From Photobacterium proteolyticum (GTDB taxonomy: Bacteria > Pseudomonadota > Gammaproteobacteria > Enterobacterales > Vibrionaceae): a stretch of DNA of 64,000 bases. The stretch is taken from contig NZ_MJIL01000053.1 of NCBI RefSeq assembly GCF_001939735.1, forward strand, positions 62,391 through 126,390, read 5' to 3'. The position numbers and the translations under genes are program-made. Below are positions 1 through 64,000 of the stretch, piece by piece. The notes under the pieces are model-generated. The model was not told where the DNA came from, made no database searches, and worked only from the letters and a program-made list of their open reading frames with translations. Each line of letters starts with the position of its first letter. Positions within the stretch are counted from its first letter, which is position 1.

Positions 1-230
1 TGGAAAAACAACGCGTTAACGATAAGAAAAATCAGAACAACAAGCCAAAAAGCCTGGCTCTCAGCATCGCGGCGGCCCTATTCGGGGTACAGTCGGATCG
101 CAACCGCCAGCATGACTTCAGCCAGAAGTCACCCTGGCCATTTATTATTGCCGGGATCAGCGGGATTCTGTTATTTATTGCCCTGGTGGCTGCCATCACC
201 CTTGTCGTCACAGCAACCCACGGACGCTAG
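1..230 (+). CDS. DUF2970 family small membrane protein, 5' end outside window
   Basis: The frame opening at base 3 runs 75 codons to a TAG at 228-230, and its start lies before the window. It matches the DUF2970 pattern: a basic, polar N-terminus, the segment ALFGVQSDRNRQHDF, then one hydrophobic membrane span (PFIIAGISGILLFIALVAAI) and a short tail. Proteins of this family are only about 65-80 residues, so little is missing. The function of the family is unknown. The gene converges on dam, and the two stop codons overlap by four bases. The assignment rests on recalled family features, not a search. Confidence 0.7.
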   Translation, partial: EKQRVNDKKNQNNKPKSLALSIAAALFGVQSDRNRQHDFSQKSPWPFIIAGISGILLFIALVAAITLVVTATHGR

Positions 231-1051
231 ACTACCGGCGGCTTAAACAACGCCAGTAGCTCATCTACCTTATTGCGTCCGCTGCCGTTACGGCTGATGG
301 TACGCTTCACCTTGACCACGGACAGCTCGGCACCGTGGTACAGACGGCGGGTCAGCGTAGTATCGTGATTGGATATCAATACCGGTATGTCGCGCTCAGT
401 GGCGGCCTTCTCTGCCACATCGGCCAATGCCGCCTGATCATCCAGGCTAAACCCATTTCCTGCATATGAAGTAAAATTCGCCGTGGTCGACAACGGCGCA
501 TAAGGCGGATCGCAGTAAATCACGCACCCTTTACGGGCCCGGGAAAACGTCTGCTGATAGCCTTCGCAAACAAACGTCGCGCGCTTGGCCTTCTCGGCAA
601 AGAAATACATTTCGTCCTCGGGGAAATACGGCTTCTTGTAGGAGCCAAACGGGACGTTGAAGCCGCCTTTCTTGTTATAACGACACAGGCCATTAAAGCC
701 ATGGCGGTTCATATACAGGAAGTACAGAGAACGAAGATAGGGATCATCGGTCTTGTTAAAGGCTTCGCGAATTTCCAGGTATGCGCTTTTCTGGTTGTAC
801 TCCGGTGTGAAAAAGCTTTTCACGTCGTTGATATAGGTCTCAGGCTTCTCTTTCAGGGTGTTATAGAGATTGATCAAATCCGGATTGATGTCCGCCAGCA
901 GATAATGCTCGAAATCAGTATTCAGAAAGACAGAGCCGGCCCCGACAAAGGGCTCGACCAGTTTACGCGCAGGTGGCAGATGGCGCTCGATATCCTCGAC
1001 CAGAGAGTATTTGCCTCCAGCCCATTTAAGGAATGCACGATGCTTTTTCAT
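227..1051 (-). CDS. dam: DNA adenine methyltransferase Dam
   Basis: Methylates the N6 of adenine in GATC using S-adenosylmethionine, which directs mismatch repair and replication timing. The 274-residue length is close to the 278 of E. coli Dam. Visible motifs are the N-terminal FLKWAGGK, the SAM-binding EPFVGAGS (residues 33-40) and the catalytic DPPY (181-184) within CVIYCDPPYAPLS. It is the last gene of the aroK-aroB-damX-dam order, separated from damX by 108 bp. The rpe-gph-trpS genes that usually follow in enteric bacteria and vibrios are absent; a converging DUF2970 gene takes that position. Confidence 0.97.
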   Translation of the reverse strand: MKKHRAFLKWAGGKYSLVEDIERHLPPARKLVEPFVGAGSVFLNTDFEHYLLADINPDLINLYNTLKEKPETYINDVKSFFTPEYNQKSAYLEIREAFNKTDDPYLRSLYFLYMNRHGFNGLCRYNKKGGFNVPFGSYKKPYFPEDEMYFFAEKAKRATFVCEGYQQTFSRARKGCVIYCDPPYAPLSTTANFTSYAGNGFSLDDQAALADVAEKAATERDIPVLISNHDTTLTRRLYHGAELSVVKVKRTISRNGSGRNKVDELLALFKPPVV

Positions 1052-1159
1052 TCAGCTAACCACCACCAGAACCGATATTGTTACGAAAGGTGGCGGATTG
1101 TACCTCATTTCACCCCGAGTCTGATACCAATTCACGTAATTATCTGCTTGCCGCTGTGA

Positions 1160-2740
1160 TTATTTCACCCGCTCGATTTCACGATGGATCTGTGCGTAAG
1201 ATTTTACCCATGGCTGAACAACTTGTAGCCTCTCCGGCAACTGTGTTTCTGCCCTGCGGGCAGCAACAATATTCGGGTAGTCACCACTGATCACAATAAA
1301 CCACGGCTCGCCATTGCGGCGGGTCTCATAGATGGTTGCAATATTGGCGATTTGGTACTCAGCAATGAATTTATTGGCTGCCGACAGCGACTTGAGAGCA
1401 GCCAGCTGCAGCGCATAATGTCGCTTGTCGACCCCTTTCAGGGCAGCCCCAAGATTGGTGCTTTCCTCTTCCGCTTGATCTGCGGGAGCTGCTGAGACAG
1501 GCTCAGGCAAAACATCGGATCCGGGCTCGCTTTGCGGGACCTGCTCACCTGCCACCAATGCGATCTCCCGACCTGTCTGCCCTGCGGTATCCGCAGGCTG
1601 AATGGCTTCGCTCACAGCCTCTTCAACAGCGGGCTGTTCGGCAAGCGCAATGGCCCCACTGCCCCCCAGTTCCTGTTCGGTGATCATCGCATCCACAACA
1701 TCTGACGGCAGCACAACCCGCTGATTATCATCGCTGCGGCCAACAGTCAGTCCCTCCAGCGAGATCTCCTGAGGCAGGCGGTGAGAATCATCATTGATGC
1801 TATCGGTAACATCTCGTGATAGCGCTGTTTCGCCGGATATTGGCTCAGGCAGCGATTCGCTCAGCTCTTCTTCCACCTGTCCGGTTGACAGGGTCAGTGC
1901 CTGACGAGCCTCGTCGGCCGGTTCCGGACTCTCAGTCTGTGCAACAACCGGCTCGGAATCACCTGCCGGAAAAAAGACGAACGCCAGCCCGGCAGCTGCA
2001 ACAACGAGTAAAACAGCCAGCAATGTCATTGGCGATAAGGTACGTGATCGTGAACTGGCCATATTTGTCTGCTCCGTTTGTTCTAGTTGCATCAGTGCCC
2101 CGGGAACAGGCGATGACGCTGCCGCTTTATCCCTCAACGCGCGCCTTCCGTGGGCATCCAACCTATCTGTGGCAAATATCACTTCGACAAAGGTTTGCAC
2201 TTCTTGTTCACTGAAGTCAACAATTTCCAACTCAAGCGGTGCCGCCCCCTGACCATGGGAAACCTGGCTCAGATATTTGTCCAGCCGCCCCGACTGGCTA
2301 AAGAGCAACACGTTGATTTGCCAGCCAGGCATGTTCTGCGCCTGTTGCACCAAGGCCCATAGCTCGGCAATGAGCGTCGCACTGAGCAAGTGCGCATCAT
2401 CAATAACCAGCAGTAAATTGGCAGGACCACTTCCGAGCATGCGATCGACACTTTCCTGCAGCGGGTCCTGTTCGTTGAAAACCGGCTGGGCAACAAGCTG
2501 CTTCAGTATGATAGAGCGATGCTGGCTGTCGGACTGTGCCCTGTGGCAAAGCAATAGCGTCTGGTTGCTACCCTGCGCCCATTGTTCCAGGTAACGCTGT
2601 GCCAGCCATGTTTTACCGGCCCCTTCGCGGCCAGTTATCTGAATAAGATTAGAACTAAAGCGGGTTAAAAACTGTATACGGGAAAGGAGTTGGACCTGGG
2701 TATCCAGATCCAACGCTGCGACTGAGGTGTCACGAGTCAT
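1160..2740 (-). CDS. damX: DamX, cell-division SPOR protein with AAA ATPase-like domain
   Basis: Septal-ring protein thought to bind denuded peptidoglycan glycans at the division site. The 526 residues show an N-terminal P-loop domain with Walker A GREGAGKT (37-44) and a Walker B-like LLLVIDDAHL (109-118). A single membrane span follows (about 238-257), then a long acidic Ala/Glu/Pro-rich linker and a C-terminal SPOR domain from about residue 438 (HYALQLAALKSLSAANKF, ending near YAQIHREIERVK). The order suggests a bitopic protein with a cytoplasmic ATPase-like part and a periplasmic SPOR part. It lies 14 bp downstream of aroB in the same transcription unit. Confidence 0.92.
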   Translation of the reverse strand: MTRDTSVAALDLDTQVQLLSRIQFLTRFSSNLIQITGREGAGKTWLAQRYLEQWAQGSNQTLLLCHRAQSDSQHRSIILKQLVAQPVFNEQDPLQESVDRMLGSGPANLLLVIDDAHLLSATLIAELWALVQQAQNMPGWQINVLLFSQSGRLDKYLSQVSHGQGAAPLELEIVDFSEQEVQTFVEVIFATDRLDAHGRRALRDKAAASSPVPGALMQLEQTEQTNMASSRSRTLSPMTLLAVLLVVAAAGLAFVFFPAGDSEPVVAQTESPEPADEARQALTLSTGQVEEELSESLPEPISGETALSRDVTDSINDDSHRLPQEISLEGLTVGRSDDNQRVVLPSDVVDAMITEQELGGSGAIALAEQPAVEEAVSEAIQPADTAGQTGREIALVAGEQVPQSEPGSDVLPEPVSAAPADQAEEESTNLGAALKGVDKRHYALQLAALKSLSAANKFIAEYQIANIATIYETRRNGEPWFIVISGDYPNIVAARRAETQLPERLQVVQPWVKSYAQIHREIERVK

Positions 2741-2754
2741 GGTTGTTCACAACT

Positions 2755-3834
2755 TCAAGAATTAATCACACGACGCAAGATATCGTGGGGCACATCAGCC
2801 ACGACCTCGGCACTACCGATAGATGTCGGTAATACCAGCCTTAGCTGACCTGACAAGACTTTTTTATCCCGCATCATATGCTTCATATAACAATCAAAAT
2901 TCATTGATGCCGGGGCTTTGACCGGTAGGTTAGCCCGCTCGAGCAAGCGGGTAATTCGCTGGACATCATCTGACGACAATAGACCATGCAGATGGGCAGT
3001 CTGGGCGGCCTGTACTGTGCCTGCCGACACCGCTTCGCCGTGCAGCCAGTTGCCATACCCCATTTCAGCCTCAATAGCATGGCCAAAGGTATGCCCCAGA
3101 TTCAGCAATGCACGTACGCCTGACTCTTTTTCGTCGGCAGCAACAACATCCGCTTTGATCTGGCAGCAGCGACCGATCGCATAACTGAGCGCATCATTAT
3201 CCAATGCCTGCAGCTTCTCGAGGTTTTGCTCCAGCCAGGTGAAGAATTCACTGTCAGCGATAATACCGTACTTGATCACTTCTGCCATGCCAGCAGCAAA
3301 CTCGCGCTCAGGCAAGGTTTTCAGGCAGTGGTTATCAATCACAACGGCCTTAGGCTGGTAAAAGGCCCCAACCATGTTTTTACCCAGGGGATGGTTTACC
3401 GCCGTTTTACCGCCGACAGAAGAGTCCACCTGTGACAACAGGGTGGTCGGTACCTGGATAAAATCGACACCACGCTGGTAGCTGGCAGCCGCAAACCCCA
3501 CTACATCGCCAATAACACCGCCCCCGAGTGCAACAATCACCACATCACGACCGTAATTGCCTTCCAGCAAAAATGTCATGATTTGGTTGAAGGTCTCCAG
3601 GGTTTTGTATTGCTCACCGTCAGGCAGCGAAAGCAGAGCGACATCGCATTGGAGCTGACGGATAGTCGCCATCACTGTATCGGCATACAGCGGCGACACC
3701 GTTTCATTGCTGACCACGACAACACGTCGACCGGCACTGATGGCAGAGGAAAACAACGCCGGGTCAGTAAATAACTCGGCGCCGATTGAGATTGGGTAGC
3801 TTCTGTCACCTAAGTTGACGTTGATCCGTTCCAT
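2755..3834 (-). CDS. aroB: 3-dehydroquinate synthase
   Basis: Second step of the shikimate pathway: converts DAHP to 3-dehydroquinate using NAD and a divalent metal. The 359 residues are the usual size. The glycine-rich NAD motif [20 protein letters not shown], the substrate loop [19 protein letters not shown] and the metal-binding histidine segments [12 protein letters not shown] and NWLHGEAV are all present. It follows aroK by 22 bp, so the two shikimate genes are probably co-transcribed, with damX and dam downstream. Confidence 0.98.
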
Positions 3835-3856
3835 GGTCAGCTTCTCTTACTATTGA

Positions 3857-4375
3857 TTAACGCTCTTCAAGCATTTTGATGATTTGGTTTGCAACTACCT
3901 TGGCGCTCTGATCGTCAGTGCGAACCACATAGTCTGCAACCTCTTCATACAAAGGGTTACGCTCTTCTGCCAGAGCTTCAAGTACTTCGCGTGGCGTATC
4001 TGTCTGTAGCAGAGGACGCTTTTTGTCACGCTGAGTACGGGCGAGTTGTTTTTCTATGGTAGTTTCAAGATAAACCACAATACCACGAGCAGAAAGGCGG
4101 TTGCGGTTCTCTTTACTTTTAACGGAACCACCACCTGTCGCAAGGACGATCCCTTGCTCCTGGGTCAGGTCATTGATCACGTTCTCTTCGCGAACACGGA
4201 AACCGTCTTCACCTTCCACATCGAATACCCAGCTGATATCGGCTCCAGTACGGTCTTCAATGACAGAATCAGAGTCAAAGAATTCCATATGTAGCTGCTG
4301 TGCAAGATGTCTACCAATAGTGCTTTTGCCGGCACCCATTGGGCCGACCAGGAAAATATTTCGTTTTTCAGCCAT
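3857..4375 (-). CDS. aroK: Shikimate kinase I
   Basis: Phosphorylates shikimate at the 3-hydroxyl with ATP. The start is placed at the ATG giving [18 protein letters not shown], as in vibrio AroK. A TTG nine bases upstream (4384) is possible but adds residues not expected in the family. The 172-residue product has the Walker A GPMGAGKS (11-18), the shikimate-contacting [13 protein letters not shown], the ATGGGSV loop and the lid region RPLLQTD. No strong Shine-Dalgarno sequence precedes the ATG. It is separated from pilQ by 328 bp and so probably has its own promoter. Confidence 0.97.
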
Positions 4376-4703
4376 TTTTAGCAATTTTACGCGCGGTTAA
4401 TAAAACGACACCGCCCGCAGGCTATCGATAAATAAGCCCGAGGCGCCAACTTCCTCACATTTAATTCGTGATAAGACCGAAAATTATCTCAGGACTCGCT
4501 ATCATTTGGCAATAGCTAGTGTGCCTCATTACCAATTTAATTACCCTTGAGACACGCATCGGCACGGGGATCCTGCGGAATAATCGCCTTGTAGAGGCCA
4601 AAGCCATCAATAAACACAATAAGTTAGCTTTTCATCATGGTGCAGCGCGCATCTAACAATCATACCGTCAACCCTGCCTGCACTGTCCATGACTCCCGTA
4701 TAC
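4376..4703. other. Intergenic region pilQ-aroK
   Basis: A 328-bp stretch with no convincing reading frame and no terminator I can define after pilQ. It probably holds the promoter of aroK-aroB-damX-dam on the minus strand, but no clear -35/-10 pair stands out. Confidence 0.5.
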
Positions 4704-6419
4704 TTACCGCATCACTATCTTCGGGGTCACGAAGATCAGCAACTCTCGCTTGGCCAGCTTGTTCAGTTTGTGGCGGAACAAGGCACCAAGTATCGGCAAA
4801 TCCCCCAATACGGGGACTTTTCTGATCGAGTTATTGGTTTGGTGCTGATAAATCCCCCCCAGCACCACCGTCTCGCCATTATTCACCAGCACCTGGGTGC
4901 CGATTCGCTGGGTATCAATGGCTACCGCCTCGCTGGTACCGGTACTCACGACATCTCCCGGTTTGTCCTGGGTCACCACCAAATCCAGCACCAGTTTGTC
5001 ATCCGGGGTGATCTGCGGCGTCACCATCAGGCTCAGTACCGCCTTCTTAAAGCCAACAGATACCGCCCCGCTTGACGAGGCCTCCAGGTAGGGGATCTCA
5101 GTCCCCTGCTCGATATAGGCCATCTGCTTGTTGGTAGTGACAAGCCGCGGGCTGGAAATGATTTCCAGCTTATTTTCCGACTGCAGGGCAGAGAGCTCGA
5201 GATCCAGCAGGATATCGCCCATTTTGGCAACCTGGAAGGCAATACTGGAGGCCCCGGCCTGAGTGGCGGCCAAGTTGACGTTAAGGAAATCTTCCACTGT
5301 CGCCTCTTCTTCCAACAGCCCGACAGAGTTAAGATTGCTCTCAATCGAGCCGCCGACCGTCTTGCTGCCGCTGCTACTCAGTACCCCCCAGCGAACCCCG
5401 ATTTCATCAATATCCCCTTCATTGACCGAAACGATCCTGGCCTCGATATGAACCTGCTTGACCGGAATATCCAGCGCGGCAATGATATTCTTGATGGTAT
5501 CGATACGCTCACCAAGATCATTGACAATCAATGAGTTGGTACGGTCATCGACATGCAGGGAGCCCCGGTTTGAGAGCATGCTGCTGCCCCCGCCCCCCCC
5601 CTGAAGCAACTCGGCAAGATCCGTGGCTTTGGCAAAATTGACCTGAATGATTTCCGAGCGCAATGAAGCCAGTTCCTGCTCCTTACGCCTGGCCTCGAGA
5701 ACCTGCTGCTCGCTCTGGGTCAGCTCCTGCTTCGGAGCGATCAATACCACCGAGCCCTGCACCCGCTTATCCAGCCCTTTGGCCTGCAGGATAATTTCCA
5801 GGACCTGAGGCCAGGGCACATCATCCAAGCGCAGGGTCACACTGCCCTGCACGGAGTCTGAGACCACGAGGTTGAAATCGTTATATTCCGCAATCAGCTG
5901 AAGCACGTTACGAACGGGAATATCCTGAAAATTAATTGAAATAGGCTTGCCACTGTAACTCACGTCACGGCTCTGCCCCGCCTTGGCCTGCTCAGGCCGG
6001 CCGGCAACAAACACCGTTAACAGTGCGCCTTTCAAGTCATAGTCGTAGACAAAGTCGGCGGTTGTGTTGAGCACCAGCCGGGCCCCCTTTTCGGTCCGCA
6101 GCGTCTCGACGGACTCGACAACCGTGGCAAAGTCGGCAACATCGAGCAGATACACCATCTCGTCACTGAGCGTCGTCCCCATCATTTCAATGTAAAGCTG
6201 CCTGCCGGACTTGCGCATATCAACCAGCGACTGGGGCTTGGCCAGCTTGACACTGAGTACCCCCCGGTTTTGCTTGTCCCGCCTGAAATCAATATCGGCT
6301 ATCTGGTTATCCACCACCATCACGGCAGCCACAGGAAAAGCCATCGAGACCAGACACAGCCACACAGGCAGCCAATACCTGGCCCACGCACCAGTGGATA
6401 CTGGAAAAATCCTTTTCAT
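4704..6419 (-). CDS. pilQ: Type IV pilus secretin PilQ
   Basis: Outer-membrane channel through which the type IV pilus (in vibrios the competence or chitin-regulated pilus) passes. The 571 residues begin with a signal peptide (VWLCLVSMAFPVAA, about 19-33). An AMIN-like N-terminal region with VKLAKPQSLVDM follows, then an STN/N0 domain (ISINFQDIPVRNVLQLIAEY, about 157-176), a secretin N1 domain and the C-terminal secretin barrel ending LLIFVTPKIVMR. The VPVLGDLPILGALFRHK motif near the end is typical of secretins. It is the last gene of pilMNOPQ, 16 bp after pilP. Confidence 0.97.
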   Translation of the reverse strand: MKRIFPVSTGAWARYWLPVWLCLVSMAFPVAAVMVVDNQIADIDFRRDKQNRGVLSVKLAKPQSLVDMRKSGRQLYIEMMGTTLSDEMVYLLDVADFATVVESVETLRTEKGARLVLNTTADFVYDYDLKGALLTVFVAGRPEQAKAGQSRDVSYSGKPISINFQDIPVRNVLQLIAEYNDFNLVVSDSVQGSVTLRLDDVPWPQVLEIILQAKGLDKRVQGSVVLIAPKQELTQSEQQVLEARRKEQELASLRSEIIQVNFAKATDLAELLQGGGGGSSMLSNRGSLHVDDRTNSLIVNDLGERIDTIKNIIAALDIPVKQVHIEARIVSVNEGDIDEIGVRWGVLSSSGSKTVGGSIESNLNSVGLLEEEATVEDFLNVNLAATQAGASSIAFQVAKMGDILLDLELSALQSENKLEIISSPRLVTTNKQMAYIEQGTEIPYLEASSSGAVSVGFKKAVLSLMVTPQITPDDKLVLDLVVTQDKPGDVVSTGTSEAVAIDTQRIGTQVLVNNGETVVLGGIYQHQTNNSIRKVPVLGDLPILGALFRHKLNKLAKRELLIFVTPKIVMR

Positions 6420-6435
6420 CTTTTGTTTCTTCCTT

Positions 6436-6975
6436 CTATACGGCAGAACCTGCAGAAGCGAGTGGCAATGTGGTCAGCCTTTTCAACCAGCACCCCATAC
6501 CGTCAGGTAATACTTCTTCAATCTCGACACTGCTCGGGCTAACCTGTCGAACCTTGCCGAAATTGAGGCCCAGGTAGTGCCCGTCCCGGACTTTTTCCAG
6601 CTTGCCGTCTGGCCTGGCAATAATCGCCCAAAGTACACGCTTGTCACCGATAACCCCTTTCATCCGGAGCTGGGCCAAAGGAACACCCTCCAAAGCACTG
6701 CGTGCACGCGTCATATCCGGCTGCCAGCAAGCCATATCTCTCTCCTGCCCGACGGTCTTCAGTTCCGGGCGAGGTCGAACAAAGGGGATTCGATTACTGG
6801 CCATAACAAACTCGTCAGCCACAAAGACATACTGTTCCTGCAGGGGAGCTATCTGCACCAGAGCCTGGTTATGAGCCTGTTCAATAAACTGCCGAACAGA
6901 ATCTTCATTGGCCCGGCAGCCAACCACCAGCCAGCACATGAAGACCAGCAATGATATCCTTTTCAAACCGGCCAC
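6436..6975 (-). CDS. pilP: Type IV pilus lipoprotein PilP
   Basis: Inner-membrane lipoprotein that links the PilNO complex to the PilQ secretin. The lipoprotein signal is visible: a hydrophobic stretch followed by the lipobox LVVGC, with Cys20 as the lipidated residue. The C-terminal half (MKGVIGDKRVLWAIIARPDGKLEKVRDGHYLG) matches the PilP beta-sandwich that contacts the secretin N0 domain. The length of 179 residues is normal. It lies 2 bp after pilO. Confidence 0.95.
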   Translation of the reverse strand: MAGLKRISLLVFMCWLVVGCRANEDSVRQFIEQAHNQALVQIAPLQEQYVFVADEFVMASNRIPFVRPRPELKTVGQERDMACWQPDMTRARSALEGVPLAQLRMKGVIGDKRVLWAIIARPDGKLEKVRDGHYLGLNFGKVRQVSPSSVEIEEVLPDGMGCWLKRLTTLPLASAGSAV

Positions 6976-6977
6976 CT

Positions 6978-7562
6978 CTATTTTGGCGCTTTAAAACGAT
7001 AGGTACTGGCAGACACCTTCAGCGACAGGGTTTCCTGGTTTTGGTGCTGCCGGAGAAAAACCAAATCGAAGTCATTCAGGGTCACAATACGTGATAGCCT
7101 GGCAACCGACTCCGCAAACTGACCGATGTTTACGTAGCGGCCAGTCAGGGCAATATTGATGGGAAGTTCGTAATACAGAGGGTGTTCACGCCTTGGGCCC
7201 CATTCGATACGTTGAAACTCGAGGCCATTGCGGACCCCGATGTCATTCACGCCAGACAGCAGGCTTGCCAGCTCCTCCTCCTCGGGCAATTGCTGTACGA
7301 CATACTGATAGCGCTCTTCCAGCGCTTCAATCTGATCTCTTACCTTGGGCAGGGCCGCCACTTGGCTGGCCCGCTTTCCAACCTGCTGGCGAAGCTCCTG
7401 TTCTGTATGCTTTAGTCGGGCCAGCTCCTCTTGCAACGGTGTCAGCCAATACCAATAGCCTGCAGTGCCCATCGCCAATGCCAGAAACAACGCCACGACA
7501 CATTGCGGTATCAACGGCCACTCGGTTATTTCATCCAGGTCTAAATCTTGCCAGTCACTCAC
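6978..7562 (-). CDS. pilO: Type IV pilus assembly protein PilO
   Basis: Bitopic inner-membrane protein that heterodimerises with PilN and aligns the pilus machine. The 194 residues have a short cytoplasmic N-terminus, one membrane span (VVALFLALAMGTAGYWYW, about 22-40), a coiled-coil stretch (QEELARLKHTEQELRQQV) and a ferredoxin-like periplasmic domain (FQRIEWGPRREHPLYYELPINIALTGRY). It overlaps pilN by 4 bp, which indicates translational coupling. Confidence 0.95.
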   Translation of the reverse strand: MSDWQDLDLDEITEWPLIPQCVVALFLALAMGTAGYWYWLTPLQEELARLKHTEQELRQQVGKRASQVAALPKVRDQIEALEERYQYVVQQLPEEEELASLLSGVNDIGVRNGLEFQRIEWGPRREHPLYYELPINIALTGRYVNIGQFAESVARLSRIVTLNDFDLVFLRQHQNQETLSLKVSASTYRFKAPK

Positions 7563-8155
7563 TGCCGTTTTCCTTGTTGGCTATGGGTTTTCCCGGATGC
7601 CGACTCCGGATGCGTTGCCAGGGTAAACGAGGCATTAAACCGGGTCTGGTCCTGTGCCTGATCACCTTTCGTCGCTACAATCGAGTGCATGGCCACATCC
7701 TCCAGCCAGGGGGACTGCTCGGCATTGGATAGCAGTATGGCCAGACGACCGGTAGAGTCACCGATCCCATTGACGGCGATCCGGTTGGACGACATCGACA
7801 CACTGTCGAGGTAGACTCCCTGCGGAACAATACCGGGTAATATACTCAGCAGGAGCGTGATTTGATTACGCTCCTGCTGAATGTCCCCTATCACCCCAAG
7901 CCGCTTATTAAGTGCTGCGCGCTGTCTGTCGAGGCCGGGTAAAAATGCAAGCTGGCGCTCGAGTGTTGATATTTCATGCTGCAACAATTGATTCCGTGCC
8001 TGCTGGTGCGCCTGCTGCTGTTCAATGTAGCTCGCCAGCACCCAATGCATGGCGGCGACTGCCAGCATGACGCCCGCCAGGATCGTAAAAAAACGTTGCT
8101 TATGCTGCTTTCGCTTTTCCTCCCGCCATGGCAACAAATTCAAGCGTGCAATCAT
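7559..8155 (-). CDS. pilN: Type IV pilus assembly protein PilN
   Basis: Inner-membrane partner of PilO. Its N-terminal peptide INLLPWRE-like (here LNLLPWREEKR, residues 5-15) docks into the PilM ATPase, and the match is clear. A single membrane span (FFTILAGVMLAVAAMHWVLA) and a coiled coil (QQQAHQQARNQLLQHEISTL) precede the periplasmic domain. The 198 residues are normal. The C-terminus is unusually polar and Ser/Lys/Gln-rich. The gene overlaps both pilM and pilO by 4 bp. Confidence 0.95.
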   Translation of the reverse strand: MIARLNLLPWREEKRKQHKQRFFTILAGVMLAVAAMHWVLASYIEQQQAHQQARNQLLQHEISTLERQLAFLPGLDRQRAALNKRLGVIGDIQQERNQITLLLSILPGIVPQGVYLDSVSMSSNRIAVNGIGDSTGRLAILLSNAEQSPWLEDVAMHSIVATKGDQAQDQTRFNASFTLATHPESASGKTHSQQGKRQ

Positions 8156-9162
8156 TGACTGGCACCCCTTATAGCCAGCCCGGCCGCAACCGCATACTGG
8201 CCGTAATAGCTATTGCTGGCGATCTGCCCCAGCTTTTTGCTACAGGGAAAATACCGAAAAGGGTTGATCCAGCTGGCTTCTACACCCAGCAACCGTGCCA
8301 GCAGTTCTTCCAGCACAACATGCTGTCCCCCGCCACACAGCCAAATCCCTTTTAGCACCGAGCGTGGGTGTGTCGAGTTATAAAGCTGAAACTGTCGCTT
8401 GAGGTGATCCGCCAGTTGCTTGGTAAAGACTTCTGCCTGCTCGAGTTCGGGGGCTAAGACCTCCGGCTCTTCGCTGCTGTCAGCCATATTCCCGCTTACC
8501 AGTGAGGTACCAAAAGCCATTTCGCGGTGGTAGGCCGCACCGCCAGGTGGCTTGATGCTAAATTCTGTACAGTGCATCCCGATATCCACAACACCCCACA
8601 ACTCCTGCATCGCGGCGCGTTCAGCTATATACTCGCCCAGCCACAATAGTGCGTGTGTCTGGAGCTCTACCACCCCGGGATGCAGGCCCGCCTTTTTTAA
8701 TGCCTTGACCCGGCTGTCTATGGTGTCCTTTCGCGCAGCAAACACCTGAAACGGTACGGTCGTTGCCGTTTCAACAAAGGCATCCGATGACAGCGGAAAA
8801 AAATCCAAACTGAGCTCTTCAACCGGAAAGGGGGAAGAAGCACTGAGCGCCTGGGTCACCGCAAACTCCGCTTCTTCGTCACTCAGATTCGTATCAAGCT
8901 GGATCACTTTACTAATGACCGCGCTGTCCGGCAGGGCGATAGCCACTTTTCTGGCGTTAAACGGCAGGCTCTTTTTTAATTTACGTATTGCTGACAACAA
9001 GGCTGAGGTATTCACGCTATGCTGGTCGTTAATAACCGAAGAAGGCAAGGTAATTTCTGCAAAGGCAGAGAGTTCCAGTTGCTCTTTTTTTGGGTTCAAG
9101 ACGACCGCTTTAACGCTATGATGGCCGATATCAATGCCAATTATTGGTGGGTTCCGAAACAT
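8152..9162 (-). CDS. pilM: Type IV pilus ATPase-fold protein PilM
   Basis: Actin-like cytoplasmic protein that binds ATP and the N-terminus of PilN. The 336 residues show the actin/FtsA-type phosphate 1 motif IGIDIGHHSVKAVVL (8-22), the adenosine-type region VVDIGMHCTEFSI and a late LCGGGQHV motif. It is the first gene of pilMNOPQ and diverges from mrcA across 145 bp, an arrangement conserved in many gammaproteobacteria. Confidence 0.96.
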   Translation of the reverse strand: MFRNPPIIGIDIGHHSVKAVVLNPKKEQLELSAFAEITLPSSVINDQHSVNTSALLSAIRKLKKSLPFNARKVAIALPDSAVISKVIQLDTNLSDEEAEFAVTQALSASSPFPVEELSLDFFPLSSDAFVETATTVPFQVFAARKDTIDSRVKALKKAGLHPGVVELQTHALLWLGEYIAERAAMQELWGVVDIGMHCTEFSIKPPGGAAYHREMAFGTSLVSGNMADSSEEPEVLAPELEQAEVFTKQLADHLKRQFQLYNSTHPRSVLKGIWLCGGGQHVVLEELLARLLGVEASWINPFRYFPCSKKLGQIASNSYYGQYAVAAGLAIRGASQ

Positions 9163-9307
9163 ACCGTGCTATGCTCCCTGTTAATGGAAAAGCAATATAT
9201 TTTTCTAACAAACACCAACCTATGGCGTTAATTTTATTTAAGTTATCTTTATACTATTGGTTGAAATAGATTGAACGGTCGAATGATGGTGTAACAGGAA
9301 TTCTCAA

Positions 9308-11854
9308 GTGAAGTTCATAAAGCGATTACTTATCCTTGCAATGATTTGCACAATTCTTGGAGTCGGTACTATCTTTGGTTTTTACCTTTATGTAAAACCA
9401 GAGCTCCCAGATGTTGCAACTCTAAAAAATGTTGAATTACAGACACCTATGCAGGTATTCAGTGCAGATGGTAAGCTGATCTCCCAGTTCGGTGAGAAAC
9501 GGCGCATTCCTCTGGCACTTGACGATATTCCGCCGCAAATGATCAATGCGGTCATCGCGACCGAAGACAGCCGTTACTACGACCATCCCGGTATTGACCC
9601 GATCGGTATCGCCCGTGCCGCCTTTGTCGTGGCTACCTCGGGTTCGGCCAAACAGGGGGCAAGTACGATTACCCAGCAGTTGGCCCGAAACTTCTTTCTC
9701 TCCAACGAAAAGAAGATAATGCGAAAAATCAAAGAGATTTTTATCGCTATCCATATCGAGCAACTGCTGAGCAAAGAAGAGATCCTCGAGCTTTACCTCA
9801 ATAAAATTTACCTCGGCTACCGTTCCTACGGTGTCGGTGCAGCGGCGCAGGTGTATTTTGGCAAAGAGGTCAGCCAGCTGACCCTGAGCGAAATTGCCAT
9901 TATCGCCGGCCTGCCGAAAGCCCCGTCGACCATGAACCCGATCTACTCGATGGATCGCGCCACCACACGTCGTAACGTCGTCCTGGGTCGTATGTTTGCC
10001 GAAGGCTACATCACCCAGGCTGAACTCGATCAGGCCCGATCCGAGCCAATTCTCGCCCGTTATCACGGTGCAGAAATTGAACTCAATGCACCGTATTTTG
10101 CCGAACGCGCCCGCGCCTGGATGGTTGAGCGCTACGGTGAAGATGCCTATACCTCCGGCATGCGTATCTACACCACGGTTGATCCCAAGCTACAGCGTGC
10201 AGCCCAGACGGCAGCAGTCAACAACCTGCTGAACTATGACCAGCGCCATGGCTTCAGAGGCGCTGTCGCCACGTTGTGGAAACCCGAACAGATAGCCTGG
10301 ACGACAGACAAGGTCATCGAGCACCTGAACAAACAGCCGAGCTATGGCGAGCTCCAGGCCGCCGTCGTTATGGCCACCAGCGGCAAGAGCGCCCAGGTTC
10401 TGACCAATGACGGCGAACAGCACACCATTGAGTGGAGCGGCATGAAATGGGCCCGTAAGTTCATGACCGACACCCGCCAGGGACCTGCGCCTAAGACCGC
10501 GGCAGATATTCTGGCGGCCGGTCAGCAAATCTGGGTACAGCAAAAAGACCAGCAGTGGGTACTGAGCCAGGTACCTGATGCCAACACAGCCTTTGTCGCG
10601 GTCTCCCCGCAAAACGGCGCAGTCAAAGCCATGGTCGGCGGCTTCAACTTTGTCCACAGCAAATTTAACCGTGCCACCCAGTCCATCCGTCAGGTCGGCT
10701 CCAGCATCAAGCCGTTCATTTACTCGGCGGCGCTGGAAAAAGGCATGACGCTGGCAACCCTGGTCAATGATGCACCAATCAACCGCTGGGACAAGAGCAT
10801 GGGCACGGCATGGCGTCCTAAAAACTCGCCACCAACCTATAACGGCCCGACACGCCTGCGCCTTGGACTGGCACAGTCGAAAAACGTGATGGCCGTGCGG
10901 GTACTGCAAAATGTCGGTCTGGACGATACCATCAGCTACCTGACCCGCTTCGGCTTCAAGCGCGAAGATCTGCCGCGGGCAGAAGCCATTGCTCTAGGCG
11001 CAGGCAGTCTGACACCGCTAGAAATGGCCCAGGGTTTCTCTGTCTTTGCCAACGGCGGCTATTATGTCGAGCCTTACTTCATCGAGCGCGTTGAAGATCC
11101 TTACGGCAATCTGGTCTATCAGGCCAACCCGAATATTGTCTGCAACAACGACTGTCAGCGGGAACAGCAGCAGGCCGGCAATAACATCGCAGCCAGCCGG
11201 GCGGTACTGAACGACATTGCTATCAGCGAGCAGGAACTGGGCGATACCGGCAGTGCCATAGAAAGCGACCAGCAGCAGACGCGCTATGCGCCACAGGTTA
11301 TTTCTGAGCAAAATGCCTTTCTCGTTCGCGAGATGCTGGAGAGCAATATCTGGGGTGGCGGCGACTGGCGTCACGGCAGCGGCTGGAACGGCACCGGCTG
11401 GCGCGGTCAGGTACTCAAGCGCCGTGATGTCGGCGGTAAAACCGGTACCACCAATGGTTCGAAAGATGCGTGGTACTCAGGTTTCGGCCCGAATATTGTC
11501 GCGACGTCCTGGGTCGGCTTTGATGATCACAGCCGTGAGCTGGGTAAAGCCGCCTGGAACAACAATCTGGACAAAAAACAGATTTCCGGTGGTGAAGCCG
11601 GGGCCAAAACAGCCCAGCCGGCCTGGGTAACCTTTATGGAAACCGCCCTGGAAGATGTGCCGGTTCAGCGCAAGCAGCTACCGTCCGATATCGTCAAGGT
11701 CCGGATTGACCGCGATACCGGCAAGCTCAGCAACCGCAATGATTACACCTCGATGTTCGAGTACTTCGAAAAAGGAACAGAGCCGACCGAGCAGGTGGGC
11801 GAAGGATCCTCTGACGGTATTTTTGAATCAGACAGTTCCGACGAGCTATTCTGA
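9308..11854 (+). CDS. mrcA: Penicillin-binding protein 1A
   Basis: Bifunctional class A PBP that polymerises glycan strands and cross-links peptides in the periplasm, anchored by one N-terminal span (LLILAMICTILGVGTIFGFYLYV). The glycosyltransferase 51 domain shows EDSRYYDHPGIDPIGIARA, with catalytic Glu near 85, and KQGASTITQQLARN. An OB-like insert follows. The transpeptidase domain carries SSIKPF (Ser near 465), SKN (near 523) and KTGTTNGSKDAW (near 713). The 848-residue length is normal. Translation starts at GTG, preceded by AGGA nine bases upstream. It diverges from pilM. Confidence 0.97.
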   Translation: MKFIKRLLILAMICTILGVGTIFGFYLYVKPELPDVATLKNVELQTPMQVFSADGKLISQFGEKRRIPLALDDIPPQMINAVIATEDSRYYDHPGIDPIGIARAAFVVATSGSAKQGASTITQQLARNFFLSNEKKIMRKIKEIFIAIHIEQLLSKEEILELYLNKIYLGYRSYGVGAAAQVYFGKEVSQLTLSEIAIIAGLPKAPSTMNPIYSMDRATTRRNVVLGRMFAEGYITQAELDQARSEPILARYHGAEIELNAPYFAERARAWMVERYGEDAYTSGMRIYTTVDPKLQRAAQTAAVNNLLNYDQRHGFRGAVATLWKPEQIAWTTDKVIEHLNKQPSYGELQAAVVMATSGKSAQVLTNDGEQHTIEWSGMKWARKFMTDTRQGPAPKTAADILAAGQQIWVQQKDQQWVLSQVPDANTAFVAVSPQNGAVKAMVGGFNFVHSKFNRATQSIRQVGSSIKPFIYSAALEKGMTLATLVNDAPINRWDKSMGTAWRPKNSPPTYNGPTRLRLGLAQSKNVMAVRVLQNVGLDDTISYLTRFGFKREDLPRAEAIALGAGSLTPLEMAQGFSVFANGGYYVEPYFIERVEDPYGNLVYQANPNIVCNNDCQREQQQAGNNIAASRAVLNDIAISEQELGDTGSAIESDQQQTRYAPQVISEQNAFLVREMLESNIWGGGDWRHGSGWNGTGWRGQVLKRRDVGGKTGTTNGSKDAWYSGFGPNIVATSWVGFDDHSRELGKAAWNNNLDKKQISGGEAGAKTAQPAWVTFMETALEDVPVQRKQLPSDIVKVRIDRDTGKLSNRNDYTSMFEYFEKGTEPTEQVGEGSSDGIFESDSSDELF

Positions 11855-11875
11855 TCCAACGCCAAGTTCACGTCG

Positions 11876-11906
11876 AAAAAAGAGCACCGAATGGCGCTCT
11901 TTTTAT
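11876..11906. terminator. Bidirectional terminator mrcA / oxyR
   Basis: The stem AAAAAGAGC / GCTCTTTTT, with a loop of about 10 nt, lies between the converging stop codons of mrcA and oxyR. A-runs and T-runs on both sides let it act in both directions. Confidence 0.8.
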
Positions 11907-11923
11907 ATCTGGCGATATAGCCC

Positions 11924-12826
11924 TTAATCAACACTGAAGTGGGCCGCAATATGCTGGTTGATCAGCTCGGCGATTTTCTCATAGCGTCCCCGCAGCGGTG
12001 AGCCCGGCCGGTATGCAAGGGTGATCAGGCGTGTCGGTACCGGATCGCAGGCTTTTACATAGCTCACCCCATCGCGATTTTGCTCTTTGGGCGTTGCCAG
12101 CTTAGGCAGCAGCGTGATCCCGCTTCCCGCGGCAACCATGTTGCGCAACGTCTCAAGACTGGTCGCCTTGAAGCTGCCATCCTCATGGGCACCGGCGGCA
12201 AAGCAAAAGCCCATCGCCTGATCCCGCAGACAATGGCCGTCTCCCAGCATCAACAGGGTTTCGCCGTTTAACTGGGCCATATCCAGCGTTTCTTTCTTGG
12301 CCCAAGGGTGCTCCTCAGGGACAGCCAGAACCATAGGTTCATGGTAGAGCGGCAGCTCAATGAAGTGCTCGGTCTCTTTGACGGCGGCCAGAATAATACA
12401 GTCCAGTTTGCCCTCTTCCAGCTGTCGGACCAACTGGTGGGTCTGCGCCTCATGGAGGAACAACTCGAGTTGCGGAAACGAAGCCTTGATCTGCGGGATA
12501 ATGTGCGGCAGCAAATACGGACCGACGGTCGGAATAAACCCGATATGCAGCGGCCCGGCCATACTTTCCCCCTGCTGGCTCGCCAGCTCCGTCAGCACCT
12601 TGACCTCCAGCAGCACTTTTTGCGCCTGCGAGACCAGGCTCAGACCGGCATCGGTAAACAGCACCCGGCGACTGGTTCGCTCCAGCAGGGATACACCGAG
12701 CTCGTCTTCAAGCTTGCGGATTTGGCCGCTCAGGGTGGGCTGGCTGACAAAACAGGCCTCGGCCGCTTTTCTGAAATGCTTATGCTCAGACAACGCCACC
12801 AGATACTCAAGATCTCGAATGTTCAT
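11924..12826 (-). CDS. oxyR: Hydrogen-peroxide-sensing LysR-type regulator OxyR
   Basis: Activates peroxide-defence genes after forming an intramolecular disulfide. The 300 residues have the LysR winged-helix N-terminus (MNIRDLEYLVALSEHKHFRKAA) and a substrate-binding-like regulatory domain. The sensing cysteines fall at exactly the E. coli positions, Cys199 and Cys208, in GDGHCLRDQAMGFC. The gene diverges from a hybrid peroxiredoxin, and a tandem OxyR-type site begins 16 bp upstream of its start codon. That fits autoregulation together with activation of the divergent gene. Confidence 0.96.
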   Translation of the reverse strand: MNIRDLEYLVALSEHKHFRKAAEACFVSQPTLSGQIRKLEDELGVSLLERTSRRVLFTDAGLSLVSQAQKVLLEVKVLTELASQQGESMAGPLHIGFIPTVGPYLLPHIIPQIKASFPQLELFLHEAQTHQLVRQLEEGKLDCIILAAVKETEHFIELPLYHEPMVLAVPEEHPWAKKETLDMAQLNGETLLMLGDGHCLRDQAMGFCFAAGAHEDGSFKATSLETLRNMVAAGSGITLLPKLATPKEQNRDGVSYVKACDPVPTRLITLAYRPGSPLRGRYEKIAELINQHIAAHFSVD

Positions 12827-12842
12827 GACTAGATATCTTTTG

Positions 12843-12879
12843 ATAGAAATTAACTATCAAAACAATAGCAGCAAACGAT
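12843..12879. promoter_or_regulatory. OxyR tandem binding motif
   Basis: ATAG at 12843 and CTAT at 12854, then ATAG at 12865 and CGAT at 12876, each separated by exactly 7 bp. This reproduces the OxyR consensus ATAG-N7-CTAT-N7-ATAG-N7-CTAT with a single mismatch in the last quarter-site. It lies between oxyR and the peroxiredoxin gene. Confidence 0.85.
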
Positions 12880-12996
12880 TAGAACTATCAAGCCAAAATC
12901 GACATAATCATCACATCAAAACGGAGCAGCGAAGAGTAAGCTCCGGTTGAGACATAAAAACCATCTATACACATTTGAATTATTGAGGAAAATATT

Positions 12997-13725
12997 ATGT
13001 TCGCATCAAAAGAAGGCCAGGCAGTCCCACAGGTTACTTTCCACACCCGCCAGGGCAACCAGTGGGTTGACCTAACCACCAACGAGCTTTTTGCCGACAA
13101 GACAGTGGTGGTATTCAGCCTGCCAGGCGCCTTCACTCCAACGTGTTCTTCAAGCCACCTGCCGCGCTACAACGAACTGGCATCCGTTTTTGCCGAGCAC
13201 GGTGTCGACGACATCCTGTGCGTGTCGGTCAACGATACCTTTGTTATGAACGCCTGGAAGGCTGATCAGGAAGCAGAAAACATCACCTTCATCCCAGACG
13301 GCAACGGCGAGTTCTCAAAAGGTATGGGTATGCTGGTCGACAAGGAGGAACTTGGTTTCGGTCCTCGCTCATGGCGCTACAGCATGCTGGTGAAAAACGG
13401 CGTGGTAGAAAAAATGTTCATCGAAAACGAAGAGCCGGGCGACCCGTTCAAAGTCTCTGATGCCGACACCATGCTTCAATACGTGGCTCCCGAGCACAAG
13501 CTGCAAGAGTCAATCACGGTATTTACCAAGCCTGGCTGTCCGTTCTGTGCCAAGGCGAAGCAGAACCTTATCGATAAGGGACTGCAGTATGAAGAAGTTA
13601 TCCTGGGCAAGGATGCAACCACTGTCAGCCTGCGTGCAGTATCCGGTCGCAGCACCGTGCCTCAGGTATTTATCGGCGGCAAGCACATCGGCGGCAGCGA
13701 AGAACTAGAAGCATTCCTGGGCTAA
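12997..13725 (+). CDS. Hybrid peroxiredoxin 5-glutaredoxin
   Basis: Glutathione-dependent peroxidase of the hybrid Prx5-Grx type known from Haemophilus and Vibrio. It reduces peroxides and recycles through its own glutaredoxin domain. The peroxiredoxin part (about 1-165) has [12 protein letters not shown] with peroxidatic Cys50. The glutaredoxin part (about 172-242) has CPFC at 181-184 and the glutathione-site signature [20 protein letters not shown]. The 242-residue length is typical. The OxyR motif and divergent oxyR indicate peroxide induction. A disulfide oxidoreductase gene follows 92 bp downstream. Confidence 0.95.
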
Positions 13726-13747
13726 ATCGGCCAGGCAGCAATAACAA

Positions 13748-13768
13748 GGTGGGGCGTAATGCCCCACC
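13748..13768 (+). other. Intercistronic hairpin
   Basis: A perfect 8-bp stem GGTGGGGC / GCCCCACC with a 5-nt loop lies between the peroxiredoxin and the oxidoreductase gene. No T-run follows, so it is more likely an mRNA-stabilising or partly terminating hairpin than a full intrinsic terminator. Confidence 0.55.
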
Positions 13769-13817
13769 GTTACGAATACAGCCGAAAACTGGCAAGATTT
13801 GAGTGGAGAGAGCAAAA

Positions 13818-15269
13818 ATGAAAACCCTGAATGTTGATGTTGCAGTCATCGGTGGTGGCACCGCAGGCCTGGGCGCATACCGCGCAGCCAAGGCCCATAC
13901 CGATAGCGTAGTAATGATTGAAGGCGGTCCTTACGGCACAACCTGTGCCCGCGTTGGTTGCATGCCATCAAAACTGCTGATTGCTGCTGCAGAAAGCGTT
14001 CACCAGATCGAAAAGGCGCCGGCGTTTGGTGTCCACCCGCAAGGCGAAATCGTCATTAACGGCCGTGAAGTCATGGACCGTGTCAAGCGCGAGCGAGACC
14101 GCTTTGTCGGCTTTGTTCTGGAAGGGGTCGACGAAATCCCGTCACAAGACAAGATTTCCGGCTATGCCAAGTTCATCGACAACAACACCCTGACCGTCGA
14201 CGATCACACCCAAATCACCGCCAAGCGTATTGTGATTGCAACGGGCTCCCGCCCTGCCTACCCGGCAGTATGGAACGAGCTGGGTGATCGCCTGATCATC
14301 AATGATGATGTGTTCAACTGGGACGACCTGCCAAGTTCGGTTGCGGTATTCGGTCCCGGTGTTATCGGCCTTGAACTGGGCCAGGCTCTAAAACGCCTTG
14401 GTGTAGAAGTTGTCATGTTCGGCCTTGGTGGTCAGGTTGGTCCACTCACCGACCCTGCTGTTATGGCCTATGCCGACAAGGCCTTCAACGAAGAGTTCTA
14501 CCTCGATGCCGATGTCAGGCTCGAGAGCATGAAACGTATTGGTGATGCTGTCGAGATCCAGTACCTGGATAAGGACGGCGAATTCAAAGTGATCACTGTC
14601 GACTATGTCCTGGCTGCCACTGGCCGCCGCCCGAATGTCGACAAGCTGGCGATAGAGAATACTTCGCTGGAACTGGATGAACGTGGTGTACCGGTAGCCG
14701 ATCACTTTACCCTGCAGACGTCGGCCGAGAATATTTTTATCGCCGGTGATGCCAGCAACCAGCTTCCGCTGCTGCACGAGGCGGCTGACCAGGGGCGTAT
14801 TGCCGGTGATAACGCCGGCCGCTTCCCGGATATCCGCGCCGGGTTGCGCCGCTCGAAAATCTCGGCTGTCTTCTCTGATCCGCAAATTGCAATGGTCGGC
14901 GAAACCTACAAGGAAATTACCACACGTCTTGGTAACTGCGGCTGTTTCGAAACCGGTGAGGTGTCGTTTGAAAATCAGGGCCGTTCCCGTGTCATGCTGC
15001 GCAACAAAGGGATGCTTCATGTCTACGGTGAACACGGTACCGGCCGTTTCCTGGGTGCCGAAATGATGGGCCCGAATGCCGAACACCTGGCGCACCTGCT
15101 GGCTTGGGCACACCAGAACAAGATGACCGTAGCAGAAATGCTGGACATGCCTTTCTATCACCCGGTTATCGAGGAAGGGGTTCGCACCGCACTGCGTGAC
15201 CTCAATGCCAAGCTGCACCTGGGTCCGGAAATGATCAAGCACTGTCTGGACTGTGGCCCAGGCTGTTAA
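13818..15269 (+). CDS. Dihydrolipoamide dehydrogenase-like FAD disulfide oxidoreductase
   Basis: Class I pyridine-nucleotide disulfide oxidoreductase, usually annotated dihydrolipoyl dehydrogenase. The ATG at 13818, with GGAGAG just upstream, is preferred over a GTG at 13803. The 483 residues show an FAD Rossmann motif (VIGGGTAGLGA, 10-20), the redox disulfide in CARVGCMPSK (Cys43, Cys48), a second nucleotide motif (FGPGVIGLELGQ), the FAD motif IFIAGDASNQLPLLHEA and a C-terminal HPVIEE catalytic His-Glu pair. It ends in an extra cysteine-rich tail, CLDCGPGC. It is not with pyruvate dehydrogenase genes but follows an OxyR-linked peroxiredoxin, so its substrate is probably a stress-related disulfide. 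Confidence 0.85.
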   Translation: MKTLNVDVAVIGGGTAGLGAYRAAKAHTDSVVMIEGGPYGTTCARVGCMPSKLLIAAAESVHQIEKAPAFGVHPQGEIVINGREVMDRVKRERDRFVGFVLEGVDEIPSQDKISGYAKFIDNNTLTVDDHTQITAKRIVIATGSRPAYPAVWNELGDRLIINDDVFNWDDLPSSVAVFGPGVIGLELGQALKRLGVEVVMFGLGGQVGPLTDPAVMAYADKAFNEEFYLDADVRLESMKRIGDAVEIQYLDKDGEFKVITVDYVLAATGRRPNVDKLAIENTSLELDERGVPVADHFTLQTSAENIFIAGDASNQLPLLHEAADQGRIAGDNAGRFPDIRAGLRRSKISAVFSDPQIAMVGETYKEITTRLGNCGCFETGEVSFENQGRSRVMLRNKGMLHVYGEHGTGRFLGAEMMGPNAEHLAHLLAWAHQNKMTVAEMLDMPFYHPVIEEGVRTALRDLNAKLHLGPEMIKHCLDCGPGC

Positions 15270-15301
15270 TCAACACAACAACTCTCCTGCACTACCGATC
15301 C

Positions 15302-15325
15302 GCCCTCCATCCGGAGGGCTTTTTT
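15302..15325 (+). terminator. Terminator after the oxidoreductase gene
   Basis: GCCCTCC-ATCC-GGAGGGC followed by six T residues, 32 bp after the stop codon. Confidence 0.88.
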
Positions 15326-15368
15326 CATGTACAATCCTATTTTCTGTCAAAGCAATTCGGATGACATC

Positions 15369-15638
15369 ATGGGTTGTCGTAGCTGCCAAGCGGCGCAAGT
15401 ATTCAAACAAAAGCTCGGGCGATGCCGCCAATGTATGGTTCAGCTATCAGTACTGAGCGTGATCAGTTGGGGCGCCTGGTATTACTTCTACCTGCCTACC
15501 CCTACCGTCGTGGAGTCCATTACCCTTCTTTTTGCCGCCACCGCCTTCAGCCTGCTGCTGATCGCCCACTGGGTAGTCGCCTTCATGTTGTGGCTAAAAA
15601 AGACCAACAAGAGCGCGCGCCAGCAACAATCGCCATAA
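15369..15638 (+). CDS. DUF3624 family small membrane protein
   Basis: 89 residues beginning MGCRSCQAAQVFKQKLGRCRQCM, a Cys-X2-Cys pair repeated twice, followed by two hydrophobic spans (SVISWGAWYYFYL and SITLLFAATAFSLLLIAHWVVAFML) and a basic tail. This is the pattern of the DUF3624 family found in vibrios; its function is unknown. An in-frame ATG at 15327 would add 14 residues and has GGAGGG upstream, but that GGAGGG is the 3' arm of the preceding terminator. The later start, which begins at the conserved cysteines, is therefore preferred. It converges on argH. Confidence 0.7.
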   Translation: MGCRSCQAAQVFKQKLGRCRQCMVQLSVLSVISWGAWYYFYLPTPTVVESITLLFAATAFSLLLIAHWVVAFMLWLKKTNKSARQQQSP

Positions 15639-15681
15639 AAAAATCCGGCCTGCAGGATAACGCCTGCGACCGGATTTTTTA
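15637..15681. terminator. Bidirectional terminator DUF3624 / argH
   Basis: AAAAAATCCGG ... CCGGATTTTTT with an inner GCAGG / CCTGC stem. It is flanked by A- and T-runs and sits between converging genes. Confidence 0.85.
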
Positions 15682-15703
15682 CATTCGAATAGCGAGCTAG
15701 CCG

Positions 15704-17581
15704 TTACGCGACATTTACTGTCGGAATCGCCTGCTCCTGATCCAGACGCACTTCCAGCGCGACTTCGTCACAGGCATGCTGACGCGGGCAACGGTCACAG
15801 TCTTTCATCACTTTTTCCGGCAACAACGACTTGGATGTCGGGATAAAGCCTTGCTTCATAAAGAATTCAGGCACACGCGTCAGTACAAAGACCTTCTTGA
15901 TCGCCATCTGACCGGCTTTCTCAATCAAATGTTCGACAATCGCCTTACCCTGGCCCTGCTGCTGCCAGCCGGCCTCGACACCCAGTGAGCGAATTTCTGC
16001 CAATCCGGAGTCGTAGACATACAGCGATGCACATCCCGTCACTGTTCCGTGGTGTTCAGCCACGGCAAACGAGCCGATATCACGCACCAGTTCATTGCGC
16101 ATCCGTGGCAGGTTCTCACCCAGTCCAGCCCAGTAGACAACCATGCCCTCAATGGCATCAAGGTCGGTCAGACGTGCTCCCCGTACCTTCACACCCGGCG
16201 AGTAGCGTTTCTCGAGACGCTTCTCGGCCTGGCCAATCGCATAATCCACCTGGTTAGGTGCGACCCCACCAAGGGCACAACGCTTGTCCAGACACGAATC
16301 AATCGTCAGGATTGGATACACATCCTCGTCTATCACCTCGGAGAAGGCTTTCATTTCGGTTAGTGACAGCTCTTCCAGTGCGCAGCCCTTGTCGATAGCG
16401 GCCACCACGGCCACCCCGACGATATGGTGGGCTTCACGGAACGGGATACCTTTGGCAACCAGGTAATCAGCCAGCTCGGTGGCATTCGAGTAGCCCTGCA
16501 TCGCGGCTTCCAGGGTACGATCCTTATTGACCTTGATGCCGTCAAAACATAGCGCAGCCATTTCCATACAGTCATGCCAGCTATCAAGGGCATCAAACAA
16601 ACCTTCCTTGTCTTCCTGCATGTCTTTGTTGTAGGCCAGCGGCAATGCCTTCACCGTCATCATCATGCCAGCCATCGAACCGTATACCCGGCCACATTTA
16701 CCCCGGATCAGCTCCAGCGCATCCGGGTTTTTCTTCTGCGGCATCAGGGACGAGCCCGAGGTCACAGTATCCGCCAGCTCGATAAAGTTCGATTCGCCGG
16801 AGTTATAGAAGATCAAGTCTTCCGCCATCCGTGACAGGTGCAGCATCGAAATAGAGGCCGTCGACAACAGCTCCATCACGTGGTCGCGATCAGACACCGA
16901 GTCAAGACTGTTGCGGGTTGCCCGGTGGAAACCCAGGCTATGGGCCAGCTCCTCGCGGTCAATCGGATAGGCCGTACCGGCCAGCGCCCCCGAACCCAGC
17001 GGACAGGTATCAAGACGATTAAGCGCGTCGTGAAGACGCGAATGATCACGCTCGAACATCTCCACATAGGCCAGACACCAGTGGGCAAACGTCACCGGCT
17101 GTGCCCGCTGCAAATGGGTATAGCCAGGCAATACCGTCCCCTGATGGTCACGGGCGACCGAGACCAGCTGGTTCTGCAGCTTATCGAGCATCAACAGTAG
17201 CTGCTGGCCCTGCTGACGACACCATAGCTTCAGATCCGTCGCAACCTGATCGTTACGCGAACGACCGGTGTGCAGTTTCTTGCCCAGATCCCCCACCTTG
17301 CTGATCAATTGCTGCTCAACCCAGCTGTGAATGTCCTCGGCATCAGAGCGCAGGATTTGCTCCGGATCTTCCATCACCGCCAGCTTAAGCTCGTTCAGCG
17401 CCAGCTCGAGCCTCTGCTGCTCTTCATCCGTCAGGACATTCACCTGACGCAGTGCCTTTGACCATGCAATAGAACCAACGATGTCTTGCTCCGCCAAACG
17501 GTAATCAAAACGTAGTGAATCGTTGAACTGCTTGAACCGTGTGTCAGCTGCCTGACTAAAACGTCCGCCCCATAGTGCCAT
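15704..17581 (-). CDS. argH: Argininosuccinate lyase fused to N-acetylglutamate synthase-type acetyltransferase
   Basis: Residues 1 to about 460 are argininosuccinate lyase, which splits argininosuccinate into arginine and fumarate. The fumarase/lyase signature [15 protein letters not shown] is present. Residues from about 470 to 625 form a GNAT acetyltransferase ([16 protein letters not shown]; acetyl-CoA loop [18 protein letters not shown]) related to the catalytic part of ArgA. Such ArgH(A) fusions are established in Moritella and Vibrio, where the domain makes N-acetylglutamate, the first committed step. The fusion therefore joins the first and last enzymes of the pathway. It is the last gene of argCBGH. 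Confidence 0.95.
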
Positions 17582-17627
17582 GGTACTTCTCCTATGCTTC
17601 GCTACTCGACTTGCTCATTGCTCTGAA

Positions 17628-18842
17628 TTATTTATTTTTCTTTTGTTCGTTTAACGCACGAATACGGCTGGCCAGCGAGTACAGGCGGATAAAGCCTTCA
17701 GCATGACTGTGGTCATAAACCTCATCTTCACCAAAGGTGGCAAATTCTTCCGAGTACAGGCTGTTTAGCGAGCGCTTCTGAACAACTGTAGCTTGCCCCT
17801 TATAGAGTTTCACCACAACTTCACCGCTCACATCCTGGGCAAGCTCATCGGCAGCTGCCAGCAATGATTTGCAAAGCGGGGTAAACCAACGACCGTCATA
17901 GATAAGGTGCGAGGCTTTCAGGCCGATAGACTCACGGAACTCAAACGATTCCTTGTCGAGAACCAGCTGTTCAACCGCACGCAGTGCCTCGTTCATAATC
18001 GTGCCGCCCGGAGTTTCGTAGCAGCCACGGGATTTCATACCCACCAGACGGTTCTCGACGATATCGATACGGCCGACACCGTGCTCGGCACCTTTCTCGT
18101 TGAGGTAGGTCAGAACGTTGAGTGGTGACATCGCTTCGCCGTCAACCGCGACAATTTCGCCCTTATCAATCAGGATTGACACCGTTTCTGGTTTTTCTGG
18201 TGCATCTTCAGGATCTTTAGTCCAGACCCAGCACAGCTCGTTAGGCTGGTTCCAGGTATCTTCCAGTACTCCGCCCTCAGTCGAAATGTGCCAGGCATTG
18301 GCATCACGCGAGTAGATTTTTTCCAGTGACGCCGTACATGGGATGTCACGCTCGGCCAGATAGTCCAGCAGAGCCTCACGGCTACGCAGATCCCACTCAC
18401 GCCAAGGCGCAATCACTGTCAGCTGTGGTGCCAGGGCCGCATAGGCACTTTCAAAACGTACCTGGTCATTACCTTTACCGGTACAGCCGTGGCAGACGGC
18501 ATCAGCACCGACTTCCAGTGCACATTCAACCTGTGCCTTGGCGATAATCGGACGTGCCATTGAAGTACCCAGCAGGTATTTGCCTTCGTAGATAGCACCG
18601 GTCTTAAGGCTCGGGTAGATATAGTCGGCGACCATTTCGTCCTTAAGGTCAGCAATGAAGCAAGAAGATGCTCCCGAGGCCAATGCCTTCTCTTCAATCC
18701 CTTCCAGCTCTGCCTCACCCTGGCCGACATCGGCCACAAACGCCACAACCTCACAGTCATAGTTTTCTTTCAGCCATGGAATAATCGCTGATGTGTCCAG
18801 ACCGCCGGAATAGGCCAATACTACTTTAGTTACCTTGCTCAT
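17628..18842 (-). CDS. argG: Argininosuccinate synthase
   Basis: Condenses citrulline and aspartate with ATP to argininosuccinate. The 404 residues start [24 protein letters not shown], carrying the PP-loop SGGLDTS (14-20). Further motifs are [13 protein letters not shown] and [11 protein letters not shown], which contact substrate and nucleotide. The length fits the short (type 1) family. It follows argB by 93 bp and precedes argH by 46 bp in the same operon. Confidence 0.97.
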
Positions 18843-18935
18843 AATGCTCTCCTGCTTGCCTGCTCGACGGTCATACCGCTCAGGCGTTTTAATATAATGG
18901 GTGTTCTAATCAAATAAATTCTGTTTTCGCCCGGC

Positions 18936-19715
18936 TTACACCGAGAACTTGGTGCCGATACTCTGGCCATCGAACAAGGCTTCCAGCTTGTCCGGGTAAC
19001 GCCAGGTCGCCACTTCAATCGGCCGTCCCAGTGCTTTCGCAGCTTCGAAAGCAGCCCGTACCTTGACGACCATGCCATCGGTGATCACGGCCTGGGTGAT
19101 CAGCGCCTCGGCTTCGTTTTCAGTCAGGCTGGCAATCAGCCGCCCTTTGCCGTCCAGCACACCGCTGACATCCGACAGCAGAACCAGTTCAGCATCCAGC
19201 GCCGCCGCCACCGCAACCGCCGCCTGATCGGCATTGACGTTCATCAGTTCGCCATCACCATCAAGGCCAATCGAGCTGACAATCGGCAAATAGCCAGAGG
19301 CCATAATCAGCTTCACCAGTTCGCTATTGCCCGGGGCAGCCTTGCCGACTGAACCCAGCTCCGGGTCCAGCTCAGTGATCTGGCACAGGCCGCCATCGGC
19401 AAGGCTCAGACCCACAGCAGCTACGCCTGATTTAATCGCCTGTCCCTGCAAAACTTTGTTGGCCGTACCGGCCAGCGCGCCGGCAATGAAGGGAATATGC
19501 TCTTTCGGGGTCACCCGCAGGCCTTCTTTCTTTACGGTCTCGTGCTGCAGTTTTTCCATCAGGTCGTCAACCAGATAGCCGCCGCCGTGAACCAGCAATA
19601 GTGGTCGCTGGGCTTTTTCCTGATAATGGCTGATCGCACCGAACAGTTTTTCCAGCGTGTCCGTGCATGACAGCACAGCACCACCTAACTTAATTACCAA
19701 AGGGACCTGACTCAT
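18936..19715 (-). CDS. argB: Acetylglutamate kinase
   Basis: Phosphorylates N-acetylglutamate, the second step of the acetylated arginine pathway. The 259 residues begin with [11 protein letters not shown] and carry [11 protein letters not shown] for phosphate binding. [25 protein letters not shown] follows, typical of amino-acid kinases. The short N-terminus without an extra helix resembles the E. coli dimeric, arginine-insensitive enzyme rather than the hexameric feedback-inhibited type (an inference from length). It lies 11 bp after argC. Confidence 0.97.
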
Positions 19716-19726
19716 GGTGCTACCTC

Positions 19727-20740
19727 CTAAACCAACGCCGTTAATTGCGGGAAATCATTTCGAATATTTATGCACTGCATCGCTTGAGATGAGGCACCTT
19801 TCAATAAGTTGTCAATTGCCGATGTTAAAATAATGTGTTGACCCTGTACCTTCCAGCCAATATCGCAGAAGCAAGTGTTAACAACATTTTGAATACTTGC
19901 CGTTTGCTCGCCCAGCAACCTGACAGCATGCTGGCCACTCTGGCCCTGATAGGCTTGCTGCATGGCCTCGGCTACTTTCCCGGCATCAACACCCGGGGCT
20001 AACTTGGCCGTAATCGTTGCCAGGATCCCGCGCTTAAAGTTGCCGAGATGAGGGGTGAAAATCACATCGCAACCAAGGTGCGTCGCAATCTCAGGCTGGT
20101 GACGATGACCGAAGACGCCATAGGCCTGCAGGCTGACCTCACAGAAGCTGTTGACCATAGTGGCTTTACGGCCAGCGCCGGAAACACCGCTCACCGCATT
20201 GATAACAGGCCACTGGTCTTTATCAATAAGGTTAGCCTCCAAAAGCGGTTTCAGCGCCAGCTGCGATGCGGTTGGGTAGCAGCCCGGAACAGCCACAAGC
20301 TGCGCCTGCTTAATCGCCTGGCTATTCCACTCGGCCAGACCATAAACCGCCTTCTCCAGCCACTGCTGATGCTGATGTTCGAAGCCGTAGTACTGGGTAT
20401 AGAAGTCATCGCCTTGCACCCGAAACGCACCTGACAAATCAAACACCTGACAGTCCTTGGAGAGAAAAATCGTTGCCAAGTCGTGGCTAACCTCGTGGGC
20501 CGTGGCCAGCAGGACGATATCTGCCTTGGCGGCAACCGCAGCAGGATCCGTCAAAGGCTGAAGCGGCAGATCGACAATCCCTTTGAGCTGTCCATGCAGG
20601 TCGCTGACTGGCTTATTGGCATCAAGGCTATTTGCCGATACATACAGGCCCGCCAGATTCAGTTGAGGATGGGTGTGCACCATTTTCGCCAGCTCTGCGC
20701 CGGTATAACCGCTGGCACCGATAATGAAGGTGTTCAACAT
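19727..20740 (-). CDS. argC: N-acetyl-gamma-glutamyl-phosphate reductase
   Basis: NADPH-dependent reduction of acetylglutamyl phosphate to the semialdehyde. The 337 residues have the N-terminal Rossmann motif [15 protein letters not shown] and the catalytic cysteine in [14 protein letters not shown] conserved substrate region [34 protein letters not shown] follows. It is the first gene of argCBGH. The start codon has a modest GGAA Shine-Dalgarno and is preceded by an unusually long leader of about 258 nt, described separately. The argE gene that normally diverges here is absent. Confidence 0.97.
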
Positions 20741-20817
20741 ATGAAATTCCGTTTTTAATGCGTTAAGTAATTAATACTTGGTGTTTGAAACTATGCTGCA
20801 GATGCAGCGGATGAAGG

Positions 20818-20888
20818 GGTGCACGAGCGCACCAGGCGATGAGACTTAGCGTCGTCGGAGGGAATTCAGATTGTGAATAGTCGCCTGG
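20818..20888 (-). promoter_or_regulatory. Foldable segments around the arg leader peptide
   Basis: In transcript order: CCAGGCGA (20888-20881), inside the leader peptide frame, can pair over 8 bp with TCGCCTGG (20839-20832). The last two bases of that partner also belong to the stem GGTGC / GCACC (20833-20829 with 20822-20818). Another hairpin, GCTGC-ATCT-GCAGC, follows toward argC. AATTCC within the frame is complementary to GGAATT at the argC ribosome binding site. No classical T-run terminator is seen, so control could be translational or Rho-dependent. Confidence 0.45.
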
Positions 20889-20893
20889 ATCAT
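20846..20893 (-). CDS. Candidate arginine leader peptide (15 aa)
   Basis: ATG at 20893 opens a 15-codon frame, MIQATIHNLNSLRRR, closed by TAA at 20848-20846. The last three sense codons are CGA-CGA-CGC, so all three terminal residues are arginine. A ribosome binding site (AGGAAG, about 9 nt upstream) is present. The frame lies inside the leader transcribed from the argC promoter. The segment CCAGGCGA in codons 2-5 is perfectly complementary to TCGCCTGG just beyond the stop. The layout is that of an attenuation leader peptide. There is no direct proof that it is translated. Confidence 0.6.
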   Translation of the reverse strand: MIQATIHNLNSLRRR

Positions 20894-20971
20894 GTTAATA
20901 ACTTCCTACATTCAGCATCTTTAGCTATTCTTTGCGCTGATACTTAGCGTCGATATTGGCATCGATAAATG

Positions 20972-21010
20972 GCTAAATTTTTATTCATCTTGATTGCATT
21001 TATATGTTTA
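20972..21010. promoter_or_regulatory. Two ArgR-box-like sites
   Basis: 18-bp sites at 20972-20989 and 20993-21010, with centres 21 bp apart as in tandem ARG boxes. The first (core TAAATTTTTATTCA) fits TNTGAATWWWWATTCANW with three mismatches; the second is weaker, with about six. They overlap the argC -10 element and the start of the transcript, as expected for repression by ArgR. Confidence 0.55.
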
Positions 21011-21033
21011 CCGATTAATCCTTGGCCTGTCAA
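21005..21033 (-). promoter_or_regulatory. Predicted argCBGH promoter
   Basis: On the minus strand a perfect -35 TTGACA (21033-21028), a 17-bp spacer and a -10 TAAACA (21010-21005). Initiation would be near 20998, giving a leader of about 258 nt before argC. Confidence 0.6.
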
Positions 21034-21108
21034 CAGCAGGAATAAAAAAAATGTTAATTAGAATTGTCAGATCTAATACGCAGTAAGCGATGAAAGTTAT
21101 AGCACTAT

Positions 21109-21150
21109 GCGCAGAGAGCACACTAAATGGCGCAGAGAGCACACTAAATG
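21109..21150. repeat. Perfect 21-bp tandem duplication
   Basis: The 21-bp unit GCGCAGAGAGCACACTAAATG occurs twice in immediate succession (21109-21129 and 21130-21150) upstream of ppc. The unit length is a whole number of codons, so the overlapping small reading frame repeats seven residues. Confidence 0.95.
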
Positions 21151-21337
21151 CGTGTCTTATGACCCATTTTTACGAAAATTTGTTACATACTGGATTTCAT
21201 ATCATGACAAATATCAATCTAGCTTCAATTTATGGCGGCTAAATGTAATCAAAGTTGACCTGAAAGTGGGATCACGGATAGATTGTCACTAACGCAATTG
21301 CGATTTGGATGTAACAAAATTACGAGATGGATGCGAT

Positions 21338-23968
21338 ATGAACGAAAAGTACAGCGCGTTAAGAAGTAACGTCAGTATGCTCGGCCACCTGCTGGGTAAT
21401 ACCATTAAAGATGCGCATGGCGAGCCACTACTAGATAAAGTGGAAGCTATACGTAAGTTATCTAAATCTGCCCGCGCAGGAAATCAGGATGATCGTGAGA
21501 AACTGATCGATGAGTTGCAAAACCTGCCTGATGACGAGCTACTGCCGGTAGCCCGTGCCTTTAGCCAGTTCCTAAACCTAACCAATATTGCCGAACAGTA
21601 TCACACGGTATCCCGCCACTGCGAAGAACACATCTGCAGCCCGGACTCTATCGATACCCTGTTTGGCAAACTCAGCAACAGTGATATCAGCCAGTTTGAC
21701 TCGATTCAGGCGGTACGTGATCTGAACATCGAACTGGTACTGACGGCGCACCCTACCGAAATTGCCCGTCGTACCATGATCCACAAGCTGGTGCAGATCA
21801 ACAAATGCCTCTCCAAGCTGGAGCTGAGCGAGCTGTCTCCAAGCGAGCGCCAACGTGTCGAACAGCGCCTCGAGCAGCTGATTGCCCAGGCGTGGCACTC
21901 TGATGTGATCCGCCAGCAGCGCCCGACCCCGCTTGACGAGGCCAAATGGGGCTTTGCCGTTGTCGAAAACTCCCTATGGCAGGCCGTACCGGAATTCCTG
22001 CGCCAGTTCGACGAGAAACTAACAACCCACCTTGGCGAAGGCCTGCCGATTGATGCCTCGCCGGTGAAATTCTCCTCCTGGATGGGTGGTGACCGTGACG
22101 GCAACCCGTTTGTGACCTCGTCGGTCACCCGCGAAGTCATGCTGCTGTCGCGCTGGAAAGCCGCCGATCTGTACCTGAGCGATATCCAGGAGCTGGTCAG
22201 CGAACTGTCGATGGTCAAATGCAACGACCAGGTGCGCGAACTGGCCGGTGACGAGCACGAACCTTACCGTGCCATCCTCAAGGATCTACGTGCCAAGCTC
22301 ACCAATACCCGTGACGTGCTTGACGCCCAGATTAAAGGCCTGAGCGTGCCTAACTTCGGCATTATCGAGCATGTCGACCAGCTGTGGGATCCGCTTTATG
22401 CCTGTTACCAGTCGCTACACGAATGCGGCATGGGCATCATTGCCGACGGCTTGCTGCTGGACGTGCTGCGTCGCATCAAGTGTTTCGGCGTCCACCTGGT
22501 ACGTCTGGATATCCGCCAGGAAAGTACCCGCCACTCAGATGTCATTTCCGAGCTAACCCGTCACCTGGGCCTCGGCGACTACGATCAATGGAGCGAGCAG
22601 GACAAGGTCGCCTTCCTGGTGCGCGAGCTGGCCTCCAAACGCCCGCTACTGCCTCGTGACTGGCAGCCTTCACCTGATGTCCAGGAAGTGATCGAAACCT
22701 GTAAGGCGATTGCCGAGCAGCCACGTGAAGCCCTGGGTGCCTATGTGATTTCCATGGCCCGTACTGCCTCAGATGTTCTGGCTGTCCACCTGCTGCTGAA
22801 AGAAGCAGGCTGTCCGTTCAGAATGGATGTCTGTCCGCTGTTCGAGACACTGGACGATCTCAACAATGCCGAATCGGTCATCAAGCAGCTACTGAATATC
22901 GACTGGTACCGTGGCTTTATCCAGAACTTCCAGATGGTCATGATCGGCTACTCGGACTCGGCCAAAGATGCCGGCGTGATGGCAGCTGGCTGGGCCCAGT
23001 ACCGCGCGATGGAAGCCCTGGTTGATGTCTGTGAAGAAGCCGGTGTCGAGCTGACCCTGTTCCACGGCCGTGGCGGCTCTATCGGTCGCGGCGGTGCGCC
23101 AGCACACGCTGCACTGCTGTCACAACCGCCACGCAGCCTGAAAGGCGGCCTGCGCGTTACCGAGCAGGGTGAGATGATCCGCTTCAAGCTCGGCCTGCCG
23201 GAAGTTGCCGTCAACAGCCTGAGCCTGTACACCAGTGCGATTCTGGAAGCCAACCTGCTACCGCCACCAGCGCCAAAACAAGACTGGCGTGAACTGATGG
23301 ATGTGCTGTCTGAAGTTTCCTGCGAAGCCTACCGCGACGTGGTACGCGGCAATGAAGAGTTTGTCCCATACTTCCGCGCGGCCACACCGGAGCTGGAGCT
23401 AGGCAAACTGCCGCTGGGCTCGCGTCCGGCCAAGCGTAACCCGAAAGGCGGCGTAGAGAGCCTGCGTGCCATACCGTGGATTTTCGCCTGGAGTCAGAAC
23501 CGTCTGCTACTGCCAGCCTGGCTGGGCGCCGGCGAGGCGATTCAATTCTCGATTGACAAGGGCCATGCCCAGCAGCTGGAAGATATGTGCCGCGAGTGGC
23601 CATTCTTCTCGACTCGCCTTGGCATGCTGGAAATGGTGTTCACCAAAACCAACATCGGGATTGCCGAATACTATGATCAGCGCCTGACTGACAAGTCGCT
23701 GTGGCCTATGGGTCAGAAACTGCGCAATCAGCTGCAGGAAGACATCAAGGCCGTTCTGAATGTCGAGAACAGTGCCCACCTGATGGAACAGGACCCATGG
23801 GGTGCAGAGGCTATTCGCCTGCGTAACATCTATGTTGAGCCGCTGAATATGCTTCAGGCCGAGCTGCTGTACCGTACCCGTCAGCTAGATGAGCCATCGC
23901 CGATGCTGGAAGAGGCATTGATGGTAACCATAGCCGGTATCGCAACAGGCATGCGCAACACAGGCTAA
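21338..23968 (+). CDS. ppc: Phosphoenolpyruvate carboxylase
   Basis: Carboxylates phosphoenolpyruvate to oxaloacetate, the main anaplerotic reaction. The start is set at [20 protein letters not shown], with GAGATGGA upstream, giving 876 residues as in vibrios; a GTG-type extension from 21305 is unlikely. Active-site signatures are [12 protein letters not shown] (His near 138), the glycine loop [18 protein letters not shown] and SYRDVVRG-like substrate residues. The C-terminus GMRNTG matches the conserved inhibitor-site tail. The gene diverges from argC, and a terminator follows. Confidence 0.97.
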
Positions 23969-24430
23969 CCTGATTGCCCGAACGTCCAAACGCTACTTTA
24001 AGGCCTTCCGCGTGAAGGCCTTTTTTTTCTGACCTCCCCAAAACCCAATCCTTCGCCTCAACCTGATCAGACCTGATATGCCATTTATACCTTTTACACA
24101 CTTTTTTTATTACAGTGACTCAATAATGAGACGTAATGTAACTAGTCGCATAGTCTAAAGTAATCACATGCACTGTGAACATGGATGAATCACAATATAT
24201 TGCAGTGCATCGGAAACCTTAAGATATAGACAAACATCACAAGATGAACAATTGGACGCTGCCCAAAATGGTTATTATCACTTTCTGGTGTCGATAAAGA
24301 TCACATTGATGTGTATGCTACGTGATCTCGATCAGGCACTGCAACAAGACGATTATAACAAACGCCAAAGAGCGAAGGGTAACGTCGGTCTGATTGTTTT
24401 TTATTTGTAGTATTTTAACGGATAGAAGAG
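23969..24430. other. Intergenic region ppc-aphA with nested inverted repeats
   Basis: After the ppc terminator about 400 bp of AT-rich sequence precede aphA, consistent with a heavily regulated promoter. At 24168-24210 ATGCACTG and CAGTGCAT form an 8-bp inverted repeat with a 27-nt spacer, enclosing a smaller TGTGA / TCACA pair with an 11-nt spacer. The spacing does not fit a CRP site. I cannot assign HapR/LuxR sites with confidence. Confidence 0.45.
24000..24029 (+). terminator. ppc terminator
   Basis: AAGGCCTTC-CGCGT-GAAGGCC followed by eight T residues, 32 bp after the ppc stop. Confidence 0.92.
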
Positions 24431-25000
24431 ATGTCACTACCACACGTAATTTTGACCGTGCTGAGCAATCGCGACGCAACCGGTTACGATATAACAAAAG
24501 AATTTTCCCACAGCATCGGCTACTTCTGGAAGGCAAGCCACCAGCAGGTTTACCGAGAGCTAAACAAAATGGCAACCAACGATCAGGTTACCTGCAAACT
24601 GGAACCGCAGGAAGGCAAGCCGGATCGTAAAGTATACTCCATCACTGATCTGGGCCGTCAGGCACTGTTTGAGTGGTTCCAGGAGCCTGCTCGCAACCCA
24701 ACCATCCGCGATGAGTTCTCTGCCAAACTACTGGTTTGTGGCGTGCACAATTCTGTGCCGATGCAACAACAGCTGGAAGGGCTGATTGAAGAGTCTCACA
24801 CGCTGATGAACCACTACCACGAACTGGAGAAAGTCCATTTCGGCGACTACAAGAACATGGACCGTCAGGCACGCCTTGATCGTCTAACGCTTCGCCGTGG
24901 TATTCACAACCGTCAGGCGTGGATTGACTGGGCTGAAGAAGTACTGGTTGAGCTGAAGGACATGGACAGTGCAGACAGCAAGGTAGCCCTTAACGGCTAA
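24431..25000 (+). CDS. aphA: PadR-family quorum-sensing regulator AphA
   Basis: Low-cell-density master regulator of vibrios, which opposes HapR/LuxR and activates virulence or biofilm genes in V. cholerae. The 189 residues start MSLPHVILTVLSNRDATGYDITKEF and run through SIGYFWKASHQQVYRELNKM, the winged helix almost identical to the V. cholerae protein. EPQEGKPDRKVYSIT follows, then a C-terminal helical dimerisation part. It is somewhat longer than the V. cholerae protein, with an extended C-terminus. Its position beside ppc is the same as in V. cholerae. In vibrios its mRNA is a Qrr small RNA target; no pairing site is verified here. Confidence 0.95.
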   Translation: MSLPHVILTVLSNRDATGYDITKEFSHSIGYFWKASHQQVYRELNKMATNDQVTCKLEPQEGKPDRKVYSITDLGRQALFEWFQEPARNPTIRDEFSAKLLVCGVHNSVPMQQQLEGLIEESHTLMNHYHELEKVHFGDYKNMDRQARLDRLTLRRGIHNRQAWIDWAEEVLVELKDMDSADSKVALNG

Positions 25001-25022
25001 CTTGGCACCTTATCCATTATCG

Positions 25023-25052
25023 AAAAAAGCCGCTTAATAAAGCGGCTTTTTT
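25023..25052. terminator. Bidirectional terminator aphA / metF
   Basis: AAAAAAGCCGCTT-AATA-AAGCGGCTTTTTT between the converging aphA and metF genes. Confidence 0.92.
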
Positions 25053-25083
25053 AATGGCTTTCAGAGCAGGAAGGAAAGCTTGC

Positions 25084-25989
<906 letters not shown>

Positions 25990-26046
25990 CTATTCCTTTC
26001 TGTTCCGGCCCCGGGCCTGCTCCCTAAAATGGTGACGCCATTAAAT

Positions 26047-26070
26047 AACCGTTTAGACGTCTATATGTCT
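26047..26070. promoter_or_regulatory. MetJ boxes upstream of metF
   Basis: Consecutive 8-bp units ending in a perfect AGACGTCT (26055-26062) and ATATGTCT (26063-26070, 6 of 8), preceded by a weaker unit (5 of 8). The same AGACGTCT-ATATGTCT pair occurs before metB/metJ. Confidence 0.85.
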
Positions 26071-26173
26071 ACAGAATGTCTTGTAACCAATTTAATGTCA
26101 ACAAAGTGAACATGAATATTTCTCAAGTTGATCTTGCACGATCTTCAACATAGCGAACATCGCACTAATAAGC

Positions 26174-26198
26174 AAAAGCCCGCAAGATGCGGGCTTTT
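26174..26198 (-). terminator. metBL terminator
   Basis: Read on the minus strand, AAAAGCCCGC-ATCTT-GCGGGCTTTT follows metL by about 100 bp and precedes the metF promoter, so metF is a separate unit. Confidence 0.85.
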
Positions 26199-26295
26199 CA
26201 CTACAAACTAGCGATTCATACTGTAAGGGGATTTATTGGCGAGACCTTCGACCACACTAGCATTCCCTTGTGCGATCTTTGCCTGTCAAAAGCCG

Positions 26296-28728
26296 CTATA
26301 ACATCGCTGCCAACCGGTTAATGTCAGACAGCAATGCCCCGGCAGTCACATCCCGACCGGCACCCGGTCCACGGATCACCAGCGGGTTATCCCGGTACCA
26401 GCGACTTTCAATGGCAAAGATATTGTCACAGGGTAGCAGGTTTGCCAGTGCATGCTCCTGTTGCAGGGCTTCGACTCCGACACCGGCCTTGCCGTTTTTG
26501 TCCAAACGGGCCACATAGCGCAGTACCTTGCCTTCCTTCTGCGCCTTGACCAGCCGCTCATTGAGCAGCTCATCCAACACACCGGCCTGCTCGAAAAAGC
26601 CGTCCAGTGTCAGCGGAGCCAATTCCTCAGGGACCAGGGATTCCACCCTAACCTGCTCCGGCTCCAAGTCCAGCCCAGACTCTCGGGCCAGGATCACCAG
26701 CTTGCGCATCACATCACTGCCATCGAGATCATGACGGGGATCCGGCTCTGTCAGCCCCTGTTGCCAAGCCTGTTCTATCAGCTGGGAGAAAGGCAGCGTA
26801 CCATCGAACTGCTGGAACAGCCATGACAGCGTGCCAGAGAAAATCCCCGACAGGGCAATAATATCATCGCCACTTTCACGCAAGTCCCGCACCGTATGGT
26901 TGACCGGCAGTCCAGCCCCTACCGTGGCGTTATACAGCCAATGACGGCTGCTCTTGGCAAACGCATCCTGTACGGCATGATAATCCTCTCCCGAGGCAGA
27001 GCCGGCAACCTTGTTGGCGGAAATCAGATGCAGGCCGCTTTCGGCAATCTGCGGGTATTTGGCCGCCAGCTCGGCGCTGGCTGTCACATCCAGTACCATC
27101 ACATCATCATAAGGGTGTGCGGCCAGCACATTCAGCAGCTCGCCTTCGGCATAATCAACCGCTTCGTCATCAAAAGCTGTCAGTGCCCGGGTCGGTTCAA
27201 TCCCCTGAAAGTCAATCCAATGGCGGCAGCTATCGGCTACCCCCACAAGAGTAAAGCTCATTCCATGACGTTTCTCCAGCTGTACCTTTTCACGGTCAAA
27301 CAACTCCAGCCAGCGACTGCCGATATTGCCTTTGCCACACAGTACCAGACCAATCCGTTTCTGTGCCTGGAACAGGCTCTGGTGGATCTGCGCCACCAGC
27401 GGGGCCGTATCAATCTTTCTAAGCACAGCCACCAGGCTCAACCCCGAGTCCGGCTCGGTCGTGAACTCAACAGGCTGGTTCTTTAGCTGATGATAAAACC
27501 CGTAGCAGTGGACGGCGTTGTTGACCACCCCGGCTCCGACAGCGGCCACCACCGAGAAGCCATCCCGCAGACGAAGCTCCGCGGTAATACCGCTGTCTTG
27601 CAGCAGGCCCAATACATTGTTGACGACCTCACCGGTATACGCGAGCAGAATACGTCCCTGATCAGCCTCGACACTCTGGGCCAATGGCAGTAGCTGAGCC
27701 CGCTGCAGGGTTCGCTCCAGCTCACCCAAAATAGGCTCGAAGTCATGGGAGCGAGCCACATCCAGCTCAATCAGACAGACATCATCAAGCGAAGTGATAA
27801 TCTTGGCCCCGCGCCCCGAAGCCAGTACCCGCTCTACCCGTGTCGATCCCGACTCGGGCTGGTGACTACAGCGCAACGTGAGGTCAATCGAACTCTGGGC
27901 GACAGGCTGCAATGTCCGGCTGTGAAGTACCGGTGCCGCCAGCCTCGCGAGCTCGCTGGCCTCATCCAGCCGCAGCAAAGGCAGCAAGCAGGCATCCCCG
28001 ACTTTACGCGGGTCGGCACTGTATACCCCGGCAACGTCACTCCAGATTGTGACTCTCGAGACTTCAGCCAACGCGCCAATGATGGTCGCCGAATAGTCCG
28101 AGCCATTGCGACCCAGCAATACGGTTTCACCTTTCTGGTTACGGGCCATAAAGCCGGTGATCACGATCCGGTGCTGGCTGTGCTGGGCCAGCTGCGCCTT
28201 AAGCAGCGGCCACGACAGGGCCCGATCCACTTCCGGCTGAGCCGAGCGCTCCGCCCGTAGAAACTCTCGTGAGTCAAGGTGTCCGGATGACAAGCCATTT
28301 TGCACCAGCAAGGCAGACAGTAAACGTGCCGACCACAGTTCACCATGCCCCAAAATTGCTGCGATCGCCGCCTCGTCGAGCTTGGACTCGCCCAACCGGG
28401 CGAGCTCGCTAAGTTCAAAATGTAGCTGAGTCTGCAATTCATCTGCCACCGAGCCTGTTACTAGCTCAGTGATCAGCTGTTGCTGGAAGGCACGTAGTTC
28501 CTGTAGGGCCTCGTGGGCCTGACGGCCATCCTTGCCCAGCAGTTCGACCCAGGCAATCAGGCGGTTGGTTGTTTTCCCGGCAGCCGACACCACAATCAAA
28601 TCATCACTGCCGGAGTGTTCTTGCAAAATCGTCACCACCCGACGATAACAGTCGGGATCGGCAAGGCTACTGCCGCCGAACTTATGTAACTGCCGCAGGG
28701 CTGTCTGTCTGTTTACGGGCTGGCTCAT
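26296..28728 (-). CDS. metL: Bifunctional aspartokinase II / homoserine dehydrogenase II
   Basis: Catalyses the first and third steps from aspartate toward methionine. The 810 residues combine an aspartokinase domain (HKFGGSSLADPDCYRRV near 15-31; FMARNQKGETVLLGRNGSDYS), regulatory ACT-like segments and a homoserine dehydrogenase domain from about residue 460. The latter shows VLCGKGNIGSRWLELF for NAD(P) binding, ANKVAGS, and VGAGLPVNHTVRDLRESGDDI. Its start overlaps the metB stop by 4 bp (ATGA), so the two are translationally coupled as in E. coli metBL. Confidence 0.97.
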   Translation of the reverse strand: MSQPVNRQTALRQLHKFGGSSLADPDCYRRVVTILQEHSGSDDLIVVSAAGKTTNRLIAWVELLGKDGRQAHEALQELRAFQQQLITELVTGSVADELQTQLHFELSELARLGESKLDEAAIAAILGHGELWSARLLSALLVQNGLSSGHLDSREFLRAERSAQPEVDRALSWPLLKAQLAQHSQHRIVITGFMARNQKGETVLLGRNGSDYSATIIGALAEVSRVTIWSDVAGVYSADPRKVGDACLLPLLRLDEASELARLAAPVLHSRTLQPVAQSSIDLTLRCSHQPESGSTRVERVLASGRGAKIITSLDDVCLIELDVARSHDFEPILGELERTLQRAQLLPLAQSVEADQGRILLAYTGEVVNNVLGLLQDSGITAELRLRDGFSVVAAVGAGVVNNAVHCYGFYHQLKNQPVEFTTEPDSGLSLVAVLRKIDTAPLVAQIHQSLFQAQKRIGLVLCGKGNIGSRWLELFDREKVQLEKRHGMSFTLVGVADSCRHWIDFQGIEPTRALTAFDDEAVDYAEGELLNVLAAHPYDDVMVLDVTASAELAAKYPQIAESGLHLISANKVAGSASGEDYHAVQDAFAKSSRHWLYNATVGAGLPVNHTVRDLRESGDDIIALSGIFSGTLSWLFQQFDGTLPFSQLIEQAWQQGLTEPDPRHDLDGSDVMRKLVILARESGLDLEPEQVRVESLVPEELAPLTLDGFFEQAGVLDELLNERLVKAQKEGKVLRYVARLDKNGKAGVGVEALQQEHALANLLPCDNIFAIESRWYRDNPLVIRGPGAGRDVTAGALLSDINRLAAML

Positions 28729-29894
28729 TCAGTTACCTCCGCTGCTTGCTTGAAGGCCTGCTCCAAGTCGGCAATCAGATCACTTGGATCTTCAAGTCCC
28801 ACCGACAAGCGTAGCAGCGACGGCTTTATCCCGGCTTCGACCTGAGCCTCGTCAGACATGGCGCGATGCGTCATACTCGCAGGATGAGCTATCAGGCTTT
28901 CCGTCCCTCCCAGCGATTCCGCCAACGAAAAGCATGTCAATGCAGAGACAAATACTTCAAGCTGACGGTAACTACCGGCCAGCTCGAAGCTGAGCATCGA
29001 GCCAAATCCTTTTTGCTGCTTGACGGCAATATCATGGCCAGGGTGATCGGGCTGGCTCGGATGATAAATCTGGCCGACCAGCGACTGGGTCTGCAGGTAG
29101 GCCAGCACTTGGGCACTGTTTTCCTCGTGCATTTTCATCCGCGGCGCAAGGGTACGTAATCCACGCAAGGTCAGGTAGGCATCAAACGGCGCCCCGGTCG
29201 CCCCGATACAGTTGGCCCACCAGGCTATATTCTCGGCCTGTTCGGCCTCTTTGGAAATCAGCACCCCACCAACCACATCGGAATGGCCGTTGATATATTT
29301 CGTGGTCGAGTGGACAACAAAATCAGCGCCCAGCGCGATAGGCTGCTGCAGGATAGGTGACAAGAAAGTGTTATCGACCGCCACCAACGCACCGACTTGC
29401 TTGCTCTGTTCACACAGTTCGGCGACATCCACCACCCGGAGCAGCGGGTTAGACGGGGTTTCTACCCAAACCAGCTTTGGCTTTCTGGCCAGTGCTGCCG
29501 CCAATACATCCGGATCGGACTGATCAATAAACTCAACCTTAAAGTCGCCTTTACCCGCCCGGGTGTTAAACAGGCGGTAGGTACCGCCATAGCAGTCATG
29601 GGGGGCTATCACCAAATCATCCGGTCCCAGCAAGGCAGAAGCCAGCAAATTGATCGCTGCCGTCCCGCAATTGGTAACCACGCCGCCGGCCCCGCCCTCG
29701 AGCTCAGACAAGGCATCTGCAAGCATATTTCGAGTCGGGTTGCCGGAACGTGAATAATCATATTGAGGAAGATCACCCAGCTGTGGGAAGCTATAGGTAG
29801 AAGTCAGGTAAATTGGCGGAACGACAGCGTTATGCTGCGTGTCTGATTCAATACCGGTACGTACGGCAACGGTGGCAAGCTTCTTGTCACTCAT
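28725..29894 (-). CDS. metB: Cystathionine gamma-synthase
   Basis: PLP enzyme that joins O-succinylhomoserine and cysteine to cystathionine. The start is set at MSDKKLATVAVRTG with GGAAAG upstream (389 residues); an upstream start at 29927 would add residues not seen in the family. Motifs are YSRSGNPTRNMLADALSELEGG, the PLP aspartate region VWVETPSNPLLRVVD and the PLP lysine in VVHSTTKYINGHSDVVGG. It diverges from the metJ repressor gene, with four tandem MetJ boxes between them. Confidence 0.97.
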   Translation of the reverse strand: MSDKKLATVAVRTGIESDTQHNAVVPPIYLTSTYSFPQLGDLPQYDYSRSGNPTRNMLADALSELEGGAGGVVTNCGTAAINLLASALLGPDDLVIAPHDCYGGTYRLFNTRAGKGDFKVEFIDQSDPDVLAAALARKPKLVWVETPSNPLLRVVDVAELCEQSKQVGALVAVDNTFLSPILQQPIALGADFVVHSTTKYINGHSDVVGGVLISKEAEQAENIAWWANCIGATGAPFDAYLTLRGLRTLAPRMKMHEENSAQVLAYLQTQSLVGQIYHPSQPDHPGHDIAVKQQKGFGSMLSFELAGSYRQLEVFVSALTCFSLAESLGGTESLIAHPASMTHRAMSDEAQVEAGIKPSLLRLSVGLEDPSDLIADLEQAFKQAAEVTE

Positions 29895-29968
29895 ATTTAC
29901 TTTCCTTGTCTGGGGCAAGCCCTGCATTCGAATAACTTTTAATCAACAACATTAACCACATTTATTTG

Positions 29969-30000
29969 GGACGTCAACACTTCTAGACGTCTATATGTCT
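29969..30000. promoter_or_regulatory. Four tandem MetJ boxes between metB and metJ
   Basis: Four contiguous 8-bp units matching AGACGTCT at 6, 6, 8 and 6 of 8 positions (the third, 29985-29992, is perfect). They lie in the divergent metB-metJ promoter region and should mediate both metBL repression and metJ autoregulation. Confidence 0.88.
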
Positions 30001-30077
30001 TTGCTTATGGCAGTAAATCCCGCTAAAATTCACCCATATTAAATTTATTGAATCCAACATCGCTGAGAAGGTAAAAA

Positions 30078-30395
30078 ATGGCAGAGTGGAATGGCGAATA
30101 CATCAGCCCATATGCGGAGCACGGTAAGAAAAACGAACAAGTAAAGAAAATCACCGTTTCGATTCCATTAAAGGTACTCAAAATCCTGACTGACGAGCGC
30201 ACCCGCCGCCAGGTCAACAACCTGCGTCACGCAACCAACAGTGAGCTGCTGTGCGAAGCCTTCCTGCATGCCTACACAGGGCAGCCGCTACCGACTGATG
30301 ATGACATCCGTAAAGACCGCCCTGACGATCTGCCGGCAGAAGCCAAGGAGCTGATGGAAGAAATGGGCATAAAATACGAAGACATCAACGAATAA
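30078..30395 (+). CDS. metJ: Methionine repressor MetJ
   Basis: Ribbon-helix-helix repressor that uses S-adenosylmethionine as corepressor. The 105 residues ([21 protein letters not shown]) are close to E. coli MetJ. The DNA-binding beta strand [15 protein letters not shown] and helix [27 protein letters not shown] are clear. It is monocistronic, opposite metBL, with its operators directly upstream. Confidence 0.98.
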
Positions 30396-30409
30396 TACTA
30401 GACTGTTCG

Positions 30410-30650
30410 ATGCAAAAAGCTGACTGTGGCAACAACATTGGAACCACAGTCAGTAAAAATACTGTCTTGACACAACAACTCAGTAACGTGCCTAGCGGCC
30501 CCTCCCTTAACTATCTCAGATAGCAAAGTCCTCCCGTTTAACCCATCTAACCACAACCTTCCGTGGTACAAACCACCCGCTCGCACCGCAACGACAACAT
30601 CCGGAACAAGATCCTGCAGAATAGAATCAAGTACCTTTCCCATACGCTAA
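30410..30650 (-). ncRNA. Candidate minus-strand transcript with its own terminator
   Basis: Between metJ and the malic enzyme gene, a 10-bp perfect stem CTGACTGTGG / CCACAGTCAG (30453-30444 and 30429-30420, 14-nt loop) is followed on the minus strand by CTTTTTGC. That makes it a terminator for minus-strand transcription arising after the malic-enzyme terminator. The upstream 200 nt contain several GGA motifs. An 81-codon frame (30398-30643) overlaps it, but the hairpin falls inside that frame, which argues against coding. No convincing promoter is seen. Confidence 0.3.
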
Positions 30651-30688
30651 AAAGCAAAAAGCCAGCCACACAGTGTGCGGCTGGCTTA
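30651..30688 (-). terminator. Malic enzyme terminator
   Basis: On the minus strand AAGCCAGCC ... GGCTGGCTT is followed by TTTGCTTTTT, 29 bp after the malic enzyme stop codon. Confidence 0.85.
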
Positions 30689-30716
30689 TCGTATTCAACT
30701 GTAATCACTGACTACA

Positions 30717-31964
30717 TCAGTTTTCCATATAGCCCACAGGCATCTCGATCTGCGCGACACCAGAGTCAATGGCCGCCTGGGCAACCGCCTTGGCAACACG
30801 AGGAAGCAGGCGCGAATCCATCGGCTTAGGAATAATATAATCGGCACCGAATTCCAGCTTATCAGCTCCAGCCGCTTTCACAACTTCGGCAGGCACCGGC
30901 TCTTTTGCCAGCTCACGAATGGCATGAACAGCAGCCAGCTTCATTTCGTCATTGATCACGCTGGCGCGCACATCCAGGGCACCACGGAAGATGAACGGGA
31001 AGCAAATCACATTGTTCACCTGGTTCGGGTAATCGGAACGGCCAGTTCCCATCACCAAGTCATCACGCACAGCATGTGCCAGTTCAGGTTTGATCTCTGG
31101 ATCCGGGTTCGAGCAGGCGAACACAACCGGCTTGTCGGCCATCAGCTTAAGCGCTTCCGGCGTCAGCAAGTTAGGACCAGATACGCCAACAAAGATATCG
31201 GCACCTTCAATCACATCTTCCAGCGTACGCTTATCGGTATTGTTGGCAAACAGCTGTTTGTATTCGTTGATATCGTCACGACGGGTATGGATCACTCCCT
31301 TACGATCCAGCATGTAGATTTTCTCGCGCTGGGCACCACACTTGATCAGTAGCTCCATACAAGCAACAGCGGCAGCACCGGCCCCCAGGCAGACAATCAC
31401 AGACTCGCTGACGTTCTTGCCCTGGATCTCAAGGGCATTCAGCATACCCGCTGCGGTTACAATAGCCGTACCATGCTGATCATCGTGGAAGACCGGGATC
31501 GCACAACGCTCAATCAGGCGTTTCTCGATCTCAAAGCAGTCTGGTGCCTTGATGTCTTCCAGGTTGATACCGCCAAACGTATCGGCAATGTTGGCGACCG
31601 TATCAACAAACTCATCGATGGTGCGGTGCTTAACTTCGATATCAATAGAATCCAGACCCGCAAAGCGTTTGAATAGCAATGACTTACCTTCCATCACCGG
31701 CTTAGATGCCAGCGGACCAAGGTTACCCAGGCCCAGGATAGCGGTACCATTGGTAATTACGGCAACCATGTTGCCTTTACCCGTGTACTTGTAAACGTTT
31801 TCTGCGTTTTGAGCGATCTCTCGAACAGGCTCTGCAACACCCGGGCTATAGGCCAGGGCCAGGTCTTCAACCGTATCTGCCGGCTTTGTTAGGGAAATAG
31901 CGGTTTTACCTGGAACAGGGTAAGCGTGGTAGTGCAGTGCTTGTTGACGAAAATCTTCAGACAT
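30717..31964 (-). CDS. NAD(P)-dependent malic enzyme, short form
   Basis: Oxidative decarboxylation of malate to pyruvate. The 415 residues cover the malic N-domain (YSPGVAEPVREIA; VITNGTAILGLGNLGPLASKPVMEGKSLLFK) and the NAD(P)-binding domain (VCLGAGAAAVACMELL). Substrate and metal residues lie in NLEDIKAPDCFEIE and IPVFHDDQHGTA. It lacks the C-terminal phosphotransacetylase-like domain of E. coli MaeB, so it is the compact form found in vibrios and Bacillus. Cofactor preference cannot be told from the sequence by eye. It is monocistronic, with a terminator. Confidence 0.92.
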   Translation of the reverse strand: MSEDFRQQALHYHAYPVPGKTAISLTKPADTVEDLALAYSPGVAEPVREIAQNAENVYKYTGKGNMVAVITNGTAILGLGNLGPLASKPVMEGKSLLFKRFAGLDSIDIEVKHRTIDEFVDTVANIADTFGGINLEDIKAPDCFEIEKRLIERCAIPVFHDDQHGTAIVTAAGMLNALEIQGKNVSESVIVCLGAGAAAVACMELLIKCGAQREKIYMLDRKGVIHTRRDDINEYKQLFANNTDKRTLEDVIEGADIFVGVSGPNLLTPEALKLMADKPVVFACSNPDPEIKPELAHAVRDDLVMGTGRSDYPNQVNNVICFPFIFRGALDVRASVINDEMKLAAVHAIRELAKEPVPAEVVKAAGADKLEFGADYIIPKPMDSRLLPRVAKAVAQAAIDSGVAQIEMPVGYMEN

Positions 31965-32178
31965 AGTGGTCTTGATCCTGAATGAAAATGATGTTCAGTT
32001 CGGTATTGGGAGATAGATCATATTCTATAGCGATACAAAATCCTAGCGCAGCAACGCTGGTCGAGCCAATTAATCCCCACCGGAATACTCAGGTATAGCA
32101 GAATTTTGAACAAACACCGGAATAATGGGTAGAAAATGTGCTACTCGCTACATCAAATAACCAGTAACAAAGAAGGTA

Positions 32179-32236
32179 TATACCCAAACTATCTCAAGAT
32201 GCAGGATTCAGAGCATATTGAGGTAGCTTGGGTATA
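32179..32236. repeat. 58-bp imperfect palindrome with TATACCCAA ends
   Basis: TATACCCAAACTATCTCA (32179-32196) and TGAGGTAGCTTGGGTATA (32219-32236) pair over 18 positions with one mismatch and one G-U, around a 22-nt loop. The terminal TATACCCAA/TTGGGTATA resembles a dispersed palindromic repeat I recall from vibrio genomes. No second copy is present in this window. Confidence 0.7.
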
Positions 32237-32280
32237 AAGGAAAAAACTAATTTTGCCCGCGCCAGATATTGTCCGCAGAT

Positions 32281-32310
32281 AAAAAAAGGGACGCTTGCGC
32301 GTCCCTTTTT
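32281..32310 (-). terminator. rpmE terminator
   Basis: AAAAAGGGACGC-GCAA-GCGTCCCTTTTTTT on the minus strand, 17 bp after the rpmE stop. Confidence 0.92.
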
Positions 32311-32327
32311 CGAAATTCATCTGGCAA

Positions 32328-32540
32328 TTACTTGCTAGAAAGCGCACCGAAACGCTTGTTGAACTTGTCGATACGACCACCAGTGTTAACCTGACGCTGC
32401 TTACCAGTGTAGAAAGGGTGGCACTTGTCGCATACATCAAGGTTGATGTCTTTACCCATAGTAGAGTTAAATACGAAAGTGTTGCCGCAAGAACATTTAG
32501 CGTTCACTGCTGTGTATTCTGGGTGAATACCTTGTTTCAT
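32328..32540 (-). CDS. rpmE: 50S ribosomal protein L31, zinc-binding form
   Basis: The 70 residues [22 protein letters not shown] ... [12 protein letters not shown] match L31. The cysteine set C-S-C ... C-D-K-C marks the zinc-binding (C+) paralogue, which is typically replaced by a zinc-free copy under zinc starvation. It diverges from priA, the usual arrangement in gammaproteobacteria. Confidence 0.98.
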
Positions 32541-32782
32541 GGGATAACCTCAAAGCTAAGGCCGTGTCGCTCTCCCGATCCAAAGCCGGGCACCACACGC
32601 GTTAATAACAGTATAACGTTTGGCTATCAGCAAGCTGACACCAATACGATAAATTAGGCGGCGTATAGTAATCAATCACGTCGCCCAGATCAACTAATGC
32701 GCTCCTTTTTTCACCGCTTTGCGCCCGCAGCCGAGCAATGTACACTTCCTAATCTTAGTATATGTGGATTACTCGGTTAGTT

Positions 32783-34984
32783 ATGACGCCCAACATTGCC
32801 CGCGTGGCTCTTCCTGTCCCCCTGGATAAGCTTTTTGATTATTTGATAAAGCCAGGCCAGTCCCCTGTTATCGGCGGCCGGGTTAAGGTGCCTTTTGGCC
32901 CGAAGCAGCTTATCGGGATCGTTATATCACTGACGGATAAATCCGATTTCCCTCAGGCCCAGCTAAAAGCCGTTAACACCGTGCTGGATAGCGAGCCACT
33001 GTGGCATCCGCCCTTGTTCGGCCTGCTGAGTTGGGCCAGCAGCTATTACCAGTACCCGCTCGGCGATACCCTGGCCAATGCCATGCCGACGCTATTGCGC
33101 AAGGGCCGGGAGGCAGCCCCGAGCAGCCTGAAAATGTGGCAGATCACCGAAGCCGGACGCGACCAGCCGCTGGCCGCGCTAAGCCGCGCCCCGCGTCAGG
33201 CTCAGGTGCTCAACACCCTGCGTCATGGCAAAAGCAGCCACGAGAGCTTACTGGCCGAGGAGGTCAGTTCGGCAATACTGAAAACACTGAGTGACAAAGG
33301 CTGGATCGAGGCCCTCGAAGAAATACCAGACCAAAAGAACTGGCAGCGTGATTTTACCGTTACCGAAGAAAAGCCGAAGCTCAACGACGAGCAAGCACTG
33401 GCAGTAGCAACCGTAAATGCCAACCCGGAATTTGGCTGCTACCTGCTGGAAGGTGTAACCGGCTCCGGCAAGACCGAGGTCTACCTCAACCTGCTCGAAC
33501 CGATGCTGGCTGCCGGCAAGCAGGCACTGATCCTGGTACCGGAAATAGGCCTGACCCCGCAGACCATCAACCGCTTCCGCCGCCGCTTCAATGTGCCGCT
33601 GGAAACCGTTCACTCCGGGCTGAATGACACCGAGCGACTGTCATCCTGGCTGGCTGGCAGAGACAACCAGGCAGGCATTATTATCGGCACCCGTTCGGCG
33701 CTGTTTACCCCATTTCGCAACCTTGGCATCATCATTGTCGACGAAGAGCACGATGCCTCGTACAAGCAGCAGGACAGCCTGCGCTATCATGCCCGGGATC
33801 TCGCCGTGATGCGGGCTAACCGGGAGAACATCCCGGTGATCCTCGGCTCGGCCACCCCGGCCCTGGAAAGCCTCCACAATGCCAAAACCGGCAAGTACCA
33901 CCACCTGACACTGACTCGCCGGGCCGGCAATGCCCAGCAGGCACGGCACGGCGTGCTGGATGTCAAAGGGCTCTATCAGGAGGCTGGACTCTCAGCTCCG
34001 CTCATTGCCAGGATGCGCAAACATCTCGAGGCCGGTAACCAGGTCATGCTGTTCCTCAACCGTCGCGGCTATTCCCCGGCCGTGATCTGCCACGAGTGCG
34101 GCTGGCTCGCCGAGTGCAAACGCTGTGATGCCTACTACACCTTCCACCAGCAATCGGGAGAGCTTCGCTGCCACCACTGTGCCACCCAACGGCCGATGAT
34201 GCCCCAATGCGGCAACTGCGGCTCGACCCAGCTCAATGCCGTTGGAGTCGGTACCGAACAGCTGGAGCAGCAGCTGGCAACTTTGTTTCCCGAATACAAG
34301 ACAGTACGTATCGACAGAGACAGCACCCGCCGCAAAGGCAGCCTCGAGAGCTACCTTGAAGCAATAAAAAACAACGAATACCAAATCCTGATCGGGACCC
34401 AGATGCTGGCCAAGGGACACCACTTTCCGGATGTTACCCTGGTCAGCCTAATCGATGTCGACAGTGCCTTGTTCAGCAATGACTTCCGGGCAGCCGAGCG
34501 CCTTGCCCAATTGTTCATCCAGGTAGCCGGGCGGGCCGGACGGGCAAGCAAACCCGGTGAGGTAATATTGCAAACCCACCACCCCGAACACGCTCTGCTT
34601 CAGGCTCTGCTGCATAAAGGCTATGACCAGTTTACCGTCAGTGCACTTGACGAGCGCAGGCAGGCATTCTTGCCCCCATACACCTATCTGACCCTGTTTC
34701 GTGCAGAAGCCAACGAGAGTGAGCTTGTTGAGCAATTTTTACAGCAAGTTCGCGGCATTTTTGAGTCCAGCCCGCTCTATTGCCAAGAGACACCGGTGAT
34801 GGGACCCAACCCTGCCCCATTGTCGCGCCGTGCCGGCCGCTATCGCTGGCAGTTACTGCTCCAGACGCCGGATCGCAAGACCTTGCAGCAAATGCTGACC
34901 ATCGCCAAGCCGGCTATCCAACTGCTGCCTCTGGCCAGGAAAGTCAGGTGGTCGATTGATGTCGAACCGCAGGATTTAACTTAA
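32783..34984 (+). CDS. priA: Primosomal protein N', replication-restart helicase PriA
   Basis: 3'-5' helicase that reloads the replisome at abandoned forks. The start is placed at MTPNIARVALPVPLDKLFDY (733 residues); an ATG at 32762 adds seven residues not expected in the family, and neither has a strong ribosome binding site. An N-terminal 3'-BD domain is followed by helicase motifs GVTGSGKTEV (Walker A) and VDEEHDASYKQQ (DEEH). A zinc-binding insert with four Cys-X2-Cys pairs (CHECGWLAECKRC, CHHC, CGNC) and QVAGRAGRASKPGEV (motif VI) complete it. Confidence 0.97.
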   Translation: MTPNIARVALPVPLDKLFDYLIKPGQSPVIGGRVKVPFGPKQLIGIVISLTDKSDFPQAQLKAVNTVLDSEPLWHPPLFGLLSWASSYYQYPLGDTLANAMPTLLRKGREAAPSSLKMWQITEAGRDQPLAALSRAPRQAQVLNTLRHGKSSHESLLAEEVSSAILKTLSDKGWIEALEEIPDQKNWQRDFTVTEEKPKLNDEQALAVATVNANPEFGCYLLEGVTGSGKTEVYLNLLEPMLAAGKQALILVPEIGLTPQTINRFRRRFNVPLETVHSGLNDTERLSSWLAGRDNQAGIIIGTRSALFTPFRNLGIIIVDEEHDASYKQQDSLRYHARDLAVMRANRENIPVILGSATPALESLHNAKTGKYHHLTLTRRAGNAQQARHGVLDVKGLYQEAGLSAPLIARMRKHLEAGNQVMLFLNRRGYSPAVICHECGWLAECKRCDAYYTFHQQSGELRCHHCATQRPMMPQCGNCGSTQLNAVGVGTEQLEQQLATLFPEYKTVRIDRDSTRRKGSLESYLEAIKNNEYQILIGTQMLAKGHHFPDVTLVSLIDVDSALFSNDFRAAERLAQLFIQVAGRAGRASKPGEVILQTHHPEHALLQALLHKGYDQFTVSALDERRQAFLPPYTYLTLFRAEANESELVEQFLQQVRGIFESSPLYCQETPVMGPNPAPLSRRAGRYRWQLLLQTPDRKTLQQMLTIAKPAIQLLPLARKVRWSIDVEPQDLT

Positions 34985-35157
34985 AATGAACAATGCGACT
35001 CATGTCACACATTGAATGTAATTTATGCTATTTCGAGCATGTTTAATCCCCGACGGAGCGCCTACAATAGTAGGCTCGCTGGTATAGGTATCTGCCCGGT
35101 TTGGCTATGATCCTCCGGCAATAATGAGAGAAATATAAATAGAGAGGAACTGTAATT

Positions 35158-36162
35158 ATGGCGACAATGAAGGATGTTGCCCAGCTCGCCGGTGTCTCAA
35201 CAGCCACGGTCTCCCGTGCCTTGATGAACCCGGAGAAAGTGTCGGCTTCAACCCGAAAAAAAGTTGAACAGGCCGTCATGGATGCTGGCTACTCACCCAA
35301 CTCGCTGGCTAGGAATCTTCGTCGTAACGAATCAAAAACCATTGTCACTATCGTGCCGGACATCTGTGATCCTTACTTTACAGAGATTATCCGGGGTATC
35401 GAGGAAGCCGCCATGGAACATGGCTACCTGGTACTGCTAGGCGACAGTGGTCAGCAAAAGACCCGTGAGAACTCATTCGTCAATCTTGTCTTCACCAAGC
35501 AGGCTGACGGTATGTTACTGCTCGGCACGGACCTGCCGTTCGATGTCAGCAAACCCGAGCAAAAAAATCTGCCGCCGATGGTCATGGCGTGCGAGTTTGC
35601 CCCGGAGCTTGAGCTTCCGACCGTTCATATCGACAACCTGACTGCCGCCTTTGAGGCCGTCAACTACCTGACCCAGATGGGACACAAGCGCATTGCCCAA
35701 ATTTCCGGGCCTGACTCGGCAGCACTGTGCCAGTTCCGATCGCAAGGCTACCAACAGGCATTGCGTCGTGCAGGCGTCGAACTCAACCCGGCCTATACCG
35801 TCAAGGGTGATTTCACGTTCGCAGCCGGTGCCCGCGCCGTCACCGCCCTGCTGTCCCTGCCCGAGCCACCAACGGCGCTGTTGTGCCATAACGATGTCAT
35901 GGCCATCGGAGCCATGCAGCAAGCCAAGCGTCTGGGTTTCCGGGTACCGCAAGATTTATCGATTGTCGGCTTCGATGACATCCAGTTCGCCGAATACTGC
36001 GATCCGCCTCTGACCACTGTATCTCAGCCACGCTATGAAATCGGCCGTCAGTCGATGCTGATGTTGCTTGAAATCCTCAAGGGCAAGGAGATCTCATCAG
36101 GCTCCCGCCTGCTCGATGCCAAGCTGGTGATCCGGGAAAGTGCCGCACCACCGGCCCAGTAA
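35158..36162 (+). CDS. cytR: LacI-family nucleoside repressor CytR
   Basis: Represses nucleoside uptake and catabolism genes together with CRP; in V. cholerae it also controls competence. The 334 residues begin with the LacI helix-turn-helix MATMKDVAQLAGVSTATVSRALMNPEKVSASTR and the hinge NSLARNLRRNES, followed by a periplasmic-binding-like domain. It sits between priA and ftsN as in E. coli. A hairpin (35057-35079) lies in the upstream region, but no CytR half-sites are evident there. Confidence 0.95.
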   Translation: MATMKDVAQLAGVSTATVSRALMNPEKVSASTRKKVEQAVMDAGYSPNSLARNLRRNESKTIVTIVPDICDPYFTEIIRGIEEAAMEHGYLVLLGDSGQQKTRENSFVNLVFTKQADGMLLLGTDLPFDVSKPEQKNLPPMVMACEFAPELELPTVHIDNLTAAFEAVNYLTQMGHKRIAQISGPDSAALCQFRSQGYQQALRRAGVELNPAYTVKGDFTFAAGARAVTALLSLPEPPTALLCHNDVMAIGAMQQAKRLGFRVPQDLSIVGFDDIQFAEYCDPPLTTVSQPRYEIGRQSMLMLLEILKGKEISSGSRLLDAKLVIRESAAPPAQ

Positions 36163-36326
36163 CCGGAACACAGCCCCAATGTGAGCTTATGTTTTGGGCA
36201 TAAGCTCACAAAATTCACCCAATGGCGTGCAAGCATTTCGTCCAGATCTGATCCCAGCACTAGTCAGCCCCAGCGCAACTTTGTAACATAGCGAGAATTG
36301 TTTTCCCCGTTGTGTTTATTCTAACT

Positions 36327-36899
36327 GTGGCCACAAAAGATTATGTAAAGCGCGGACGCTCGCCGAAAAAGCCAGCCCGTAACACGCGTAAAGCCCCTGC
36401 CTCCGGCGGCTTCCCGATAAAATGGGCACTGATAGCATTGTGCCTGGTCAGCGCACTCGGCTACGGCCTGTATTTCCTGTCAACGACGCCGGCTCCCCAG
36501 CCCGAGACCGTGCAGCCAAAACCCGCGCCGAAGCCACAGCCGAAACCCGCCGTTAAGGCGCAAGAGAAAAAGCTGCCGCCGAAACCGGAAGAGAAATGGC
36601 GCTATATCGAGGAGCTGGAAAACAAGGAAGTCCCGGTCGAAGCCAAGAAAGAGCAGAAGCCGAGCCGCCCTTACCTCATGCAGTGTGGCGCCTATCGCAG
36701 CCAGGATCAGGCCGAACAGCGCAAGGCCATGATTGCCTTCCAGGGCTTGACCAGCCAGGTCAAGATCAGCCAGGGCGAGAAAGGCAACTGGTACCGGGTG
36801 ATCCTCGGTCCTTACCCGCAAAAGCGCAAAGCCGAAAGTGACCGCAACATGCTGCGCCGGGCCGGTATCGAGCCTTGTGCTATCTGGTTCTGGGAATAA
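36327..36899 (+). CDS. ftsN: Cell division protein FtsN, short form
   Basis: Late division protein that triggers septal peptidoglycan synthesis. The GTG at 36327, giving MATKDYVKRGRSPKKP (190 residues), matches family N-termini better than the GTG at 36312. It shows a basic cytoplasmic tail, a membrane span (WALIALCLVSALGYGLYFL), a Pro/Lys-rich stretch and the essential periplasmic motif PPKPEEKWRYIEELENKEV, which aligns with the E. coli E domain. A C-terminal SPOR domain (YLMQCGAYRSQDQAEQRKAM) ends the protein. The long Gln-rich linker of E. coli FtsN (319 residues) is missing. Confidence 0.93.
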   Translation: MATKDYVKRGRSPKKPARNTRKAPASGGFPIKWALIALCLVSALGYGLYFLSTTPAPQPETVQPKPAPKPQPKPAVKAQEKKLPPKPEEKWRYIEELENKEVPVEAKKEQKPSRPYLMQCGAYRSQDQAEQRKAMIAFQGLTSQVKISQGEKGNWYRVILGPYPQKRKAESDRNMLRRAGIEPCAIWFWE

Positions 36900-36939
36900 A
36901 CGGCCCCGCCCCGGAAAGCCCGCAACATCAGGTTCAAGG

Positions 36940-36963
36940 AAAAGGATGCAGCCGCATCCTTTT
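36940..36963 (+). terminator. ftsN terminator
   Basis: AAAAGGATGC-AGCC-GCATCCTTTT followed by CTTTTTC, 40 bp after ftsN. It separates ftsN from the heat-shock unit hslVU. Confidence 0.8.
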
Positions 36964-36982
36964 CTTTTTCCAATCCCGATAC

Positions 36983-37011
36983 CTTGAAAAAAACTTTTCC
37001 CACCCCCAGAT
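36983..37011 (+). promoter_or_regulatory. Sigma-32 heat-shock promoter of hslVU
   Basis: CTTGAAA (36983-36989), a 14-bp spacer and CCCCAGAT (37004-37011) match the RpoH consensus CTTGAAA-N(11-16)-CCCCATNT with one mismatch. It lies 54 bp before hslV, a known heat-shock gene in enteric bacteria. Confidence 0.82.
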
Positions 37012-37064
37012 AAGCATTAATACCGATACCGGCACAGGCCGGAGAGACTCAAAGAGGTAAAACC

Positions 37065-37592
37065 GTGACAACTATCGTATCTGTACGTCGAAACGGTAAA
37101 GTCGTTATCGCCGGTGATGGCCAGGTTTCCCTGGGCAATACCGTAATGAAAGGTAACGCTCGCAAAGTGCGCCGTTTATACAACAACAAAGTTCTAGCAG
37201 GCTTTGCCGGCGGCACGGCTGATGCCTTCACCCTATTCGAGCGTTTTGAGCGCAAGCTGGAAATGCACCAGGGCCATCTTCTCAAGTCAGCCGTCGAGCT
37301 AGCCAAAGACTGGCGCACCGACCGTATGCTGCGCAAGCTAGAGGCCCTTCTTGCTGTAGCCGATGAAACCGGCTCCCTGATCATCACCGGCAACGGTGAC
37401 GTCGTCCAACCGGAAAATGATCTGATTGCAATCGGCTCCGGTGGTAATTTTGCCCAGGCAGCAGCAACGGCCCTGCTGGAGAATACCGATCTCAGCGCCC
37501 GTGAAATTGCGGAAAAATCACTGAACATTGCCGGTGATATCTGTGTCTTCACCAATCACCAACATACAATCGAAGAACTTGATACCAAGTAA
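37065..37592 (+). CDS. hslV: ATP-dependent protease subunit HslV (ClpQ)
   Basis: Proteasome-like threonine protease that works with HslU. It starts at GTG with AGAGG upstream. After removal of Met, the catalytic threonine of [28 protein letters not shown] is exposed. The 175 residues also carry the conserved [19 protein letters not shown]. hslU begins 10 bp after its stop. A sigma-32 promoter lies upstream. Confidence 0.98.
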
Positions 37593-37602
37593 GGAAGCCG
37601 TA

Positions 37603-38934
37603 ATGTCTGAGATGACTCCTCGCGAAATCGTTCATGAGCTTGATCGTCATATCATCGGTCAAGACAAGGCCAAGCGTGCTGTGGCCATTGCCCTACGCAA
37701 CCGCTGGCGCCGCATGCAGCTTCCTGAAGAACTGCGTGTCGAAGTAACCCCGAAAAATATTCTGATGATCGGCCCGACCGGTGTCGGTAAAACCGAAATT
37801 GCCCGCCGCCTGGCCAGACTGGCCAACGCCCCCTTCATCAAGGTTGAAGCGACCAAGTTCACCGAAGTGGGCTATGTCGGCAAGGAAGTGGAAACCATCA
37901 TCCGCGACCTGACTGATGTCGCAGTGAAAATGACCCACCAGCAGGCGATGGAAAAAGTCCGCTTCCGCGCCGAAGAGCTGGCTGAAGACCGTATTCTTGA
38001 TATTCTGCTGCCGCCGGCGCGCGATGCCTGGGGCCAGAATGAAGAAGCAGACAGCAACTCGACGGCCCGCCAGTCTTTCCGCAAGAAACTGCGCGAAGGC
38101 AAGCTGGATGACAAAGAGATCGAAATCGAAATCGCCGCCCCGCAGATGGGTGTCGAGATCATGGCCCCTCCGGGCATGGAAGACATGACCAACCAGCTTC
38201 AGGGCATGTTCCAGAACCTGGCCGGTAACACCACCAAAAAGCGCAAGATGAAAATCAAAGACGCGATGAAGGCGGCGACCGAAGAAGAAGCGGCGAAACT
38301 GGTTAACCAGGAAGAGCTGAAAGAGCAGGCCATCTTTGCGGTTGAAAACAACGGCATCGTGTTCCTCGACGAAATCGACAAGATTTGTAAGCGCGGTGAG
38401 TCCTCCGGCCCAGATGTGTCTCGCGAGGGTGTCCAGCGTGACTTGCTGCCGTTGGTAGAAGGCAGCACCGTATCGACCAAGCACGGTATGGTTAAAACCG
38501 ATCACATCCTGTTTGTTGCCTCCGGTGCTTTCCAGGTGGCGAAACCATCGGATCTGATCCCGGAGCTTCAGGGTCGCCTGCCAATCCGCGTCGAGCTTGA
38601 AGCCCTTACCAGCGGCGATTTCAAGCGTATCCTGACCGAGCCAAATGCCTCGCTGACCGAGCAGTACAAGGCGCTGATGGCGACTGAATCGGTAGAAATT
38701 GAGTTTGCCGAAAGCGGGATCAACAAACTGGCCGATGCCGCGTGGCAGGTTAACGAACGTACCGAAAACATCGGTGCCCGCCGCCTGCACACGGTCATGG
38801 AGCGCCTGATGGAAGAGCTGTCCTATGACGCGACCGAAAAATCAGGTGACAAACTGATCATCGACGAAGCCTATGTCAACGAGCGTCTCGGTGAGCTGGT
38901 CGAAGACGAAGACTTGAGCCGCTTCATCCTATAA
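37603..38934 (+). CDS. hslU: ATP-dependent protease ATPase subunit HslU (ClpY)
   Basis: AAA+ unfoldase that feeds substrates to HslV. The start is [20 protein letters not shown] with GGAAG upstream (443 residues). Walker [14 protein letters not shown], an intermediate I domain (about 110-240), Walker [12 protein letters not shown] and sensor II region [19 protein letters not shown] are present. The C-terminus [10 protein letters not shown] is the tail that inserts into HslV. Confidence 0.98.
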
Positions 38935-38967
38935 GCCTGAACAATCTATTTGTTCTTCTCCTATATC

Positions 38968-38996
38968 AAAACGGTGCCCTAAGGCACCGTTTTTTT
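38968..38996 (+). terminator. hslVU terminator
   Basis: AAAACGGTGCC-CTAA-GGCACCGT followed by seven T residues. Confidence 0.92.
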
Positions 38997-39085
38997 GTTC
39001 TTGAACAAACAATCTGCCGATAAAGTTGCCCATCGCTGTGTATACGCCATAATAGCCCTTCGACTGATTCCGAAATAAGCACATT

Positions 39086-39997
39086 ATGAATTCATCTTCA
39101 CTCGCAATCTGGCTGGATGCCGCAAGACCCAAAACCTTGCCGCTGGCCGTCGCATCGATTGTATGCGGAAGTGCAGTCGCAGGATGGCAAGGAAGTTTTT
39201 CTGCTTTAGTAGCGGGCCTGGCCCTGCTGACCGCACTCTTACTCCAGATCCTGTCTAATCTGGCCAATGACTATGGCGACGCCGTCAAAGGAACGGACAA
39301 CGAGCACCGCCTCGGGCCACAACGCGCAATCCAGTCCGGGCTGGTAACCCCGTCAGCGATGCGCAATGCGATGATCTTAAATATCCTGCTGACCGTCACC
39401 AGTGGCCTGAGCCTGATCTTCATCGCCTGCAACAACCTCCAGGATATGTTCGGTTTCATGCTGCTGGGCCTGATGGCGATTGCGGCCTCCATTGCCTATA
39501 CCGTCGGTAACAAGCCCTACGGCTACCGCGGCCTGGGCGATCTCTCGGTACTCATGTTCTTTGGCTGGCTTGGCGTTGCCGGCACCTACTACCTGCAAGC
39601 CGGACAAATCGACTCGGTCATTATGCTGCCTGCCACGGCCTGCGGCCTGCTGGCCGTTGGTGTCTTGAATATCAACAACCTGCGGGATATCGACAATGAC
39701 CGGGCCTGCGGCAAGCTCACCCTGGCGGTACGCATGGGTCCCGACTGGGGACGCAAGTACCATTTGTTCCTGCTGGCCGGCAGCGTACTCTGCCTGGCAT
39801 TATTTGCCGCCCTTGAGATGCACTCGCCGTTTGGCTGGCTGTTCATTCTGAGTGCCCCCCTGCTGTTCAAGCACGGGAAACAGGTACTACATTCAGCAGA
39901 CGGAGCCGCCCTGCGCCCGATGATGGCCACCATGGTGAAATGTGCGCTGCTCACAAACCTGCTATTCGCCGCCGGTGTCGTGCTCGCAGCCGGCTAG
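39086..39997 (+). CDS. menA: 1,4-dihydroxy-2-naphthoate polyprenyltransferase MenA
   Basis: Integral-membrane prenyltransferase that attaches the polyprenyl tail to DHNA to make demethylmenaquinone, needed for anaerobic respiration. The 303 residues contain about eight hydrophobic spans and the UbiA-family aspartate motifs NDYGDAVKGTDNEHR and NINNLRDIDNDRACGK. Its place between hslU and rraA is conserved with E. coli. Confidence 0.96.
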   Translation: MNSSSLAIWLDAARPKTLPLAVASIVCGSAVAGWQGSFSALVAGLALLTALLLQILSNLANDYGDAVKGTDNEHRLGPQRAIQSGLVTPSAMRNAMILNILLTVTSGLSLIFIACNNLQDMFGFMLLGLMAIAASIAYTVGNKPYGYRGLGDLSVLMFFGWLGVAGTYYLQAGQIDSVIMLPATACGLLAVGVLNINNLRDIDNDRACGKLTLAVRMGPDWGRKYHLFLLAGSVLCLALFAALEMHSPFGWLFILSAPLLFKHGKQVLHSADGAALRPMMATMVKCALLTNLLFAAGVVLAAG

Positions 39998-40014
39998 ATC
40001 TGACACACTAACTT

Positions 40015-40034
40015 GCCCCTGCTTTGTGAGGGGC
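40015..40034 (+). other. Hairpin after menA
   Basis: GCCCCT-GCTTTGTG-AGGGGC followed by GTTATTG. It could be a weak terminator, but the T-run is poor. Confidence 0.4.
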
Positions 40035-40038
40035 GTTA

Positions 40039-40066
40039 TTGCAATGTCATATTGGCTAGTTATACT
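40039..40066 (+). promoter_or_regulatory. Predicted rraA promoter
   Basis: TTGCAA (40039-40044), 16-bp spacer, TATACT (40061-40066). The transcript would begin about 87 nt before rraA. Confidence 0.5.
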
Positions 40067-40159
40067 TTCAACAGGTTAGCAGAAAGCCATCAGCAACGAC
40101 TCATGCTCAGCATGGCTGTATACCAACCCTTTTCAATTGCCACAAGAAGAAGCGAACTT

Positions 40160-40645
40160 ATGGAATATAATACGTCCGAACTATGCGATATCTACCTCGA
40201 CCAAGTCGATGTTGTTGAGCCAATGTTCAGCTCTTATGGTGGCCGAAACTCTTTCGGCGGCCAGGTAACAACCATTAAGTGCTTTGAAGATAGCGGGCTG
40301 ATTCGTGATGCGCTGCAACAACCTGGTGCGGGCCGTGTATTGCTTGTCGACGGCGGAGGCTCACTGAGACGCGCGCTCATTGATGCCGATATCGCGCAGC
40401 TGGCTGCCACCAATGAATGGGAAGGAATTATTGTCTACGGCTGTGTCCGCAACGTCGATGATCTGGACGAAATGGAGCTCGGCATCCAGGCAATGGCTTC
40501 CATTCCGGTTGGTGCCGATGAACAGGGTATCGGTGAAGTTGATGTCGCCGTGAATTTTGGCGGGGTCACCTTCCTGCCGGAAGATCACATCTATGCTGAT
40601 ACGACAGGAGTTATCCTTTCGCCCGAGCCGCTTGATATCGAGTAG
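40160..40645 (+). CDS. rraA: Regulator of ribonuclease activity RraA
   Basis: Trimeric protein that binds RNase E and DEAD-box helicases and inhibits RNA decay. The start is [23 protein letters not shown] (161 residues). The family segments [44 protein letters not shown] and [20 protein letters not shown] are all present. A longer upstream frame exists but is not conserved in the family. Confidence 0.97.
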
Positions 40646-40712
40646 ACTGGATAACGAGCAAGCCGGAGCCATCAGGCTACCGGCCTCTCATGACATCGTG
40701 TCTGCCTGACAG

Positions 40713-40745
40713 AAAAAAACAGAGCCCAAAGGCTCTGTTTTTTTA
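40713..40745. terminator. Bidirectional terminator rraA / zapB
   Basis: AACAGAGCC-CAAA-GGCTCTGTT with an A-run before and a T-run after, between converging genes. Confidence 0.88.
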
Positions 40746-40985
40746 TTCGACGCTATCCATCTTGCCAAGCAGGTTGCGTACACGCTCCTGCCAAGCCTGA
40801 TGATCATTTCGTAGCTTCTCGTTGTCTTGTTCCAGCGCTTCTCGGCCAGAGCGTAGCTCTTGAGCTTCAGTCGATAGGCTATCGTTTTGTTCTTTTAGTT
40901 CTTCAATTTCCATCTGTAGCAGGGAAATTGTATCAACAGCCATCTGTACTTTGGCTTCTAGCTTTTCCAACATTTCTAATGACAT
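40743..40985 (-). CDS. zapB: Cell division coiled-coil protein ZapB
   Basis: Small coiled-coil protein that links the Z-ring through ZapA. The start is [20 protein letters not shown] (80 residues) with AGGTG upstream; a start at 41012 would add nine residues. Nearly the whole sequence is a heptad coiled coil ([20 protein letters not shown] ... [16 protein letters not shown]). A perfect palindrome lies 29-50 bp upstream of the start. Confidence 0.95.
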
Positions 40986-41013
40986 ATTGTTCACCTGATC
41001 TCCGCCTATCATT

Positions 41014-41035
41014 TTACCTTAAACCGTTAAGGTAA
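41014..41035. promoter_or_regulatory. Perfect palindrome upstream of zapB
   Basis: TTACCTTAA-ACCG-TTAAGGTAA, 9-bp perfect arms with a 4-bp centre, next to a -10-like TAAAAT on the minus strand. The form suggests a repressor or MerR-type operator. The factor is unknown. Confidence 0.5.
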
Positions 41036-41294
41036 TAACCCACAGGCTCTGTTTACATTACTGTTGAGCCTATTCTAACGAGGCTGCCGCCTTCTAGCAT
41101 CTACAAATCCGCCGCTTTGCAACAAATGAGTGAAATTTACACAATTCTGACGGTTATTTTGCCTACTCCCAGCCAAATGCAGCCAGTCCCCTCCGGCCAC
41201 CCTGCCGCCCCCCACCCAGCATAGCTTTTTTCACCATAATGCCGAGTAACTGAACAAATGCTCGAAGGTGTGTGAGCGCAACGTGACGAAATGC

Positions 41295-41323
41295 TTAGAA
41301 TTGCGATCTAACTCTATTTTAAT
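41295..41323 (+). promoter_or_regulatory. Predicted promoter of candidate small RNA
   Basis: TTAGAA (41295-41300), a 17-bp spacer and TTTAAT (41318-41323). Initiation is expected near 41329. Confidence 0.45.
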
Positions 41324-41328
41324 GCAGG

Positions 41329-41426
41329 GTTGCCATGCTAATTTTTATCTTGATCGTATCTCTCTTGGAATTATCCAAGATCTTGCCCTTATGGCACATC
41401 CGGCCTTTCCATGGCCGGATTTTTTA
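41329..41426 (+). ncRNA. Candidate small RNA upstream of glpF
   Basis: About 98 nt. An enclosing stem TGCCAT (41331-41336) / ATGGCA (41391-41396) surrounds an inner hairpin TCTTGGA / TCCAAGA (41363-41369, 41374-41380). An intrinsic terminator ATCCGGCC-TTTCCAT-GGCCGGAT plus T-run (41398-41426) closes it. A promoter-like pair lies just upstream. No protein gene precedes the terminator on this strand since rraA, and rraA has its own terminator. The family is not recognised. Confidence 0.5.
41398..41426 (+). terminator. Intrinsic terminator of the candidate small RNA
   Basis: A perfect 8-bp stem ATCCGGCC / GGCCGGAT, 7-nt loop, followed by TTTTTATTTC. Confidence 0.85.
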
Positions 41427-41526
41427 TTTCAATTCAATAAGATAAACTCAAAAACCCAAAATCACATACCAACTGAATTGCAGTGCATCAAAGCTGAGAT
41501 GATCGAGTTTAAAAAAACCGCAACCG

Positions 41527-41577
41527 TTTGCGCGAACGCGCAAAAGTGAGCCCATTTTTATGCTCGAACGCACAAAA
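41527..41577. promoter_or_regulatory. Paired operator-like elements before glpF
   Basis: TGCGCGAACGCGCAAAA (41529-41545) and TGCTCGAACGCACAAAA (41561-41577) are 15/17 identical and 32 bp apart, about three helical turns. The first lies in the palindrome TTTGCGCGAACGCGCAAA (41527-41544). TATGCTCGAA (41559-41568) fits the GlpR half-site WATKYTCGWW fully, so GlpR is a plausible binder. Confidence 0.5.
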
Positions 41578-41679
41578 TTAATTCTTTAACATTTCAATTA
41601 CGTTTAGTTCGAGTACATTAAGAGCGAATAAGAAAGATAAAAGAAATACCCCTACAACATTCGACAAAAGGACTGAATA

Positions 41680-42531
41680 ATGACTACCCCGAAACAACAT
41701 ACGCTACTTGGCGAATGTATTGCCGAGTTCATTGGTACAGGACTATTGATTTTCTTCGGTGTTGGCTGTGTCGCAGCACTTGTACTGACTGGTGCAAACT
41801 TCGGTCAATGGGAAATCAGCATCATGTGGGGCCTAGGTGTCGCTATCGCCATCTATTGTACTGCTGGTGTCTCCGGTGCCCATATCAACCCAGCCGTCAC
41901 CATTGCCCTGGCACTGTTCCATGGCTTTGACAAACGCAAAGTAGCGCCTTACATTGCTGCTCAGCTACTGGGCGCGTTCTGTACCGCCGCTCTGATCTAT
42001 AGCCTATACAGCAACCTTTTCGCAGAGTTTGAAGCAACCAACCAAATAGTTCGAGGCAGTGAGGCAAGCCTGGCGACGGCCGGTATTTTCTCTACCTACC
42101 CGAATGCCGCCCTGTCTTTCAGTGGTGCCTTTGCAGTTGAGTTTGTTATCACAGCCGTACTGATGTTTGCCATCCTGGCCCTAACAGATGACAAAAACGG
42201 TGCCCCTCGCGGTCCGATGGCCCCGTTGATGATTGGTATTCTGATCGCGGTGATCGGTGGTTCGCTCGGTCCACTAACCGGTTTTGCCATGAACCCGGCG
42301 CGTGACTTCGGTCCGAAATTCTTTGCCTTCCTGGCTGGTTGGGGCGATATGGCACTCACTGGCGGTAAAGACATCCCTTATATGATCGTTCCAATCCTGG
42401 CGCCTATCTTCGGTGCCTGCTTCGGCGGTTGGCTATACCCGAAAGCCATTGGTGCTTATCTGCCAGGCAACGCTGAGTCCGTTGCACAAGAGCAAGAAAG
42501 CGCAAGTGACAGTGAAGCAGCAAAAGCATAA
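41680..42531 (+). CDS. glpF: Glycerol facilitator GlpF
   Basis: Aquaglyceroporin for glycerol entry. The 283 residues have six membrane spans and the two NPA half-helices SGAHINPAVTIAL and GFAMNPARDFGPK; the arginine after the second NPA is present. The C-terminal tail is Glu/Ser/Ala-rich. It is first of the glpFK pair, 48 bp before glpK. Operator-like elements lie 100-150 bp upstream. Confidence 0.97.
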   Translation: MTTPKQHTLLGECIAEFIGTGLLIFFGVGCVAALVLTGANFGQWEISIMWGLGVAIAIYCTAGVSGAHINPAVTIALALFHGFDKRKVAPYIAAQLLGAFCTAALIYSLYSNLFAEFEATNQIVRGSEASLATAGIFSTYPNAALSFSGAFAVEFVITAVLMFAILALTDDKNGAPRGPMAPLMIGILIAVIGGSLGPLTGFAMNPARDFGPKFFAFLAGWGDMALTGGKDIPYMIVPILAPIFGACFGGWLYPKAIGAYLPGNAESVAQEQESASDSEAAKA

Positions 42532-42579
42532 AAATCTCTCTACTACCCTAAAATATAATTACTACTAGAGGAAACCATC

Positions 42580-44094
42580 ATGACAACAGAGCAAAAGTAC
42601 ATTGTTGCACTAGATCAAGGTACAACCAGCTCCCGCGCCGTTGTGCTGGATCACAACGCAAACATTGTGTGCTCGTCACAGCGTGAATTTACTCAGATCT
42701 ATCCAAAAGCCGGATGGGTTGAGCATGATCCTCTCGAAATCTACGCGACCCAAAGCTCGACACTGGTTGAAGCTCTCGCCAAGGCCGGTATCCGCTCCGA
42801 TCAGGTAGCCGGTATCGGTATCACCAACCAGCGCGAAACCACTATCGTGTGGAACAAAAACACCGGTAAACCGGTATACAACGCTATCGTCTGGCAGTGT
42901 CGCCGTACCGCCGACACCTGTGAAACACTGAAGGCACAGGGGCTGGAAGAATATATCCGCGACAATACCGGCCTGGTCGTCGACCCTTATTTCTCGGGCA
43001 CCAAGATCAAGTGGATCCTTGACAACGTCGAAGGGGCGCGTGAAGAAGCCGAAGCCGGTAATCTTCTGTTCGGTACCGTTGATACCTGGCTGATCTGGAA
43101 GATGACTCAGGGACGTGTCCACGTTACTGACTTCACCAATGCCTCACGTACCATGGTATTCAACATCAACACCATGCAGTGGGACGAGAAGCTTCTGAAG
43201 GCACTGGATATTCCGCTGTCAATGATGCCGGAAGTGAAGGCATCGTCGGAAGTGTACGGCCAGACCAACATTGGTGGTAAGGGCGGTACCCGTATCCCGA
43301 TTGCCGGTATTGCCGGTGACCAGCAGGCCGCACTGTTCGGCCAGATGTGTGTCGAGCCGGGCCAGGCAAAAAACACCTACGGGACAGGTTGTTTCCTTCT
43401 GATGAACACCGGCAAGGAAAAAGTGACCTCTCACAATGGCCTGCTAACCACCTTGGCCTGTGGCCCTACCGGTGACGTGGCTTATGCCCTCGAGGGTGCG
43501 GTATTTATGGGCGGCGCTTCGATTCAGTGGCTGCGCGATGAAGTGAAGCTGCTGGACGATGCCAAAGACTCAGAATACTTTGCCGAGAAAGTGGGCAGTG
43601 CCAACGGAGCCTATGTGGTACCTGCCTTTACCGGTCTGGGCGCACCATACTGGGACCCGTATGCGCGTGGCGCGATTGTCGGCCTGACCCGTGGTGTTAA
43701 CTCCAACCACATTATTCGTGCAACGCTGGAGAGTGTGGCCTACCAGACCCGTGATGTTCTGGATGCAATGCAGACGGACTCCGGCATCAACCTGGCTTCC
43801 CTTCGTGTCGATGGCGGCGCTGTGGCCAATAACTTCCTGATGCAGTTCCAGTCCGATATTCTGGCTACCGAAGTTCACCGCCCGGTTGTTACCGAGGTAA
43901 CAGCACTGGGTGCAGGTTACCTGGCCGGCCTGGCTGTTGGTTTCTGGGGCAGTATTGACGAGCTGAAAGACAAAGCCGTACTGGATCGCAACTTCGTTCC
44001 AGACGGCGACGAAGAAAAACGTGAACGCCGCTACAGAGGCTGGAAGCGTGCCGTTGAGTGCGCCAAGGGCTGGGCTGTCGAAGACGACATCTAA
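42580..44094 (+). CDS. glpK: Glycerol kinase
   Basis: ATP-dependent phosphorylation of glycerol to glycerol-3-phosphate. The 504 residues begin [20 protein letters not shown] (phosphate 1 motif). [15 protein letters not shown], the FGGY signature region [12 protein letters not shown] and [20 protein letters not shown] follow. The length matches E. coli GlpK. A terminator follows, so glpX is a separate unit. Confidence 0.98.
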
Positions 44095-44125
44095 CAGCGT
44101 ACACTCCCTCTGAGTTCCCCCCTCA

Positions 44126-44155
44126 AGAAGGCCTGCAATGCAGGCCTTCTTTTTT
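44126..44155 (+). terminator. glpFK terminator
   Basis: AGAAGGCCTGC-AAT-GCAGGCCTTCT followed by TTTTT. Confidence 0.92.
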
Positions 44156-44244
44156 ATTCTCGCTTCCACGCTGGCAATCACGCGCCGCTGGGCAAAAGCG
44201 CCTCCATCTTCGCGAATATAACGCCATTTCGACGGCAAAAAATT

Positions 44245-44260
44245 AACGCAAACGTTTCAC
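44245..44260. promoter_or_regulatory. PurR/LacI-type operator upstream of glpX
   Basis: AACGCAAACGTTTCAC fits the PurR-type consensus ACGCAAACGTTTNCNT over its first twelve positions and has the palindromic core AAACGTTT. It lies 11 bp before a -10-like TAAAAT (44272-44277), where a bound repressor would block RNA polymerase. Confidence 0.5.
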
Positions 44261-44319
44261 CCAAGCTGTGATAAAATCGCGCCAGATTTTTTTGGGCCTT
44301 TTTTCTTTCTGGAGTAACA

Positions 44320-45327
44320 ATGAAACGCGATTTAGCAATGGCATTTTCTCGTGTCACCGAAGGTGCAGCACTGGCTGGCTACAAATGGCTTGGCCGCGGC
44401 GACAAGAACGCCGCTGACGGCGCTGCCGTGGAAGTGATGCGTACCCTTCTCAACCAGACCGAGATCGAGGGCGAAATTGTGATCGGTGAGGGCGAAATTG
44501 ATGAAGCGCCTATGCTGTATATCGGTGAGAAAGTAGGAACAGGTGGCGATGCCGTCGATATTGCCGTTGATCCAATCGAAGGTACCCGTATGACGGCGAT
44601 GGGCCAGAATAATGCCCTCGCCGTATTGGCAGCCGGCGAGAAAGGCTCGTTCCTGAAAGCGCCGGATATGTATATGGAAAAGCTGGTTGTCGGCCCGGCG
44701 GCCAAAGGCTGTATCGACCTAAGCCTGCCGCTGACTGAAAACCTGGAAAACATTGCCTCGGCACTGGGCAAAACGCTCGATACCCTGGTGGTCACCACGC
44801 TGGCCAAGCCTCGTCATGACGAGGTGATTGCCCAGATGCAGGCAATGGGTGTACGCGTGTTTGCCGTGCCTGACGGTGATGTGGCTGCTTCTATCCTGAC
44901 CTGTATGCCGGACAGCGAAGTCGACGTAATGTACTGCATCGGCGGCGCGCCGGAAGGTGTCGTCTCGGCGGCCGCGATCCGCGCCCTGGGCGGCGACATG
45001 CACGGCCGCCTGCTGCCGCGCCACGAGGTCAAAGGCGACAGCGAGGAAAATCGCCAGCTGGGCCAGGTTGAAATCGAACGCTGCCACGAAATGGGTATCG
45101 AACCGAACATCGTGCTGCGTATGGAAGACATGGCCCAGAGTGACAATGTGATCTTTGCCGGCACCGGTATTACCAAAGGTGATCTGCTTGACGGGATCAG
45201 CCGCCAGGGCGATATCGCCACGACGGAAACCCTGCTGATCCGCGGCAAATGCCGTACTATCCGCCGTATCAAGTCGACCCATTATCTGGCACGCAAAGAC
45301 GATGCTGTCAAAGGGCATATTCTGTAA
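44320..45327 (+). CDS. glpX: Fructose-1,6-bisphosphatase class II
   Basis: Gluconeogenic phosphatase of the GlpX family. The 335 residues begin MKRDLAMAFSRVTEGAALAGYKWLGRGDKNAADGAA. The metal-binding IGEGEIDEAPMLYIGE and VDPIEGTRMTAMGQ, and the substrate region GGAPEGVVSAAAIRALGG, are present. It has its own promoter region with a PurR-like operator and is closed by a terminator, so it is not co-transcribed with glpFK. Confidence 0.97.
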   Translation: MKRDLAMAFSRVTEGAALAGYKWLGRGDKNAADGAAVEVMRTLLNQTEIEGEIVIGEGEIDEAPMLYIGEKVGTGGDAVDIAVDPIEGTRMTAMGQNNALAVLAAGEKGSFLKAPDMYMEKLVVGPAAKGCIDLSLPLTENLENIASALGKTLDTLVVTTLAKPRHDEVIAQMQAMGVRVFAVPDGDVAASILTCMPDSEVDVMYCIGGAPEGVVSAAAIRALGGDMHGRLLPRHEVKGDSEENRQLGQVEIERCHEMGIEPNIVLRMEDMAQSDNVIFAGTGITKGDLLDGISRQGDIATTETLLIRGKCRTIRRIKSTHYLARKDDAVKGHIL

Positions 45328-45348
45328 CCGGCCCTCCAGGTTGTAACG

Positions 45349-45378
45349 AAGGCGTGCATTTGATGCACGCCTTTTTTT
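45349..45378 (+). terminator. glpX terminator
   Basis: AAGGCGTGCAT-TTG-ATGCACGCC followed by TTTTTTT. Confidence 0.92.
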
Positions 45379-45506
45379 ATCTCCACTGCCAACAGCAGGC
45401 CCTCCCACCGGCTCGGCACTTCTGGTATATACTTAACTTTGTAAAGCTGTTGCTTTATTTACTTAACTGGCTACATAATAAACCAATAAAGGAAATAGCA
45501 GCTGAT

Positions 45507-46124
45507 ATGAAAACGATTGAAAAAATACTCTATCGCATGAAGCGGGATGGCCCCGTCACAGCCAAGGTGCTGGCCGAAGAATTCAAACTGACGACCATGG
45601 GCGTACGCCAGCACCTACAGGGGCTAGAGGAAGACGGATTGGTGGATTACCAGGATATCAAGGCCAAGGTTGGTCGCCCGACCCGGCACTGGAACCTGAC
45701 CAGCAAGGGCCACCGCCGCTTTGCCGACCGCCATGGCGAACTTATTATTCAAATGCTTGATTCTGTCGAGGAGCTCTTTGGGACTGACGGGCTCAACCAG
45801 GTGGTTGAACGCAGAGAGAATCAAACCTTTGAACAATATCGGCATGCATTGGCAAACAGCTATAATGTAAGAGAAAAACTGGAAATACTTACTACACTGA
45901 GGGAACAGGAAGGCTACATGGCCCAGCTTCACCAGGACGGTGAAGACTTCATTCTGGTGGAAAACCACTGCCCGATCTGCCATGCCGCCACGCGCTGTCC
46001 TTCCCTATGTAAATCAGAGCTTTCTGTCTTCCAACGCTTGTTGGGCAACGAGTACCGCGTCGAGCGAAACGAACACATTATTGCCGGAGAGAGGCGCTGC
46101 GCTTATCGAATACAAAAATCATAA
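45507..46124 (+). CDS. Winged-helix regulator with C-terminal cysteine cluster (COG2345 type)
   Basis: 205 residues from MKTIEKILYRMKRDGPVTAKVLAEEF; longer upstream starts lack conservation and a ribosome binding site. The N-terminus is a winged helix (TTMGVRQHLQGLEEDGLVDY ... GRPTRHWNLTSKG). The C-terminal part has CPICHAATRCPSLC and a later RRCAYRI, the cysteine pattern of the SufR-like group COG2345, in which an iron-sulfur cluster is the likely sensor. It precedes fpr by 13 bp and is surely co-transcribed with it, suggesting redox or iron-sulfur control of the ferredoxin reductase. Confidence 0.8.
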   Translation: MKTIEKILYRMKRDGPVTAKVLAEEFKLTTMGVRQHLQGLEEDGLVDYQDIKAKVGRPTRHWNLTSKGHRRFADRHGELIIQMLDSVEELFGTDGLNQVVERRENQTFEQYRHALANSYNVREKLEILTTLREQEGYMAQLHQDGEDFILVENHCPICHAATRCPSLCKSELSVFQRLLGNEYRVERNEHIIAGERRCAYRIQKS

Positions 46125-46137
46125 TTAGGAGATTATT

Positions 46138-46881
46138 ATGGCCGACTGGATCCCCGCGAAGGTTATCACCAATCGTCACTGGAATAGTGACCTGTTTAGC
46201 CTTGTCTTGCATGCAAATATAGAGCCTTTCAAGGCTGGGCAGTTTACCAAGCTTGGATTGGAAATTGACGGCAAAATGGTCCAGCGAGCCTACTCCTTTG
46301 TCAATCCCCCCAGCGATAACAATATAGAGATCTATGCTACCCGGGTTGCCGACGGCCTGCTCTCCCCACGCCTCCATGCCCTTGATAGCGGGGACACCGT
46401 GTTTATTTCAGCACGGGCCAATGGCTATTTCACTCTCAATGAAGTCCCCGACAGCGAACACCTATGGCTGCTGGCGACCGGAACCGCTATCGGCCCCTAC
46501 CTGTCTATCCTGCGTGAAGCCGATGTCTGGCGCCGATTCCGCAAGGTCGTGCTGATCCATGCTGTTCGCTACGCCGCCGATCTCAGTTATCAGGCTGAAA
46601 TTAACGAGCTCAAGGCACAGTATCCGGAGCAATTGATCGTCCAGCCCTTTGTCAGCCGTGAGCCTGCCCCCTTATCGCTTCCGGGCCGGATCCCGCTGGC
46701 GATAGCCGATGGCATGCTGGAGCGCCATATCGGCCTGCCGCTCAGCCCCGAAAAAAGTCAGATCATGCTTTGCGGTAATCCGGAAATGGTCCGGGAAACC
46801 AAGGCCGTGCTGGAATCCATGGGCTTTACCAAGAACCTGCGTCGCAAGCCCGGCCAAATCACCATGGAGCACTACTGGTAA
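46138..46881 (+). CDS. fpr: Ferredoxin-NADP reductase
   Basis: FAD enzyme that passes electrons between NADPH and ferredoxin or flavodoxin. The 247 residues show the FAD motif RAYSFVNPP, the pyrophosphate region LLATGTAIGPYLSIL, the NADP-binding VLIHAVRYAADLSYQAEI and MLCGNPEMVRETKAVLESMG. The C-terminus MEHYW has the terminal aromatic residue of the enteric Fpr type. It has a strong AGGAGATT ribosome site. Confidence 0.96.
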   Translation: MADWIPAKVITNRHWNSDLFSLVLHANIEPFKAGQFTKLGLEIDGKMVQRAYSFVNPPSDNNIEIYATRVADGLLSPRLHALDSGDTVFISARANGYFTLNEVPDSEHLWLLATGTAIGPYLSILREADVWRRFRKVVLIHAVRYAADLSYQAEINELKAQYPEQLIVQPFVSREPAPLSLPGRIPLAIADGMLERHIGLPLSPEKSQIMLCGNPEMVRETKAVLESMGFTKNLRRKPGQITMEHYW

Positions 46882-46945
46882 GCATTAGCTAACGGTCAAG
46901 GGTCACCTTGTATCACTGCAATCTCATGCAACGTCTCACAATTGA

Positions 46946-46970
46946 GTCAGTCCGCAACAAACGGACTGGC
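46946..46970 (+). terminator. Possible fpr terminator hairpin
   Basis: AGTCAGTCCG / CGGACTGGCT pair over 10 positions with one G-U around CAACAAA, 65 bp after fpr. The following T content is weak. Confidence 0.45.
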
Positions 46971-47062
46971 TACCTTTAAAGGCATAACACATACCAGCCC
47001 ACTCATCGTTCAGGGTGAATCTCGTGGGTATAAACGCCGGTGGCGAGATTGGGGGATACGTT

Positions 47063-47410
47063 ATGCAAGATTTACCTTCCTTTGATGAATTACGAGCAAT
47101 GGCGGAACAGGCACCGGACGATCTAGAAGCACTACGGCTGTCGATGAGTGAAGCAATCATCAGCAATGCCAGTACCGAAATGCAACCCAGGCTCCGGGCC
47201 CAAATGAGCCATATCAACCAGGTCATTGCCAAGGGGAAAAACCCCAACCACACCAACATACTGCTGATGGCCGAACTGCAGGTACAGCTAAAACGCTTTG
47301 CCCAGGCACTAAACGCGCCTGAGACGCTAACGGAACACCAGGCGAAGATAATGCCCTTCTCCCCCCCGTCAAAGAAGCAAGAGGTGTTGCCCCAGCAACG
47401 GGAAGAGTGA
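47063..47410 (+). CDS. DUF3135 family protein
   Basis: 115 residues from MQDLPSFDELRAMAEQAPDDLEALRLSMSEAII, with GGGGGA seven bases upstream deciding the start. This pattern is the DUF3135 family of vibrios and relatives; its function is unknown. The sequence is largely helical and soluble, with a Pro/Gln/Lys-rich tail. It converges on the isomerase gene with a 17-bp gap. Confidence 0.75.
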   Translation: MQDLPSFDELRAMAEQAPDDLEALRLSMSEAIISNASTEMQPRLRAQMSHINQVIAKGKNPNHTNILLMAELQVQLKRFAQALNAPETLTEHQAKIMPFSPPSKKQEVLPQQREE

Positions 47411-47427
47411 GCCTGCTGGCAGCGAGG

Positions 47428-47775
47428 TTAGCAACTCACCTTGATAAAGCTGTCACGATCCATATCGCGCACATCGACAGTCAGGCTATTGATGGTACTT
47501 GCATGCTGCTCCAACACCGATATCAAGCTTCTGGCCAGCTCCCGCTTTTGCTCTGTAGTGCGCCCCGACAGCATACTCAGCTCGATATGGATAAAGGTAT
47601 TGAGATCTCCCTCAGTGCCTACCAGCCAGGTATGACAGGGATAACTGCGACATTTAACTGAGTCGGGCTCAAACAGGCCGCATGTTAATAAGATTTGGTG
47701 TAAGTCTTCCAACAACCCCGGTACATTGACACGTTCGGCAACCGGATCGGCATATTCCATGACAAGATTCGGCAC
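47428..47775 (-). CDS. 5-carboxymethyl-2-hydroxymuconate isomerase-like tautomerase
   Basis: 115 residues if started at the GTG at 47775, which yields M-PNLVMEYADPVAERVNVPGLLEDL. This start has GGAGG five bases upstream and places a proline directly after the initiator Met, the catalytic Pro1 of the tautomerase superfamily. An ATG at 47787 would bury that proline. Later segments (CHTWLVGTEGDLNTFIHIELSMLSGRT) align with HpcD-type CHM isomerases. No other homoprotocatechuate-pathway gene is nearby, so the true substrate is open. Confidence 0.8.
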   Translation of the reverse strand: MPNLVMEYADPVAERVNVPGLLEDLHQILLTCGLFEPDSVKCRSYPCHTWLVGTEGDLNTFIHIELSMLSGRTTEQKRELARSLISVLEQHASTINSLTVDVRDMDRDSFIKVSC

Positions 47776-48153
47776 ATCTTCCTCCATGACGTTAAGAAAT
47801 GCTGTTAATCGTTGAAAATACAGGAAACTGTATCCCAGAAGACCCAACTTACCTGATCTATTGCTGACAAGCCAAGCAATTAGGTTGTTTTTCAACCATT
47901 GATCACTGTCTTTTTCTGCTTTTTTTATCTGCTAAAATAAATTATTTAAAATTATTTTCAGCCGAGAGTTCACTTTTTCTGTTGAAAAAGGTACAACCAA
48001 GCACAGAAATGATTTTGGACAGTAAAAGTATCAGCCTAGGCTGTTATATTTTTACAAAATGGCTGGATACCAAACAGCATAGTTGTCTGATCAGATCAGA
48101 GAATTACGCTTTTTGGTATTATTTTTTACATCAAATTGATTTGGAGAAAAGCT
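47776..48153. other. Divergent intergenic region before tpiA
   Basis: A 378-bp AT-rich stretch with the tpiA promoter region, a perfect 12-bp palindrome CAGCCTAGGCTG and the long inverted repeat at 48067-48119. No gene is seen. Confidence 0.65.
48067..48119. repeat. 53-nt near-perfect inverted repeat before tpiA
   Basis: 26-nt arms around a single central A (48093): 22 Watson-Crick pairs and one G-U out of 26. The outer ends are ATACCAAA / TTTGGTAT and the core is TCTGATC-A-GATCAGA. The right arm is followed by TATTTTTTAC, so as RNA it resembles an intrinsic terminator 35 nt before the tpiA start codon. Confidence 0.85.
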
Positions 48154-48924
48154 ATGCGCCATCCTGTGGTTATGGGTAACTGGAAGCTAAACGGTAGCAA
48201 GGAAATGGTATCTAACCTACTTAAGGGCCTTGATGCTGAACTTAAAGGTGTTGAAGGTGTTGACGTAGCAGTAGCTCCACCAGCAATGTACCTTGACCTG
48301 GCTGAGCAGCTAATCGGCAAAGGTGAAAGCAAAATCATCCTTGGTGCACAGAATGTCGACGTTAACGCGAGCGGCGCATTCACAGGTGATATCTCTCCTG
48401 AGATGCTAAAAGACTTCGGTGCAAGCCACATCATCATCGGCCACTCTGAGCGTCGTGAATACCACAGCGAGTCAGACGAGTTCGTAGCGAAGAAATTTGC
48501 TTTCCTAAAAGAGCACGGCCTGACACCTGTTCTTTGTATCGGTGAATCTGAAGCTCAGAACGAAGCTGGCGAAACTGTTGCAGTGTGTGCTCGTCAGATC
48601 GATGCTGTGATCAACACCCAAGGCGTTGAAGCCCTGGACGGTGCAATCATCGCTTATGAACCAATCTGGGCAATCGGCACTGGTAAAGCAGCGACAGCTG
48701 ACGATGCACAGCGTATTCACGCAGCTATCCGTGCACACATCGCTGAGAAGAGCGAAGAAGTAGCCAAGAAAGTTGTTATCCAGTACGGCGGTTCTGTTAA
48801 GCCTGAAAACGCTGAAGCATACTTCGCACAGCCGGACATCGACGGTGCGCTAGTTGGCGGTGCGGCACTGAATGCAGAAAGCTTCGCAGCTATCGCTAAA
48901 GCAGCAGCTAAAGCGAAAAAATAA
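48154..48924 (+). CDS. tpiA: Triosephosphate isomerase
   Basis: Interconverts dihydroxyacetone phosphate and glyceraldehyde-3-phosphate. The start is [18 protein letters not shown] with GGAG upstream (256 residues). Catalytic residues lie in NWKLNG (Lys), [11 protein letters not shown] (His) and [16 protein letters not shown] (Glu and the flexible loop); the phosphate loop is [13 protein letters not shown] (here IQYGGSVKP). It has a terminator. The long hairpin upstream suggests leader control. Confidence 0.98.
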
Positions 48925-48948
48925 TCAACCTTGATTATCAAGCATAAC

Positions 48949-48974
48949 AAAGGCCACCTTCGGGTGGCCTTTTT
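48949..48974 (+). terminator. tpiA terminator
   Basis: AAAGGCCACC-TTCG-GGTGGCC followed by TTTTT. Confidence 0.92.
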
Positions 48975-48998
48975 AATGGACGGCACAGCAACAAAAAC

Positions 48999-49027
48999 AA
49001 AAAAGCCGACTCTAAAGTCGGCTTTTA
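48999..49027 (-). terminator. pfkA terminator
   Basis: On the minus strand AAAAGCCGACT-TTAG-AGTCGGCTTTTTT followed by GTTTTTG, 20 bp after the pfkA stop. Confidence 0.9.
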
Positions 49028-49047
49028 TCTATCAAGTAAAACCTGTC

Positions 49048-50010
49048 TTAGAACAGTTTGTCAGCCAGATCGTACAGATCTTTGCGAACCGGACGCTTCA
49101 TGTTTTCAATCGCATCGATGATGTCGTGGTGAACCATTTTTTCATTCTGGATACCCACACAGCGACCGCCGTGACCTTCCTGCAACAGCTCAACCGCATA
49201 CGCACCCATGCGAGATGCAAGAATACGGTCAAATGCCGTTGGCTGTCCGCCACGCTGAATGTGACCAAGCACGGTCGCGCGCGTTTCACGGCCCGTTTCA
49301 TCTTCAATGTACTTCGCCAGCTCGTTGGCATCCGTCATCAGCTCAGTCAGTGCGATAATCGCATGCTTCTTGCCTTTGTAGATCCCTTCTTTGATCTTCG
49401 CCAGCAGCTCTTCTTTGTTCAGGCCTGTTTCCGGTGTGATGATATATTCACAACCACCGGCAATCGCAGACATCAGGGTAAGATCACCACAGTGACGCCC
49501 CATGACCTCAACAATTGAGATACGCTGGTGAGAAGAAGACGTATCACGCAGACGGTCAATGGCATCAATAACCGTGTTCAGTGCCGTTAGGTAACCGATC
49601 GTGTAATCAGTTCCTGCTACGTCATTATCAATGGTGCCCGGCAGACCGATACATGGATAGCCCATTTCAGTCAGCTTCTTCGCCCCCATGTACGAACCGT
49701 CACCGCCGATCACAACCAGTGCGTCGATACCGTGAATTTTCAGGTTCTCGATAGCCTGTGCACGTACCTTCTCGTCTTTAAACTCAGGAAAACGTGCTGA
49801 ACCCAGGAATGTACCACCCTTATTGATCACATCTGACACGCTAGAGCGAGTCAGCTTTTCAATACGGTTCTGATGCAGGCCCTGATAGCCGTCATATACA
49901 CCATAAACTTCCAGGCCTTCTGACAATGCAGCACGAACAACACCGCGAACCGCCGCATTCATACCAGGTGCGTCACCACCACTGGTCAATACACCAATCT
50001 TTTTAATCAT
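49048..50010 (-). CDS. pfkA: 6-phosphofructokinase, ATP-dependent
   Basis: Committed step of glycolysis. The 320 residues have [18 protein letters not shown] (ATP site), the catalytic [16 protein letters not shown], effector and substrate residues [13 protein letters not shown] and [16 protein letters not shown]. The length and motifs match E. coli PfkA. A strongly foldable leader lies 41-102 nt before the start codon. In E. coli fieF lies between pfkA and cpxP; it is absent here. Confidence 0.98.
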
Positions 50011-50050
50011 GGTTACCCTCTGACTTTGGGAATTGAAAAATCAAATCCGG

Positions 50051-50112
50051 CACGAGTTACCGAGGTTCCCCCTCTCGGCACCATAAGCCGACATGCCGGG
50101 CTTATGCTCGTG
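50051..50112 (-). promoter_or_regulatory. Predicted three-way-junction RNA in the pfkA leader
   Basis: Read on the minus strand: closing helix CACGAG (50112-50107) / CTCGTG (50056-50051); second helix CATAAGCC (50106-50099) / GGCTTATG (50089-50082) with a 9-nt loop; third helix CCGAG (50078-50074) / CTCGG (50064-50060) with a G-rich loop. The joining segments are 0, 3 and 3 nt. All helices are perfect, and the element ends 41 nt before the pfkA start. Confidence 0.6.
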
Positions 50113-50521
50113 TAAACTGTAACTTTCCTACTAATGTAGAAGTATTACAATTTTGATAAAAAATTTTGTTGATTCATATCACGATCATCCCTGACTTCAG
50201 CCAGCAGCATGATATTTGCCTGATCCGACAACGGATATGAAACGAAACTGTTAGCGTTCTGGTTGACGACCAAGGAGATACCGCCTACAAGGCCTCATCA
50301 TGCCTTAAGTATATATCCTGCCATCAGAGCCACCAGTTGTGCATCTAGGGAGAGTGATAACCGCGGGCGACTGTGCATTTTCATCCATGATAATCACACC
50401 TATTCATAGCACTCACTGGGCAATGTCACGCAGTATAGCTTTTTTACGGTGAAAATTAATAACAAAAATAGTAGAGAAAGGTAATTTACTGAGGGATTTA
50501 TTGGTTTGAGTAACGAAATGC

Positions 50522-50550
50522 AAGCCGCAACCTAGGCTGCGGCTTCGTCA
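50522..50550 (-). terminator. Possible cpxP terminator
   Basis: AAGCCGCA-GCCTAGGT-TGCGGCTT on the minus strand, 13 bp after cpxP, followed by GCATTTCG. The stem is good but the T-run is short. Confidence 0.6.
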
Positions 50551-50562
50551 GTGAGAGCCAAC

Positions 50563-51075
50563 TTACTGATTCTTTTCGGCCCAGCGAGCCTGGCACTGTT
50601 CTGCACGATCGGCCTGTAGCTGCTGGTATTTTTCTTTTTGCTCGGCGGTCAGAATGTTTAGCATTTCATGACGCTTCTTCATCATGGTGATCCGGCGTTC
50701 AACCTGCTGTTCTGACATCTGCTGAGCCAGTTCGCGGACCGCATTTTCGTCAAAATCAGCGGCCAGCAGCAAGGACTGCATTTTCTGGTGGTTCGCCTGC
50801 ATTACGGCACGCTGCTCACCGAAACTGTCTTTCATCGCATCGCGGTTGGCTTCGCGCATATCCTTCATTTGCTGCTTCTGCTCATCGGTCAGGTCAAGCT
50901 TGCGGAAAACCTTGTAGCCCTCTTTCATACCGCAGCCACCTTTACCACCATGATAGCCACCATGATAGCCACCATGGTGACCATCCTTACCGCCGCCAAA
51001 AGCCAGCGCAGAGGCAGAACCGAGAGCCAGAGGAAGCGCGATTGCCATTATCAGTGTTTTCTTGAATGTAGTCAT
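50563..51075 (-). CDS. cpxP: Periplasmic CpxP/Spy-family protein with His/Gly-rich N-terminus
   Basis: Periplasmic adaptor that binds the CpxA sensor and damps the envelope stress response. The ATG at 51075 has GGAG nine bases upstream; a TTG at 51090 is less likely. The 170 residues have a signal peptide (LIMAIALPLALGSASALA) and the paired LTxxQ-type motifs LDLTDEQKQQMKDM and LNILTAEQKEKYQQL. After the signal peptide lies an unusual GGGKDGHHGGYHGGYHGGKGG stretch plus a Cys, which looks metal-binding. It diverges from cpxRA, with a CpxR box between. Confidence 0.88.
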   Translation of the reverse strand: MTTFKKTLIMAIALPLALGSASALAFGGGKDGHHGGYHGGYHGGKGGCGMKEGYKVFRKLDLTDEQKQQMKDMREANRDAMKDSFGEQRAVMQANHQKMQSLLLAADFDENAVRELAQQMSEQQVERRITMMKKRHEMLNILTAEQKEKYQQLQADRAEQCQARWAEKNQ

Positions 51076-51152
51076 GATGTTCTTCTCCAAATGTCCGTCA
51101 GCGGGTATGAGTTAAGAATAACGACCACAAGGTAAACTGCTGTCTAAAGAAC

Positions 51153-51167
51153 GTAAAACTGCGTAAA
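51153..51167. promoter_or_regulatory. Perfect CpxR box
   Basis: GTAAA-ACTGC-GTAAA matches the CpxR consensus GTAAA-N5-GTAAA exactly. It lies in the divergent cpxP-cpxR region, 78 bp from cpxP and 116 bp from cpxR. Confidence 0.88.
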
Positions 51168-51282
51168 GCCAACTGACATTAACTTGGTTCCCGCAGCTAG
51201 ATTAGCGATACTGAGGCTATCTCATTCATCCTGTCACGTATTTACCTACATAGGGCGAGACTGAAACAATAAGGTAGCTAAC

Positions 51283-51978
51283 ATGGCAAAAATTTTGCTG
51301 GTCGACGACGATACGGAGCTGACCTCACTACTCAGCGATATCCTCGAAATGGAGGGGTTCGAGATCCTGGAGGCCAACAACGGCGAGCAGGGCCTCAGCA
51401 AAGTCGATGACAGTATCGATCTGATCCTGCTCGATGTCATGATGCCGAAAATGAACGGCACCGAAATGCTGCGTAAACTCAGGGAAAGCTACTCGACACC
51501 GGTACTCATGCTGACAGCGAAAGGCGAAGAGATTGACCGGGTGCTGGGGCTGGAACTCGGTGCCGATGACTACCTGCCCAAACCCTTCAGTGATCGTGAG
51601 CTGCTGGCACGGATGCGCGCTATTTTGCGCCGGACACAAATTGCCGGTAACGACTCGCGCAATAATACCCCTGACTGCCTGACCTATCAGGATATTGATA
51701 TCTATCCGGGGCGACAGGAAGTCTTCTGCAAGGGAATGCCGATAGAAATGACCGGCACCGAACTGGCCTTGCTGAGTTACTTTATTCAGCATCCGGGCAA
51801 AATCATTGCCAAGAATGAACTCAGCCTTGAGGTGCTGGGCAAGCGTCTGGCTCAGTTCGATCGTGCCATTGATATGCATGTATCGAACCTACGCAAAAAA
51901 CTGCCTGAGCGTACTGACGGCAAACCTCGCATCAAGACCCTTCGCGGTAAAGGCTACCTATTAGTCGAGGAAATATAA
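51283..51978 (+). CDS. cpxR: Response regulator CpxR
   Basis: OmpR-family transcription factor for envelope stress. The 231 residues begin MAKILLVDDDTELTSLL. The phosphoacceptor is Asp51 in LILLDVMMPKMNG, with the switch residues in MLTAKGEE and the conserved Lys in LPKPFSDREL. The C-terminal winged helix (TGTELALLSYFIQHPGKII ... RAIDMHVSNLRKKL) completes it. It is transcribed with cpxA; a 52-bp gap lies between them. Confidence 0.97.
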   Translation: MAKILLVDDDTELTSLLSDILEMEGFEILEANNGEQGLSKVDDSIDLILLDVMMPKMNGTEMLRKLRESYSTPVLMLTAKGEEIDRVLGLELGADDYLPKPFSDRELLARMRAILRRTQIAGNDSRNNTPDCLTYQDIDIYPGRQEVFCKGMPIEMTGTELALLSYFIQHPGKIIAKNELSLEVLGKRLAQFDRAIDMHVSNLRKKLPERTDGKPRIKTLRGKGYLLVEEI

Positions 51979-52030
51979 TGCAGCCCGGTACACTGGCAGT
52001 TAACCGACGCGGCCAACAAGGAGGCAGATA

Positions 52031-53392
52031 ATGAAGCTACCTCGTTTTTCCAGCCTGTATGGCCGGATTTTCGCCGTATTCTGGCTGACCCTGCTGATTG
52101 TCGTCGTGACAGTTTTGTTGCTACCCAACCTCGATCCCCGGGCCCAGCATACGATACCGGAACGCCAGCAGAAGCGGTTTCAGGAGTCGGCACTGAGCAT
52201 TGCCGAGAAAATCACCCGCGACAGGGGACCGCTCAAATACAGGTTACAGCGATTTACCAACCACGACCGACACAAGGGATTTCAGCTTTATTTCACCACC
52301 GAAGAAGGTGAAATTATTACGCCGGATGGCCGCAACAAGGCACTGCGTAATTTTATCACCATGGCCGATAGCCCTAGTTCGCCGAAACAAAAGCTTTACG
52401 GGCGCTGGATGATGGCCGGGCCGTTTGCCTTCAGCTACGAGCAACAAACCGTGCTGATGTATGTCGGCCGGGTCTCGCGCAAGCCTCCGCCATTTTTTGT
52501 TCAGATTCTGGATAAACCGTTCCAGCTGCTTCTCGTCACAATGCTGGTCAGTACGCCCCTGCTACTCTGGCTCGCATGGGCGATCAGTATGCCGGCCCGT
52601 CGACTGCAACAGGCCGCAGAGCGGGTGGCAACCGGGCAGTTCGAGGCTGATCCGAAGCTGGAAGCCGGGCCGAGGGAGTTCAAGCAGGCCGGGGCCAGCT
52701 TCAATCAGATGGTTCAGGCCATCAACCAGATGATCGGGGGTCAGCAGCGGCTGCTGTCGGATATCTCCCATGAGCTGCGCTCGCCGCTAACCCGCCTGAG
52801 AATGGCTACCGCCCTGGCCCAACGCAAGCAGGGAGAGAGCAAAGAGCTCAGCCGTATCGATACCGAGGCAGAGCGGCTGGAAAAGATGATCAGCGAACTG
52901 CTGGAACTGTCGCGAATGCAGGTCAACAGCCATGAGCTTCGCGAACACTCCGATGCACGCAGCCTATGGTATGAGATGTTGGAAGATGCCCGTTTCGAGG
53001 CCGAGCAAAACAACAAAGTTTTCAAAGTCAATGACCTGGGCGAATGGCCTGTCAGCGGAAATCCCAACCTGCTGATCAGCGCCCTGGAAAATGTCGTTCG
53101 CAATGCTATCAAATACGGCAACGATGTCATAGAGGTCAACTTCAGTGTCAGGGACCACACCCTCAATATCGTCATCGACGATAACGGTGAAGGGGTGCCC
53201 GACAATGAACTGGATGATATTTTCCGTCCGTTCTACCGGGTTTCGACGGCACGGGACCGCAGTAGCGGCGGCACCGGGCTGGGACTGGCCATTACCGAGA
53301 GCGCCATCCGCCAGCATAGCGGTACCATCATGGCCAGCCGCAGTCCACTTGGCGGGCTACGGATCACCATCACCCTGCCCCTGACTCTCTAA
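52031..53392 (+). CDS. cpxA: Envelope stress sensor kinase CpxA
   Basis: Inner-membrane histidine kinase. The 453 residues have a first span (IFAVFWLTLLIVVVTVLLLP), a periplasmic sensor domain, a second span (LLLVTMLVSTPLLLWLAWAI) and a HAMP domain. The phosphoaccepting His247 lies in SDISHELRSPLTRLRMA, followed by the N box ENVVRNAIKYG and the G boxes IDDNGEGVPD and GGTGLGLAI. AAGGAGG lies upstream of the ATG. Confidence 0.97.
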   Translation: MKLPRFSSLYGRIFAVFWLTLLIVVVTVLLLPNLDPRAQHTIPERQQKRFQESALSIAEKITRDRGPLKYRLQRFTNHDRHKGFQLYFTTEEGEIITPDGRNKALRNFITMADSPSSPKQKLYGRWMMAGPFAFSYEQQTVLMYVGRVSRKPPPFFVQILDKPFQLLLVTMLVSTPLLLWLAWAISMPARRLQQAAERVATGQFEADPKLEAGPREFKQAGASFNQMVQAINQMIGGQQRLLSDISHELRSPLTRLRMATALAQRKQGESKELSRIDTEAERLEKMISELLELSRMQVNSHELREHSDARSLWYEMLEDARFEAEQNNKVFKVNDLGEWPVSGNPNLLISALENVVRNAIKYGNDVIEVNFSVRDHTLNIVIDDNGEGVPDNELDDIFRPFYRVSTARDRSSGGTGLGLAITESAIRQHSGTIMASRSPLGGLRITITLPLTL

Positions 53393-53490
53393 TCAACCGG
53401 CATAACTGCATGGCTTTCAGACAATCTGCTGTCTGAAAGCCTGCTTTTTTCGCTACAATATGGCCAAATTTGCAAACTGACAGCCAGACA

Positions 53491-53955
53491 ATGTTTGATA
53501 TCGCCCTGTACGAACCTGAAATCGCCCCCAATACGGGCAATATAATTCGCCTATGCGCCAACTGCGGTGCCAACCTGCACCTGATCGAGCCGCTCGGTTT
53601 TGACCTGGAAGAAAAGAAACTACGTCGTGCCGGGCTGGATTATCACGATCTGGCGCACGTTCATCGCCACAAAAACTTCGATGCCTTCATGGCGGCGATG
53701 GAAAACCGTCGGATTTTTGCCTGTACCACCAAAACCACCAACTTCCATACCAACGCCAAGTTCGAAGAAGGGGATGTGCTGTTGTTCGGTCCGGAAACCC
53801 GTGGCCTGCCAGCCGAGCTGATTGACAGCCTGCCACTCGAGCAGCGCCTGCGTATCCCAATGCATCCGGACAGTCGCAGTCTGAACCTGTCCAATGCCGC
53901 CGCCATCATCGGTTACGAAGCCTGGCGTCAGCTTGGATTTAAAGGGGCGGTATAG
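53491..53955 (+). CDS. trmL: tRNA (cytidine/uridine-2'-O-)-methyltransferase TrmL
   Basis: SPOUT-family enzyme that methylates the 2'-O of nucleotide 34 in leucine tRNAs. The start is [21 protein letters not shown] (154 residues). The knotted SAM-binding site is seen in [37 protein letters not shown]. It converges on cysE across a bidirectional terminator. Confidence 0.96.
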
Positions 53956-53976
53956 ATCAACCTCCCGATAAGAAAC

Positions 53977-54009
53977 AAAAAAGCGAGAGCCGTTAAACTC
54001 TCGCTTTTG
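53977..54009. terminator. Bidirectional terminator trmL / cysE
   Basis: AAAAAAGCGAGAG ... CTCTCGCTTTT with a 7-8 nt loop between converging genes. Confidence 0.88.
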
Positions 54010-54033
54010 CTATCTGGAACCACAACACCGTAC

Positions 54034-54879
54034 TTAAATACCGTCACCGGCCATAAAGGTTTGGCCGTTGCCGTTAAATTGCTGATCCATATCCATCGCA
54101 GGCTTCTCGCTACTTGGACGACCAACAATTTTCGCCGGCACCCCGGCCACCGTGGTATGCGAAGGCACCGGATTGAGCACCACCGAGCAGGATCCGATTT
54201 TCGCCCCTTCGCCGACTTCGATATTGCCCAGTATCTTGGCACCAGCACCGATCATCACGCCTTCGCGGATCTTCGGATGACGATCGCCGCCTTCCTTACC
54301 CGTACCACCCAGGGTAACGTCCTGAAGAATCGACACATCATTCTCGATCACGGCTGTTTCACCAATCACAATACCGGTCGCATGGTCAAACATGATCCCC
54401 TGGCCAATCGTCGCCGCAGGGTGCACATCTACCTGACAGGCGACCGAAATTTGATTTTGCAGATAGACAGCAAGGGCAACCCGCTTTTGTTTCCACAGCC
54501 AGTTGGCCACACGGTAGCCCTGCAGGGCATGGTAGCCTTTCAGGTATAGCAGAGGGATGGAATACATCTCTACTGCAGGATCTCGTTCAACCACAGCACG
54601 GATATCGCAGGCTGCCGATTCGGTGATCATACAGTCGGCAGCGAAGGCTTCTTCAATGACCTCGCGCACCGCCATCGCCGGCATCGACGGCGTCGCCAAC
54701 TTGTTGGCCAGTATATAACTGAGCGCAGCGGCTAAGTTATCATGCTTGATAATGGTTGCATGATAAAAGCTGGCCAGCATCGGTTCTTGCTCTGACTGCT
54801 CCCGCGCTTCCCGCTTGATAGCCTGCCAGACCTCATATTGTTGACACTCCTTCACATCACCCTCTGTTCGTTTTGTCAT
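54034..54879 (-). CDS. cysE: Serine O-acetyltransferase
   Basis: Acetylates serine with acetyl-CoA, the entry to cysteine synthesis. ATG at 54879 (281 residues) is preferred over the adjacent TTG. The N-terminal helical domain is followed by a left-handed beta helix with hexapeptide repeats (VDVHPAATIGQGIMFDHATGIVIGETAVIENDVSILQDVTLGG). Catalytic His/Asp segments are present. The C-terminus ends in Ile (MAGDGI), as needed for docking into cysteine synthase. It is 110 bp after gpsA. Confidence 0.97.
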   Translation of the reverse strand: MTKRTEGDVKECQQYEVWQAIKREAREQSEQEPMLASFYHATIIKHDNLAAALSYILANKLATPSMPAMAVREVIEEAFAADCMITESAACDIRAVVERDPAVEMYSIPLLYLKGYHALQGYRVANWLWKQKRVALAVYLQNQISVACQVDVHPAATIGQGIMFDHATGIVIGETAVIENDVSILQDVTLGGTGKEGGDRHPKIREGVMIGAGAKILGNIEVGEGAKIGSCSVVLNPVPSHTTVAGVPAKIVGRPSSEKPAMDMDQQFNGNGQTFMAGDGI

Positions 54880-54989
54880 CAAATCGGTATCTGTTTAACT
54901 TTAACGTGCTTGAAAAAAAAAACAACGCGGGCTTGGCAGCACGCGTTGTTATATTGCTCGTGATCCTGTACGCGGCAGCTATTTTGCCG

Positions 54990-56006
54990 TTATTCGTCTT
55001 TTTTCTCGCGAGCCAGCAGATCTTTGGCCGCTTCACGGGCATCTTTGCCCTGATAAAGCACCTGATAAATCTGTTCGGTAATCGGCATCTCAACCCCGTA
55101 GCGCTGGGAGAGTACCCAGACTTCCTTGGTGTTGCGATAGCCTTCGACCACCTGGCCAATGTCATCCTGTGCCGCATCAACCGTTTTGCCCTGGCCCAGG
55201 GCCAGACCAAAACGACGGTTGCGTGACTGGTTATCGGTACATGTCAGCACCAAATCCCCCAGTCCCGCCATCCCCATGAAGGTTTCCGGCTGGGCGCCCA
55301 GGGCAGCGCCAAGGCGACACATTTCCGCCAGACCGCGAGTGATCAATGCGGTACGGGCATTGGCACCAAAGCCAATACCATCAGACATACCGGCACCAAT
55401 CGCAATCACATTCTTCACCGCGCCGCCCAGCTGCATGCCGATAAAATCGGTATTGCTGTAGACACGGAATGTCTTGCTGCAGTGAATTTTTTCCTGCAGC
55501 TCACGGACGAAGACCTCATCAGGAGAAGACACAGCGATCGCGGTCGGCATCCCCGCCGCCAGCTCTTTGGCAAACGTCGGGCCGGAAAGCACGGCCAGCG
55601 GAACATCCTCACCCAATGCATCGATGGCAACCTCTTTGAGCAAGCGCCCGGTGTCAGGCTCAAGCCCTTTGGTTGCCCAGCAAATACGTGAATCATCACG
55701 CAGGTAAGGCTTCACATTCGACAGTACTTCACCAAACACATGGCTCGGAACTACCACCAGCAAATCCTGACAGGCCTGAACAGCCGCCTCCAGATCCGCC
55801 GAGACAATCAGCGAGTCGGGAAACGGAACGCCCGGCAGGAAAGCCTCATTGGCACGGTCAATCTCGAGCTGCGCCATATGCTCAGGCTCATGGCCCCACA
55901 ATATGACGTTAGCACCATTTCGGGCCAGAGAGATGGCCAGGGAGGTGCCGTAAGAGCCGGCACCCAGCACTGTCATCGTGATTGCTTTGTCTACGTTCTG
56001 ATTCAT
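54990..56006 (-). CDS. gpsA: Glycerol-3-phosphate dehydrogenase (NAD(P)+)
   Basis: Makes sn-glycerol-3-phosphate for phospholipids. The start is [20 protein letters not shown] (338 residues). The NAD motif [20 protein letters not shown], the catalytic lysine region [19 protein letters not shown] and [32 protein letters not shown] are present. It is 17 bp after secB, in the conserved secB-gpsA-cysE order. Confidence 0.97.
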
Positions 56007-56023
56007 AACGGCCACTTTAGCGA

Positions 56024-56494
56024 TTAGGCTTCAGTGCTTTCAGGGTTAGCTTGCGCCTGGTTCTGAAGGTAGTTCATGAACAAAGCATCAAAGTTAACAG
56101 GTGCCAGGTTCAGCTGAGGGAAAGTACCTTTAACCACTAGGCTTGAAATAGTTTCACGCGCATATGGGAACAGGATATTCGGGCAGAATGCACCCAGGCA
56201 ATGTGCAAGCTGAGGCGCTTCCATGCCTGAAACAGAGAAAATACCGCCCTGCTGAACTTCACACAGGAATGCCGTGTCATCGGCGTTCTTCACAGTTACA
56301 GTCAGACGAAGAATCACTTCGAAAACACCTTCACCCAACTCGCGGCTCTGGGTATCCAGGTCCAGTTTCACATCTGGGTTCCACTCTTTCTGGAACATAT
56401 CAGGTGAATTCGGCGCTTCGAAAGAAACATCTTTCAGGAAGATACGCTGGATCTGGAAGTTCTGTTGTGCTTCGTTGTTTGCTGCTTCAGCCAT
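56024..56494 (-). CDS. secB: Protein-export chaperone SecB
   Basis: Tetrameric cytosolic chaperone that keeps preproteins unfolded for SecA. The start is [29 protein letters not shown] (156 residues); upstream codons to 56548 are not conserved. The segments [27 protein letters not shown] and [18 protein letters not shown] are characteristic. grxC, which normally lies just upstream in E. coli, is missing. Confidence 0.97.
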
Positions 56495-56630
56495 TTTCGT
56501 GTCCTTTTCTCTCTCAATCTCATCACATGAGATCATAAATATTCGCAACCATGATAATTATCACACGCTGCACAAATTCGGTTTGCATCGGAGACACTGC
56601 CTAGTATGGCGCGTTCCGAGCGACAAGAGA

Positions 56631-57080
56631 TTACTTCTTGCCCTTGCTGGATTTGCTGCGGATCAGCGGCAGATTGGCTTCATTCCAAGAAATCAGGCCA
56701 TCCTTCAGCAAATTAACGTTCTCAAAACCGGCTTTATGTAACAGATTGGCACTCTCTTGTGCTGTCTGGCCTGTCTTGCATACCACAATGATTGGGGCTG
56801 TTTTGTGCTTTTCAAGCTCTGAAAAGTTCTGTTCTTTAATTTGGCTCGGCAAAATGTGAAGGGCACCCGAAATATGACCCTGGCGGTACTCATCACGACT
56901 ACGGATATCGATGAATACGCCGTCTTCACGGTTCACCATGACCGTCGCTTCATTGGGGGTAACAACTTTATAGCCCGCGGCCTTCTGTTTCACATAAGAC
57001 GCGATGATTGCCACGACCAAACCCACCCATACCAGGGATAACATTGGATTACTTGTAACAAAATCGATGTATTGCTGCAT
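56631..57080 (-). CDS. yibN: Membrane-anchored rhodanese-domain protein YibN
   Basis: 149 residues: an N-terminal membrane span (LSLVWVGLVVAIIASYVK) and one rhodanese domain (VFIDIRSRDEYRQGHISGALHI) with the persulfide cysteine in VVCKTGQTAQESA. The substrate is unknown. The position upstream of secB and divergent from gpmI is as in E. coli. Confidence 0.93.
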   Translation of the reverse strand: MQQYIDFVTSNPMLSLVWVGLVVAIIASYVKQKAAGYKVVTPNEATVMVNREDGVFIDIRSRDEYRQGHISGALHILPSQIKEQNFSELEKHKTAPIIVVCKTGQTAQESANLLHKAGFENVNLLKDGLISWNEANLPLIRSKSSKGKK

Positions 57081-57503
57081 GACTTTCGCTCTATTTTCCT
57101 AATACAAGACACCTGATAATCAGGGCCAGACTCCACCTCAAAGGAACCCGAGTATACCCGCGGCAACGTTGTTGTACAGCAGGCGTCAACAATTCCGCGT
57201 ATTGGCTCACTCGATTCCGGCGATAATAGTATACGCCTTGAACAATCGTTTTCAGCTTCCACCTTTCAATGAAATAGAAAAAAACTCTCAATCAGGGCTT
57301 ACACTCAAAGGCAGAAATGCATATATTTCTCGTAGGAAGATAACAATCCATTTACAGCATTGTTTGATCTTGCCCTACAGTTTTGGCCATGATTTGTAGT
57401 AAAATTACACACAACCAGACCAATCACCTTAGATACTTCGCAGATATTTAAGGTAATTGGTCTAAATTACACTCAGATTTCTAACTTTACGAGAGGACAG
57501 CAT
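57081..57503. other. Divergent intergenic region yibN-gpmI
   Basis: A 423-bp region without a gene. It contains the gpmI upstream sequence with a strong inverted repeat (57417-57463), preceded by a -10-like TAAAAT. Nothing else is identified. Confidence 0.6.
57417..57463. promoter_or_regulatory. Inverted repeat in the gpmI leader
   Basis: AGACCAATCACCTTA (57417-57431) and TAAGGTAATTGGTCT (57449-57463) pair at 14 of 15 positions around a 17-nt spacer, 40 bp before the gpmI start. It may act as an mRNA hairpin or as an operator. Confidence 0.7.
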
Positions 57504-59045
57504 ATGTCTGCTAAGAAGCCACTGGCTTTAGTTATCCTGGATGGCTGGGGTTACCGCGAAGACAATTCCGACAACGCAATTGCAAACGCAAACACTCCGG
57601 TGATGGACGGCTTGATGGCAAATGAAGCCAACACCCTAATTTCTGCTTCGGGCATGGATGTGGGTCTGCCAGACGGTCAGATGGGTAACTCTGAGGTTGG
57701 TCACACCAACATTGGTGCCGGTCGCGTTGTTTATCAGGATCTGACACGCATCACCAAATCTATTGCCGACGGCGACTTCTTCGAAAACGAAGCACTGGTT
57801 GCGGCGATGGACAAGGCTATCAATGCCGGCAAAGCTGTTCACATCATGGGCCTGATGTCTCCGGGCGGTGTTCACAGCCATGAAGACCACATTGCAGCAG
57901 CTGTTGAAATGGCAGCCAAGCGCGGCGCAGAAAAAATCTACCTGCATTGCTTCCTGGACGGCCGTGATACACCACCACGTAGCGCACAGGCATCACTGGA
58001 GCGCTTTGATGCCCTGTTTGCCGAACTAGGCAAAGGCCGTGTGGCGTCACTGGTTGGCCGCTACTACGCAATGGACCGTGACAACAACTGGGACCGTGTT
58101 GAAGTCGCCTACGACCTGCTTACTGCAGCGAAAGCCGAGTTCTCAGCGGCATCTGCCGTGGAAGGCCTTGAAGCAGCCTACGCGCGTGATGAAAACGATG
58201 AGTTCGTAAAAGCCACTGAAATCCGTGCCGAAGGCCAGGATGTTGCTGCGATGGAAGATGGCGATGCCGTTATCTTCATGAACTACCGTGCTGACCGTGC
58301 CCGCCAGATCACCCGTGCCTTCGAGACAGACTTTGCTGGCTTCGAGCGTGCTAAAGTGCCTGCGCTGGCTGATTTCGTGATGCTAACCCAGTACGCTGCT
58401 GACATTAACCTGGCTATTGCTTACCCACCAGCAACCCTTGATAACACGCTGGGCGAGTGGCTATCGAAGAAAGGCAAGAAACAGCTGCGTATCTCTGAAA
58501 CTGAAAAGTACGCGCACGTTACTTTCTTCTTCAACGGCGGTGTCGAAACGGAGTTTGACGGCGAATCTCGCTCGCTAGTCGCTTCACCAAAAGTAGCGAC
58601 CTATGATCTACAGCCTGAAATGAGTGCACCGGAGCTGACTGAAAAGCTGGTTGCAGCCATCAAGGGCGGTGAATTCGATACTATTATCTGTAACTATCCG
58701 AATGGCGACATGGTTGGCCATACCGGTGTTTACGATGCTGCAGTCCAGGCTTGTGAAGCACTGGATAGCTGCATTGGCCAAGTAGTTGAGGCAATCAAAG
58801 AAGTTGACGGTCAGTTGCTGATCACTGCCGACCACGGTAACGCCGAAATGATGATTAACCCTGAAACCGGTGGTATCCACACTGCGCACACCAACCTGCC
58901 AGTACCGCTTGTTTACGTCGGTGACAAGTCTCTTGCCCTGAAAGAAGGCGGTAAACTGTCTGATCTTGCACCAACTATGCTGGCGCTAACAGATATGGAA
59001 ATCCCTGCAGAGATGACTGGTCAGGTGCTGTTTGATCTGAAATAA
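57504..59045 (+). CDS. gpmI: 2,3-bisphosphoglycerate-independent phosphoglycerate mutase
   Basis: Manganese enzyme interconverting 3- and 2-phosphoglycerate. The 513 residues have the alkaline-phosphatase-fold start [20 protein letters not shown] and the phosphoserine site [32 protein letters not shown] and the second metal site [13 protein letters not shown] and [11 protein letters not shown] follow. It has a GAGAGGA ribosome site. envC starts 8 bp after its stop, giving a gpmI-envC-yibQ unit. Confidence 0.98.
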
Positions 59046-59053
59046 TCTCCCTC

Positions 59054-60211
59054 ATGCGGGATAAGATCAAACACCTAGGCAACATCCTCCGCGCCAGTGC
59101 ATTATGCACTGGCGCTTTGTTATGTCTGACATTTTCACAACCAAGCCTGGCAAGCAACCAGAACCAGCTCGAAGGCGTCAAAAAGGAAATCTCACGCCAG
59201 CAGGATCAGCTAAGCACCAAGCAAAAAAAAATCAATACGCTGCAACAATCCCTAAAACAGCAGGAGCTTGCTATCGCAGCAACGGCCCAAAAAATCCACA
59301 AGGCCGATAATCAGCTCAAGCAGCTCGACCGCTCTATCAGTAAGCTTCAGCAAGAACAGCAACGCCTTCAGCAACAACAGCTCGGCCAGCAAGAAATGCT
59401 GAAAGAGCTGCTCAGCACCCAATACCGCCAGGGAAAAAACAGCCAGCTAGCCTCGTTGCTCAGTGGTGAAGACAGCACCGAGCTTGACCGAATGTCGATC
59501 TATGCCGAACGCCTCAGTGAAGCGCGCGCCAAGACACTGGATGAACTCGCCGCAACCACGACAGAGCTACAGCTGAAGGCACACCAGCTGACCCAGCAGC
59601 GTCAGCAGCAAAAAACATTGCTGACCCAGCTCAAAACCGAGAAAAGTACGCTGGAGAACGAGCAACGACAACGCCATAAAACAGTGCGTACTATCAGGGG
59701 CCAGCTAAAATCAGACTCTCAGTACCTGTCCGAGCTCAAGAGCAACGAACAGCGCCTGGTCAAAGAGATCGCCAAGGCCAAAGCGGCTGCCGAGGCAGCA
59801 AGACGCGTACCGATGGACGGGCTGGCAAGACACAAAGGCAAGCTGCCGTGGCCGGTCACAGGCGCAATCCTTCATCATTACGACACTCCTCAACAAGGCG
59901 AACTGCGCTGGAAGGGTATGGTGATCGGAAAAGCAACAGGCAGCCAGGTCAAGGCCGTGTATTCCGGCAAAATTGTATTTGCCGACTGGTTACGCGGATA
60001 TGGCCTAATGCTGGTTATCGACCATGGCAAAGGCGATATGAGCTTCTACGGTTACAACCAGACCTTGCTCAAAAAAGTCGGTGATGTGGTACAGGCCAAC
60101 GAAGCCATTGCACTTGTCGGTGACAGCGGCGGACAGGAACGTTCGGGACTATATTTTGAAATCCGCCGTAAAGGCAATCCCACTAACCCCAAAGGCTGGC
60201 TGAAAAGATAA
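59054..60211 (+). CDS. envC: Murein hydrolase activator EnvC
   Basis: Periplasmic activator of the amidases AmiA/AmiB during septum splitting. The 385 residues have a signal peptide (LCTGALLCLTFSQPSLA) and a long coiled coil (about 35-255, rich in Gln, Lys and Leu). A degenerate LytM/M23 domain follows (LPWPVTGAILHHYDTP ... GYGLMLVIDHGKGDMSFYGYNQ), with metal ligands missing, as expected for an activator rather than an enzyme. Confidence 0.95.
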   Translation: MRDKIKHLGNILRASALCTGALLCLTFSQPSLASNQNQLEGVKKEISRQQDQLSTKQKKINTLQQSLKQQELAIAATAQKIHKADNQLKQLDRSISKLQQEQQRLQQQQLGQQEMLKELLSTQYRQGKNSQLASLLSGEDSTELDRMSIYAERLSEARAKTLDELAATTTELQLKAHQLTQQRQQQKTLLTQLKTEKSTLENEQRQRHKTVRTIRGQLKSDSQYLSELKSNEQRLVKEIAKAKAAAEAARRVPMDGLARHKGKLPWPVTGAILHHYDTPQQGELRWKGMVIGKATGSQVKAVYSGKIVFADWLRGYGLMLVIDHGKGDMSFYGYNQTLLKKVGDVVQANEAIALVGDSGGQERSGLYFEIRRKGNPTNPKGWLKR

Positions 60212-60236
60212 GCTTGTACCGATAAGGACACCTGAC

Positions 60237-60953
60237 ATGCGATGGATTGCACTCTGGTTTTCTCTGCTCTTCAGCTTGGCGCTGCCAGGACACAGCCTCG
60301 CAGCCAAACTCGCCATAGTCATTGATGACTTGGGTTACCGGGCCATGCCTGCTGCACTGTCGACCCTGCCGCCGGAAGTCAGTATCTCTATCCTGCCGGA
60401 CACCCCTTATGATCTTGCCACGGCCAAACAGGCCGGATTGGAGCAGCGTGACACCCTGCTGCACATGCCGATGGAGCCACAACGTACGGCACCGCTGGAG
60501 CTGACGACTCTTACCGGGAAAATGTCACAGGCCGAGCTTCAGCAAACCCTGCGCCATGCCCTGAGCCGGGTACCAAATGCCGTCGCCATGAACAATCATA
60601 TGGGCAGCGCCCTTACCCAGAATACCGAGGCGATGGGCTGGGTCATGGATGTCCTGGGAGAGCAGGGAGTCAATTTTCTCGACAGCCGAACAACGGCAAA
60701 GTCAATCGCTCTCAAGCAGGCGCGCGCCCAGGGGATCCCTGCATTGCGCCGCCACATCTTTCTCGACCATTACCGTACCCCGCAGTTTGTTCGCCAGCAA
60801 CTGGCTCAAGCAGTCAGGCGTGCCAAGCGTAACGGTTATGCCGTCGCCATTGGCCACCCCTACCCCGTTACACTGGCCACACTCGAGGAGCAATTGCCGG
60901 GGCTTGCTGAACAAGATGTCCAGCTGGTACGTATTTCAGCACTATACCCCTAA
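60237..60953 (+). CDS. yibQ: Divergent polysaccharide deacetylase family protein YibQ
   Basis: 238 residues with a signal peptide (IALWFSLLFSLALPGHSLA) and the divergent deacetylase pattern (KLAIVIDDLGYRAMPAAL, LLHMPMEPQ, NNHMGSALTQN, FLDSRTTAKS, GHPYPVTLATLEEQLPGL). The DD, HMP and NHMGS residues line the metal site in NodB-like enzymes. Its cellular substrate is not known. It is co-transcribed with envC, 25 bp downstream. Confidence 0.93.
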   Translation: MRWIALWFSLLFSLALPGHSLAAKLAIVIDDLGYRAMPAALSTLPPEVSISILPDTPYDLATAKQAGLEQRDTLLHMPMEPQRTAPLELTTLTGKMSQAELQQTLRHALSRVPNAVAMNNHMGSALTQNTEAMGWVMDVLGEQGVNFLDSRTTAKSIALKQARAQGIPALRRHIFLDHYRTPQFVRQQLAQAVRRAKRNGYAVAIGHPYPVTLATLEEQLPGLAEQDVQLVRISALYP

Positions 60954-61037
60954 CTCCCTATAATCAGATCTCAGCGGAAACCTCAAAGAGCGCCCTGACA
61001 TATCCGTTCAGACATCTCAGAGCCGGGCTATCAGCAC

Positions 61038-61682
61038 TTAGGCATTACGCTTTACCTGCTCGCAGTAGTGCGATTCAAGCAGGATCACCTGCTCTTTTCC
61101 TTTAGCCGTAGTCAGCGGCCGCACAATGCTCAGCATCTGCAACACGCCCTGATAGATCACCGCCTTGGTAATTTTTGCCCCTGCAGCCTGGGTGGTCTGG
61201 TAACAAATCCAGCTAGAGGCAACTAGCTTCAGGGTGTTGGCCAGGCTAAGCAGTTCATCATCATCAAGATCAAGCAACTCGCTGGCACGGAAGCTATTCA
61301 TCATCCCCATAATGTTTTGATGCAGCCCTTCTTGCGCGGCCAGGTATTTTTCCTGTAGCTCGGGATCCCTGCGCAGGATATCGGGCAGATTGGCGTAGAA
61401 AAAACGATATCGCCACATCAACATAAATACCGCATCGAGATAACCCAATAAATTATCGGCAGTTACGTTAGATTCCCCTTGAGGCTGGAAACGAATACTC
61501 AAATCACGGGCGTATTCGTCAAAAATACTGTGTATAATCTCTTCTTTATTGCGAAAATGATAATACAGATTGCCGGGGCTGATCCCCAGATGAGCGGCAA
61601 TGTGGTTCGTGGTTATGTTTGGCTCACCGCTTTCGTTGAAAAGCTCCAGTGCTGCCTGAATAATTCTGTCGCGGGTCTTCAT
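61038..61682 (-). CDS. TetR-family transcriptional regulator
   Basis: 214 residues from MKTRDRIIQAALELFNESGEPNITTNHIAAHLGISPGNLYYHFRNKEEII, a textbook TetR helix-turn-helix; GAGAAG upstream decides this start over one at 61715. The ligand domain is helical and not recognisable by eye. It diverges from hldD across about 116 bp and might control it or itself. The target is unknown. Confidence 0.88.
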   Translation of the reverse strand: MKTRDRIIQAALELFNESGEPNITTNHIAAHLGISPGNLYYHFRNKEEIIHSIFDEYARDLSIRFQPQGESNVTADNLLGYLDAVFMLMWRYRFFYANLPDILRRDPELQEKYLAAQEGLHQNIMGMMNSFRASELLDLDDDELLSLANTLKLVASSWICYQTTQAAGAKITKAVIYQGVLQMLSIVRPLTTAKGKEQVILLESHYCEQVKRNA

Positions 61683-61798
61683 TTGCTTCTCACTACTTCC
61701 GTCGCCCAATGGCAATAGTGTAATGTTATCACAAAGAATATTTATAGCGGTGGCAGTTATGCGGCCGTTGTCCCAATGTATTAAAGACTGGAATAACC

Positions 61799-62740
61799 AT
61801 GATTATCGTAACTGGTGGCGCCGGCATGATCGGCAGCAATATCGTAAAGGCTCTGAACGAGCAAGGACGCAACGACATCCTGGTTGTGGATAACCTGAAG
61901 GACGGAACCAAGTTTGCCAACCTGGTTGATCTGGATATCGCTGATTACATGGATAAGGAAGACTTCATTACCCAGATCATGGCCGGTGACGAATTTGGTC
62001 CGATCGATGCCATTTTTCATGAGGGCGCATGTTCTGCAACCACGGAGTGGGATGGCAAGTACATGATGCTTAACAACTATGAATATTCAAAAGAATTGTT
62101 ACATTACTGCCTTGAGCGTCAAATCCCGTTCCTATATGCTTCTTCGGCAGCAACATACGGCGGTCGCGATCATGACTTCATCGAAGAGAAGCAGTATGAG
62201 GGTGCGCTGAACGTTTACGGCTACTCCAAGCAGCAGTTTGACAACTATGTTCGTCGTCTGTGGCAAGATGCCAAGGAGCATGGCGAAACTCTATCTCAAA
62301 TCACCGGTTTCCGCTATTTCAACGTCTACGGCCCTCGCGAACAGCATAAAGGCAGCATGGCCTCGGTTGCCTTCCACCTTAATACCCAGATCAACAAAAG
62401 TGAAAACCCGAAGCTGTTCGAAGGCTCCGATACATTCAAACGTGACTTTGTCTATGTCGGCGATGTCTGCCAGATGAACCTTTGGTTCTGGGAAAACAAC
62501 GTCTCGGGTATTTTTAACTGCGGTACCGGCAATGCCGAGTCTTTCCGCGAAGTAGCCAAAGCCGTTATCAAGCATCATGGCAAGGGTGAAATAGAAGAGA
62601 TCCCTTTCCCTGATCACCTAAAAGGTCGCTACCAAGCCTTTACCCAGGCGGATCTGACCAAAGTACGCGCAGCCGGATACGATAAGCCGTTCAAGTCTGT
62701 CGCCGAAGGCGTTGCCGAGTACATGTCGCTAATTAATTAG
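61799..62740 (+). CDS. hldD: ADP-L-glycero-D-manno-heptose 6-epimerase
   Basis: Last step of ADP-heptose synthesis for the lipopolysaccharide inner core. The 313 residues have the NAD(P) motif [21 protein letters not shown], the catalytic tyrosine/lysine in [11 protein letters not shown] and substrate-binding [20 protein letters not shown]. It is followed by a hairpin and a glycosyltransferase gene, at the start of an LPS-core region. Confidence 0.97.
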
Positions 62741-62763
62741 TAAGCTGACGAGATAAATCCAAC

Positions 62764-62795
62764 AAGGCAAGCTGGGCATACCCAGCTTGCCTTGT
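62764..62795 (+). terminator. Hairpin after hldD
   Basis: AAGGCAAGCTGGG-CATA-CCCAGCTTGCCTT, a perfect 13-bp stem followed only by GTTAT. Probably a terminator or attenuator before the glycosyltransferase gene. Confidence 0.65.
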
Positions 62796-62868
62796 TATCT
62801 CACTATAAAACAACGGATCTTCAACCGACGAAGCGAGTTGCCTGCCGGCACCCAAAGGTTTTTAAGTA

Positions 62869-63990
62869 ATGTCTAACCAAGCAGTATTGCATATTTGTCT
62901 ATCCAAGGGTTGGGGGGGATTGGAGATGTACCCAATTCGTACCGGCGGTCAGTTCAGGGAAAAAGGCTGGAAAGTACTTGGACTGTGCCTAAAAGGCACC
63001 CGGGTTGCCCAAGGGATGCGAGAGCAAGGCATAGAAACCTACGAAGTTGAATCAAAATTTGCAGTACTGAAGCAGCTTAAGCTTATTCATCAATGGCTTA
63101 AGCAAAACGATGTCAACCTGATCCATTGCCACAAATCCGGCGATTTAGTCGTAGCAGCGCTACTGGATACAATATCTTCGTACAGAGTTCTTTTTACCGA
63201 ACATATGGGGGTCACTCGGCCCAAAAAAGATATTTATCACCGCTGGGTATATAGCCACGTCGATCAGGTACTGTCGATCAGCGAAGCAACCAAAAAGCGC
63301 AACCTCAAAGCGCTGCCGGTGCCAGCGAAAAAAATCCAGCGCCTATGGCTGGGGACAGAGATACACCCGGCAATTGACGATCCCAATCATGTCCTGAAGG
63401 TTAGAAAAGAACTTGGCATTCCTGACGATGCCATTGTCATCGGGACCGTAGGGCGGTTTAACCACGCTAAAGGGCAAAAAGAGTTACTTAATGCATTCAT
63501 CGCCTTGGTTAACCAAAACCCCGATCAACCTTTTCACCTCCTGATGGTTGGTGGATTGCAAGCCGATCAGGGCTCTGATATCGAACTGGTAGAAGACATT
63601 CAGGCGACAATCAAAGACAGTGGCCTATCTAAACAAATTCACCTTCCCGGCTTTCGGAGCGATACCGAGAATATGCTTGCCGTCATGAACATCGTGGCAA
63701 TCTTGTCACATAATGAGGCATTCGGGCTCACTGTGATTGAAGCGATGGCAGCAGAAAAGCTAATTCTTGGTGCAAATACCGGCGCAATTCCGGAAATTCT
63801 CGGGGAAAACTACCCATTTACGGTTAACCCCCTCAAGGTCAGTGACATTCAACACCAGCTTAATGAAATGAGCATTAACCTCATAGCATTCAGCCCATTA
63901 GCGCAACAATTAAAAAGTCGAGCAAAAGAGCTATTTTGCATTGAAGTACATAACGACAACCTAGAACAGATAATGAAGGTAGTTAAATAA
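62869..63990 (+). CDS. Glycosyltransferase family 4 protein, probably LPS core
   Basis: 373 residues in two Rossmann-like halves (GT-B fold). The N-terminal half has LHICLSKGWGGLEMYPIRTGGQF and HCHKSGDLVVAALLD. The C-terminal half has IGTVGRFNHAKGQKELL, HLPGFRSDTENML and the E-X7-E motif EAFGLTVIEAMA. The acceptor is unknown. The position after hldD suggests lipopolysaccharide core or surface-glycan assembly, which is an inference. The last codons are AT-richer than the core genes upstream. A possible next start codon (63994) follows at the window edge. Confidence 0.88.
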   Translation: MSNQAVLHICLSKGWGGLEMYPIRTGGQFREKGWKVLGLCLKGTRVAQGMREQGIETYEVESKFAVLKQLKLIHQWLKQNDVNLIHCHKSGDLVVAALLDTISSYRVLFTEHMGVTRPKKDIYHRWVYSHVDQVLSISEATKKRNLKALPVPAKKIQRLWLGTEIHPAIDDPNHVLKVRKELGIPDDAIVIGTVGRFNHAKGQKELLNAFIALVNQNPDQPFHLLMVGGLQADQGSDIELVEDIQATIKDSGLSKQIHLPGFRSDTENMLAVMNIVAILSHNEAFGLTVIEAMAAEKLILGANTGAIPEILGENYPFTVNPLKVSDIQHQLNEMSINLIAFSPLAQQLKSRAKELFCIEVHNDNLEQIMKVVK

Positions 63991-64000
63991 GCAATGAGAC

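Follow-up and report, generated by a model that had tools for sequence, protein, structure and literature searches.

How is the arginine biosynthesis operon argCBGH(A) of Photobacterium proteolyticum controlled between its promoter and its first gene? The question is raised by a 15-codon reading frame, closing with three consecutive arginine codons, that lies ahead of argC in the 64,000-nucleotide stretch of DNA that we analyzed (hereinafter, the window). In gamma-proteobacteria, a repressor is usually described as the sole control on arginine synthesis. An earlier reading made from the letters of this DNA (the sequence-only reading) had proposed an arginine attenuator here, and every element that it named, namely, the promoter TTGACA-17-TAAACA, AGGAAG, the frame, CGA-CGA-CGC-TAA, the stem arms, AATTCC, and GGAATT, was found on the minus strand (Table 1). 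The gene order suggests that argC, argB, argG, and argH(A) are cotranscribed, and the letters of the promoter point to a transcription start that would give a leader of 258 nt. A consensus scan missed this promoter because it accepts second hexamers only if their last letter is T; TTGACA is present in most of the Photobacterium alignment rows listed, and TAAACATA or TAAATATA stands at the -10 position, likewise in most. The nearest named relatives of the window ArgC are those of Photobacterium sp. OFAV2-7 (98%) and P. alginatilyticum (97%). The operon's argH carries a fused C-terminal acetyltransferase domain (positions 15704 to 17581, minus strand; NCBIfam PRK12308, Pfam Acetyltransf_1), a type of fusion that excerpts of PMC1382215 report from marine gamma-proteobacteria. 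Two tandem copies of a direct repeat of 21 bp, gcgcagagagcacactaaatg, separate argC from the divergently oriented ppc (positions 21109 to 21150), and the listed frames of a close relative (L020) suggest extra copies there.

Table 1. Features of the argC leader and operon (positions within the window)
Feature	Positions	Strand	Evidence or remark
-35 hexamer TTGACA of argC promoter	21028..21033	minus	Letters read directly
-10 hexamer TAAACA	21005..21010	minus	Letters read directly; 17-nt spacer to -35
ArgR-box-like stretch GATGAATAAAAATTTAGC, candidate ArgR operator	20972..20989	minus	Directly 3' of -10 box
AGGAAG, ribosome site of leader frame	20902..20907	minus	Letters read directly
Leader peptide frame (proposed argL)	20846..20893	minus	MIQATIHNLNSLRRR, TAA stop; 15 codons
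Stem A 5' arm CCAGGCGA, codons 2-5	20881..20888	minus	Pairs with 3' arm
Putative sensor codons CGA-CGA-CGC (Arg-Arg-Arg)	20849..20857	minus	Just before TAA stop
Stem A 3' arm TCGCCTGG, after stop	20832..20839	minus	In predicted fold
Hairpin B GGTGC(gctcgt)GCACC	20818..20833	minus	44/45 distinct Photobacterium leaders; shuffles 356/2250
Hairpin C GCTGC(atct)GCAGC	20795..20808	minus	38/45 distinct Photobacterium leaders; shuffles 202/2250
C-rich, G-poor stretch, candidate Rho loading site	20751..20820	minus	20 C, 7 G in 70 nt; hairpin B to argC
argC, first gene of operon	19727..20740	minus	NCBIfam TIGR01850, 375.7 bits; ATG at 20740
argB, argG, argH(A), remainder of operon	15704..19715	minus	NCBIfam and Pfam matches

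When the 258-nt leader was dinucleotide shuffled 20,000 times, an ATG frame of 8 to 30 codons ending in RRR arose 17 times, in 5 cases along with a ribosome site; the leader frame is the sole frame of this kind on either strand of the 64-kb window. We collected argC upstream regions, initially at 45 Photobacterium loci (33 distinct sequences, the other 12 being identical to those of named species) and 2 Gilliamella loci and later from further genomes. Among 52 genomes of the species or its genus, argC was matched in 51, the one without a match (G013) being 74% complete, and all 51 carry an ATG frame of 14 to 16 codons ending in LRRR, FRRR, or PRRR. The length differs by whole codons only, and the 14-, 15-, and 16-codon versions all retain the frame and RRR. 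AGGA or GGAA precedes it in most Photobacterium rows and is weak or absent in L014, L043, L044, and similar rows; poor ribosome sites before some leader frames were also seen when the leaders were compared. The argC match of one Photobacterium locus (L045; G016:C3:209187-210197) contains one in-frame TAG in the search table.

Over the wider sample, a short ATG frame with an in-frame CGACGA was recovered in 136 of 210 argC upstream regions, drawn from 209 genomes of 17 families (one genome, G143, is counted twice, as L096 and L125, both frameless), against 21 of 4,200 dinucleotide shuffles; because the genomes are related, the 136 cases are not 136 independent events. Eight of the 17 families of the order examined have at least one frame and nine have none. 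Within the Vibrionaceae, the frame occurs in genera g3 (14/16, with five consecutive Arg), g9 (8/8), and g7 (2/2) and in the single genomes of g4, g5, g8, and g11 (1/1 each), and it is absent from all 14 genomes of g10 and all 18 of g12; genera g2, g6, and g13 were left out of this count. Other families with the frame are f7 (13/20, from 20 different genera), f13 (4/4), f16 (5/5), f17 (8/9), and f25 (23 of 32 genomes in 33 rows, one genome appearing twice; the argC search covered 41 f25 genomes), together with f2 (3/4) and f11 (1/2). It was not found in f3, f5, f9, f10, f12, f19, f21, f26, and f27, represented by 1 to 4 genomes each. CGACGA is likewise lacking in both Gilliamella argC leaders and in that of Escherichia coli K-12, for which a TTG/GTG-started frame ending in IRR is listed. 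Since g10, g12, and nine families do without it, the leader frame is dispensable. No such frame was seen upstream of carA (9 loci) or of the OTC gene (11 loci) at the 20 loci inspected in 9 Photobacterium genomes. A second genomic copy of CGACGACGCTAA (L109) was considered as a leader and rejected; it ends a frame that is open for at least 500 codons.

Is it the codons, the peptide, or the letters that are kept? The leader peptides of different families have little in common except for their Arg pair or run, whose codons are terminal in Photobacterium and f17 and lie several codons ahead of the stop in f2, f13, f16, and f25, and many members have two Arg only (RR, RRH, RRC). At the ninth f17 locus (L111), the run reads RQR (CGA-CAA-CGA; listed as NRQR) and a weaker hairpin is retained, so one Arg codon may be dispensable. 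In f16 (L232 to L236), the Arg pair is found mid-frame rather than terminally (e.g., MFNPMRRRYTLHR), and overlapping hairpins such as CCGGG..CCCGG and GCCTGC..GCAGGC were noted by eye 3' of the frame. CGA accounts for 38 of the 722 Arg codons (5%) in 32 coding sequences of the window, and the CGA-CGA pair recurs across families despite this rarity, so that its constancy looks like choice. An arrest peptide, in which the nascent chain would sense free arginine in the manner of the fungal attenuator peptide instead of the codons sensing charged tRNA, would be in keeping with the C-terminal (L/F/P)RRR retained within Photobacterium, but we regard it as quite improbable in view of the dissimilarity of the peptides between families, save for the Arg pair or run, and of the fixed use of a codon as rare in the window as CGA.

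We then considered CGACGA as a nucleotide signal, i.e., an RNA-binding or pairing element within an incidental frame. The near invariance of its letters would suit such a signal, as would the participation of CGACGA or neighboring letters in a stem in f17, g3, and g7. Against this, among the 137 leaders with CGACGA within 200 nt of argC (restricted to groups with earlier matches), the motif lies within a short ATG frame and is read there as CGA codons in 136, compared with 7 for the ACG frame and 4 for the GAC frame; the frame is preserved across insertions and deletions; and the stem partners are not alike from family to family. The nucleotide signal is thus highly improbable. The stop follows 3 codons past the first codon of the motif in 72 leaders and 2 to 6 codons past it in 126. 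Taken together, the sequence comparisons show that the leader frame is conserved and that selection acts on it as a set of arginine codons. Excerpts of a Salmonella his-leader assay (PMC4046918) describe CGA as the slow codon of its own tRNA group and Arg pairs containing it as causing strong de-attenuation. In the Salmonella speF leader, frequent and rare Arg codons were equally effective, according to the portion available of PMC6386406, and the fixed CGA is therefore not explained by stalling alone. The fixed CGA-CGA pair makes codon-specific sensing open to direct test.

The sequence-only reading had further paired the start of the frame with a stretch past its stop (stem A) and had proposed an alignment of argC upstream regions as the check. 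The alignment bore it out in both respects: relatives keep the Arg run, and changes in one arm of the stem are compensated in the other. In 43 of 54 Photobacterium rows, some of them identical, stem A, of the general form CCARGCGA/TCGCYTGG, outdoes its shuffles, no more than 4 in 100 of which equal it; it is weak in L046 and gone in 10 rows that form one clade (L049 to L051, L053, L054, and L062 to L066), in which the RRR frame, hairpin B, and mostly hairpin C are retained. Pairs were counted in 41 distinct sequences (39 Photobacterium plus L074 and L075), after the 10 A-less Photobacterium leaders and the other-genus leaders without an M(N/S/I)Q(A/T) start had been dropped. In this set, 98.1% of the cells are paired, against 18.5 to 37.8% in slid controls, and three of the nine pairs show two-sided changes, amounting to 19 such cells versus 6.4 in column shuffles. 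The pair types show no excess (5 versus 5.1 in shuffles), and the covariation score is 0.160, with the structure slid by +1 column still giving 0.120. Mapped on the argC tree, the central pair, which includes the third base of a Gln codon, underwent two or more changes on each side, always together in the 30 rows in which both sides are present; the tree yields two independent row pairs only, too few for a test (p 0.5). More double changes occur in L004, L052, and L075. The changes in the Gln (CAG/CAA) and Ala (GCG/GCA) codons leave the peptide unaltered, so that their matching is most simply explained by pairing, and stem A may be taken as supported by compensation. In g3 and g7 (L070, L071, and L076), it is replaced by a hairpin of the last Arg codons and the stop, which overlaps the 5' arm of B in L071, shares one letter with it in L070, and abuts it in L076.

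Hairpin B begins 9 to 14 nt past the stop, the A-less leaders included, and the arms of hairpin C are swapped among relatives (GCTGC/GCAGC, GCAGC/GCTGC, and GCGCC/GGCGC). Stems A and B compete, because GG (in the window) or GGT is common to both. The folding of the whole 258-nt leader is not unusual (z = -1.5; 16 of 200 shuffles equally good). Without a ribosome, the window leader is predicted to fold with A present and B absent (-31.2 kcal/mol), whereas deleting the letters that a ribosome would cover when stalled at any one of the three Arg codons yields a predicted fold with B and C. A ribosome at the stop codon likewise gives B and C, so the OFF state would require the ribosome to depart. 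At the level of sequence, the leader holds mutually exclusive structures, one of which a stalled ribosome could block. Searches with Rfam covariance models recovered no family between positions 19000 and 23000 and one chance-level match elsewhere in the region (E = 0.31). Pairing of the 3' arm of B with GGTGC in argC codons 8 and 9 was also tried and rejected: judged by eye, the changes are not followed (L023 has GGCGCT), and these codons belong to a conserved protein motif. In three f25 leaders (L100, L102, and L139), two hairpins past the frame, with no T run, seem by eye to compete for one strand, e.g., GCCCCT/AGGGGC versus AAGGGG/CCCCTT in L102.

These features very probably reflect arginine control of argCBGH(A) through ribosome stalling in its leader. 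In the mechanism that we propose, a ribosome would translate the 15-codon frame. With ample arginyl-tRNA, it would pass CGA-CGA-CGC, terminate, and depart, whereupon codons 2 to 5 would pair with the stretch past the stop as stem A, breaking B and exposing the C-rich stretch, and transcription would halt ahead of argC. With arginyl-tRNA scarce, the ribosome would stall at the Arg codons, inside the loop of stem A, and block it; B would then form, and RNA polymerase would presumably continue into argC. Stalling would in this manner alter the expression of argC, as the sequence-only reading had supposed.

Termination of transcription is the likely OFF step, and the device used seems to differ between groups. 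A terminator scan gave 0 terminator-like sites in the window region, and an intrinsic terminator in the window leader was rejected on that result; in most Photobacterium, no T run follows A, B, or C. In f17, a hairpin with the Arg codons in its 5' arm is found at 9/9 loci (-7.5 to -21.4 kcal/mol) and is followed by at least four consecutive T in 8/9; owing to this position of the codons, a ribosome stalled on them would prevent the hairpin. For one of these loci (L104), the mechanical terminator scan lists none, though the hairpin and TCTTTTC are present. In f7, inspection by eye showed frame letters 5' of the Arg codons pairing with letters past the stop, ahead of CTTTT or CTTTA (L237, L239, and L241), or a GC-rich hairpin followed by CCATTTTTC (L240). 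The lack of a T run in most Photobacterium makes Rho the likeliest agent there, and we put the chances that it is the stop agent at about even. The best 78-nt C-minus-G value of the leader (positions 20875 to 20798), a best-of-leader value, is reached by 0.7% of 12,786 window stretches. The C excess is small in L050 and L051 (15 C, 13 to 14 G) and in g3.

The same sensor could instead govern argC translation or mRNA decay, the output alone differing from the termination model. The window leader, with no T-run terminator, would accommodate this, and available sections of PMC6386406 describe Salmonella speF orf34 as acting partly through RNA stability and ribosome-site access. Yet the pairing of AATTCC with GGAATT at the argC ribosome site, which the sequence-only reading had included, did not hold up: six contiguous pairs are found in 4 of 41 distinct Photobacterium leaders, against 101 of 2,050 shuffles. 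Further, hairpin C of the window ends 54 nt before argC, and f17 has T-run hairpins. Control of translation or decay is, on this evidence, unlikely as the output, and we retain termination. Of the attenuator first proposed, then, the sensor frame and stem A stand and the second pairing fails; the frame is found beyond the Vibrionaceae, yet two Vibrionaceae genera are frameless.

A possible site for the repressor lies near the promoter. The ArgR-box-like stretch scores 14/18 against the ArgR consensus (shuffles, mean 13.3 and maximum 15), and taken singly is inseparable from AT-rich shuffles; the same scan of the E. coli K-12 argC gave TATGAATAAAAATACACT at 16/18. YGAAT plus an A/T run follows TTGAC in 36 of 51 Photobacterium genomes. 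A functionless chance frame, with argC under ArgR alone, would agree with this stretch by the promoter and with the absence of the frame from two genera and nine families; it is barely credible in the face of the conservation, the covariation, and the frame counts (136/210 and 136/137), which make chance unlikely. ArgR repression shares operon and signal with the leader and differs in acting at the DNA level, where it would work jointly with it, and the attenuator probably acts alongside ArgR. TrpR and the trp attenuator act together on trp in this way.

A broader scenario, which we advance tentatively as possible rather than probable, is that of an order-wide and probably old arginine attenuator, with a sensor fixed on CGA-CGA that responds to how slowly a single tRNA-Arg species decodes by wobble, an output rewired between intrinsic terminators (f17 and some f7) and a Rho-type stop (Photobacterium), and subsequent loss in two Vibrionaceae genera. 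If the attenuator is real, its presence ahead of argC in no fewer than eight families would bring arginine into the range of amino acids that attenuators sense; the arginine operon would have two arginine sensors, a repressor and charged tRNA; and the leaders would form a natural series in which one sensor drives different stop devices. As the acetyltransferase of the pathway's first step is present in the Photobacterium operon as a fused domain, the switch could set entry into the pathway.

In the openly accessible papers that we searched, no bacterial arginine-operon leader peptide was found; the sequence-only reading had likewise known of none of this kind described in Vibrionaceae. The attenuators listed for Shewanella in the portion seen of PMC3223726 are those for branched-chain amino acids, His, Thr, Trp, and Phe, arginine not being included. 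The words arginine and argC are absent from the main texts of a terminator survey (PMC2965389) and of a Photobacterium profundum transcriptome paper (PMC3505737), as are leader and attenuation from that of the argH(A) paper (PMC1382215). The argC leader resembles the attenuators of amino acid operons (his, thr, ilv, leu, trp, and phe) in its short frame, its codons for the operon's own amino acid, its alternative RNA structures, and its location before a pathway operon, where a repressor is possible too. The short frame apparently lies between promoter and operon in 51/51 Photobacterium genomes and 136/210 regions overall, and its in-frame codons (CGA-CGA in 136/137) are for the end product of argCBGH(A). 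It differs from them in that the amino acid is arginine, the window has no T-run terminator, and stem A draws its 5' arm from the first codons of the frame. It would thus be a classical attenuator in kind, with an amino acid and a range that are apparently undescribed.

Three further known systems come close. The fungal arginine attenuator peptide (CPA1, arg-2), as presented in parts of PMC11550727, is likewise encoded by a short frame upstream of an arginine gene; it differs in being eukaryotic and in its conserved peptide, which stalls at its own stop under high arginine, whereas in our leaders conservation is confined to the codons and does not extend to the peptide, the bacterial families differing save for the Arg pair or run. 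The nearest precedents, from what could be seen of their reports, are bacterial and concern codon-based arginine sensing at other genes. In Staphylococcus aureus rbfL (excerpts of PMC13009471), Arg codons of a leader peptide also sense arginine shortage, but they are AGA/AGG, a ribosome pausing on them obstructs translation initiation at the ribosome site of a biofilm regulator, and no biosynthetic operon is involved. Nearest of all is Salmonella speF orf34 (SpeFL), which, in the accessible part of PMC6386406, has 34 codons, a conserved domain, AGG-CGG codons, and a speF start 516 nt into the mRNA, and which controls ornithine decarboxylase, not arginine synthesis. Our leader, by contrast, precedes argC, and a HIRRT-type domain is absent from the listed peptides. 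The logic is nonetheless close to the one that we propose: in speF orf34, as described in that part of the paper, a pair of adjacent Arg codons serves as the arginine sensor, a hairpin 3' of the stop can form when the ribosome pauses, and Rho is involved.
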